Assembly (NCBI GenBank): GCA_947626915.1
Contig: CANQUA010000029.1
Span: forward strand, 1 to 38,955
Length of the DNA stretch: 38,955 bases
DNA from: an uncultured Lachnospiraceae bacterium
GTDB taxonomy: Bacteria > Bacillota > Clostridia > Lachnospirales > Lachnospiraceae
Reading direction: 5' to 3'
Part shown: in pieces, positions 1 to 38,955 of the stretch
How the letters are laid out: every line of letters begins with the position of its first letter
Numbering within the stretch: the stretch's first letter is position 1
Notes under the pieces: generated by a model
The model's input: the letters and a program-made list of their open reading frames with translations, nothing else
Told to the model about the DNA's origin: nothing
The model's database searches: none
Made by a program: the position numbers and the translations under genes

Positions 1-21
1 CTCTTTCAAAAAATCGGCAGA

Positions 22-52
22 GCGGCACTTTGGACAGGTCCCGCCGTTTTTT
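22..52 (+). terminator. Weak possible terminator of an upstream gene
   Basis: A short GCGG/CCGC stem with one internal mismatch is followed by a run of six T at about 47-52. It could end a gene lying to the left of the window. The stem is short, so this is only a suggestion. Confidence 0.25.
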
Positions 53-115
53 AGGTGCAGTTTGCGGAAACTCAAGCAAACGAATAACCGCAATTTTTAT
101 CAACCGTAAAATAGA

Positions 116-145
116 TTGGACCGGCGGCGGATTTTATGATATGAT
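116..145 (+). promoter_or_regulatory. Sigma-A-like promoter for the tandem-GNAT gene
   Basis: TTGGAC at 116-121 and TATGAT at 140-145 are separated by 18 bp. The start of the first gene lies about 75 bp downstream. The match is good but unproven. Confidence 0.5.
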
Positions 146-224
146 GGAAAAAAGTTCCGAATCGTTCCGTCTCCATGCCGGAACGGTGCGGGAACGCCAC
201 GTATGAATGAAAGGGGACCCGACC

Positions 225-1076
225 GTGAAGCTGATCCATACCACCGTGTTAAACGAACTGCAGAAAAAAGAAATTCTTTCCCTTACGGACGCCTGCAAAA
301 AGGCCGAACCCATCACGTTGTCCGCGCCGCTGGAGGACGGGCTTGACTACCTGCTGCTCTATGAGGAACCGGCCTCCCGGGACGAAGCATCCGCCCCGGA
401 AGATCATTCTCCGGCCCGGGCAGAGCCCGCGGGGCCTTCCGGCGGGCGTCTGGCCGGTTTCGGTTTCCTGTTCTTCGTGCCGCAGGACGAGGCCGGTTCC
501 GTCACATGCGAATTTACCGCCTTCGTCCGTCCGGAGCAAAGGCAAAAGGGGTGTTTTTCCCGGCTTTTGGACGCCGCTCTGACCCTGACGGACACTTACG
601 AGCAGGAAAACGGCTGTCAGACGGATTTCTGTTTCCTGACCGATGAAAAATCCCCGGCCGCCAAAGCAGTCCTGGAAAAGCTTGAGGCGGAGTATTGGTA
701 TTCGGAATACAAAATGGTGCGGGAGCCCCGGGAGGCGGACCGTCATTACCAACCGCATCTGCAGATCACGGAAGAGAAAAACGAAGAACCGGCAGGAGGC
801 GCCCGGCTCTTCGCGGCCAGGCTGGACGGCCGGATCATCGGCACCTGCGCGCTGCTTCCTTCCGCCTCCGAGATCTATCTGTTCGCCTTCCAGATCGCGG
901 AACCGTATCAAAGCCAGGGACACGGCAAGGACTTTCTCCGGGGGATGCTGGCCCTGACGGAAGACGCGGGACTGCCCGTCACCGTCCAGGTATCCGGCCT
1001 GAACTATATTGCCCGGAACCTGTATAAAAAAACAGGCTTCCGCACCGCCGAAAGCCTGTCCTATTACCTCTACTGA
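225..1076 (+). CDS. Tandem GNAT-fold N-acetyltransferase
   Basis: The product of about 283 residues appears to contain two GNAT (acetyl-CoA-dependent acyltransferase) repeats. The first has an acetyl-CoA loop-like RPEQRQKGCFSRLL near residues 100-115. The second has PYQSQGHGKDFL followed by the usual late motif NYIARNLYKKTGF near the C terminus. The substrate cannot be told. GTG at 225 is preferred because AAAGGGGA lies 7 bp upstream. The ATG at 207 would put that ribosome binding site inside the gene and has none of its own. Residues about 45-80 are a Pro/Ala/Glu-rich linker. The gene is monocistronic and convergent with mrp, and its last codons also hold the mrp-side terminator hairpin. Confidence 0.8.
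   Translation: MKLIHTTVLNELQKKEILSLTDACKKAEPITLSAPLEDGLDYLLLYEEPASRDEASAPEDHSPARAEPAGPSGGRLAGFGFLFFVPQDEAGSVTCEFTAFVRPEQRQKGCFSRLLDAALTLTDTYEQENGCQTDFCFLTDEKSPAAKAVLEKLEAEYWYSEYKMVREPREADRHYQPHLQITEEKNEEPAGGARLFAARLDGRIIGTCALLPSASEIYLFAFQIAEPYQSQGHGKDFLRGMLALTEDAGLPVTVQVSGLNYIARNLYKKTGFRTAESLSYYLY
1026..1059 (-). terminator. Intrinsic terminator of the folT-mrp unit, inside the convergent GNAT gene
   Basis: Read on the minus strand, an 8-bp perfect stem ACAGGCTT/AAGCCTGT with a 12-nt loop is followed directly by seven T. It lies about 125 bp past the mrp stop, within the last codons of the convergent plus-strand acetyltransferase gene. Confidence 0.75.
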
Positions 1077-1183
1077 ATAACGATTCTGTTTCTGCCGGAT
1101 ACCGGGACCCTGCGCCCGCATCCGGCATTTTCCATGCGGTCATCCCCGGTCTGTAACCGGCCGGGGGAACGCTGCGCCGGCCC

Positions 1184-2032
1184 TCACTCCGCCAGCTTCG
1201 CGGCCGCCTCATCCAGCCAGGGCGCTTCCACATACTCGACGCTTCCCTCATCCACCGCGCGGGCCGTCGCCGGCTCGATCGGGATCCTGGCCAGCACCGG
1301 AACGCCGTATTCTGCCGCAATCTCCTCAATATGGCTCTCGCCGAAGACCTGCAGCTGCTTCCCGCAGTCGGGACATACGATATAGCTCATATTTTCCACG
1401 ACTCCCAGGATCGGAATATCCATCTTTCTGGCCATATTGACGGCCTTGGCTACGATCATGGACACCAGCTCCTGAGGCGAGGTCACGATCACAATGCCGT
1501 CCACCGGAATCGACTGGAACACCGTCAGCGGCACATCACCGGTTCCCGGAGGCATATCCACAAACATATAATCGATCTTGTTCCAATACGTCTCGTTCCA
1601 GAACTGCTTCACCACGCCGGCGATCACCGGACCGCGCCAGATGACCGGGTCCGTCTCATGGGCCAGCAGCAGATTGGAAGAAATGATCTGGATCCCGGTG
1701 CTCGTCGTCGCCGGAACCATCAGCCCTGTCCCGTCAAAATCCGCCACGGAAACGCCGCCGTCTATGCCGAATGCTTTCGGGATCGACGGCCCGGTAATGT
1801 CCGCGTCCAGAATCGCCGTCCGGCAGCCTCTGGCGTTCATCTTCACAGCCAGCAGGGACGTTACCAGGGATTTGCCCACGCCGCCCTTTCCGCTGACAAT
1901 GCCGATGACCTTTTTCACGCTGCTGGCCGGATGAAGCTTCTCCAGGAAGCTGGTCTGCTCCTGGGTCCTGCTGCTGCAGTTGGCCCCGCAGGTATTACAG
2001 TTATGGGTACAATCCTCGCTTGTTGCTGCCAT
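1184..2032 (-). CDS. mrp: Mrp/NBP35-type P-loop ATPase, iron-sulfur cluster carrier
   Basis: This 282-residue protein belongs to the Mrp/NBP35 (ParA-like) family, which binds and hands on Fe-S clusters in the cytoplasm using ATP. Visible motifs are the deviant Walker A GKGGVGKS near residue 45, DADITGPSIPKAFG, FVDMPPGTGD, and a C-terminal CPDCG pair that is the usual Fe-S ligand site. A Cys-rich N terminus (HNCNTCGANC) is typical of clostridial members. The start at 2032 is set by an AGGAGGA site about 7 bp upstream. Longer in-frame starts exist but lack such a site. It lies 146 bp behind folT on the same strand and may share its transcript. Confidence 0.93.
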   Translation of the reverse strand: MAATSEDCTHNCNTCGANCSSRTQEQTSFLEKLHPASSVKKVIGIVSGKGGVGKSLVTSLLAVKMNARGCRTAILDADITGPSIPKAFGIDGGVSVADFDGTGLMVPATTSTGIQIISSNLLLAHETDPVIWRGPVIAGVVKQFWNETYWNKIDYMFVDMPPGTGDVPLTVFQSIPVDGIVIVTSPQELVSMIVAKAVNMARKMDIPILGVVENMSYIVCPDCGKQLQVFGESHIEEIAAEYGVPVLARIPIEPATARAVDEGSVEYVEAPWLDEAAAKLAE

Positions 2033-2178
2033 TTTCTTTTCCTCCTGCTGATATTTGTTTTTGTAATCCATGGGCCGCCCCCGGAATTTGTGTCCCAGCG
2101 GCCGCCCGATCCGGCAAACGCTTCCTCTGTCTCCGAATCTCCGCCGAACTCTCTCCGTCCCCGGTCCGCCGCGGGTCT

Positions 2179-2772
2179 CTACGCCGTCTTCCGGATCATC
2201 CGGAAAACGCCGCCGTGCTCCATGACCCAGGCCAGCGAATAGAAGAGCGCCGCGTTGATCGGCCACATGATCAGATTCTTGACGACGCGCATGGGCAGAA
2301 GCGCCAGAAAGCCTTTCTGGTACATCATGGTCAGCCACAGCGTCCCCAGAAGCATATTGCAGACCACCGAAACCGCCAGCTCCGCGGCCAGTACCCGGCG
2401 CAGGCTCAGCGGCCGCTTATACAGGAAACACCCGTACAGCACGCCCGCGGCCATAGCGCTGATGGTCCATCCGGGGAAAAAGGCTCCCGTCGGCTTTACG
2501 ATATACTTCAGGATATCCAGCGCGCCTCCGAATAATCCTCCCACAACCGGCCCGAACAGATAGTACACAAACTGGTTGGCGATGGACGAAAAACCGATCT
2601 TGATATAATCGCCGATCGTCAGCGTCAGCGCTCCAAGAATAATGGAGATGGCCCCGAACATGCCGAGAGTCGTAATCGTCTTCACGCGCACGCCCTTCAC
2701 CGTCTTTTTGTCCGGCCCATACTCGTAGAATTCTCTGTAAGATTCCTGGAACAAAGTTGCTAATTTCTTCAT
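2179..2772 (-). CDS. folT: Folate-family ECF transporter S component
   Basis: A 197-residue membrane protein with about five or six hydrophobic segments after a charged N-terminal stretch. The pattern matches substrate-binding S components of energy-coupling-factor importers of the folate type, including GDYIKIGFSSIANQ and the GPVVGGLFGGALDILKY region. These S units use a shared EcfAAT module, which is not in this window. The start is backed by AAAGGAGGT 8 bp upstream. The THF riboswitch in the leader strongly supports tetrahydrofolate or a related folate as the cargo. Confidence 0.88.
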   Translation of the reverse strand: MKKLATLFQESYREFYEYGPDKKTVKGVRVKTITTLGMFGAISIILGALTLTIGDYIKIGFSSIANQFVYYLFGPVVGGLFGGALDILKYIVKPTGAFFPGWTISAMAAGVLYGCFLYKRPLSLRRVLAAELAVSVVCNMLLGTLWLTMMYQKGFLALLPMRVVKNLIMWPINAALFYSLAWVMEHGGVFRMIRKTA

Positions 2773-2834
2773 AAAAAATTACCTCCTTTGCAGACCTCTT
2801 ACCACAACAGGAGATAATCATCCTATCTTCCATT

Positions 2835-2983
2835 GCAGCGGGATGCGACTCATGCACCGCGTCCGCGGCTTCCTTCCGGTCTCTGGGTCCTTGATCTCCC
2901 GGTATCCATACGGCAGCCGTTTCCTTCGTCCCGCCGGCAACTCCCCGTCCGCCGGGCACTTTACGCGCACAAATCTACTCTGC
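2835..2983 (-). promoter_or_regulatory. THF (tetrahydrofolate) riboswitch, expanded form
   Basis: On the minus strand the leader holds the conserved THF-aptamer core: AGAGTAGA, then GCGCGTAAAGTGC, then GGGAGTTG, then GACGAAGG, and at the 3' side GCGGTGCATGAGTCGCATCCC. GCAG (2980-2983) and CTGC (2835-2838) close the outer helix. The element spans about 149 nt against roughly 90-100 in the textbook form. The extra length sits between CGAAGG and GCGGTG, where CGGCT/AGCCG and inner pairs can extend an arm. Downstream, TCTCCT (2809-2814) could pair with the folT ribosome binding site AGGAGG, suggesting translational control. The aptamer is seen; the switching mode is inferred. Confidence 0.9.
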
Positions 2984-3069
2984 GTCCTATGAAATTGTCA
3001 TTGTTTCCCGCGCCGCCCCATCGGACCTTTTGGCGGCCGGAGTGTCTCTGGTTCCTAAAGAACGTTTTA

Positions 3070-3097
3070 AGTATAGCACATCTTTCAGGAATTACAA
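3070..3097 (-). promoter_or_regulatory. Promoter of the folT riboswitch transcript
   Basis: TTGTAA (3092-3097) and TATACT (3070-3075) lie 16 bp apart, with a TGC extended -10. Transcription would begin about 80 nt before the aptamer. It is divergent from the promoter at 3123-3151. Confidence 0.65.
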
Positions 3098-3122
3098 GCC
3101 GTTTTTTCCATTCTCCAATTTT

Positions 3123-3151
3123 TACTTGCCTTTTTTCCCTCCGTATAGTAA
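3123..3151 (+). promoter_or_regulatory. Promoter of the acyltransferase gene
   Basis: TTTACT (3123-3128) and TATAGT (3146-3151) are spaced by 17 bp, about 70 bp before the start codon at 3221. The surrounding stretch is AT-rich compared with the genes. Confidence 0.55.
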
Positions 3152-3220
3152 GATTCTTCTGGGAAATCTGCAATTTTGAACCCTTTTGACTCATTTATCC
3201 TGTATACAAAGGAGATTTTT

Positions 3221-4375
3221 ATGACTGCTGACTCTTCTCGCTCAACTTACTGGGACGTCGTAAAAGGCATCGGCATCACGGCCGTCGTATGGGGACACTG
3301 TATGACCCGCTTTGGAGCTTTCGTCTATCTGTTCCATCTGGCGCTGTTCTTTTTCGCAACCGGCTTTTTCTACAACGAGAAAAAATACGGCGACTCGCCT
3401 TTCGCCTATTTCGGCACGCGCCTGAACGGCTGCTGGCTCCGGGCTACCGTTTATTCCGCCCTGCTCGTTCTTCTGCACAACGCCCTGGTCCGGCAGCATC
3501 TGATCGTAAGCGACGCGATCTACAACCATTCGCAGACGCTGGTCAATCTCTTAAATTCCTCCCTCATGCTCTATACCGAGAGCCTGCAGGGGGCGCTGTG
3601 GTTTCTGCCCGCCTGGCTCCTGGCTTCCGTCATTTTCGCCGGCACTGTCTGGTTAGGGCGGGTCTGCGTCCGTATCACCCATGTGCAGAGCTGCAAACTC
3701 CCGGCCATCTGCCTTTTGAACCTGCTGTTCGGAGTCGCCGGCGTCGTGCTCACAATGAAAGGCATGCAGCTTCTCTACAACATCCAGACCGCTCTTACCG
3801 TCTGCCCTCTGTTCCTGGCCGCGTGGCTTTTGCACAATTACCTGCCTGATTTCCGGAAATACGCCACCTGGTACGGCTGTATCATCAGTGCGTTTATTCT
3901 GTATCAGGTCAATGAACGGTTCCACATTTTTATCGATATCAGCAGCCTGAGCATACCGGGACTCTGGTACTATCCCATCTCCCTGCTGGGGATCTATTTT
4001 GCCCTGTGCCTGTCCAATCTGATCGAAAAGCTGAAGCCCCTGCGCGCGTGCTTTGCGTTCCTCGGCCGCCATTCATTTGATATTATGGCGCTGCATTTCT
4101 TCGTATTCAAACTGATCGACCGGATTTACGGCAGCATCATCGGCGCTTCCTATGAGGAGCTGCCGCATTTTCCCGCAAGCTTTCGGACGGAACTCCAGAT
4201 CCCGCATCTTTTGATCGGACTGTTTCTGCCCGCGGCAGTCGGCTGGGGAGTCACCCGGACTTCCCGCTTCTGTCAGGCCAGGATGCTCCCGGGATCGGCT
4301 GTCAGACTGTCCTGCCGTTCCTCCGCGCAGCCGGAAGGTCCGCAAAACAATGGAAGCGGCAGCGCGGGAGCCTGA
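3221..4375 (+). CDS. Acyltransferase-3 family membrane protein
   Basis: A 384-residue protein with about ten hydrophobic segments. The N terminus (YWDVVKGIGITAVVWGHC) carries the family's hallmark: a charged start, a first helix and a His near residue 26, as in OafA/NodX/WecH-like O-acyltransferases that acetylate or succinylate surface glycans or lipids. The acceptor is unknown. ATG 3221 follows AAAGGAG with a normal spacing. A longer open frame back to 3176 has no ribosome binding site. The C-terminal 35 residues are Arg/Ser/Gly-rich and look like a cytoplasmic tail. It stands alone, convergent with the aminopeptidase gene 24 bp downstream. Confidence 0.85.
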   Translation: MTADSSRSTYWDVVKGIGITAVVWGHCMTRFGAFVYLFHLALFFFATGFFYNEKKYGDSPFAYFGTRLNGCWLRATVYSALLVLLHNALVRQHLIVSDAIYNHSQTLVNLLNSSLMLYTESLQGALWFLPAWLLASVIFAGTVWLGRVCVRITHVQSCKLPAICLLNLLFGVAGVVLTMKGMQLLYNIQTALTVCPLFLAAWLLHNYLPDFRKYATWYGCIISAFILYQVNERFHIFIDISSLSIPGLWYYPISLLGIYFALCLSNLIEKLKPLRACFAFLGRHSFDIMALHFFVFKLIDRIYGSIIGASYEELPHFPASFRTELQIPHLLIGLFLPAAVGWGVTRTSRFCQARMLPGSAVRLSCRSSAQPEGPQNNGSGSAGA

Positions 4376-4399
4376 CGAAAACCGCCGCAAAACGGCCTC

Positions 4400-6484
4400 T
4401 CATTCCTCAAGCTCTTCAAGGGCCTCATTGAGAAGCTCCGTCCCCGGCACGACGAAGCGGCCGGCTTCGATGACGGGCAGTTTTTCTCCCGCCGCCGTCA
4501 CCCCGTAGATCTCTCCGATCTCCGAATAAGGAATCGTGATGTCCGTGTGGCAGTTGAAGTAGGCCACGGCCGGGTCCTCTCTGCGCAGAATCGAACGCTC
4601 GTTGTCCCGGGCGATCAGTTCCTTCCCGTCCGGATTATAGACCGCCGTATCCTCGCTGCGGCTGTAGCAGGTGTCCCCGACCGCAAAATGGGGACCGGTC
4701 TTCTCCACGATCAGGATCGGCAGACGGTCCAGGATCCCATATTTCTGCGCCATCGCGTAGGCCGCCGTGTTGGTCCCGATGGCAAATTCGCCGATCGGCA
4801 GCGTGTCATGGTTTTTCAGGATCATCTGCCTCACCAGCTGCCGGCTGTGCTCCGCGTCCGCGAAATTATCGCAGGCGTAGGAGGTCACCATGCCGTCCGC
4901 AAACTCCATCCGCAGGTTCTTAAACTGAAAATCGCCGATGTAAACGCAGCTGACTTCCAGCACGCCCGCGGTTCCGGCCAGAACCGGAGAGGTAAAAACT
5001 TCTCCCAGCGGAATATTCACGTCCGCAACGCAGTTTTCAAAATTCGACTGACGGGCCGGATCTGCCAGCGGATGAAGGGAAACCCGCAGATCGGTATGGT
5101 TTTCGCCGGCGCCCTTCACCACCACGTACTCCGCCTGGTCCAGCCGGTCCACAATATGCTGCTGCACCTTTTTATAAAGTTCGTAATCCAGCGTGTTGAC
5201 CCGGATGACCTCTCCGAAAATCTCCTCAAAGTGTTCTCCGATGGAAGGTTTCGGGAACGCGATAATGGTGAAGCTGGTCTCCTCCTCCGGAATATACCGG
5301 TCCATCAGCTGCATGGCGGCGCTCCGGACGGACAGCGCCAGCTTCTCCTGCTTCTCGGTCAGGGCCCAGGCCTCCGGCCGGTTGACCGGCTCAAAACCAG
5401 CCTCTCCAAAGGTCTCGATCGCGGCCGGTCCCGCGTACGCGGCGCACAGATCCCGGTAAGTTTCATAGGCGGACGCCAGCACCGCCTGTTTCCGGTCCGT
5501 ATAGGCCTTCTGATAATAGACGGCGTGATCGTAGCGGTGGTCATACTCGTACTGCTTATTGGCGGAAGCGCCGTAATAGCCGCCTTTCCCGCCGGGATTT
5601 TTATCCATGGACCAGACGCCGCAGCGGCAGAGGATGGATTCCAGTCCCAGCGCGGCAAAATTCTCCATGGCCTTTTTCACCATGCGCTCAAAGCCCAGCT
5701 CATAGTACAGGCGGACGGACCCTTTGGCCGACAGATTCCGGCCCGTGACCTCAAAGCCCTTCCGGTACCCTTCCGTATAGGTGTCCGCCATCCGGTCGAT
5801 GGTCTCCTGCGGAAGCCCGTTCAGGAACCGGGCCACCGCCAGCTCTTCCTCCGACACATATTCCCCGTAAAAATACAGATACCGCAGATCCTCCGCGTCC
5901 ATCCCGGCGACGATCTCTTTGGCGAAGCGCAGGGACGGATCCACCTGCTCCCGCAGCCTGTATTCCGCAATCAGCTCCGAATAATCGCTGGCGAACCAGA
6001 AAAAGGCATCCCGGATCCGCTCCGGCGCAGGAAGCTCCTCCTCTTCGAACAGATTGTAGATCTCGATGAAAAGCTCATTGAGAATCGTCATTTCCGTCAG
6101 CCGGCACTCATGGGCAAATACGATCTGGCCCCGCAGCTCCGCATAGAGATACGTAAGGAGCGGCCCGTACTCCGCTCCCAGGAGCCGGACCGCATAGGAC
6201 GGGTTGCCGTAGCTTTCCTCATAATGCTCCGGCAGAATGTCCCCGTAAAGCCTGCGGTTTAGGCCCGCCAGCTCCTCCAGGCTCAGCTGCCGCAGCCGTC
6301 CGCTTTCCGCAAGCGAAAACGTCTCCGCTGTATCCCTGATAAACGCCGCCGTACGCCTGAAATAATCCCGGTACGGCATGGGCGTCGTTTCCTCCTGCTC
6401 CATCAGTCCGATCCGTTCCAGGGACAGGGTGAACCGTTCCCGCACGGATTCATTTTCTTCTTTCCAAAATTGCTGATCGTTCAT
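4400..6484 (-). CDS. M29-type metallo-aminopeptidase with a long N-terminal domain
   Basis: Residues about 390-694 match the M29 (AmpS/AmpT) thermophilic aminopeptidase fold. The metal-binding set can be placed in order: E495 (GEVFTSP), E566 (GEFAIGTN), H599 and Y607 (GPHFAVGDTCY), H646 and D648 (NCHTDI). All are present, so it should be an active cytosolic dinuclear-metal aminopeptidase that recycles peptides. The N-terminal ~380 residues are acidic and helical and are absent from the ~410-residue AmpS form. I do not recognise a named domain there, though long clostridial versions exist. ATG 6484 has GGAGG 6 bp upstream. It follows two membrane-protein genes on the same strand and may be cotranscribed. 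Confidence 0.85.
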   Translation of the reverse strand: MNDQQFWKEENESVRERFTLSLERIGLMEQEETTPMPYRDYFRRTAAFIRDTAETFSLAESGRLRQLSLEELAGLNRRLYGDILPEHYEESYGNPSYAVRLLGAEYGPLLTYLYAELRGQIVFAHECRLTEMTILNELFIEIYNLFEEEELPAPERIRDAFFWFASDYSELIAEYRLREQVDPSLRFAKEIVAGMDAEDLRYLYFYGEYVSEEELAVARFLNGLPQETIDRMADTYTEGYRKGFEVTGRNLSAKGSVRLYYELGFERMVKKAMENFAALGLESILCRCGVWSMDKNPGGKGGYYGASANKQYEYDHRYDHAVYYQKAYTDRKQAVLASAYETYRDLCAAYAGPAAIETFGEAGFEPVNRPEAWALTEKQEKLALSVRSAAMQLMDRYIPEEETSFTIIAFPKPSIGEHFEEIFGEVIRVNTLDYELYKKVQQHIVDRLDQAEYVVVKGAGENHTDLRVSLHPLADPARQSNFENCVADVNIPLGEVFTSPVLAGTAGVLEVSCVYIGDFQFKNLRMEFADGMVTSYACDNFADAEHSRQLVRQMILKNHDTLPIGEFAIGTNTAAYAMAQKYGILDRLPILIVEKTGPHFAVGDTCYSRSEDTAVYNPDGKELIARDNERSILRREDPAVAYFNCHTDITIPYSEIGEIYGVTAAGEKLPVIEAGRFVVPGTELLNEALEELEE

Positions 6485-6559
6485 ATCTATCCTCCGATTT
6501 TTCCCGAAGCGGCCTGTTTCCGGCGGCCGCCCGCTTCCTTTCGTTTCTGCCAGACCCTG

Positions 6560-7099
6560 TCACCAGGAAAAATAAATCAGCGCCCCCCAGAACGCCAGAA
6601 GCACCGCGCTGAGCACAATCCCGATCCTGGCCAGCCGGTAATTTTTGTCTTTCTCACGAAACGCGGCCACATGGTACCAAAAAGCAGAAAACGCGCAGAG
6701 GATGCTGCAGAGCGCCGGACCCCCGACGGAAAACGCCGCCCCTCCGCGGGTAGCGTAAGCCGTGTAAACGCAAAAGCCCAAAAACAGCAGCGCCGCCAGC
6801 AGCAGAAACGCGCCGATCACGCTCCGCCCCGCCAGCGGTTTCCGGATATAGGAGACCCTTTTGGCGGCCGCCTCCCGTTCCCTGCGGATATTCTCTTCCT
6901 TTCGGGCCCGTCTCAGACGCTGTTCCTGCGCCAGTTTCGCTCTTCTGGCCCGCTCCTCCTGCGTAAGCGATTCCCTGCGTACTCTCTGGCCCTCCGCCAG
7001 TTTTTCTTCCCTGATCCGCCGTGCGATCCTCTTTCTCCGCTCTTCCCCCTGCGGGCGCCTGCGCGGACCGGATCTAGGCATGTTTCTTTTTGCCGGCAC
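6560..7099 (-). CDS. Membrane protein with a long basic coiled-coil N terminus
   Basis: A 179-residue protein. Residues 1-85 are an extremely Arg/Glu/Lys-rich helical segment with many RR, EER and REE steps, predicted cytoplasmic coiled coil. Residues 90-179 hold three hydrophobic segments ending in LARIGIVLSAVLLAFWGALIY. The C-terminal part resembles small clostridial membrane families of the DUF6142 type, but this is tentative and no function is known. The start is a GTG at 7099 preceded by AGGAGG at 7-bp spacing, giving a 26-bp overlap with the end of the VanZ-like gene and probable translational coupling. An in-frame ATG at 7081 lacks a good site. Confidence 0.7.
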   Translation of the reverse strand: MPAKRNMPRSGPRRRPQGEERRKRIARRIREEKLAEGQRVRRESLTQEERARRAKLAQEQRLRRARKEENIRREREAAAKRVSYIRKPLAGRSVIGAFLLLAALLFLGFCVYTAYATRGGAAFSVGGPALCSILCAFSAFWYHVAAFREKDKNYRLARIGIVLSAVLLAFWGALIYFSW

Positions 7100-7559
7100 G
7101 AAGCTTCCTCCTCACCCGTATCTTCTGGACAATCCGGTACGCGATAAATCCGATCGCTCCGCCGAGCGTATTCAGGACCAGATCGTCCACGTCAAAGCTG
7201 CCCACCCTGGTGACCAGCTGGACGCATTCGATGCAGAGACTCAGCAGAAACGTGAGGAATACGGTCCGGAAAAATCCCCTGGCTTTCGGGCTCACGATCG
7301 GCAGCATAAACGCAAACGGCATAAACGCCAGCACATTGCCCGCCAGATTGACCAGCACCACATCCCAGCCCAGCTGTTCTCTGTATCTGTAAAAACGCTT
7401 GATTTCTTTAAACGGTTCCAGATTATAGGCATACTCCATCGCGAGCCCTCCGCCGCGGCGAAACGTCTCAGCAAAAAATACCAGATAGATCAGCACAGCC
7501 AGGTACAGAATAAACAGTACCCAGATGCCCTTCTGGTTTCGCGTATATTTATGAAACAT
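7074..7559 (-). CDS. VanZ-like family membrane protein
   Basis: A 161-residue protein with about four hydrophobic segments. It shows the VanZ-family pattern: NLAGNVLAFMPFAFMLP, then ECVQLVTRVGSFDVDDL with its conserved acidic/Arg residues, then NTLGGAIGF. VanZ proteins confer low-level teicoplanin resistance in one case, but most chromosomal homologues have unknown envelope roles, so no resistance claim is made. ATG 7559 follows GGGAG at a fitting distance. The open frame reaches 7691, but that extension is Pro/Gly-rich and lacks a start signal. The 3' end overlaps the next gene. Confidence 0.85.
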   Translation of the reverse strand: MFHKYTRNQKGIWVLFILYLAVLIYLVFFAETFRRGGGLAMEYAYNLEPFKEIKRFYRYREQLGWDVVLVNLAGNVLAFMPFAFMLPIVSPKARGFFRTVFLTFLLSLCIECVQLVTRVGSFDVDDLVLNTLGGAIGFIAYRIVQKIRVRRKLRAGKKKHA

Positions 7560-7748
7560 AGTCTGCTCCCACAAATTCCAGTCTATAAAAACGCCCTGCG
7601 GCGGCGTAATGGTCCATCCTGAGCTTCCGTCCGGTCTGCCGTCCGCGGTTTCCCCGGGGGCTGTCTCCGGACAAGGAACGGGCTGCCGCAAACCGGTTCC
7701 GGCAGCCTATCCGGACCGGAACACTCGCTTACGGCAGCTCCTCTTACG

Positions 7749-7898
7749 TTAAAATGACAGATGTGCTTTTTTCTTCAGCAGATTCGCGCCGCTGACAACC
7801 GCAATCACGCCGGTGCTGACGCCGGCCACGATCATGATGATGCCGATGGCAATGTTGGCAACGCCCGTATTTCTCATAGCTTTATAAACTTTCTCCAT
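7749..7898 (-). CDS. Small single-pass membrane peptide of 49 residues
   Basis: The frame starts MEKVYKAMRNTGVANI and continues with a strongly hydrophobic Ile/Val/Gly helix at about residues 13-40, then a basic KKK stretch before the stop. AAGGAGG sits 7 bp before the ATG at 7898. The clean start signal and membrane-helix-plus-charged-tail design make it a real gene, although it is short. Its function is not known to me; similar small proteins occur in related clostridia. It lies 112 bp behind pyrE on the same strand. Confidence 0.75.
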   Translation of the reverse strand: MEKVYKAMRNTGVANIAIGIIMIVAGVSTGVIAVVSGANLLKKKAHLSF

Positions 7899-8010
7899 CC
7901 TGCGCCCTCCTTCCTGTCATGAACCCGCGTTTTCTCTGTGCCGGAAGCTTCCGCCTGCTTCGGATGTCCCGTCCGCCGCAGGGTCCGGCCGCTGCGCCGC
8001 TTTGCTTTCA

Positions 8011-8685
8011 TTAGCGTGCGCCGTACTGCTCATAATATGCGTCGATCGCCGCTTTCAGCGTATCGTCAATCACAATCCTGCCCAGACACTCCCGGTTATA
8101 GAGGTACTCCACGACCTCCGCCATCGTCACGATGGCATTGGCCCGGATCCCGTAAAGATCCCGGATCTCCTCCAGGGCGCTCTTCTCGCCCTTGCCCTTC
8201 TCCATGCGGTTTAAGGACACCATCAGCCCGACGATCTCTACATCCGCCTGGGCCTTCAGGATCGGGAACGTCTCCTCGATGGACTTGCCGGAGGTCGTCA
8301 CGTCCTCGATGATCACGACCCGGTCGCCGTCGGACAGCTTGCTGCCCAGCAGGATCCCCGTATCGCCGTGGTCCTTGATCTCCTTGCGGTTGGAACAATA
8401 ACGGATCTCTTTTCCGTAAAGCTCATGGAATGCGATCACCGCCGCCACGCTCAGGGGAATCCCCTTGTAGGCCGGCCCGAACAGCACGTCAAAATCGTCC
8501 CCGTAATGCGCATGAATAGCCTCCGCATAATACCGCCCCAGCCGCATCAGCTGGGAACCGGTCACGTAGGCCCCCGCATTCATGAAAAACGGGGATTTCC
8601 GCCCGCTTTTCAGCGTAAAATCTCCAAATTTGAGCACATTGCTCTCCACCATAAACGTAATAAATTCCTGCTTGTACCGTTCCAT
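8011..8685 (-). CDS. pyrE: Orotate phosphoribosyltransferase
   Basis: PyrE joins orotate to PRPP to form orotidine monophosphate, step five of UMP synthesis. The 224-residue protein has the expected length for the clostridial form and carries the PRPP-binding loop VVIIEDVTTSGKS at residues 123-135, plus the phosphate-contact region SGRKSPFF near residues 27-34. ATG 8685 is chosen over an upstream ATG (8736) because the extension is not PyrE-like. The ribosome binding site is weak (AGGGG about 9 bp away). It is the last gene of the pyr block and also has its own promoter at 8737-8765. Confidence 0.95.
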   Translation of the reverse strand: MERYKQEFITFMVESNVLKFGDFTLKSGRKSPFFMNAGAYVTGSQLMRLGRYYAEAIHAHYGDDFDVLFGPAYKGIPLSVAAVIAFHELYGKEIRYCSNRKEIKDHGDTGILLGSKLSDGDRVVIIEDVTTSGKSIEETFPILKAQADVEIVGLMVSLNRMEKGKGEKSALEEIRDLYGIRANAIVTMAEVVEYLYNRECLGRIVIDDTLKAAIDAYYEQYGAR

Positions 8686-8736
8686 GCCCTGAAAACCCCT
8701 CTTTCTGTCTGCTCTGTCGTGTATCGGTCTATCCAT

Positions 8737-8765
8737 TTTATATCATAAACGCCGCGCTTTTTCAA
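8737..8765 (-). promoter_or_regulatory. Internal promoter before pyrE
   Basis: TTGAAA (8760-8765), a 17-bp spacer and TATAAA (8737-8742) lie in the 104-bp gap between pyrD and pyrE. pyrE could thus be expressed apart from the rest of the pyr genes. Confidence 0.6.
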
Positions 8766-8789
8766 TCAGTTTCGCCGGGCCGCCCGCTC

Positions 8790-9695
8790 TTATCGCACCG
8801 CTCCGATCAGTTCCCGGATATCCTCGATCCCGTACCGGTCCATATAGCGCCCGATCCCTTCCGCGATCCGGACCGTGGCATAGGGATCGTGGAAATTGGC
8901 CGTGCCCACTGCCACCGCGGTCGCTCCCGCCAAAAGGAACTCGATGGCGTCGTCCGCCGTCAGGATGCCGCCCATGCCGATGATGGGCAGCTTCACCGCC
9001 CGGGCCGTCTGATAGACCATCCGGACCGCCACCGGTTTGACCGCCGGTCCCGAAAGGCCCCCCGTTTTGTTGGCCAGGGCGAAGGTCCTTTTGTGAATGT
9101 CGATCTTCATGCCGGTCAGTGTGTTGATCAAAGACAGCGCGTCCGCGCCGCCGGCCTCGGCCGCCTTCGCCATGACCGTGATATCCGCCACATTGGGACT
9201 CAGCTTCATGATAATGGGCTGCTTCGCTTTCGCTTTTACCGCCTTCGTAATGGCCTCCACCGCCTTCGGATCCTGGCCGAACGCGATGCCCCCCTCTTTC
9301 ACATTGGGGCAGGAAATATTGATCTCCAGAAGGTCCACCGGCTCGCCGGACAGCCGTTCCACTACCTCCACATAATCCTCCGCGGTCCGCCCGCAGACGT
9401 TGACGACGATCTTCGTATCATACTGTTTCAAAAACGGGATATCCCGGGACACGAACACATCGATGCCGGGATTCTGCAGGCCGATGGCGTTGAGCATGCC
9501 TCCATAAACCTCGGCGATCCTGGGCGTCGGATTGCCGGGCCACGGAACGTTCGCGACGCCCTTCGTCACAACCGCCCCCAGACGGCTCAGATCCACAAAC
9601 TCGCTGTATTCCTCGCCGGAGCCAAAGGTACCGGAAGCCGTCATGACCGGATTTTTCAGCTCCACGCCTGCAATCGTCACGCTCGTATTTTTCAC
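8790..9695 (-). CDS. pyrD: Dihydroorotate dehydrogenase, type 1B catalytic subunit
   Basis: A 301-residue FMN enzyme that oxidises dihydroorotate to orotate. The adjacent PyrK marks it as the NAD-linked 1B form (PyrD2K2). Visible features are the FMN-site lysine in VTKGV (K45), NPTPRI, and the loop INISCPNVKEGG, where C129 is the expected active-site base of class 1 enzymes (the fumarate-type and 1B forms use Cys rather than Ser). The C-terminal IIGMGGI and AVGTANF strands bind FMN phosphate. Start is GTG 9695 with GAGGAGG upstream. It overlaps the pyrK stop by 4 bp (GTGA), so the two subunits are translationally coupled. Confidence 0.96.
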   Translation of the reverse strand: MKNTSVTIAGVELKNPVMTASGTFGSGEEYSEFVDLSRLGAVVTKGVANVPWPGNPTPRIAEVYGGMLNAIGLQNPGIDVFVSRDIPFLKQYDTKIVVNVCGRTAEDYVEVVERLSGEPVDLLEINISCPNVKEGGIAFGQDPKAVEAITKAVKAKAKQPIIMKLSPNVADITVMAKAAEAGGADALSLINTLTGMKIDIHKRTFALANKTGGLSGPAVKPVAVRMVYQTARAVKLPIIGMGGILTADDAIEFLLAGATAVAVGTANFHDPYATVRIAEGIGRYMDRYGIEDIRELIGAVR

Positions 9696-10462
9696 AGCAC
9701 CACCTCCTCGGCACGGAACACCGGACCGTCCTTGCATATTCTTTTATTGTGAACGTGAGAATGGCCGTCCACCTCCGCGGAACGGCATACGCAGGCCAGG
9801 CAGGCGCCGACGCCGCAGGCCATCCGCTCCTCCAGGGAAAGCCAGCACTCGATCCCCCGCTCCGCCGCATAGGCCTTCAGGGCTTTCAGCATGGGGGCGG
9901 GTCCGCAGGCCAGGATCACATCCGCTTCCAGGCCCTCCGCCCGGACCGCGTCCAGGACGTTTCCTTTCGTGCCGGCGCTCCCGTCTTCCGTCGCCAGGTA
10001 TACCGGCGCGTACCGTTCAAATTCTTCTTTCAGAAATAACTGATCCCGGTAGCCCAGCACCGCCGCTTTATCACATTTCAGTTCTTTTATCAGCTGAAGC
10101 ATCGGGGGAATGCCGATCCCGCCGCCGACCGCCAGGGCACGTTTTCCGGCCGCGATTTCGGGGAACCCGTTTCCCAGCGGCCCCAGCACTTCCGTTGTAT
10201 CTCCCTTCCGATAGGAAGAAAACTCCCTGGTGCCGGCTCCCGCGACCCGGTAGACCAGCCGCAGCGCTCCCTTTTCCCGGTCGGTCTCGCAGATGCTGAT
10301 GGGCCTCGGAAGAAGCCGCGAGGCGTCCTTCGTATAGACGGAGACAAACTGCCCCGCCCGCGCCTGCGCCGCGATCTCCCCCGCCTCCAGCCACAGGCTG
10401 TAGATTCCTTCCGACAGCCTGTCCTGGCTGAGTACTTTTGCCGTTTCTTTTCTTTTTGCCAT
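9692..10462 (-). CDS. pyrK: Dihydroorotate dehydrogenase electron-transfer subunit
   Basis: PyrK is the FAD and [2Fe-2S] subunit that passes electrons from PyrD to NAD. In this 256-residue form, the FAD motif RPIS is at 53-56, the nucleotide-binding GGGIGIPP at 113-120, and the cluster cysteines are C216, C221, C224 and C243 (with an extra C226). ATG 10462 is taken as the start because AAAGGA precedes it, though spacing is long (about 11 bp). ATG 10486 would add MTERIRKF and cannot be excluded. It is followed at once by pyrD. The 240-bp gap to pyrF holds a tandem repeat. Confidence 0.94.
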   Translation of the reverse strand: MAKRKETAKVLSQDRLSEGIYSLWLEAGEIAAQARAGQFVSVYTKDASRLLPRPISICETDREKGALRLVYRVAGAGTREFSSYRKGDTTEVLGPLGNGFPEIAAGKRALAVGGGIGIPPMLQLIKELKCDKAAVLGYRDQLFLKEEFERYAPVYLATEDGSAGTKGNVLDAVRAEGLEADVILACGPAPMLKALKAYAAERGIECWLSLEERMACGVGACLACVCRSAEVDGHSHVHNKRICKDGPVFRAEEVVL

Positions 10463-10514
10463 AAATTTCCGTATCCTTTCTGTCATGCCGTATCCCGGAC
10501 AGAGGTTTTCCGGG

Positions 10515-10640
10515 CTTTTCCGCGGGAAATGAACGGTCCGGGTCCGCGGCGCTGCCGCATTTCCGCGCTTATCCGCCGAAAACGGACGGTCCGGGGCCGC
10601 GGCGCTGCCGCATTTCCGCGCTTTTCCGCGGGAAAACGCC
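10515..10640. repeat. 53-bp tandem repeat, 2.4 copies, between pyrF and pyrK
   Basis: Copy one is 10515-10567, copy two 10568-10620, and a third copy stops after 20 bp at 10640. Both full copies end in the same run around GCGGCGCTGCCGCATTTCC, and they differ at only about ten positions. The unit is very GC-rich and self-complementary in part (CCGCGG, GCGGCGCTGCCGC). 53 bp is not a multiple of three, and no gene fits here. Confidence 0.9.
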
Positions 10641-10702
10641 CCGACGGCTCCGCCGCCGTATCTCCCTCCCTGTCTCTCCGCAGTCCGGGGAAAATCCGGC
10701 CG

Positions 10703-11620
10703 TTACAGCACCCGGTTGATATCCGCCGCCATGTCGATGACGGCCTGCCTGGACGCCTCCCCGAAATGCTCCGGCCCGAATTTCGCGTAAGGTTCTTTCT
10801 TATAGGCCGCAATGACGCCGCGGGAGGAATTAACAATGGCTCCCAGGCCGTCCTCATGAAAACAGTATTTCAAATCCTCCGCCGTGCCGCCCTGGGCCCC
10901 GTAGCCCGGCACCAGGAAATAGGTATGGGGCATCTGCTTCCTCAGGATCCGGCTCATCTCCGGATACGTCGCGCCGACCACGGCGCCCACATCGCTGTAG
11001 GCTCCGTCCATGGACATGGCGCCCCATTCCGCCACCTTTTCGGCCACCAGCTCGTAAAGGGCGCGGCCGCCGATCCGCTGATCCTGGAATTCGCCGCTGG
11101 AAGGATTGGAGGTTTTCACCAGCACAAAAATCCCCTTATTCTCCGCCCGGCACACATCGACGAAAGGCTTCACGCCGTCGGTGCCCAGATAGGGATTCAC
11201 CGTCAGGAAATCCGTGTCAAATCCGCGCAGGAACCGGCTTCCCACCTGCACATGCCCCAGATGCCCCGCGGCGTAGGCCGCCGACGTGGAACCGATGTCA
11301 CCCCGCTTAGCGTCCCCGATCACGATCAGACCTTTGCCGCGGCAGTAATCCACGGTCCTTTTATATACGGTCAGTCCCGGGAGCCCGAACTGCTCATACA
11401 TGGCAATCTGGGGCTTTACCGCCGGGATCAGATCAAACGTGCAGTCCACGATCTCTTTATTAAACTGCCAGACGGCCTCCGCGGCCCCCTCCAGCGTCTC
11501 TCCGTATTCTTCAAACGCTTTTCTCGTAATATGCTCCGGAATATAGCCGAGCATCGGGTCCAGTCCGACGCAGATCGGGGCATTTGTTTTCTGGATCTTT
11601 TCAATCAATTTCTGAATCAT
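10703..11620 (-). CDS. pyrF: Orotidine-5'-phosphate decarboxylase, subfamily 2
   Basis: PyrF decarboxylates OMP to UMP, the last step of the pathway. The 305-residue length and the start GLDPMLGYIP fit the longer subfamily 2 (as in mycobacteria and clostridia) rather than the ~230-residue E. coli type. The catalytic Lys-Asp network is seen in IGDAKRGDIGSTS (D103, K105, D108). ATG 11620 has AAGGAGG 5 bp upstream. It lies 41 bp behind the Nudix gene, which probably provides its promoter. Confidence 0.95.
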   Translation of the reverse strand: MIQKLIEKIQKTNAPICVGLDPMLGYIPEHITRKAFEEYGETLEGAAEAVWQFNKEIVDCTFDLIPAVKPQIAMYEQFGLPGLTVYKRTVDYCRGKGLIVIGDAKRGDIGSTSAAYAAGHLGHVQVGSRFLRGFDTDFLTVNPYLGTDGVKPFVDVCRAENKGIFVLVKTSNPSSGEFQDQRIGGRALYELVAEKVAEWGAMSMDGAYSDVGAVVGATYPEMSRILRKQMPHTYFLVPGYGAQGGTAEDLKYCFHEDGLGAIVNSSRGVIAAYKKEPYAKFGPEHFGEASRQAVIDMAADINRVL

Positions 11621-11661
11621 CTTGTCCTCCTTGGGCCGGTTCATCGGTGTGATGCTCACAA

Positions 11662-12753
11662 TCATAGCATAAAAGCAGGGTCCGCGCAATATCCCAGATA
11701 GTTTCCCAGCATTAAAAATTCCTCTTCCCGGATGCAGTAAAGCGGGTCCTTTTCCCGGATCATCCGCAGACATTCCTCATAACCGATCCAGGCTACCCCG
11801 TCCAGCTCTTCCTCCTGCAGCGTCAGCTTCTCAATGTCCACCGGCTTCCGGTACACGTAGATCTGCGCCCGCTCCGCGTCCCGGAACGGTTTCCCGTCAA
11901 ACATCTCCTCCTCATAGGCCGCGCAGATACCCACCGGCTCCAGATCCGCCGCGTCCGCCGCAATGCCCAGCTCTTCCGACAGCTCCCTGAGCGCCGTCTC
12001 CAGATATCCGCCGCCGGCCGCCACATGCCCCGCCGAAGAAATATCGTAGCAGCCCGGATAAGAATCCTTCTCCATGCTGCGCTTCTGCAGCAGCACTTCA
12101 TAGTCCGGGGCCGGTTTTGCTTCCGGGCTTTCCGGACCCTCCTCCGGCCTCCCGGCAGAAGACGGCCGCTCCCGCACGATCCAGATATGGGAGGTGGCGT
12201 GGAGGCTTCCGTCCCTGTGGGCCACGCCCCGCTCCCGCACGATCCCCGTCTTCGCGCCGTCTTCGTTCCGAATATCAAACAGCTCCATCGGTTTTCCGTC
12301 CAAAGCCGCGCTTACCAGTCCTCCCTGCCCGTTGTAGACCAGCTTCAGGGAGAAAAACGGCCGGTTCTCTTCGATCAGACGGAAAAAGATCCTGTCGCCC
12401 TCCCATAAATTCAGCTCCCATACCCGGTCCTTCGGCACCCATTCCAGCACTCCCTCGTCGCAGGCAGCCTGCGTTCCCGTAAACGCATCGGCGGTAAACA
12501 GAGACATGTACTCTGTCTCCCCGCTGCCGGACACAAAGGTCACCAGCCCCCGAAACTTAAACGATGTCAGGGTATAGCCTGTCTCCTCATACACCTCCCG
12601 CAGCAGACATTCCTCCGGACTTTCCCCCTCTTCGAAATGTCCTCCCACGCCGATCCACTTATCCTGATTCACGTCGTTTTTCTTCATGACCCGGTGAAGC
12701 ATCAGGTAACATCCGTCCTTTTCCATATAGCAAAGTGTGCTCAAGCTTTCCAT
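11662..12753 (-). CDS. Two-domain Nudix hydrolase (MutT-like plus isomerase-like)
   Basis: A 363-residue fusion of two Nudix pyrophosphohydrolase domains. Domain one (about 1-150) has a perfect box starting GGHFEEGESPEE and ending LREVYEETG (37-59), and resembles 8-oxo-dGTP diphosphatase (MutT/YtkD-like). Domain two (about 155-340) resembles the YfcD/IPP-isomerase-like Nudix group, with a box at 242-264 that keeps RELSEELG but has Gly at the first conserved Glu (GHVAAGG). A Pro/Glu-rich linker lies at 197-216 inside domain two. ATG 12753 has AAAGGA upstream. It heads the unit containing pyrF. Nucleotide-pool cleaning is plausible; substrates are unproven. Confidence 0.85.
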   Translation of the reverse strand: MESLSTLCYMEKDGCYLMLHRVMKKNDVNQDKWIGVGGHFEEGESPEECLLREVYEETGYTLTSFKFRGLVTFVSGSGETEYMSLFTADAFTGTQAACDEGVLEWVPKDRVWELNLWEGDRIFFRLIEENRPFFSLKLVYNGQGGLVSAALDGKPMELFDIRNEDGAKTGIVRERGVAHRDGSLHATSHIWIVRERPSSAGRPEEGPESPEAKPAPDYEVLLQKRSMEKDSYPGCYDISSAGHVAAGGGYLETALRELSEELGIAADAADLEPVGICAAYEEEMFDGKPFRDAERAQIYVYRKPVDIEKLTLQEEELDGVAWIGYEECLRMIREKDPLYCIREEEFLMLGNYLGYCADPAFML

Positions 12754-12805
12754 TTTCCGGTCCTTTCTGTCCGATCGCTCTTTTCCGGCCGAACCCGTTT
12801 TCCCT

Positions 12806-12834
12806 ATTGTATACCACTTTTTCCCATAAAGCAA
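12806..12834 (-). promoter_or_regulatory. Promoter of the Nudix-pyrF unit
   Basis: TTGCTT (12829-12834), 17-bp spacer, TACAAT (12806-12811). It sits about 50 bp before the Nudix start codon. Confidence 0.6.
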
Positions 12835-13122
12835 GGACACATCCCGCTCCCGTGCCGCAAAAGACGCAGGCTTCCGTCCGTCTCTCAGGTTCCGGGGCGA
12901 TATCCCGTCCGGCCAGCCTTCCGCCATCCGGCGGCCGGAATTTCTTTTATAAAAACGGAGGGCACAATCCCCGGGGCAGACGCGCCGCTGCCGCCCGCCA
13001 GGCAGCGGCAGAGCCGGAAAACGGTCCGCCGCCGCAAATGGGAAAAAACGCCATGCAGCTTCCGCATAGAATCCCGGTCCTTCCGGGCATACTTTTAAAA
13101 ACAAGACTGGAGGTAAATGAAA
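12835..13122. other. Intergenic region between divergent genes
   Basis: With the Nudix leader, the gap between start codons is 369 bp. No coding frame with a start signal is seen. Open frames here are GC-rich shadows. A small CCCGG...CCGGG hairpin lies near 13072-13087. No clear promoter for the rightward gene could be picked. Confidence 0.5.
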
Positions 13123-13557
13123 ATGGAAAACCGAGATACTATCAATCTGCTGAAAGAATGCGACGCCGGGGTCAAAATGGCCGTTTCCTCCTTCAATGAA
13201 GTCCTGGAACGCATCCGGGATTCCGGCATGAAAAACCTGCTTTCGGAAAGCAAAGAAGATCATGAAAAGCTGGGCAATGAGATCCATTCCCTGCTGAATC
13301 AGCACCACAGCAGCGAAAAAGACCCGAACCCCATGGCGAAAACCATGTCCTGGATGAAAACCACTATGAAAATGGGCATTGACGAAAGCGACGCCACGGT
13401 GGCTGATCTAATCACCGACGGCTGCAACATGGGCGTCAAGTCCCTGCACAAATATATGAACCAGTATTCGGACGCCGACCAGACCTCCCGCGATATCTGC
13501 GGCAGACTGGCAAGCCTGGAAGAAAATCTGTGCAAAGATCTGCGGGAGTACCTGTAG
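13123..13557 (+). CDS. Predicted helical-bundle (ferritin-like / DUF2383-like) protein
   Basis: A 144-residue, all-helical, Met- and Asp/Glu-rich protein with no signal peptide or membrane segment. The order of four amphipathic helices, with DHEKLGNEI in the middle and LASLEENLCKDLREYL at the end, resembles ferritin-like PA2169/DUF2383 bundles. This is a fold-level impression, not a firm family call. Function unknown. ATG 13123 lies 8 bp after GGAGGT. The ATG at 13117 is only 2-3 bp from that site and is less likely. A strong bidirectional terminator follows. Confidence 0.7.
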   Translation: MENRDTINLLKECDAGVKMAVSSFNEVLERIRDSGMKNLLSESKEDHEKLGNEIHSLLNQHHSSEKDPNPMAKTMSWMKTTMKMGIDESDATVADLITDGCNMGVKSLHKYMNQYSDADQTSRDICGRLASLEENLCKDLREYL

Positions 13558-13597
13558 ACCTGCGCCGCTCACGGTCAGGGCCGTTTTTCCTGTATGC

Positions 13598-13641
13598 AAA
13601 AAAGACTTATCTGCAATTTGAACCGCCGATAAGTCTTTTTT
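13598..13641. terminator. Bidirectional intrinsic terminator
   Basis: A perfect 14-bp inverted repeat, AAAAAAGACTTATC and GATAAGTCTTTTTT, with a 16-nt loop. It ends the bundle-protein gene on the plus strand; the A-run also gives a T-run on the other strand. Confidence 0.9.
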
Positions 13642-13689
13642 CCTTTTTCCGCCATATGCTGAAATGAAACACCGGATAAGAGGCCCCCT

Positions 13690-14247
13690 ATGTCACTGTT
13701 TGAACTGCTTCTGACCGCCGCCGGCCTGTCCATGGACGCGTTTGCAGTCGCCGTCTGCAAGGGCCTGGCCATGAAACGGCCGGACCCGCGCCGCGCCGTG
13801 ATCGTCGGCCTGTATTTCGGCGGTTTCCAGGCTCTGATGCCGCTGGCCGGCTACCTGCTGGGCGTCCGGTTCCAGGGGGCGATCACCGCCTGCGATCACT
13901 GGATCGCTTTTCTTCTGTTGAGCATCATCGGCGGCAGCATGATCCGGGAAGCCGGGGATCCGGAAGAAGAGCGCTGCAACGATTCCGTAGCCTTCCGGGA
14001 TATGGTCCCGCTGGCGGTGGCTACCAGCATCGACGCGCTGGCCGTCGGCGTCACCTTCGCGTTCCTGCGCGTCCGGATCCTGCAGGCCGCCGCCCTGATC
14101 GGAGCCGTCGCCCTGGGCATGTCTGTTTCCGGCGTCTGCGCAGGCTCCGCGTTCGGAACCCGTTCCAAATCCCGGGCGGAGCTGGCCGGCGGCTGCATCC
14201 TGATCGGGATCGGCCTGAAGATCCTGGCGGAGCATCTGTTTTCCTGA
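13690..14247 (+). CDS. mntP: Manganese exporter MntP
   Basis: A 185-residue membrane protein with six hydrophobic segments arranged as two repeats. It has the acidic helices of the MntP family: SMDAFAVAVCKG (first half) and ATSIDALAVGVTFAF (second half), each with a membrane Asp thought to carry Mn(II). It should export excess Mn2+. The ribosome binding site is weak (GAGG, 6 bp before ATG). Only 48 bp separate it from the preceding terminator, so there is no room for the yybP-ykoY manganese riboswitch often found before mntP. Confidence 0.93.
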   Translation: MSLFELLLTAAGLSMDAFAVAVCKGLAMKRPDPRRAVIVGLYFGGFQALMPLAGYLLGVRFQGAITACDHWIAFLLLSIIGGSMIREAGDPEEERCNDSVAFRDMVPLAVATSIDALAVGVTFAFLRVRILQAAALIGAVALGMSVSGVCAGSAFGTRSKSRAELAGGCILIGIGLKILAEHLFS

Positions 14248-14264
14248 CGCCCGCCGGGATTTTC

Positions 14265-14282
14265 CCGCCTGCCGGCAGGCGG
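14265..14282. repeat. 18-bp perfect palindrome between convergent genes
   Basis: CCGCCTGCC followed directly by GGCAGGCGG, between the stops of mntP and the 14.3-kb membrane protein. No T-run follows on either strand, so a normal intrinsic terminator is not obvious. Confidence 0.7.
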
Positions 14283-14332
14283 CCGTCCCCTGACCGAACG
14301 CAGCCCCGGCCTGCCCGCTCCTTTTTGTCCGC

Positions 14333-15004
14333 TTACCGCCAGAGCCGGTTCTCGATCCGCTCCAGGGTGTCCGGATTCACCAGGATTCGGACGTCTTCGA
14401 CGGAGGCCAGCTCATAATCCGGTATCTTTTTCTGTTTCAGATTGCTTAAGATCCAGTCCTTATTCTCCATCAGCACGCGGAATTCATCCCCTGTATAGGA
14501 AAATGACAGACGCAGCACCCCGGCGTAAACAATCTTATCCTGCGCCTGCTCCGCGCCGGACCCGGATTCTGTTTCGTCTCCGTTCTCTGCGTCAGATGCT
14601 GCCCGGTCCGCGCCGGCGCTTTCCGGCTCATCCGTTTTCTCCGCCTGATACGCCTCATAGTTCAGATAAGGCTCCAGCCAGGAATCGTTATACGTGATTC
14701 TGTACCGTACAACATCGACCGGTACGTCCGCATCCTCCTCAATCGAGGCTGTTTGAAGGACGCCGTTTCTCCCAACCACTCCCCCGGATCGTGCCGCACC
14801 GAAATACCGGCCGCTCAGGATCAGGATTCCCTCATCCTCGATGGGAAAATCCAGTTCCTCCGTCACCAGATGCTCCTCGCCCAGGATCTGCTTTTCTCCG
14901 AATTCAAAAGAAGAATACTCTATAAAGGCGATACCGGCGCCGATGCCGCTGACCAATACGCCCGCCAGGAACAGTATCACCAGAATGATCCTTTTTCTAC
15001 GCAT
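14333..15004 (-). CDS. Single-pass anchored extracytoplasmic protein of the PadR/HAAS operon
   Basis: A 223-residue protein with a basic start (MRRKRI), one N-terminal membrane segment at about 5-28, and a soluble outer part. Residues about 125-160 are a Glu/Ser/Ala/Asp-rich low-complexity linker. The rest looks beta-rich, with SGRYFG and LRLSFSYTG. It may be related to the putative adhesin (DUF4097-like) proteins that often follow HAAS proteins, but the match is weak. ATG 15004 has AAGGAGG 6 bp upstream and overlaps the HAAS stop by 8 bp, so the pair is translationally coupled. Function unknown. Confidence 0.65.
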   Translation of the reverse strand: MRRKRIILVILFLAGVLVSGIGAGIAFIEYSSFEFGEKQILGEEHLVTEELDFPIEDEGILILSGRYFGAARSGGVVGRNGVLQTASIEEDADVPVDVVRYRITYNDSWLEPYLNYEAYQAEKTDEPESAGADRAASDAENGDETESGSGAEQAQDKIVYAGVLRLSFSYTGDEFRVLMENKDWILSNLKQKKIPDYELASVEDVRILVNPDTLERIENRLWR

Positions 15005-16643
15005 GTTCTTCCTCCTTCCCGTCTGCGTCTTCCGTTTCCGGTTCCGCCGCCGTTTCCGCATGCTCCGCCGTCCTGGAATCTGCTGTTCCGGAATCTGCTG
15101 CCTCCGCGACATTTTCTGTCTCCGCGGCTATGTCTGTCTCCGCCCGTTTTTCCTTCGCTTCCTGTACGAAACCCGGCCCGGCCGGCTGTTCTTCCGGTTC
15201 CGGAATCCGTTCCTTTTCTGCCGGCGCGTTCCCGTCCGGTGAGGGGAATGCTTCCTTCCGGTCCTGCACCAGCCGCTGCCGCCACGCCGGCTTCGCTTTT
15301 CCGGCCCGCTCTCCCTGTCCATCCCCGTATCCCCGCGCGGGAAATTCCTGCCTTCCGCTTTCCGCGGGAACGGTTCTCCTCTGCCCGCGCCACAAAAGCG
15401 TCAGGCCGAAACAAACCAGGGCAAACAGACTCGCGGTGATGCCGAAGCAGATCAGCGTCACGCCCCACAGCGGATACCCGTCATGCAGCAGCACGGCCAG
15501 CATACCTAAAAAGAAGAGTCCGCACATGCCGAACATTCCCACCAGCAATACGCCGCAGATACACCCGATATTCCAGAAAAGACGCACCCACCAGACCACA
15601 ACCTCCGCGCACCATCTGCACAAGGCCCTGATCCCGCGGCCCGCGCCGCTCAACAGGCTTCTTCCCGCATACATTTCCGCACCTTCTTTCTCTACTGTTT
15701 TCTTTTTTCCGCGTCCGATTCCGGCTGCGTCAGGTTCGTACCCTTCCGTCCCGGAACCTTCTTTCCTGCCGACTGCTTTCCTTCCCGTCAGCCAGACAAA
15801 CGGACGGCAAAGCTGCTTTTTGGACCAGCGCAGCGCTTTCCGGCTCCACCGTCCCATCCCGCACAGCAAAAGCCAGCTTCGGGCCGCCAACACACACAGC
15901 GCTTTCCAGCTCCATTTGCCCAGGGTACACAGCACATTCCAGCTCCAGATGACCGCAGACTCCGTAAGCTTCCAGAGCCAGACCGCCCCATGCGCCGTTT
16001 TCTCCCAGGTCCAGCAGAACGCACGCTTCAGGCCGCGCCAGAACAGCCCGCACAGATTTTTAACCGAACCGTACAGCCCGCGCCCGGAACTCTCCGTTTT
16101 GTCCCCGCCTGCAGGGTCCCGCGAGACGCCGCCTGCCTGTTCTTCCGCTTTCCGCTCCGAATAACCGCCTGCCTGTTTTCCTGAAATCCGTCCGGAAAAA
16201 TCGTCTGTCCGCGTCTTATACGTCTCTCCGGAATCATACGCCTCCGGTCCGCCGGACGTCTGTTCCTCCAACCGCCCGCCATGCTCCCCGGCCGGTCCGT
16301 CAAACTCCTGCCCGCCTCCCGCGGCCGTCCGCCGGTCCGTTTCTCCGCCATAAGAGACGCCGGCCGCAGCCCGGCCGCCCGTCCCGGCAGAGGCGGCCCC
16401 GTTTCCGCCCGGGCCTTTCCCGGTCACCGAAGCATAATCGGTCCGCACATGGTAAGCTTCCAGAATATCCGCCGTCAGCTCCCGGAAATCGCCGAAATCG
16501 GCGATCGCTTCCGCTTCGCTCAGACCGCTCTTCATTTTCATGTCAATGTGCTGCTCATATTCATCCAGAATATCTCTCAGTTCTTCTTCCTGCAGGATCG
16601 CCAGCGCCTGCTCCAACCTGCTCAGAAATTCTTTCTTGTTCAT
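14997..16643 (-). CDS. HAAS-domain (DUF1700) membrane protein with a Trp 11-residue repeat
   Basis: A 548-residue protein. Residues 1-65 are a HAAS/DUF1700 helical domain (MNKKEFLSRLEQAL, EYEQHIDMKMKSGLSEAEA), which usually partners PadR-controlled membrane proteins. Residues 70-190 are Gly/Ala/Glu-rich disorder. Residues 200-285 hold a repeat with Trp at 202, 213, 224, 235, 246 and 257 and a second series at 211, 222, 233 and 244, exactly 11 apart. Residues 345-420 are two or three membrane segments, and the tail is acidic. Usual DUF1700 proteins are about 150-250 residues, so this is greatly enlarged. ATG 16643 has GGAG upstream; starts at 16655 and 16664 are possible. Confidence 0.8.
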   Translation of the reverse strand: MNKKEFLSRLEQALAILQEEELRDILDEYEQHIDMKMKSGLSEAEAIADFGDFRELTADILEAYHVRTDYASVTGKGPGGNGAASAGTGGRAAAGVSYGGETDRRTAAGGGQEFDGPAGEHGGRLEEQTSGGPEAYDSGETYKTRTDDFSGRISGKQAGGYSERKAEEQAGGVSRDPAGGDKTESSGRGLYGSVKNLCGLFWRGLKRAFCWTWEKTAHGAVWLWKLTESAVIWSWNVLCTLGKWSWKALCVLAARSWLLLCGMGRWSRKALRWSKKQLCRPFVWLTGRKAVGRKEGSGTEGYEPDAAGIGRGKKKTVEKEGAEMYAGRSLLSGAGRGIRALCRWCAEVVVWWVRLFWNIGCICGVLLVGMFGMCGLFFLGMLAVLLHDGYPLWGVTLICFGITASLFALVCFGLTLLWRGQRRTVPAESGRQEFPARGYGDGQGERAGKAKPAWRQRLVQDRKEAFPSPDGNAPAEKERIPEPEEQPAGPGFVQEAKEKRAETDIAAETENVAEAADSGTADSRTAEHAETAAEPETEDADGKEEEHA

Positions 16644-16719
16644 CGTCCGCTCCATTCTTTTCATCGCTGCCTGTCCCCGGCCGTCTTCGGATCCTTCCGC
16701 GGCCGGACCATTCCCAAAA

Positions 16720-17040
16720 CTATCTTTCCCTGTGCTCCTCCAGAAAACGGCCGACGCGGCCCGCAAACTCCGTCCAGTCCGCCTCCAGCCTGTCCCGGTA
16801 AAGGATCCCCGCCACCGTCAGGTGGTAATATTTCCGCGGCGGGCCCTCCGTGGATTCCCTCAGATACGTCTCGAAATACCGTTCATTGGTCAGCCGCTTC
16901 AAAAGCGGGTAGATGGTGCCTTCATTGACGTCCACCACTTTGGACACCTCCTCCACCAGCTCGTACCCGTACATATCCCTCTGCCGGACCGACTCCAGCA
17001 CGATCAGTTCCAGGACTCCTTTTTTGAACTGCGCATTCAT
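16720..17040 (-). CDS. PadR-family transcriptional regulator
   Basis: A 106-residue winged-helix protein of the short PadR-s2 type. It has LELIVLESVRQRDMYGYEL, the recognition part VNEGTIYPLLKRLT and the wing with GPPRKYYHLT. It probably represses its own operon (padR, HAAS protein, anchored protein), as is usual for PadR-DUF1700 units, and a perfect palindrome fills its promoter spacer. ATG 17040 has GAGGG 5 bp upstream. It is 76 bp ahead of the HAAS gene on the same strand. The inducing signal is unknown. Confidence 0.92.
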   Translation of the reverse strand: MNAQFKKGVLELIVLESVRQRDMYGYELVEEVSKVVDVNEGTIYPLLKRLTNERYFETYLRESTEGPPRKYYHLTVAGILYRDRLEADWTEFAGRVGRFLEEHRER

Positions 17041-17066
17041 ACTGTCCCTCGCTTTCTTCAGGTTTT

Positions 17067-17095
17067 ATATTATACCAACTACTTGGTAATGTCAA
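17067..17095 (-). promoter_or_regulatory. padR operon promoter with embedded operator palindrome
   Basis: TTGACA (17090-17095) and TAATAT (17067-17072) are 17 bp apart. The overlapping TATAAT would give a 15-bp spacer. The spacer is a perfect inverted repeat, TACCAA-GTAG-TTGGTA (17073-17088), placed so that a bound dimer would block RNA polymerase. This fits PadR autorepression; binding is inferred. Confidence 0.75.
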
Positions 17096-17224
17096 GTACT
17101 ATTTATAAAAAAGTACATACCGTCTCCGAAACCCGTCCTTTTCCGGCGCAGCGATGTTCAGGCAAAACGCCCGTGCCGGCCGCATTTTTCATAAATTGTT
17201 AATAAAACGTAACCTTTTCTCTCT

Positions 17225-17252
17225 TTTATTAAGGATCCGCTTTTGCTATAAT
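17225..17252 (+). promoter_or_regulatory. Extended -10 promoter of the secreted-protein gene
   Basis: TATAAT at 17247-17252 is preceded by TGC (extended -10), with a poor -35 TTTATT 16 bp upstream. A leader of about 85 nt follows before ATG 17343. Confidence 0.65.
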
Positions 17253-17342
17253 AGACACATGAACGGTACCTGATCCGGCTGTACTTCTCGTCCGGAATCC
17301 CATGTGCAGATCGAATAAGAACCATCAAAGGAGGCTTGACTG

Positions 17343-18200
17343 ATGAAAAAACTGACGAAGATACTCTCTTGCTTATGCGCGGCGTCGATCCTGACGGCCG
17401 GCGCAATGGTCACGGCTCAGGCGGCGATCGAACCCGGCTCTCTGTCCGTGATGTGGGGACCTGTTACCCGGGACCAAACCGGCAACACGGTTTATTTAAG
17501 GATGGACAACCAGTCCCAATCCTACAAAGGCGAGGTTCTGATCGTTCCGTCCGAGGAAACCCTGTTCCTAAACGCCGTCAGCGGACTGCCGGTCTCTTAT
17601 GAGGACATTGCCGACGGCGAAACGGTCTACGCCTATATCGGGCCGGCTGTGACCATGAGCATTCCGCCCAGGACCCATGCGGAACTGGTGCTTTGCGGCA
17701 TCCCGGCCGATTTCAGGGTTCCCGCCTACGTGCAGGTCCGGGAGATCTCCTGGAACGCGGATCAGACCGAAGCGACGCTGACCACAACGGGGGATGACAT
17801 CTATACGATTCCGGCTGCCTGCCCCATTTCCCCCTACCTGACGCGCAACATCGTTACCCTGGAGGACCTGAAAGCCGGAAGTATCTGCCTGATCTGGGCC
17901 GGCGACACGAATACCGCTTCTTCGATCCTGCTGTTCGCCGACGCGGTGGAACCCGCGTCCGATATCCGGACCGGCTGGCAGAAGATCGACGGCCGCTGGT
18001 ACCTCTACGATCTGACCGGCAACCTGATGGTCGGCTGGCAGTTCGTGGACGGCAAATGGTATTATATGGATCCGGAAACCGCCGTCATGCAGACCGGTTT
18101 CCTGAAATGGAACGGCAATTACTACTATCTGCAGTCTGACGGCAGCATGCTGACCGAGCCGAAGACCTTCACGCCCGACGCCAGCGGAGCGCTGCACTAG
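17343..18200 (+). CDS. Secreted protein with C-terminal cell-wall-binding (choline-type) repeats
   Basis: A 285-residue exported protein. Residues 1-27 are a signal peptide (MKKLTK, hydrophobic core, cleavage near AQA). Residues about 30-200 form a beta-rich domain of unknown function. Residues 211-270 contain three roughly 20-residue aromatic repeats of the CW_binding_1 type, with GWQKIDGRWY, GWQFVDGKWYY and TGFLKWNGNYYY as cores. Such repeats hold proteins on wall polymers. AAAGGAGG lies 8 bp before the ATG. It is monocistronic and starts the rightward side of a divergent pair with padR. Confidence 0.85.
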   Translation: MKKLTKILSCLCAASILTAGAMVTAQAAIEPGSLSVMWGPVTRDQTGNTVYLRMDNQSQSYKGEVLIVPSEETLFLNAVSGLPVSYEDIADGETVYAYIGPAVTMSIPPRTHAELVLCGIPADFRVPAYVQVREISWNADQTEATLTTTGDDIYTIPAACPISPYLTRNIVTLEDLKAGSICLIWAGDTNTASSILLFADAVEPASDIRTGWQKIDGRWYLYDLTGNLMVGWQFVDGKWYYMDPETAVMQTGFLKWNGNYYYLQSDGSMLTEPKTFTPDASGALH

Positions 18201-18336
18201 CCTTCTGAACCCAGCTGCCAAAAAACGTTCCGCAGACGGGAAACGGAGAGCCTTACTGATGAAATCGGAAATCTCCGGCAAACGGCTTGTCTGAATACAA
18301 ACAAGCAGGAGCCGCCGCAGTCCGGCTGCATCCGGC

Positions 18337-18410
18337 TGGCCCGGACATTGACGCATCCTGTTCTTCCGGCTGAATATCCCTCCGGTGACGGATGCGCAAA
18401 TGTCCGGCCA
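18337..18410. repeat. Long imperfect inverted repeat
   Basis: The left arm (18337-18358) and right arm (18390-18410) pair over about 21 bp, with one bulged C and a 2-bp internal mismatch; the core is GGACATT..CGCATCC. The loop is 31 nt. No T-run follows. Confidence 0.75.
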
Positions 18411-18423
18411 GTGACCGGTGCAT

Positions 18424-18573
18424 GCCGTTTCTGCGGCGGCCCCGCTTTTTACGGCAGCACAGCTTTTTGCGGTAACCCTGCTTTTTGCGGCAGCACAGCT
18501 TTTTTACGGTAACCCCGCTTTTTTGCGGCGGTCACGCCTCTTTACGGCAATCCCGCTTTTTTGCGGCGCAGTC
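18424..18573. repeat. Degenerate tandem array of about 18-20 bp units
   Basis: About eight head-to-tail units share the core GCTTTTTnCGG followed by a variable CAGCACA or TAACCCC end; two end types partly alternate. Unit length drifts between 18 and 20 bp, mainly in the T-run. There are no unique spacers, so it is not a CRISPR array. Confidence 0.8.
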
Positions 18574-18674
18574 TCCGGCTGCTCAAGCCATCCGGGCACG
18601 CTTTATAGCTTTTCCAACGTCTGCCGCGTCCCGAGTCTCCCTGCTCTGGTTCCGCGCCGATTCCGGCCCATTTC

Positions 18675-19901
18675 CTAGGCCGTAATCTTCATGAAATTCT
18701 TCTTGCCGCGCTTGACGATCATGCCGTCGCCCGCAAAATCCGCTTTTCCATAAGTTTTGCGGATGTCTTTCATCTGTTCGCCGTTCACGGTCACGCCGCC
18801 CTGTTCCACATTCCTGCGCGCTTCGGCGCGGGACGGAGCCAGGCCGGATTTCTGCAGGATCCCCAGAATATCAATCTCGCCCGCCTCGTTGAAATCGCTG
18901 TCGCTCAAAGCGAAGGACGGCATATTTTCCAGACTGCCCTGTCCCTTAAACAGCGCCTGGGACGCTTCCTGGGCCTTCTTCGCCTCTTCCTCGCCGTGAA
19001 CCAGACTGGTCAGTTCGTACGCCAGAATCTCCTTGGCGGTATTTAACTGGCTGCCCTCCCAGTGATCCATCTCCTCAATCTGCTCCAGCGGCAGGAACGT
19101 CAGCATCCGCAGGCATTTCAGCACGTCCGCGTCGGCCACGTTTCTCCAGTACTGGTAGAAGTCGAAGGGCGAGGTCTTGTTCGGATCCAGCCAGACCGCG
19201 CCGGACTGGGTCTTGCCCATCTTCTTGCCCTCGGAATTGAGGAGCAGCGTAATCGTCATGGCGTAAGCATCCTTGCCCAGCTTGCGGCGGATCAGCTCGG
19301 TGCCGCCCAGCATATTGCTCCACTGATCGTCGCCGCCGAACTGCATGTTGCAGCCGTATTTCTGGAACAGCATATAGAAATCATAGCTCTGCATGATCAT
19401 GTAGTTAAATTCCAGGAAACTTAAACCCTTCTCCATGCGCTGCTTGTAGCACTCGGCCCGGAGCATGTTGTTGACGGAAAAGCACGCGCCCACCTCGCGC
19501 AGCAGTTCCACATAATTCAGATTCAGCAGCCAGTCGGCATTATTTACCATCATGGCTTTCCCGTCTGAAAAGTCGATGAAACGGCTCATCTGCTTTTTGA
19601 AGCACTCGCAGTTGTGCTCAATGGTCTCCACGGTCATCATCTGGCGCATGTCGCTGCGGCCGGAAGGGTCGCCGATCATGCCGGTGCCGCCGCCGATCAG
19701 GGCAATCGGCTTGTTTCCGGCCATCTGCAGCCGTTTCATCAGGCACAGGGCCATAAAATGTCCCACATGGAGACTGTCTGCCGTGGGGTCAAATCCGATG
19801 TAAAAAACGGCCTTCCCCTCATTCACCATTTTCCGGATCTCTTCCTCGTCGGTCACCTGGGCAATCAGCCCGCGGGCAACCAGTTCTTCATAACACTGCA
19901 T
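18675..19901 (-). CDS. tyrS: Tyrosyl-tRNA synthetase
   Basis: A 408-residue class I synthetase that charges tRNA-Tyr. It shows the HIGH-type motif HVGH (45-48), the ATP/tyrosine site [12 protein letters not shown] (70-81), the KMSKS-type loop KKMGKT (226-231) and a C-terminal S4 RNA-binding domain (about 345-408). ATG 19901 has AAGGAG 8 bp upstream. The leader is a T-box whose predicted specifier is a UAC tyrosine codon, so the gene should be turned on when uncharged tRNA-Tyr builds up. Confidence 0.97.
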
Positions 19902-19986
19902 TTTTTGTTCTCCTTTTCCTTTCGATTGCTGATTATCAGTTCTTCCACGCCCGGCGTGACGCATCTTTGCCCGGATGGCCGGAAAA

Positions 19987-20319
19987 CAAAAAATCCCGCC
20001 CTAACAAAAGGACGGGACATATGTCTCGCGGTACCACCTGATGTTTACGGAAGGCTCACGCTCCTCCGCCTCTTCGAGTACAGAAAATACTCTAGCACGA
20101 TAACGTGTGCAGGAACCCGTCGCAGCCTACCAAGCGGACCATCCTTCCGGCGCCGGCCCCTGTCCTGGATCCAAAACCCCGCCGCATGACCGCTGTTCAG
20201 TGCGAAGCTCAAAGATGTATTCACGACCCGCTTTCCACGCGCCTCTCATCAGCCGGCTGCTTTCTGTGTGCTGCTGCGGACCGCTACTTGTTCTTATCAT
20301 CGCTTTTCGTCATGAAATT
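19987..20319 (-). promoter_or_regulatory. T-box leader of tyrS (tyrosine specifier) with terminator
   Basis: On the minus strand the T-box sequence AGGTGGTACCGCG (20027-20039) precedes a terminator stem, GTCCCGTCC/GGGCGGGAT (20010-20018 and 19993-20001), with a T-run. Upstream, Stem I-type sequence includes GATAAGAACAAGTAG. The predicted specifier is UAC at 20217-20219 within GAATACATC, a Tyr codon that agrees with tyrS. High uncharged tRNA-Tyr should favour the antiterminator. The T-box is certain; the exact specifier position is an alignment judgement. Confidence 0.93.
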
Positions 20320-20325
20320 ATTGTC

Positions 20326-20354
20326 ATTATAGGGTCTGCTTCCGCGTTTGTCAA
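20326..20354 (-). promoter_or_regulatory. Consensus promoter of tyrS
   Basis: TTGACA (20349-20354), exactly 17 bp, TATAAT (20326-20331): a full consensus sigma-A promoter directly before the T-box leader. Strong initiation with control by antitermination is the usual arrangement. Confidence 0.9.
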
Positions 20355-20616
20355 GCCCCTAATTCGGGCTTTTTGCTGTTTTGCTGTTTCCTGTTTTTCC
20401 CGTTTTCTTAGTTTTTTATAGTTCAAAGCCATTCCAACATGTTAGCAAAAAGACGCTGCCATGAGCTCGAAAGCCAAAATCGTGTAGGATCGCGCACGCT
20501 AAGCAGGGCGGTTATCTGTTTCATATCCCGGTCAAATGCTCATGTGCGATAAAGTAACACACACAAGAATTTGATAGACAGCAGTCCGCTATTCCGTAAC
20601 CCAATAGAAAATTATC
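20355..20616. other. AT-rich intergenic stretch, no gene recognised
   Basis: Composition drops sharply from the GC-rich surroundings. The sequence is T-rich near 20370-20420 and mixed afterwards. I see no start signal, tRNA or insertion-sequence ends. It may be the edge of a transferred segment that includes the following two small genes. Confidence 0.5.
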
Positions 20617-20645
20617 TTGAGAAATGAGTTATTTCTGAGTATAAT
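20617..20645 (+). promoter_or_regulatory. Promoter of the PIN-domain remnant
   Basis: TTGAGA (20617-20622), 17-bp spacer, TATAAT (20640-20645), about 23 bp before ATG 20668. Confidence 0.7.
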
Positions 20646-20667
20646 ATTATACAAGGAAGGAACCTAT

Positions 20668-20925
20668 ATGCGAATATATTTGGATAACTGTTGTTTCAAC
20701 CGTCCTTATGATGATCAGAGACAAATTAGTGTTTCACTCGATGCGCAAGCCAAGCTTTATGTTCAGGATAAAATTAAAGCAGGGAAACTGGAACTGGCAA
20801 CCTCCTTTGTTCTTAATCATGAGAATTCTCAGAATCTATACCCCATTAGGGAACAGTCTATTGGACAATTTATAAATGAGTATTCATCTGTCCATATAGG
20901 CCGGAGTGCAAGGGAACAATTATGA
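20668..20925 (+). pseudogene. Truncated PIN-domain protein (toxin-type) remnant
   Basis: The 85-residue frame begins MRIYLDNCCFNRPYDDQ, the usual N terminus of a clostridial PIN-domain (VapC-like RNase) family with the first catalytic Asp at residue 6. Intact relatives recalled from this family run to about 130 or more residues and end in a second acidic cluster. Here the frame turns off the family pattern after SSVHIG into RSAREQL and stops, so the later catalytic residues are missing. ATG 20668 has AAGGAAGG upstream. The stop overlaps the next start by 4 bp. It is probably an inactive remnant. Confidence 0.7.
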
Positions 20926-21131
20926 GGTACAATACAGCCGAAATTATGGATAAGGGGATGGCTTGCCTGATAGAAAAATTAGGCGTGGCGGAAGCGGAGC
21001 ATTTTATTTCTGTAATACTGCGTGAAAATTTTGATTATACAAAGTGGCAGCGCGAGCATTTTGATAATATGGATCCGGATGAATTTCTGGAGACCGCATA
21101 TGCTTATGATGACGCTCATCTGATCAGGTAA
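20922..21131 (+). CDS. Small PIN-partner-like (possible antitoxin) protein
   Basis: A 69-residue acidic protein with no membrane segment. It starts MRYNTAEIMDKGMACLIEKLG and contains YTKWQREHFDNMDPDEF. Small proteins of this appearance commonly sit just before the PIN gene of the same family, suggesting an antitoxin role; this is recalled context, not proven. Here it follows the PIN fragment through an ATGA overlap and no intact PIN gene comes after it, so the pair looks rearranged. The C terminus (DDAHLIR) may also be cut short. Codon use is AT-rich compared with the flanking genes. Confidence 0.6.
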   Translation: MRYNTAEIMDKGMACLIEKLGVAEAEHFISVILRENFDYTKWQREHFDNMDPDEFLETAYAYDDAHLIR

Positions 21132-21168
21132 TATTTGATTGCGGATCAATTTAGAGCGCAGTTATTAA

Positions 21169-21208
21169 AAAAGCAGAGCCGCATTTCACGATGCAGAACT
21201 CTGCTTTT
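21169..21208. terminator. Bidirectional terminator between the PIN remnant and rseP
   Basis: AAAAGCAGAG (21169-21178) pairs with CTCTGCTTTT (21199-21208), with an inner GCAT/ATGC helix. T-rich runs follow on both strands. It ends the envelope operon (minus strand) and the small plus-strand genes. Confidence 0.9.
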
Positions 21209-21234
21209 GTTTTACATTTGCTTTAATGACCAGC

Positions 21235-22290
21235 TCATCCTCGGAAAAACACATTGGAGATGTCGTTAAACAGCACAAAAATCATCAGGCACATCAGAAG
21301 GGCCATGCCGATCAGATGGACCATGCCCTCTTTCTCGCGGTCGATGGGCTTGCCCCGCACCGCCTCCACCAGCATAAACACCAGACGTCCCCCGTCCAGC
21401 GCCGGGATCGGCAGCAGGTTCATAACGCCCAAGTTGGCGCTGAACAGCACGCAGAGATTGGCGACGCTCAAAAGCATGGTCTGGATTCCGTAAACAATGC
21501 TCTCGTCCACGGTCTCATCCACCATGGCCACCATACGGATGGGGCCTGCCAGGTCCTCCGACTGCACCCGCCCGCCGAAAATCATGCCGATGCTCTTGAT
21601 CACGGCCTTGATCCAGTAAACCACCTCATAGGCCCCGTATTTCAGCGTCTGAAAAAAATTCGCCGTAGGGACCCGGTAGCCGCTGGTGATGATCCCCAGC
21701 ATGTAGGTCCCGGTCTCAGGCGAAACCTTCGGCGTCAGCACCGCATGGCGCGTCTCCCAGCCGGTTTCCGTGGGCCGGCGGTATTCCACCTGGATCGGGT
21801 CGCCGGCATGGGTCATCATGAACATGGTCAGATCCCGGTAAATCACGATCCGCGTATGGTCCAGCTTCGTGATCACATCGCCGGCCTGCATGCCCTGTTC
21901 CTGGGCGGAAAATCCATCCTGGACGCCTACCAGCTCCGCAGAATCATAGCCCACGAAATGGACGATGACCGTCGCCAGCACAAAGGCCAGCAGGAAATTG
22001 AAAATCGGACCGGCCGCCACCACAGCGATCCTGGACCAGACCGGTTTATTGTTAAAGGCCCGGGGATCGGAATCATTCTCATCCTCGCCCAGCATCATGC
22101 AGGAACCGCCGAACGGAAATATCTTCACGGAATAACGGGTCTCGCCCTTTACCGTGCTCAGGATCCGGGGGCCCATGCCGATGGAAAATTCCACAACGCC
22201 GATCCCGTTTTTCTTCGCTACAATAAAATGCCCAAATTCATGGATCAGAATGATCAGGCCGAATACCAGTATGGCAATCAGGATGCTCAT
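21235..22290 (-). CDS. rseP: RIP metalloprotease, site-2 protease family
   Basis: A 351-residue M50 intramembrane zinc protease that cuts membrane-bound substrates such as anti-sigma factors. The zinc motif HEFGH is at 17-21 in the first membrane segment. The second active-site motif LLPIPALDGG lies near residue 295, and a single PDZ-like domain (about 110-190) sits between. Length fits the Gram-positive RasP/YluC type with one PDZ rather than the two of E. coli RseP. It is the last gene of the pyrH-frr-uppS-cdsA-dxr-rseP run, 68 bp behind dxr. Confidence 0.94.
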   Translation of the reverse strand: MSILIAILVFGLIILIHEFGHFIVAKKNGIGVVEFSIGMGPRILSTVKGETRYSVKIFPFGGSCMMLGEDENDSDPRAFNNKPVWSRIAVVAAGPIFNFLLAFVLATVIVHFVGYDSAELVGVQDGFSAQEQGMQAGDVITKLDHTRIVIYRDLTMFMMTHAGDPIQVEYRRPTETGWETRHAVLTPKVSPETGTYMLGIITSGYRVPTANFFQTLKYGAYEVVYWIKAVIKSIGMIFGGRVQSEDLAGPIRMVAMVDETVDESIVYGIQTMLLSVANLCVLFSANLGVMNLLPIPALDGGRLVFMLVEAVRGKPIDREKEGMVHLIGMALLMCLMIFVLFNDISNVFFRG

Positions 22291-22358
22291 GTAAAAACCT
22301 TCTTTCTTAAAATAAAGATTCAGTGTCCGTTTCCGTATCGTGAGGTGCGCAGCCGCCG

Positions 22359-23546
22359 CTAAAATCGGGATTTCAGCAGATCGTAGGTCTCCTGCTCCGT
22401 CTCCAGGATCTGTTCGAGCGCAGGCTCCGCAATGACGCGGTGGTGCGCCATGGCCGTCTCGATCATTTCCGTGATCGTCAGATACGGGATCCAGTGGTTG
22501 ATGAACTGCGTCACCGCGTACTCGTTGGCCGCGTTAAATACCGTCGGCAGGGAACCGCCCGCCGCGCCTGCCTCATAGGCCAGGGCCAGGGCGCGGAACG
22601 TCTCCATGTCCGGTTTTTCAAACGCGATCTGGTTTAAACTCCAGAAATCCAGCCGGTCCCCCGGCAGCGGGCGGCGTTCCGGATAATACAGGGCGTACTG
22701 GATCGGAAGCTTCATATCCGGCGTGCCCAGCTGCGCCAGCACCGCCCCGTCGATCAGCTCCACCATGGAATGGATGATGCTTTTCGGCTGTATGACCACC
22801 TGGATATCCTGCACCGGCACATCGAACAGCCAGCGGGCCTCCATGACCTCCAGGCCCTTATTTACCAGCGTGGAGGAATCGATCGTTACCTTGGGCCCCA
22901 TGGACCAGTTGGGATGTTTCAGCGCGGCCTCCAGGGTCACATCGGCCAGCTGCTCTCTCGTGTATCCGCGGAACGGACCGCCGGATGCCGTAAGCAGGAT
23001 CTTCCGGATGCCTTTCCGCGGGATCTCCGCGCCTTTGCAGGAAATGCCCCCGCCGTCCCGGTCCGGCTGCATGCTCAGGCACTGAAAGATCGCGCTGTGT
23101 TCGCTGTCCACCGGCAGGATGCGGACGCCCATCTTCCGTGCCAGCGGCATGATAATGTGCCCGGCCGTCACCAGCGTCTCCTTGTTCGCCAAAGCGATAT
23201 CCTTGCCGGCTTCCATCGCCGCAATCGTCGGCCGGATGCCGATCATTCCCACGACCGCGGTTACAACGGTCTCCGCCTCCGGTTCGGCGGCCGCTTCCAG
23301 AAGGCCCTCCATGCCGGAAACCACTTTTACCGGCAGGTCGGCGACGGCAATCTTCAGCTCCTTCGCCTTTTCCGGATCCCAGACGCATGCGAGCCTGGGG
23401 GAGAACTCCCGGATCTGCTTCTCCAGAAGCCCGATATTGCGCCCCGCCGCCAGGGCCGTGACCCGTATATCGCCGTTTCTTCTCACTATCTCCAGAGTCT
23501 GGGTGCCGATGGAACCGGTCGAACCCAGAACCGCTATTTTCTTCAT
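22359..23546 (-). CDS. dxr: 1-deoxy-D-xylulose-5-phosphate reductoisomerase
   Basis: DXR makes 2-C-methyl-D-erythritol 4-phosphate, the committed step of the MEP isoprenoid route, with NADPH and a divalent metal. The 395-residue protein has GSTGSIGTQTLEI (NADPH loop, about 7-19), the metal-site region PVDSEHSAIFQCL and the TASGGPFR loop. ATG 23546 has CAGGAG upstream; the longer frame to 23591 is not DXR-like. It supplies isoprenoid precursors for the lipid carrier made by UppS in the same operon. The 270-bp gap to cdsA contains a 31-bp tandem repeat. Confidence 0.96.
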   Translation of the reverse strand: MKKIAVLGSTGSIGTQTLEIVRRNGDIRVTALAAGRNIGLLEKQIREFSPRLACVWDPEKAKELKIAVADLPVKVVSGMEGLLEAAAEPEAETVVTAVVGMIGIRPTIAAMEAGKDIALANKETLVTAGHIIMPLARKMGVRILPVDSEHSAIFQCLSMQPDRDGGGISCKGAEIPRKGIRKILLTASGGPFRGYTREQLADVTLEAALKHPNWSMGPKVTIDSSTLVNKGLEVMEARWLFDVPVQDIQVVIQPKSIIHSMVELIDGAVLAQLGTPDMKLPIQYALYYPERRPLPGDRLDFWSLNQIAFEKPDMETFRALALAYEAGAAGGSLPTVFNAANEYAVTQFINHWIPYLTITEMIETAMAHHRVIAEPALEQILETEQETYDLLKSRF

Positions 23547-23594
23547 CTGCTCAGTCTCCTGCTTGCGATGTTTTCCTGTACTTTCTTCCATTTA

Positions 23595-23760
23595 TGCTGT
23601 CTTTCCGCTTTTTCTCCTGCTCATACGCTGTCTTCCCTCTCTATCTTCCGCTCATGCCGTCTTCCCGTTCCATTTCCCGCTTATATGCTTTCTTCCTTCC
23701 CTGTCTTTCTCTTATATGCTGTCTTCCCGTTCCATCTCCCGCTTACACGCTGTCTCTGCA
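23595..23760. repeat. 31-bp pyrimidine-rich tandem repeat between cdsA and dxr
   Basis: Units begin with TGCTGTCTTCCC-like sequence at 23595, 23626, 23655, 23686, 23717 and 23748, with a period of 31 (once 29), about five full copies. The plus strand is nearly all C/T. The period is not a multiple of three, and the block lies outside both genes. Confidence 0.85.
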
Positions 23761-23816
23761 CTATGCCAATACGCCCCAACGGACCGGAACCATTTTCCAA
23801 CCCGCTCCGTCCGCCG

Positions 23817-24617
23817 TCATCTCAGAAACGTGATCGCGAAATAAATGGCCGGGGCCGTAAAGATCATGCTGTCGAAACGGTCCAGGATCCCGCCGTGGCC
23901 GGGAATCAAATGGCCGTAATCCTTGACCTGGTGGTTCCGCTTAATGGCCGAGGCCGCCAGATCGCCCACCTGGGAGATCACCGCGGCGATCGCGCAGGCG
24001 GCGGCGCAGGCCAGCATGGGATTGCCCACCTCCGCCATATGTCCGCCGATGACCGCCGCGTAAATCAGTCCCAAAACGGCGGAACCAACTACGCCTCCGA
24101 CAGCTCCTTCTATCGATTTCTTCGGACTCAGGACCGGGGCCAGCTTGTGTTTCCCGATCAGCATCCCCACGCAGTACGCGCAGGTATCGCAGCCCCAGGA
24201 ACTCAGGAAAATCAGCCACACCAGGTAGGCCCCGTCCGGCATCTGCCGGACCTGATACAGATAGGAAAGCATGATCGCCACATAAAACACGCCGAAAAAC
24301 GCAGCTGTGATCTCTTCTGTCTTATATCTGGGAAATGTAAAGACGTAGACCGTCATCAGAAGCATCAGCGCCCCGATCGCCATCAGCGTCACATATTTCT
24401 CCCAACCCATCCACAAAAGCATATAATAGGATACCGCCGCGCCGTAACCAATCCAGCCCAGCGGATTTTTTTCTATCTTCATCACCCGATACAGCTCGAA
24501 GAGGCCGATCAGGGAGATCGCTCCCGTCACGGCAAACAGGATATTGCCGCCCGCCCCCACTACAAGGATCGCCAGGATCACCAGAACGATCCCACTGATC
24601 AGACGTGTCGTAAACAT
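23817..24617 (-). CDS. cdsA: Phosphatidate cytidylyltransferase
   Basis: CdsA makes CDP-diacylglycerol from phosphatidic acid and CTP, the branch point of phospholipid synthesis. The 266-residue protein has about seven membrane segments and the family signature near the C terminus, including SPKKSIEGAVGG and HLIPGHGGILDRFDS. ATG 24617 has GGGGGAG 4 bp upstream. It starts 10 bp after the uppS stop. Confidence 0.95.
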   Translation of the reverse strand: MFTTRLISGIVLVILAILVVGAGGNILFAVTGAISLIGLFELYRVMKIEKNPLGWIGYGAAVSYYMLLWMGWEKYVTLMAIGALMLLMTVYVFTFPRYKTEEITAAFFGVFYVAIMLSYLYQVRQMPDGAYLVWLIFLSSWGCDTCAYCVGMLIGKHKLAPVLSPKKSIEGAVGGVVGSAVLGLIYAAVIGGHMAEVGNPMLACAAACAIAAVISQVGDLAASAIKRNHQVKDYGHLIPGHGGILDRFDSMIFTAPAIYFAITFLR

Positions 24618-24627
24618 GATTCTCCCC

Positions 24628-25344
24628 CTATTTGCGTCCGCCGAAGCGCCGCTCCCTGCTATTATACGACGCAATGGCTTTTTCTAATTCTTCCTGATTG
24701 AAATCAGGCCACAGACAATCCGTTACGTAAAGCTCCGTATACGCCAGCTGCCACAGCAGATAATTGGACAGCCGCAGCTCCCCGCTAGTCCGGATCATCA
24801 GATCGGGATCGGGGATGTCCGCCGTATCCAGATAGGACGCGAAACCGGCCTCAGTGATCGTGGACACATCAAGCCCGTTTGCACGGTAATCCGTTACCAG
24901 CTTCCGCGCGGCCCGCACGATCTCGTCGCGCCCGCCGTAATTGATGGCCACCACAAAGGTCAGGCCCGTATTCTGCTTCGTACTCTCCACCATCCGGTCG
25001 ATGCCCGCGATGATGTCCGGCGCGAACCGGCTTTTCTCGCCGATCATGCGCACCCGGACGTTATTGTCATTGGCAATCTTGATGATCCGCACCATATAAT
25101 AGCGGAACAGATTCATCAGCGCCCCCACTTCCTCCTCGGAACGCTTCCAGTTTTCCGTCGAAAAACCGTAGACGGTAAAATACTGAAGCCCCATCCGCGC
25201 CGCCGCTTCCACCATTTTTTCCAGCGTTTCGCAGCCGGCCTTATGCCCCATGGCCCTGGGCACGCCATTCTTTTTCGCCCACCTGCCGTTGCCGTCCAGG
25301 ATCACGGCCACGTGCGCAGGCAGAGACTTATTTTCCAGTTCCAT
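24628..25344 (-). CDS. uppS: Undecaprenyl diphosphate synthase (isoprenyl transferase)
   Basis: A 238-residue cis-prenyltransferase that builds the C55 lipid carrier for peptidoglycan and wall polymers from FPP and IPP. Conserved blocks are VILDGNGRWA (14-23, with catalytic D17), FSTENWKRS, INYGGRDEI and the C-terminal PDPDLMIRTSGELRLSNYLL. ATG 25344 has GGAGG only 4 bp away. A TTG at 25356 is less likely. It is central in the pyrH-to-rseP operon. Confidence 0.96.
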   Translation of the reverse strand: MELENKSLPAHVAVILDGNGRWAKKNGVPRAMGHKAGCETLEKMVEAAARMGLQYFTVYGFSTENWKRSEEEVGALMNLFRYYMVRIIKIANDNNVRVRMIGEKSRFAPDIIAGIDRMVESTKQNTGLTFVVAINYGGRDEIVRAARKLVTDYRANGLDVSTITEAGFASYLDTADIPDPDLMIRTSGELRLSNYLLWQLAYTELYVTDCLWPDFNQEELEKAIASYNSRERRFGGRK

Positions 25345-25428
25345 ATATCCTCCCAATGCGCCCCGTCTGCGGCAGGGCGACCCTACAGGTAAGGGGCAGG
25401 AATCTCCCGCCCCTTTCGTCCAGGCTCA

Positions 25429-25983
25429 CTATACCGTCATGATCTCTTTTGTCTTGATCTCTACGGCCTTGTCCACTTCCCCGATCATCTTGTCCGTCAG
25501 CTTCTGCATCTTGTTCTCCGCCAGCTTCTGGTCGTCTTCCGAGAATTCGCCGTTCTTTTCCATCTTCTTGAACGTCTCGTTGGCATCGCGGCGGATATTG
25601 CGGATGGCTACCTTGGCTGCCTCGCCTTTCTTTTTCACATCCTTGGCCAGGTCTTTTCTGCGCTCTTCCGTCAGCTCCGGGAACACCAGGCGGATCACGC
25701 TGCCGTCGTTATTCGGATTGATGCCCAGATCGGACATCTGGATCGCTTTGGAGATATTTTTAATCAGGCTCTTCTCCCAGGGCTGGATCACGATCATGCG
25801 GGCCTCCGGCACGGAAATGTTGCCTACCTGCTGGATCGGCGTCGGCGTCCCGTAATAGTCGACCTTGATCTTATCCAGCACATGGGGATTGGCGCGGCCC
25901 GCGCGGATGGAGGCGTAATCGCTCTGCAATACCTCCAGCGTCTTGTTCATCTTCTCCTCGTACGCCTTTAACTGTTCTTCCAT
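25429..25983 (-). CDS. frr: Ribosome recycling factor
   Basis: A 184-residue soluble protein that, with EF-G, splits the post-termination ribosome. The length and the blocks [34 protein letters not shown] and the helical C terminus match the family closely. ATG 25983 has AGGAGGG 6 bp upstream. It starts 16 bp after the pyrH stop, the classical pyrH-frr pairing. Confidence 0.97.
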
Positions 25984-25999
25984 TTGGTACCCTCCTCGT

Positions 26000-26704
26000 T
26001 TATACGGTCACGATCGTGCCGTTTATTTTTCCCTGCATCGCGTTGGCAATGCCGTCTTCCTCGTTCAGATCAAATACCGCCATCGGGATCTTATGCTCCA
26101 TGCACATGATCGAAGCGGTCAGATCCACCACCGCCAGTTTCCGGTCGATCACCTCCTGGATCGGGATCGTATCGTAACGCTTCGCGTCCGGGTTCACCGC
26201 CGGGTCGCTGTCATAGACGCCGTCGACGGATTTCGCCAGCAGGATACAGTCCGCGTCCAGTTCCACCGCCCGCAGCGTAATGCCCGTGTCCGTGGAAAAA
26301 TAGGGATGCCCCGTGCCGCCGGCAAAAAACGCTACGCCGCCGTTTTTCATACAGGCCAGCGCCTTGTCCCTGGAAAACAGCTCCGTCATGGCTCCTACCG
26401 CAAACGGCGTAAAGATCTCCGTTTTCATGCCCAGGCTGCGAAAGATCTCCGATACGTAAATACAGTTCATGACCGTGGCCAGCATACCGATCTGATCCGC
26501 CTTGGTACGGTCGATGGCGCTGCTGGTGCGGCCCCTCCAGAAATTGCCGCCCCCGATGACGACGCCTACCTCCACGCCGGCTTCCACGGAGGCTTTCACC
26601 TGGCGGGCCACCTCCCTGACCGTATCCTCATCGAAGCCTGTCTTCTTCGGGCCTGCCAGGGCCTCGCCGCTCAATTTTAACAATACCCGATTCCATCTGT
26701 TCAT
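26000..26704 (-). CDS. pyrH: Uridylate kinase
   Basis: PyrH phosphorylates UMP to UDP using ATP. It is the bacterial amino-acid-kinase-fold enzyme, usually a hexamer regulated by GTP and UTP. The 234-residue protein has LLKLSGEAL (ATP site), [11 protein letters not shown] (about 50-60), [16 protein letters not shown] and [13 protein letters not shown] 26704 has GGAGG 9 bp upstream; longer starts to 26740 add a basic stretch that does not belong. It is the first gene of the envelope and translation operon. Confidence 0.96.
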
Positions 26705-26808
26705 GCCGTGGCGCCTCCGCAATCGTTTTGTATTCCGCAAATACGTCCCGGCCGCGAACCGCCGTCTGCTCCGGGGCGGATCCGGCCCGTTGCGGAACCC
26801 ATGTTCTC

Positions 26809-26837
26809 AGTATACCACAAATTCCCAACCCTGAAAA
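26809..26837 (-). promoter_or_regulatory. Promoter of the pyrH-rseP operon
   Basis: TATACT (26809-26814) with TTTTCA (26832-26837) 17 bp upstream, about 105 bp before the pyrH start. The -35 is a weak match. Confidence 0.5.
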
Positions 26838-26957
26838 GGGGGAAAGCAGGGCTTATTTGTAACGCTTTTATGATTTCTTTCTTAAATAGAAATAATTTCC
26901 CGTGTTTTCTCCGAACGCGCCCGGTTCTCCGGCCGGTTCCGCGCCCCTTTCCGGCTC

Positions 26958-28283
26958 TCAGTCCGTCCCTTTCTTCCATTCCCGGATCTCTTCCAGCCGT
27001 TTCTTCACCGCGGCCTCGGCTCCCTGTCCGGCCGGCTGGTAATATTCCTTCCCTGCCAGGCTGTCCGGCAGGCACTGCATCCGGGCCATTTTTTCCTCCG
27101 TATCGTGGGCGTAGATATAGCCCTTGCCGTAATTTAACTCCTGCATCAGCTTCGTGGGGGCGTTGCGGATGTTCAGAGGCACCGGCTCCGCCAGCATCTT
27201 CAGAGCGTCCTCTCTCGCCCGGATATAGGCCGCGTCGGCGGCGTTGGATTTGGGAGCCATGGCCATATAGATGACCGCATGGCTCAGGATCACATTGCAC
27301 TCCGGCATCCCGATAAAATGACAGGCCTGATAAGCCGCCACCGCCAGGGGCATGGCCTGGCTGTCCGCCAGCCCGATGTCTTCGCTGGCGAACCGCACCA
27401 CCCGCCGGGCCACATAGAGCGGGTCCTCGCCTGCCTCCAGCATCCGGGCCAGCCAGTAAACCGCCGCATCCGGATCGGAATTGCGCATGGATTTGTGGAG
27501 GGCGGAGATCAGATTGTAATGCTCCTCCCCCTTTTTATCGTAAAGCAGGCTTTTTTTGCCGATGCACTGCTTCAGGGTCTCCATCGTGACCGTGGTGCCG
27601 TCTGGCCCGATCTCCCCGTTGGTGACGGCCATTTCCAGCACGTTCAGCGCGGTGCGGGCGTCCCCGTTGGCAAACTCTGCGATCATCCACAGCATATCCT
27701 CGGTAATATGGATATCCAGATAGCCGTAGCCTTCTTTGCTTTTCAGCGTTCTCCGCAGAAGCTCCGCCAGATTCTCCGTCGTCAGGGCCTGAAGCACGAA
27801 AACACGGCACCGGGACAAAAGCGCGCTGTTGATCTCGAAGGACGGATTCTCGGTGGTGGCCCCGATCAGGATGATGCTGCCCTTCTCCACATAGGGAAGG
27901 AACGCGTCCTGCTGGGCCTTATTGAAACGATGGATCTCGTCCACGAAAACCAGGGTTTTGCCTCCCGCCCTGCGGCTCTGCTCCGCCTGGGCCATGACCT
28001 CCTTGATCTCCTTGATCCCGCTGGTGACGGCGCTGAAATTGATGAAACGGGCGTGGGTCCGGCGGGCAATGATCCCGGCCAGCGTCGTCTTGCCTACGCC
28101 CGGCGGCCCCCAGAAGATCATCGACGGGATCCGGTCCTGCTCGATCAGCTGCCGCAGCAGCTTCCCCTCTCCCAGCAGATGCTCCTGCCCCACAAATCCG
28201 TCCAGATCCTCCGGCCGCATACGGCTGGCCAGGGGATGATAGGTTTCCTGTACGTCAAATAGTGACATCTGTTCCATGGACAT
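26958..28283 (-). CDS. rarA: Replication-associated recombination ATPase RarA (MgsA)
   Basis: A 441-residue AAA+ ATPase of the clamp-loader-like RarA/MgsA/WRNIP1 family, which acts at stalled replication forks. Walker A GPPGVGKTT is at 59-67, Walker B VFVDEIH at 112-118, sensor 1 GATTENPSF near 141-149, and the C-terminal tetramerisation region includes KSNAADAAY. ATG 28283 has AAGGAG 8 bp upstream. The gene is not clearly linked in function to its neighbours; the gap of 253 bp to the pyrH start contains the pyrH promoter. Confidence 0.95.
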   Translation of the reverse strand: MSMEQMSLFDVQETYHPLASRMRPEDLDGFVGQEHLLGEGKLLRQLIEQDRIPSMIFWGPPGVGKTTLAGIIARRTHARFINFSAVTSGIKEIKEVMAQAEQSRRAGGKTLVFVDEIHRFNKAQQDAFLPYVEKGSIILIGATTENPSFEINSALLSRCRVFVLQALTTENLAELLRRTLKSKEGYGYLDIHITEDMLWMIAEFANGDARTALNVLEMAVTNGEIGPDGTTVTMETLKQCIGKKSLLYDKKGEEHYNLISALHKSMRNSDPDAAVYWLARMLEAGEDPLYVARRVVRFASEDIGLADSQAMPLAVAAYQACHFIGMPECNVILSHAVIYMAMAPKSNAADAAYIRAREDALKMLAEPVPLNIRNAPTKLMQELNYGKGYIYAHDTEEKMARMQCLPDSLAGKEYYQPAGQGAEAAVKKRLEEIREWKKGTD

Positions 28284-28510
28284 GCTTTCATCTCCTTACA
28301 ATGCTCACAGTATCCTGCGGCGCGTGTTGCCTGCGCCGCGGGTATACGCCTCTCACTGTCATCCTGCTCCGCCCGAATCCTGCGGCGCGGGTATCCGCTC
28401 CGGTTTACGCAGTCCTTCCGCGCAGCCCCGGCTGCGCTCAGCCGGCGCCCGCAGATTCCCGGAGTCAGTCCCAACACGGGTTCTGTTCCAAAACTTCCTT
28501 CCGCTTCTCT
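28284..28510. other. GC-rich gap with a short repeated motif
   Basis: The motif TGCGGCGCGGGTATnCGC or a close variant occurs two or three times between 28315 and 28400, one copy as TGCGCCGCGGGTATACGC. A CAGCCGGGGCTGCG-like hairpin lies near 28426-28440. No gene is recognised. Confidence 0.4.
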
Positions 28511-29158
28511 TCAGCGGATTTTATGGGCCGACGCATACTCCGACACGGCCCGGAAATGCTCGTCGTAGGGATAATCCTGCCGTCCGAACTGCAGCCACAT
28601 CTCCGACCAGGACATGCCGCTTTTCAAAAGCGCGGCGACCCCGGCGTCCTCCATCGTCCGGTTGCCCTCCTGCCGCGTCAGATCCACACAACCCTCTTCG
28701 TCATACAGCCGGCACTGCAGATCGCACTCCAGCTTATCGCACTGATAGGCGAACAGCGCTTCCTTCGTCCGGCGGGCGTCGAATTCCAGGAACAGTTCCT
28801 CGATCTGTTCCCCGTCCAGCAGGACGCCCAGGATCCGGTGCACCGCCTCATGCTCCAGCTTCTCCTTCTCCTCCGGGCCGATCTGGAACCGGGTCAGATC
28901 CCCGATCACCGCCTCGCCGATCTCATGAACCGCCAGCATGAAGATCACCTTCCGGATATCGAGCTCATACCGATATTCGGATTTCATCGCGATCGCCAGC
29001 ATCTGAACCCCGAACACATGCTCCGCCACGCTCTCGACCCGCTCCCGCCTGACACGCCAGTCCTTCCAGCCGGTCCGGATCATGTCCTTCAGCCGGGCGC
29101 ACAGCACATAATACTCCAATACTCTCTGTTCCTTTGAACGTTCCTCTGTTTTTTCCAT
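28511..29158 (-). CDS. HD-domain phosphohydrolase-like protein (YfbR type)
   Basis: A 215-residue all-helical soluble protein. It shows the HD-superfamily layout: RVESVAEHVFGV with H47, then MLAVHEIGEAVIGDL with H78-E79 and downstream acidic residues, as in HD_3/YfbR-like 5'-nucleotidases. The usual His-Asp pair reads His-Glu here, which may change metal binding or may be normal for this subgroup. The substrate is unknown; deoxynucleotide hydrolysis is a family-level guess. ATG 29158 has GGGAG 6 bp upstream. It lies upstream of rarA on the same strand and is divergent from the GNAT gene. Confidence 0.8.
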   Translation of the reverse strand: MEKTEERSKEQRVLEYYVLCARLKDMIRTGWKDWRVRRERVESVAEHVFGVQMLAIAMKSEYRYELDIRKVIFMLAVHEIGEAVIGDLTRFQIGPEEKEKLEHEAVHRILGVLLDGEQIEELFLEFDARRTKEALFAYQCDKLECDLQCRLYDEEGCVDLTRQEGNRTMEDAGVAALLKSGMSWSEMWLQFGRQDYPYDEHFRAVSEYASAHKIR

Positions 29159-29290
29159 AAAAGACTCCCTGTCCGTAAACCAAAACCATTCTGTATCCCG
29201 ACGCCGTCCCGCGCAGGCCGCGCAGATCGTCCCTCCCGGAACTTTCCTGCCAAAATCGGCCCCGCATCCTCCCATCCCCCTGAAAACGAC

Positions 29291-29319
29291 TTTTCAAACC
29301 GCCGGAAATCGTGTATAAT
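29291..29319 (+). promoter_or_regulatory. Promoter of the 29.4-kb GNAT gene
   Basis: TTTTCA (29291-29296), 17 bp, TATAAT (29314-29319), about 58 bp before ATG 29377. Confidence 0.65.
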
Positions 29320-29376
29320 ACTTCCATTCCGGCTTGAAGCAAAAGCCTGAAAATACCGATACAAGGAGTTCTATCT

Positions 29377-29847
29377 ATGGAAATCAGAAGAGCAGCCGAG
29401 CAGGACATGGACGGCATCAACAGCCTGCTCTACCAGGTATGCCGGGTCCATCACAACGGACGCCCCGATCTGTTCACAGACGGCGGCAAAAAATATACTG
29501 ACAATGAACTGCGCGCCATCCTTCACGACGACGAACGGCCGATTCTCGTCGGCGTAGACGAGGACGGACGCGTGCTGGGCTACGCGTTCTGCATCTTCGA
29601 ACGCCACGACGGCAGCGGGGCCATGACCCGCCACACTACCCTCTACATCGACGATCTGTGCGTAGACGAAAAGTTCCGCGGCCGGCACATCGGCACGCAG
29701 ATCTACCGCGCCGTCCTGGATTTCGCGAAAAAGAACGGCGTCTACAATGTGACGCTGAACGTCTGGCACTGCAACCCCTCCGCGATGAAGTTCTACGAGG
29801 CCATGGGCCTGAAGCCCCTGAAGGTCGGCATGGAAACCATCCTCTGA
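29377..29847 (+). CDS. GNAT-family N-acetyltransferase
   Basis: A 156-residue single-domain GNAT enzyme. The acetyl-CoA loop DEKFRGRHIGTQIY and the final motif NPSAMKFYEAMGLKP are both clear, and the fold covers the whole protein. The substrate (amine, peptide or antibiotic) cannot be told from sequence. AAGGAG lies 8 bp before the ATG. It is convergent with the vWA gene, 30 bp away. Confidence 0.92.
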   Translation: MEIRRAAEQDMDGINSLLYQVCRVHHNGRPDLFTDGGKKYTDNELRAILHDDERPILVGVDEDGRVLGYAFCIFERHDGSGAMTRHTTLYIDDLCVDEKFRGRHIGTQIYRAVLDFAKKNGVYNVTLNVWHCNPSAMKFYEAMGLKPLKVGMETIL

Positions 29848-29877
29848 TCCTCTCCGCAGAACGTCCGCTTCCCCCCG

Positions 29878-30786
29878 CTACGCTTCCAGGAACGCCTTCA
29901 AAAATTCCGAGTGATCCCTGCCGTAGCGGGTGCTGGGAATATCCTCTCGGACGTCCGTGGCCATGACATATTCGCAGTCGTCTTCATCGGCTGCCATTAC
30001 CATGGCCGTCCGGCGGATCTTCCCGGTGATCTCAGCGAATACCTTTTCAAATTCCTGATCCGTATTCATATGATAAACCGTTTGTTCCTGAGACAGTCCC
30101 CCGAGCCACCTTTCGTCGATCCCCCTGCCGATCCCGACCGGGATCACATGCAGGCTCCCTTCCGCGGACTGCCTGCGGACCTCCTGCCGCAGCCGCTCCG
30201 CTTCCTCTCCGTCGGTGGGGTTCCCGTCGCTTAAAAAGATCAGAACCGGCCGGTAGCTGTCGTTTCCCGCGCCCGCCGTGATCTCATTCTGCCGTTTCAG
30301 CCGGCCCAGCGCCATCTCCAGCCCTTTGGCCGCGTTGGTCTCCGCCTTCTTCACGTCGATGTGATACGGACAGTCCGGATGTACCCGGTTTATATCCGTA
30401 AATTCCACATAACAATCCGCATACTGATCGAACGTTACGATGCAGACCACCGCCGAGGCTGACAGGACCTCATCCTCCCGCATCCGCCTGAGCATATTGC
30501 TGAACACGTTTTGCAGCTCCTCCATGCGGGTCACCAGCTTCACGCCCGGCCTGGGGCGCACGGTAACCACCCTGCTGCCGTCGTCGTTCCGCGCCGTTCC
30601 TTCCTCTATCACACAGTCCGACCTGTCATTAATGATGATCCGCATGGAACTGCTGGTATCCACGCAGAAGCAGATGGGAATCCTCGCGTCTCCACGGGAA
30701 ATCGTACTCTCATACTGGTCATAATAATCCGCGGTGTAATAAGCCTCCGAGAAATCATCTAAGGACGCCGTATAATATTCTTCCAT
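29878..30786 (-). CDS. Von Willebrand A (TerY-like) protein of the TIR/kinase operon
   Basis: A 302-residue cytoplasmic vWA protein with no signal peptide. The MIDAS metal site is intact: DTSSS at 43-47, T150 and D187 (FLSDGNPTD). A roughly 40-residue charged insertion (about 50-88) follows the first MIDAS loop. The N-terminal 30 residues are Tyr/Asp/Glu-rich. TerY-type vWA proteins work beside a protein kinase and often a PP2C phosphatase; no PP2C gene is in this cluster. ATG 30786 has AGGAGAG upstream. It is third in the operon, 15 bp behind the PIN-kinase gene. It may be a metal-dependent scaffold or substrate. Confidence 0.85.
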   Translation of the reverse strand: MEEYYTASLDDFSEAYYTADYYDQYESTISRGDARIPICFCVDTSSSMRIIINDRSDCVIEEGTARNDDGSRVVTVRPRPGVKLVTRMEELQNVFSNMLRRMREDEVLSASAVVCIVTFDQYADCYVEFTDINRVHPDCPYHIDVKKAETNAAKGLEMALGRLKRQNEITAGAGNDSYRPVLIFLSDGNPTDGEEAERLRQEVRRQSAEGSLHVIPVGIGRGIDERWLGGLSQEQTVYHMNTDQEFEKVFAEITGKIRRTAMVMAADEDDCEYVMATDVREDIPSTRYGRDHSEFLKAFLEA

Positions 30787-30801
30787 AAACTCTCCTCGTT
30801 T

Positions 30802-32859
30802 CTATCGTGCTTTCTTTCTCTCCGCCCTGCACGCTTTACAGTACACAGCCTCCCGGAGCCCTTTTTCTATATTGCGTTCATGTTCCTCCTGCGTGATCGC
30901 GAAGGACGCGCCGCAGTTTTTGCACAGGACGGTTTTGTAAACCATCTTGCCCCTCCTGCTGTTGCAGCTGACGCACCTTCCGTCCTTCAGCCAGAAATAC
31001 GGGACCTGCCTGCCGCATTCCTGGCAGGGAAGGGTCTTATTCTTGCAGTCCCGGCAATATTTCTGGGCGTTCCACCCTTCTTTCTGCTTCGCTCCCAGAT
31101 AGAGGGCGGCCCGATTGGTATAAAAATAAGTCTTTCTGCAGATTTCGCAGGTAAAAGAAACCTCCGACCGTTTCTCCATGCAGCTGTTGCAGATCCGGTA
31201 TTCGTCGAACGCGCGGCTGCCGAAATCGCCGTCCTGCTTTCCGGCTCCGTTCGGGACCAGTTCCCGGTACATTTGCTCCGCTATGCGGAAATACTGCCTG
31301 GGATAGGGGACGCCGCAGATCTTACAGGCATAAAAAGTCTCATTCCTGCCGCGCTTAAAGGTGCGGGGATAGATCTTCAGGGATTCCGCGTCGATAGGAT
31401 CCGCCAGTTTTCCGGTTTTCTGAAGTTCTTCCAGCCTGGTCAGCTCCTCCTTCTGCCCCAGGATCAGACCGATCCAGTTGGAAACGTCCCTGCGGTTTTC
31501 TGGTTTTTCGTTTTTGCCTCCCGGACGGAACGTCTGGACAAACGCGTTTTTCAGGGGCCATGACAGATGGCTCCACATAAAGCTCCACATGCCGCGGGGT
31601 TCCGCGCCCTCTTCCGGCTCCGCAGCGTCCGAGAAGGAAAAGCTCCGGCCGGACGACGCCGTATAGGGGGACCTTCCGGCCATCATCAGCATAAATACCA
31701 GGACGGCGACCGCGTAATTCTCATTTTCCTTTCCGCACATGTAAATCTTTTTGTCCCGGAACTCCGGCGGAGTAAAGCTGGCGTTGTAAACCAGGCTGGG
31801 GAAGCCGTCGATCTGGTAATTATCCGTATCCGCAAAACACACCTCCGGCCTGCCGTTTTTGTCCGCAACGCGGATCGCGGCAGGATTGACGCAGCCCATC
31901 AGGATGTTCATGCCGTGCAGATAGCGGATCGTGCCCAGAATCGCAAGCGTCAGATCGCAAAGGTCTTTCCTGGTCCAGCCCCATGCAAGCAGCTTCGCCT
32001 GCTTAAACACGGACTGGTGCAGCGGTTCTCCTGCCGCCGCGGGCATTAAAAAGCCCACGAACTGTCCCGACCGGTCGCGCAGAAGCTCTGCCGGCCAGCA
32101 AAGTCCCCTGTACGAGACCTTCACGGAAAGCATCCGTTTGATCTTCTCCTCCAGAAACGTGCTGAGCGATCCGGGAACATAGAGCTTGGCCCACATGCCG
32201 GCAAGATCGGTGCTGTACGTGACCGCATTGGGATTGACGGCCTCCTGCCGCAGCAGCTTCACCTCCCGGCGGTTCTCCCCGTAGACGGTGGTTCCCTCCC
32301 CGATCTTCTCCGAAAGCACGATCGGACAGATCTGCATCTTCTCGGGTTCGGCGCAGACCGTAAAGGACGCGGCCTTCGGCTTCGGCGCGGCCGTTCCGGA
32401 CGTTTTTTCATACCGGAACGTCTCGGACAGTTCCCCCTGGCCGTCCATATAAAGCAGCTTCACGAACGTTCCCGCATTCCTGGCCGCTTCAATGATCTGC
32501 TTCCTCACGCCGCTGTCATTGGCCACGATGCAGAAGTCTCTTTTCTGGTTCATCGCCGCGATCCGGGGCATCAGAGCCGCATAATCCGCACCGTCCGCGG
32601 CAAGTACCGTCACGAAATTCTGACCGATCAGGCGCCGCACCTCCGTCTCCGCCTCCCGCTTCAATGCAGGCAGGGCAAAGGACGGAACAAACAGCTGCCC
32701 CGTCTCACAATGCAGCTCCGTCTCACGCTCCCTGACCAGCTTCAAAAAGCCCGCCCCGTTTAAACTGCTGGAATCGAACAGGATCTTCCGCTTCTGGCTC
32801 AGAAGCCCGGAAACCGTCAGCCCTTTTTCTGAATGACTGCCATAAGAACCAAAAGGCAT
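30802..32859 (-). CDS. PIN-like / protein-kinase-like / zinc-ribbon fusion protein
   Basis: A 685-residue protein with three parts. Residues 24-150 form a PIN-like domain: KILFDSSSL with D29, then RDFCIVANDSG with D115. Residues 180-450 are a protein-kinase-like fold: P-loop-like EKIGEGTTVYG (184-194), AKLY with K225, ILMGCVNPAAIRV (319-331), FADTDNYQI (342-350) and FTPPEF. The position matching the catalytic Asp of HGD in related kinases is C323, so it may be a pseudokinase. Residues 510-680 hold eight CxxC knuckles (512, 557, 571, 602, 612, 629, 646, 674), likely four zinc ribbons. ATG 32859 has AGGAGG 8 bp upstream; it is 21 bp behind the TIR gene. Confidence 0.85.
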   Translation of the reverse strand: MPFGSYGSHSEKGLTVSGLLSQKRKILFDSSSLNGAGFLKLVRERETELHCETGQLFVPSFALPALKREAETEVRRLIGQNFVTVLAADGADYAALMPRIAAMNQKRDFCIVANDSGVRKQIIEAARNAGTFVKLLYMDGQGELSETFRYEKTSGTAAPKPKAASFTVCAEPEKMQICPIVLSEKIGEGTTVYGENRREVKLLRQEAVNPNAVTYSTDLAGMWAKLYVPGSLSTFLEEKIKRMLSVKVSYRGLCWPAELLRDRSGQFVGFLMPAAAGEPLHQSVFKQAKLLAWGWTRKDLCDLTLAILGTIRYLHGMNILMGCVNPAAIRVADKNGRPEVCFADTDNYQIDGFPSLVYNASFTPPEFRDKKIYMCGKENENYAVAVLVFMLMMAGRSPYTASSGRSFSFSDAAEPEEGAEPRGMWSFMWSHLSWPLKNAFVQTFRPGGKNEKPENRRDVSNWIGLILGQKEELTRLEELQKTGKLADPIDAESLKIYPRTFKRGRNETFYACKICGVPYPRQYFRIAEQMYRELVPNGAGKQDGDFGSRAFDEYRICNSCMEKRSEVSFTCEICRKTYFYTNRAALYLGAKQKEGWNAQKYCRDCKNKTLPCQECGRQVPYFWLKDGRCVSCNSRRGKMVYKTVLCKNCGASFAITQEEHERNIEKGLREAVYCKACRAERKKAR

Positions 32860-32880
32860 CGCAAATTCCTCCTATTTTCA

Positions 32881-33981
32881 TCAATCTGCCAGTTTCTTCT
32901 CATCCGTGTACCGCAGTCCCTGCAGTTCCTCCTCCGGAATCGTCTCGATCCCGTTCAGATATAACCTGGCCTTTTCGTATTTTAATTCCTCCGCCGCATA
33001 TCTTAAGGTCGCGATCAGCTGACGGCGGCTTCCCTTCCGCAGCCAGATCTTGCTGGCCCGGAACAGGCTCTCGCCGTCCCCGTACCGCTCCCCGCAGCCC
33101 AGGTAATACGCCAGGGCCTCCGTATAAGCCTTATCTGCCATTTCCCGCTCGGCGGCTTTTCTCCAGTCCGGCTCCCTGTTTCGGGCAATCTCCCAGCCCT
33201 GCCGGGCTTTCTGCAGATCCTGCCCGAACATGGAATACCGGCTGGCGTACAAATGGGACAGCATCAGCGCGGACGGTACATACGGGACCGCCCGCGCTGC
33301 CCCCAGCCGCAAAAGCGTTTCCGCCTGATGGCCGTCCTCCCGGATCATACATTCCACCGCGTCCCGGTACAGCCTGTCCGCCGAAAGCTTCACACTGCGC
33401 CTGCAGCATTTCTTCAGCTGCCCTTCGATCTCTTCGTAATAATCCGTCAGGCGATCGCCGGCCAGCCTGTACCGGATGCGGGTCTTCTCATTGTTTTTAT
33501 TGACAAAAGAATTCATAAACAGCGTCATCATCCGGGATTTTTCCGCTTTCTGTTCGCTGCTTAAGGAAGACCGCTCAATCTCCCGCCGCATATCGGCGTA
33601 CAGGTCCGCGATATCGCCGATCTCTTCCGCCTCCACCGCGATAAACCCTACCTCTTCCCCGAAATGGGCGTTTTTCGTTTCCTCCGAAACGGCCGTCTGC
33701 AGCTCTTCAAAACAGTTCGCACTGGTCAGGGACCGTCTGCTTACATAAAATAAAAGAATCTCGCAGTTATATCCCCGGATCGCCCTCAGCGCGTCATTTT
33801 TCCATGTACTTTCTTTATCGCCCAGATTCGGCTGATCGATCCACACATTGTATCCCCGCTTCTGAAGTTCCAGGGCGTCCTGCCACGCGACCGCCTGATC
33901 GCCGCTCTGATAGCTGATAAATACATACGGTCTCTCTTTATAATATGGAAGAAGCTGCCTGAGCATCTCACTGCGCTCCAT
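32881..33981 (-). CDS. TIR-domain protein with helical-repeat C terminus
   Basis: A 366-residue protein. Residues 17-150 are a TIR domain: YVFISYQSGDQAVAW (19-33), GYNVWIDQ (43-50), EILLFYVSRRSL, then SANCFEEL, where E93 aligns with the catalytic Glu of NAD-cleaving TIRs. This makes NADase activity possible. Residues about 205-340 are helical and resemble TPR/Sel1-type repeats, likely for partner binding. There is no signal peptide or membrane segment. ATG 33981 has GAGGGGAT at 8 bp; the longer frame to 34008 runs into the leader. It is first in a three-gene operon with its own strong promoter. Confidence 0.87.
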   Translation of the reverse strand: MERSEMLRQLLPYYKERPYVFISYQSGDQAVAWQDALELQKRGYNVWIDQPNLGDKESTWKNDALRAIRGYNCEILLFYVSRRSLTSANCFEELQTAVSEETKNAHFGEEVGFIAVEAEEIGDIADLYADMRREIERSSLSSEQKAEKSRMMTLFMNSFVNKNNEKTRIRYRLAGDRLTDYYEEIEGQLKKCCRRSVKLSADRLYRDAVECMIREDGHQAETLLRLGAARAVPYVPSALMLSHLYASRYSMFGQDLQKARQGWEIARNREPDWRKAAEREMADKAYTEALAYYLGCGERYGDGESLFRASKIWLRKGSRRQLIATLRYAAEELKYEKARLYLNGIETIPEEELQGLRYTDEKKLAD

Positions 33982-34022
33982 GAAGATATCCCCTCTCACT
34001 GCCGGCAAAATTATACATTTTT

Positions 34023-34051
34023 ATTATATAACCGCCCGCAAACCGCGTCAA
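34023..34051 (-). promoter_or_regulatory. Promoter of the TIR operon
   Basis: TTGACG (34046-34051), exactly 17 bp, TATAAT (34023-34028), about 42 bp before the TIR start. This is a near-consensus promoter, so the operon is probably transcribed steadily. Confidence 0.85.
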
Positions 34052-34222
34052 GAAAATCTTTGGGGCGGCGGTTCCCGGCGGCCGCCCCGGAATTTATGCT
34101 TTATTTATATTTCGTTTATTATTATTTTATGGTTTCATAACATATTGTTCACAGAACCGCACTAGACTACGGACGAATTAAAAAAGAATCTCAATCTGAA
34201 TACACAGGGGGAACTATAAGAT

Positions 34223-35533
34223 ATGCTGATATTGATCCAATTATCCGTCGCCATGTTCGGCGGACTTCTTATGTCAAGGCTGGCCAAAAAGGTCAAACTG
34301 CCTGCCGTCACCGCCTATCTGACGGCAGGTATTCTGTTGGGGCCGTTCTGCATCGGCGCTCTGAAAGCCCAGGGGATCGGCTTCACTTCCCTGGAGGAAG
34401 TAGAGAGCCTCGACCTGATCTCCCAGGTGGCGCTGGGCTTCATCGCGTTTACGATCGGAAACGAATTCCGTCTGGAGCAGCTGAAGCATATGGGCCGCCA
34501 GGCGATCACCGTGGGGATCCTGCAGGCCGTCGTTACCACGGCGCTGGTGGACGTCTGCCTTCTGGCGCTGCATTTCGTCCTTCCGGACGTCATTTCGGTC
34601 TCCTCCGCCATCACCCTGGGCGCGATCGCAGCCGCCACGGCTCCCGCGGCGACCTTAATGGTGGTCCACCAGTACAAAGCGGACGGTCCTCTGACCAAGC
34701 TGCTTCTGCTGGTGGTCGCGATCGACGACGCCGTCGGCCTGGTCCTTTTCGCGGCTTCGTTCGGGATCGCCTCCGCCCTGGAGAAAGGCGTGATCAATCT
34801 GACCAGCATCCTGATCGAGCCGATCCTGGAGATCGTGCTGTCGCTGCTTCTGGGCACGGCGGCCGGCTGGCTGCTCCACCGGTTTGAAAAATACTTCCAT
34901 TCCGGCAGCAAGCGCCTGTCCCTTTCCATCTGCTGCGTCCTGCTCACGGTCGGCGTATCCATGGCGCAGTTCGACGTCGGAGGCGTCCACATCGGCTTCA
35001 GCCTGCTGCTGGTCTGCATGATGGCGGGCACGGTCTTCTGCAATATCTGCGATTTTTCGGAAGGCCTGATGGAACGCATCGACGACTGGACGGCTCCTGT
35101 CTACATCCTGTTCTTCGTGCTTTCCGGCGCGGAACTGAACCTGCAGATCCTGACCCAGCCGATGGTGCTGCTGATCGGAGCGGTATACATCCTCGGCCGT
35201 TCGTTCGGCAAATATTTCGGCGCTTACGGAAGCTGCGTCCTGACCAAATGCAGTCCCAGCATCACCAAATACCTGGGGATCACGCTGCTGCCCCAGGCGG
35301 GCGTCTCCCTGGGAATGGCCCTGACCGCCCAGCAGCTCCAGGACGGCCCGACCATCCGCAATGTGATCCTGTTTTCCGTGCTGGTATACGAGCTGATCGG
35401 ACCGGCCCTGACCAAACGGTCGCTGATGGCTGCCGGCGAGATCCACACCGAGGGGCGGACCGACGCGCGCCGCAGGAACCAGCCGGTCACGCTGTTCCAT
35501 CTCGGACACCACGAAACCGCAAACGGCAAATAA
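34223..35533 (+). CDS. CPA2-type cation/proton antiporter
   Basis: A 436-residue membrane protein with about 12 hydrophobic segments, of the Kef/NapA-like CPA2 group that exchanges Na+ or K+ for H+. The first segments hold LPAVTAYLTAGILLGP. The ion-site helices include ATAPAATLMV and VAIDDAVGLVLFA (the double Asp expected of electrogenic members). The last ~40 residues are a polar cytoplasmic tail; no RCK/TrkA domain is attached. AGGGGGA lies about 8 bp before the ATG. It is divergent from the TIR operon and ends at a strong terminator. The ion is not determined. Confidence 0.88.
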   Translation: MLILIQLSVAMFGGLLMSRLAKKVKLPAVTAYLTAGILLGPFCIGALKAQGIGFTSLEEVESLDLISQVALGFIAFTIGNEFRLEQLKHMGRQAITVGILQAVVTTALVDVCLLALHFVLPDVISVSSAITLGAIAAATAPAATLMVVHQYKADGPLTKLLLLVVAIDDAVGLVLFAASFGIASALEKGVINLTSILIEPILEIVLSLLLGTAAGWLLHRFEKYFHSGSKRLSLSICCVLLTVGVSMAQFDVGGVHIGFSLLLVCMMAGTVFCNICDFSEGLMERIDDWTAPVYILFFVLSGAELNLQILTQPMVLLIGAVYILGRSFGKYFGAYGSCVLTKCSPSITKYLGITLLPQAGVSLGMALTAQQLQDGPTIRNVILFSVLVYELIGPALTKRSLMAAGEIHTEGRTDARRRNQPVTLFHLGHHETANGK

Positions 35534-35553
35534 CCCCCGCCCACGAAAGCATG

Positions 35554-35600
35554 AAACGCTTCGCAGATACGCGTCCCGCGCAGCCTGCGAAGCGTTTTTT
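35554..35600 (+). terminator. Intrinsic terminator after the antiporter gene
   Basis: AAACGCTTCGCAG (35554-35566) pairs with CTGCGAAGCGTTT (35585-35597), followed by a T-run to 35600. The loop is 18 nt. Confidence 0.9.
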
Positions 35601-35636
35601 CAATTATGAAAACCGTGTCCTGCCTTTTGCTCCGGC

Positions 35637-35972
35637 TTACTGACAGTTTCCGCAGCTTCCCGAATCATTCACAGCGCCGTTATTCCCGGCCGGGTTGTCA
35701 AAGGCCGGATTCAGCGCATAGAAATTGCGGCTGTCCAGATGATCCTGCACGTCGCGCAGGGCTTCACCAAACCTCTGGAAATGCACGATCTCCCGCTCTC
35801 TGAGGAACCGCAGCGGATCGCAGACCTCCGGATCGGTGACGACCCGCAGGATATTGTCGTAGGTCGTGCGGGCCTTCTGCTCTGCTGCGACCCGGTCAGA
35901 ACAACCTGCGCCCAATCGCTTATGAACTCCCATGTTCCATTTCAAATCCAACGCCGGGAAACGCCCGGTCAT
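35637..35972 (-). pseudogene. C-terminal fragment of a manganese catalase (CotJC-type) gene
   Basis: The frame of up to 111 residues reads as the end of the Mn-catalase/CotJC ferritin-like family: LKWNMGVHKRLGAGCSDR, AAEQKARTTYDNIL, and FLREREIVHFQRFGEAL with the metal-ligand E and H (ReIvHFqRF). Full proteins run to about 190-270 residues. The N-terminal part with the first metal ligands is missing; a TGA lies three codons before the first Met and upstream sequence is not catalase-like. The C terminus (GSCGNCQ) appears native. It is best read as a 5'-truncated pseudogene beside a recombination or transfer boundary. Confidence 0.75.
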
Positions 35973-36083
35973 GGTCCGTCACGTTCCCAATGTCCTCCCC
36001 GCGCACTGTCCTATCGACCATACCTCTGTTTGCGGCGTCCCCGCTCCACAAAAAGAAACTGGATTTATACAAACTCTTTTGAC

Positions 36084-36112
36084 TTGTATTCCTCCAAAAA
36101 ACGAAATATAAT
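36084..36112 (+). promoter_or_regulatory. Promoter of the LytTR two-component operon
   Basis: TTGTAT (36084-36089), 17 bp, TATAAT (36107-36112). The leader is about 138 nt before the regulator start and holds no clear structure. Confidence 0.65.
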
Positions 36113-36256
36113 ATCCTACATGCGGAGCCGCAGTACAGATCCCACGCACAACTCCTGCTCTGCCGGGCGTACCGGACAGGACCGAAAAGGGACATCTGCG
36201 GCGTTTCCGAGAATGCGGACACAGGAACGGACGTCATACGAAACGGGGTGAACGGA

Positions 36257-36979
36257 TTGATAAAGATAGCGATATGCGACGATGAAAAGGAAGCCGTCCT
36301 GCAGCATGAGGACATTGTAAAAAGAAGTCTTAAGTCCTGCGGGATCGGTTACGAGATCGCGGCCTACACGAGGAGCAGCAATCTTCTCTCCGATATTGCG
36401 GACGATCACTTCTTCTTCGACCTGATCCTGCTGGACATCGAAATGCCCGGAGTGACAGGCATGGAGCTTACCGGGCAGATCAAGCCGCATCTGCCGAATG
36501 TGAAGATCATCTTTATCACATCCCATATCGAGTATGCGGTCGACGCGTTCGAGCTGTCTGTCTTCCGCTATGTGCCCAAGAGCGAGCTTGCGGACCGGCT
36601 GGTATCCGCGGTGACCGACGCGGCCAGGCTGATCGAGCTGGAAGCAGGTAAGGAATATAGGATTCAGGGGGCCGGACGCATGGAAAAAATACCGTACAAG
36701 GACATTTTCTATATCCGGCGCGACGGCGGCAAAAATGCGGTCATCTGCTCGCAGTCCGGCATTTCAAAAGTCAGAAAAAGCCTGCAGCAGGTTTATGAGG
36801 AACTGCAGACGCCGGAGTTTCTCTTCATTGACCGGGGCTGTATCGTGAATATCATTCAGATCATGAAGATCAGCGGCGATATGGCGTATCTCAAAAACGG
36901 CGAGGCGCTGCCAGTCAGCCGTTCCCATTTGCAGGAGGTAAAACGGCAGATCAATCAGTTCTGGGGGGCGCATATATGA
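36257..36979 (+). CDS. LytTR-family response regulator
   Basis: A 240-residue regulator. Residues 1-115 are a receiver domain: IAICDDEKEAV (D8, D9), the phosphorylated D60 in LILLDIEMPG, and Lys in FRYVPKSE. Residues about 135-240 are a LytTR DNA-binding domain: YKDIFYIRRDGGKN, FLFIDRGCIVNI and LPVSRSHLQEVK. This is the AgrA/VirR class, which binds short direct repeats near promoters. TTG 36257 is preferred because GGGGTG lies 6 bp before it; GTG 36248 is the alternative and has no such site. The stop overlaps the sensor-kinase start by 4 bp (ATGA). Confidence 0.9.
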   Translation: MIKIAICDDEKEAVLQHEDIVKRSLKSCGIGYEIAAYTRSSNLLSDIADDHFFFDLILLDIEMPGVTGMELTGQIKPHLPNVKIIFITSHIEYAVDAFELSVFRYVPKSELADRLVSAVTDAARLIELEAGKEYRIQGAGRMEKIPYKDIFYIRRDGGKNAVICSQSGISKVRKSLQQVYEELQTPEFLFIDRGCIVNIIQIMKISGDMAYLKNGEALPVSRSHLQEVKRQINQFWGAHI

Positions 36980-38262
36980 TGGAATGGTCTCAGGTGATCT
37001 CCTGTTCTTTCACAAACGGGATCCGGATCTTTGTGTGCATCTGGATGATAACCGCTCTCTTAACGCCACATAAAGTGGAAAAAAGTACCGTATGGCTGTC
37101 TCTGCTCTGCGGCACGGCTGCCGCGGCCCTATCCGTGTTCCCGATCCCGCCGATCGCCATAGCCGCACTGGAGATGGCGGCGATTCTTTGTGCGCTGCGT
37201 CTTCAATACAAATGCGAACTCCGGACGTCCGCGTTTCTTACTTTCTTTTTTGAAATAGCGGCCGCGCTGTGGGATTTCCTGTTTTCAGCAGGACTTGCGA
37301 TCCTGTTCCGCTACAGTACGCCGGACGGCGTTATAAGCGGCGGCAGGATCCCGGTGTGGCTCGTTCGGATCCTGATGCTCGGTCTTATGCCGTTCATTGC
37401 GGCGCGGAGAGAGAACGCTGAGAAACTGCTGGAGCGCTTCAGCTCCCTGTCCGCTGTGGCCGGAATGTTCGGCGTCCTGATTCTGACGGAGCAGACCGTC
37501 GTTCCGCTGCCAGACGGCCAGCTTGCGACCTGGGTGATCCTCTCCGGCGTTCTTTTAATGGCCGTACTGTTTTATCGGGTCAGCCGTCAGTATGAAATGG
37601 AGCAAACGATCGCGCAGCTGGAAACCGAAAAAAATGCTCTGCTGGAGCGCGACTATCGGACATTGAGCGACACCTACGCCGCCAACGCCAAATTGTACCA
37701 CGATTTTCATAACCACATGAATGTCCTGCACCGCTATTTGTCAGCGGGCAGCACCGGCGCGGCGATCCGTTATCTGGAGGATCTGCGTTCCCCTGTGCAG
37801 ACGATCGCAGAGACCGCCTGGACCGGAGACGAAGCGATCGACCGTCTGATCCACAGCAAGATCGCCCTTGCCCTCTCCCGAAGCATCCGGGTAAACACGA
37901 ACATTGAATTTCCCCGCCACACCAATCTGAAAAGCGTCGACCTGACGGCGATTTTAGGCAATCTCCTGGACAATGCCGTCGAAGCGGCCGGCAGCGCAGA
38001 GGACGACCTGCGTTTTATCCGCCTGACGATCCGCCGGATCAACGATATGCTGATCATTAAAGCGGAAAATGGGTGCGGCGCCGCGCCCTTGACGGCTGAC
38101 GGAGAGCTGCAGACTTCCAAGGCCGATAAAGCCCTGCACGGCTGGGGGCTGAAAAGCGTCCGCACCGCCGCCGGACATTACGACGGGACGGTCGAAACCG
38201 AGTACCGCGATCATACATTCCGCGCTGTGGTCACATTATCGTTTGAAGCGGTAAGCGTATAG
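36976..38262 (+). CDS. GHKL sensor histidine kinase (AgrC-like)
   Basis: A 428-residue membrane sensor. Residues about 10-200 hold six hydrophobic segments. After a coiled coil (205-235), the phosphorylation motif YHDFHNHMNVL places the His at 245 (DFHNH, the AgrC/ComD style). The ATP-binding GHKL domain follows, with N-box GNLLDNAVEA (N329, D332, N333) and a G-rich WGLKSV region near the end. This class usually senses a peptide or membrane signal. It forms an operon with the regulator; no processing or peptide gene of agrBD type is visible here. Confidence 0.9.
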   Translation: MMEWSQVISCSFTNGIRIFVCIWMITALLTPHKVEKSTVWLSLLCGTAAAALSVFPIPPIAIAALEMAAILCALRLQYKCELRTSAFLTFFFEIAAALWDFLFSAGLAILFRYSTPDGVISGGRIPVWLVRILMLGLMPFIAARRENAEKLLERFSSLSAVAGMFGVLILTEQTVVPLPDGQLATWVILSGVLLMAVLFYRVSRQYEMEQTIAQLETEKNALLERDYRTLSDTYAANAKLYHDFHNHMNVLHRYLSAGSTGAAIRYLEDLRSPVQTIAETAWTGDEAIDRLIHSKIALALSRSIRVNTNIEFPRHTNLKSVDLTAILGNLLDNAVEAAGSAEDDLRFIRLTIRRINDMLIIKAENGCGAAPLTADGELQTSKADKALHGWGLKSVRTAAGHYDGTVETEYRDHTFRAVVTLSFEAVSV

Positions 38263-38356
38263 CGTAATCATTCTTTTTCGGAGAAGCAGACTGCCTGTTG
38301 AAAACTGCATGACCGTCTGAAAGGGATATGTTCTCCGTCTCTTATTTTTAATAAAA

Positions 38357-38401
38357 CTCAAACAAAATTCAAAAACTTCACAAACATTCAAGACCTACAA
38401 T
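38357..38401 (+). promoter_or_regulatory. Phased-repeat promoter, likely target of the LytTR regulator
   Basis: A -10 TACAAT (38396-38401) has no good -35. Instead CTCA or TTCA boxes recur, with TCA at 38358, 38369, 38378 and 38388 (spacing 11, 9, 10 bp). On the other strand they read TTGAA or similar, facing one helix side. Such repeats in place of a -35 are typical for LytTR-activated promoters. It precedes ATG 38455 by about 55 bp. Regulation by the neighbouring system is inferred. Confidence 0.6.
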
Positions 38402-38454
38402 ACAGCCAGCAAGTGAGAAATCGCTTGAAATAAAAATCACGGAGGTTATCCGCT

Positions 38455-38823
38455 ATGAAAAAGAAAAACTTTGTTACCCTTATCATGAGCGTTATTGGGG
38501 GCATCCTCTTTGCCCTCGGTATGTGCATGGCCCTGCTCCCGGAATGGGGCGCTATGTCACAGGGCGTTGTAATCGGTGCGGTCGGCGTGGTAATCCTGCT
38601 GGTCATGGTACTTGTCCGCAGGAAAATGGACGTAAAGCCTATGATCGTCCTGAACGGCAAGGCCATCGGAACAACGCTTCTCGGTGTCCTCGGCGCAATC
38701 GTTTTCGGCGCGGGAATGTGCATGGTCATGGTGTGGGATATGCTGGTCCGGGGCATTGTCGTTGGCATCGTCGGGATCGTCCTGCTGCTCTGCCTGATTC
38801 CCGTAATCAAAGGGTTGAAATAG
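38455..38823 (+). CDS. Internally duplicated four-helix membrane protein
   Basis: A 122-residue protein with about four hydrophobic segments in two similar halves. Half one carries GGILFALGMCMALLPE, then GVVIGAVGVVILL; half two carries GAIVFGAGMCMVMVWD, then GIVVGIVGIVLLL. The two share GMCM and the helix pattern, joined by a basic RRKMDVKP linker, so the gene probably arose by duplication of a helical hairpin. Function unknown. GGAGGT lies 8 bp before the ATG. It is the first gene after the phased-repeat promoter, suggesting it is an output of the LytTR system. Confidence 0.8.
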   Translation: MKKKNFVTLIMSVIGGILFALGMCMALLPEWGAMSQGVVIGAVGVVILLVMVLVRRKMDVKPMIVLNGKAIGTTLLGVLGAIVFGAGMCMVMVWDMLVRGIVVGIVGIVLLLCLIPVIKGLK

Positions 38824-38835
38824 GGGGTACAGACC

Positions 38836-38934
38836 ATGAAGAAGCTCATCATTCCCGCAATCGTAGCCGCCATAGCCGGTGCTGCAGCGGCAGTCATCGC
38901 GGTCATTCGCCGTAAAACGGCAAATCAATATTGA
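38836..38934 (+). CDS. 32-residue membrane peptide
   Basis: The frame starts MKKLIIPAIVAAIAGAAA, continues with a hydrophobic helix to about residue 22, and ends in a basic RRKTANQY tail. GGGGGT lies about 8 bp before the ATG. It lies 12 bp after the previous stop and is followed by a new AGGAGG, so it is in a tight operon. It has no obvious processing site of a secreted signal and could equally be a small regulatory membrane protein. Too short for a firm family call. Confidence 0.6.
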   Translation: MKKLIIPAIVAAIAGAAAAVIAVIRRKTANQY

Positions 38935-38940
38935 ACATAC

Positions 38941-38946
38941 AGGAGG
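38941..38946 (+). promoter_or_regulatory. Ribosome binding site of a gene beyond the window end
   Basis: AGGAGG lies just 6 bp after the stop of the 32-residue peptide, and the sequence ends 9 bp later. The operon evidently continues to the right. Confidence 0.7.
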
Positions 38947-38955
38947 ATTTTATCA

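Follow-up and report, generated by a model that had tools for sequence, protein, structure and literature searches.

Three adjacent genes in the genome of an uncultured Lachnospiraceae bacterium, encoding a TIR protein, a pseudokinase with a zinc-binding tail and a vWA protein, appear with fair probability to form an accessory switch-and-effector unit that derives from a TerY-P-type triad, operates free of phosphorylation, has the TIR protein as its output and would act in defence. The genes lie on the minus strand of a 38,955-nucleotide stretch of DNA (the window, meaning the whole stretch analysed) in the order promoter-like site, TIR gene, gene of the 685-aa protein and vWA gene, with intergenic gaps of 21 bp (TIR/685-aa gene) and 15 bp (685-aa gene/vWA), as an initial annotation of the DNA had described. 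The near-consensus promoter which that annotation placed ahead of the trio is likewise present as a promoter-like sequence matching 11 of the 12 consensus positions. The architecture of the unit is well supported and comprises the following features:

34023..34051, minus strand: putative promoter-like site, TTGACG-17-TATAAT
32881..33981, minus strand: predicted TIR effector gene, 366 aa from ATG; homologues at L025, L026 and L153
33631..33924, minus strand: TIR domain, residues 20-117; Pfam TIR_2, 8.3e-12
33703-33705, minus strand: codon of E93, at the catalytic-Glu position
32884..33399, minus strand: helical, TPR-like tail of the TIR protein
30802..32859, minus strand: pseudoPIN-pseudokinase-zinc ribbon gene, 685 aa
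32446..32790, minus strand: decayed PIN-like domain, residues about 24-138; D,A,A,D at the acid positions
31366..32292, minus strand: pseudokinase domain, residues about 190-498, recognised by motif losses
30829..31326, minus strand: zinc-binding tail with eight CxxC, residues 512-677
29878..30786, minus strand: vWA gene, 302 aa, complete MIDAS

An NCBIfam search of the trio proteins returned no match, and PADLOC gave weak matches only, the best being to a SAVED-TIR model (1.4e-5). The TIR_2 match of the window TIR protein lies above the Pfam cut-off, and the position of E93, which we take to be that of the catalytic glutamate of TIR NADases, is invariant in all six aligned TIRs (four of them from trios), in line with the catalytic residue expected by the initial annotation. 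The protein is predicted to have NADase activity and is probably an NAD-consuming abortive-infection module. The Pfam search of the window TIR protein itself gave no TPR match, and TPR_19 scored above the cut-off in its homologue at L025. A search against PDB sequences retrieved one designed protein (E 3.3e-4).

The 685-aa protein had been described as a fusion of PIN-like, kinase-like and eight CxxC parts. The eight CxxC were recovered by counting, and zf_Tbcl, the only Pfam match of the protein, is sub-threshold in the window (22.3 against 24) and above threshold in L026 and L028. The kinase-like part stands as to its fold and is refined as to its activity: judged by its motifs, the protein is a pseudokinase that keeps the kinase fold and has lost the catalytic Asp, the Asn and the Gly-rich loop, NPNA replacing GGEG and GCVNPAA replacing GDINPAN, with K225 and D344 kept. 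The best match of the protein among PDB sequences had E 0.067, and in a structure search the kinase filled the match list, leaving the PIN part uncovered. The catalytic Asp and metal-binding Asn are lost at all nine loci of the pseudokinase clade to which the window belongs. In our alignment A6, the catalytic Asp, Asn, Lys and DFG-type Asp are kept in 35/35 other kinases, whereas C/Y and A/S replace the catalytic Asp and Asn in the seven aligned clade members; the same loss is seen in L029 and L153, the latter reading GCPDPASI and having NTD where others have DTD. At L029 (456-2223) two overlapping ORFs make up the kinase-like gene, owing to a frameshift or an assembly error. The retention of K225 and D344 in 7/7 aligned clade members leaves room for nucleotide binding or another transfer activity. 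SelO and SidJ-type pseudokinases carry out AMP or other group transfer, and a non-canonical enzyme of that kind could modify the TIR or vWA protein, PP2C being gone because no phosphate is added. The two retained residues and the purifying selection on the kinase domain (dN/dS 0.17) are what such an enzyme would lead one to expect, but we regard it as unlikely given the loss of the Gly-rich loop pattern in 7/7 aligned members (L025 keeps one glycine) and the N at the DFG-type Asp of L153.

The four acidic PIN active-site positions read D,E,D,D in 30 of 35 related proteins and D,A,A,D in the window, where two of the four acids are thus lost. The domain is degraded or absent in seven of the eight clade members read, being missing from L028 and L091, and a PIN-like segment remains in the window, L024-L027 and L153. 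The PIN domain, which the initial annotation proposed as a possible second (RNase) output, is accordingly rejected as an output in the window; L026 keeps all four acids, so that an RNase role is possible there. The same evidence bears on the idea that the TIR is a non-enzymatic adaptor, with the PIN remnant or another host protein producing the outcome. This idea gains from the intact acids of L026 and from the TIR activity being a prediction, but it is very unlikely in view of the invariant E93 position (6/6), the absence of PIN from L028 and L091 and its degradation in the window.

The vWA protein carries a Pfam VWA domain above the cut-off (E 3.5e-6) and, as had been claimed, a complete MIDAS. 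It aligns with the vWAs of PP2C triads, the MIDAS residues being invariant in 10/10. It differs from the vWAs of L020 and L017 by an extra loop after DxSxS and a C-terminal extension, and the PADLOC TerY model matched the window weakly (E 0.0071). TerY-P is described in the available part of PMC11090510 as a triad of vWA, PP2C and kinase-zinc ribbon proteins hypothesised to be a phosphorylation switch. Compared with that description, the window likewise combines what reads as a TerY-like vWA with a MIDAS and a kinase-fold protein with a C-terminal zinc ribbon; unlike TerY-P, it lacks PP2C, and its kinase is predicted to be inactive, the fold and eight CxxC remaining without the catalytic residues of a working Ser/Thr kinase. 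Given the pseudokinase and the missing PP2C, the TerY-type link is one of descent with loss of the phosphorylation cycle and not of membership. The kinship with vWA, kinase and PP2C triads drawn by the initial annotation therefore holds as homology and fails as membership of the TerY type.

This homology is clearest with PIN-kinase-zinc ribbon/vWA/PP2C triads (e.g. L020/L053 and L017, Fusobacterium vincentii), which show a TerY-P-like arrangement and are found across several phyla, also on plasmids (L016, Lysinibacillus; L018, Paenarthrobacter). The middle protein is homologous to theirs over the full PIN-kinase-zinc ribbon length at 25-29% identity, and a vWA homologue is adjacent in these triads as in the window. 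They differ from the window clade in keeping the kinase residues and, in 71/76 cases, PP2C, whereas the clade has a dead kinase, no PP2C and exchanged effectors. Upstream of the PP2C triads, an HTH-PIN profile matched in 20/76 (L017, L020, L033, L034, L041 and others), a few of which may be split kinase pieces, and a TIR profile matched in 0/76.

Our census of relatives comprised 84 rows, namely the best 80 of 100 relatives from a genome-contig scan (the 20 weakest being excluded), the window and three plasmid-collection records, one of which (L017) is 2.1 Mb long and may be a chromosome. It includes near-duplicates: in each of two genomes, a pair of loci (L035/L036 and L064/L065) has identical kinase segments. 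L024 and G020:C88 (L002, L023) denote a single contig, which was counted once. Among the 76 kinases outside the clade, the GD motif is present in 76, PP2C in 71 and vWA in 74 (within 4 kb, same strand), those with the motif intact and without PP2C being L038 and L084, at contig ends, and L059, L067 and L097. The pseudokinase motif was found in eight rows (window, L024, L025, L026, L027, L028, L029 and L091), with vWA in 8/8 and PP2C in 0/8, its absence at L027 being uninformative because the contig ends about 520 bases after vWA. In the window, PP2C was absent within 4 kb. A class-wide search (391 genomes, 14 with a match) added L153, from another family, with a TIR, a pseudokinase and vWA and no PP2C, giving 0/8 informative clade loci with PP2C; the remaining matches of this search and of an order-wide one (392 genomes, 6 with a match) keep a GD motif. 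The pseudokinase clade thus comprises at least nine loci, all in Clostridia and two in the genus of the window, a lower bound because the first scan, based on two short peptide patterns, missed L153.

Phylogenetic analysis of 36 proteins placed the nine clade loci in one group (100/100), as did the 84-row tree for the eight then known (100/100). L153 branches off first in the 36-protein tree, on a long branch that makes its place unsure; if it is basal, a TIR was likely the first effector of the clade. The remaining loci divide into four of TIR type (99/98) and four with other effectors (100/100), and the clade may branch within the other triads or beside them as a sister group, the neighbouring forks having supports of 92/74 and 94/84. 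The Fisher value for PP2C absence against kinase loss (3e-8) ignores kinship and overstates independence, since the two represent one evolutionary event in the clade. The trio is conserved beyond close relatives, a point on which the initial annotation had staked its proposal: a full TIR gene stands directly upstream of the kinase gene, in the common order TIR-kinase-vWA, in the window, L025, L026 and L153, and the congener G020 (L024) shows the TIR tail only on its contig.

Upstream genes in the clade encode a complete TIR protein at four loci and a TIR tail at one, tentative TIR-like proteins at two, a phosphoesterase at one and a phosphoesterase tail at one. The G020 TIR is represented by its last 137 residues (72% identical) because the contig ends. 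The L027 and L091 effectors, of about 260 residues and 39% identical to each other, had no Pfam match and scored 0.2% against window-type TIRs by hhalign. The L091 structural model is of low confidence (pLDDT 68.5, two sequences), and its four best PDB matches are weak ones to TIR domains (E 2.5e-3 at best, with none reaching 0.001), Ras-type GTPases being close behind, so that the designation TIR-like is tentative. Sequence searches of the L091 effector against the PDB, and at E 0.01 against plasmids, found no match, nor did a search of the L027 effector against phages at E 0.01. The L028 effector is a calcineurin-like phosphoesterase (PF00149, E 9.1e-12) that also matched the PADLOC model 'Effector, Endonuclease' (E 4.8e-17), and L029 retains the last 147 residues only of an effector of this type, 73% identical to L028. 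The phosphoesterase and TIR-like effectors have a C-terminal tail in common (hhalign 96.5%, E 7e-10; blastp 1e-8 to 4e-4, best 1e-8 to 2e-8 in a 7-protein set), to which the window TIR tail has no detectable kinship by hhalign (0.3% and 0.1%). One sub-clade thus carries different N-terminal domains on one C-terminal tail, as would be expected if the tail docks on conserved partners.

The window and its congener are the sole pair close enough to measure. Their dN/dS is 0.17 across the middle gene, with 0.27 in the PIN, 0.17 in the kinase and 0.11 in the zinc part; vWA gave 0.12, the TIR tail 0.16 and the adjacent GNAT gene, taken as a control, 0.12. The trio is therefore kept functional by purifying selection (0.11-0.27). 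A decaying remnant, or chance neighbours without joint function, would account for the degenerate catalytic sites and the rarity of the set, but is contradicted by these values from the one pair and by the gene order common to the window, L025, L026 and L153, and is extremely improbable.

The trio is an accessory unit, present patchily in 2 of 26 genomes of the genus. The adjacent GNAT gene occurs in 14/26, and 11 of the 12 besides the window and G020 were examined, G015 being excluded for its contig edge. RarA lies near GNAT in all 11 stretches and the genes on the other side differ; TIR, kinase and vWA were found in 0/11, some of the stretches ending 1-2 kb past GNAT. The six genes flanking the trio in the window (MgsA/RarA, HD, GNAT, Na/H exchanger, LytTR and GHKL by Pfam) are of housekeeping or regulatory types. 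The HD-domain gene (HD_3, YfbR-like; 28511-29161, minus strand), located between RarA and GNAT, also adjoins GNAT in G020, but tblastn (1e-8) did not detect it in any of the 11 other congener stretches; it may move together with the trio or simply mark kinship. L027 and L028 have serine recombinase genes nearby. A search of 50,697 phage records with the kinase gene gave nothing at E 1e-5, and its carriage by phages or viruses was rejected, none of 83 pattern matches in IMG/VR being a relative by tblastn. The enrichment near defence genes envisaged by the initial annotation found no support: PADLOC, applied to 34 of 37 mechanically called neighbour ORFs at seven loci (three L023 ORFs and the neighbours of the window and L153 being left out), matched 12 families by a single ORF each and no complete system.

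This lack of a defence-island context at the seven loci, like the hypothesis that TerY-P is a metal-sensing switch (available part of PMC11090510), would suit a non-defence stress or metal switch in which metal or damage is detected by the zinc ribbons and vWA, and the TIR serves normal physiology by producing an NAD-derived signal. Such a switch is nevertheless rather unlikely, as the patchy presence in the genus, the exchanged effectors, the recombinase genes near L027 and L028 and the PP2C-type relatives on plasmids speak against it. TerY-P relatives with an OB-fold kinase are stand-alone antiphage systems, according to the parts of PMC11090510 and PMC7699616 available.

Thoeris and other TIR defence systems possess a TIR with a conserved catalytic Glu, a position conserved in the window as well. 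Unlike in Thoeris, no ThsA-like gene is present among the six flanking window genes, and ThsB models matched L025 and L026 weakly (E 0.012 and 2.3e-4). MoxR-vWA (VMAP) ternary conflict systems, as far as the accessible text of PMC7159879 describes them, resemble the clade in combining vWA proteins with variable effectors, TIR among them, and in having catalytic residues disrupted in most kinase domains. They differ in that MoxR is absent among the six flanking window genes (the only AAA+ being MgsA/RarA) and that the window vWA is a separate protein of PP2C-triad type. TIR-like NADases with DUF4062 are, from the part of a 2026 preprint at hand (PMC13174449), a different system. The TIR/pseudokinase/vWA set was found in none of the literature searched, comprising the available parts of PMC11090510, PMC7159879, PMC7699616, PMC12839542, PMC10853773, PMC3710099, PMC4978471, PMC13174449 and PMC10907252; the founding TerY-P work and Gao 2020 may cover PIN-kinase fusions.

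We favour a history in which a PIN-kinase-zinc ribbon/vWA/PP2C triad would have seen its kinase become a pseudokinase, its PP2C lost and its PIN domain mostly decayed, the TIR protein encoded upstream becoming the output. In this accessory switch-and-effector unit, the vWA protein, through metal-dependent peptide binding via its MIDAS, and the pseudokinase-zinc ribbon protein would associate and, by way of the helical tail of the TIR protein, keep it inactive. A trigger bound by the zinc ribbon or vWA as sensor would change the complex, and the released TIRs would assemble and consume NAD, leading to growth stop or death of an infected cell. A broader reading, for and against which the evidence seems to us almost evenly poised, is of a lineage of conflict systems in which a pseudokinase-vWA gate, formerly a kinase/phosphatase relay and now phosphorylation-free, might serve interchangeable killer enzymes (TIR NADase, divergent TIR and calcineurin-like nuclease). 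In animals, MLKL exemplifies pseudokinase-gated cell death and may offer a parallel. One family would then show a phosphorylation switch losing its chemistry yet persisting as a gate for exchanged effectors, and protection by the pseudokinase version would mean that a TerY-P-like switch can do without phosphorylation. The unit offers a testable case for the roles of the kinase, phosphatase and vWA parts in TerY-P-like modules, and, for comparison, a TIR family that has defined partners and naturally replaced effectors.

Several related arrangements were observed outside the clade. L010 encodes a 606-aa protein (7448-9268) whose TIR is 43% identical to the window TIR; no kinase/vWA trio was seen beside it, and its gene is preceded, by eye, by giant kinase-like and TrkA-like proteins. 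L112 (3852-8635), among the matches of the class-wide and order-wide searches, encodes a 1246-aa PIN-kinase-like protein in which GDIN is kept and NTD replaces the DFG-type DTD. It has vWA, PP2C was absent from the 12 kb covered, and the phosphorylation cycle may have been partly lost here in a separate, parallel event. A vWA/kinase unit with GDIQLKN in the kinase occurs in ten genomes belonging to a single genus of the class (L142-L151, L155-L157), with PP2C in nine, the tenth locus being cut short; its proximity to a sirtuin-like gene in three larger regions, noted by eye, suggests that it may be a core function. In Bacillaceae (L075, L077, L080 and L081) a second kinase-vWA pair follows the first triad, and Campylobacter gastrosuis (L035, L036) carries two PP2C-type triad copies with identical kinase segments on one contig.
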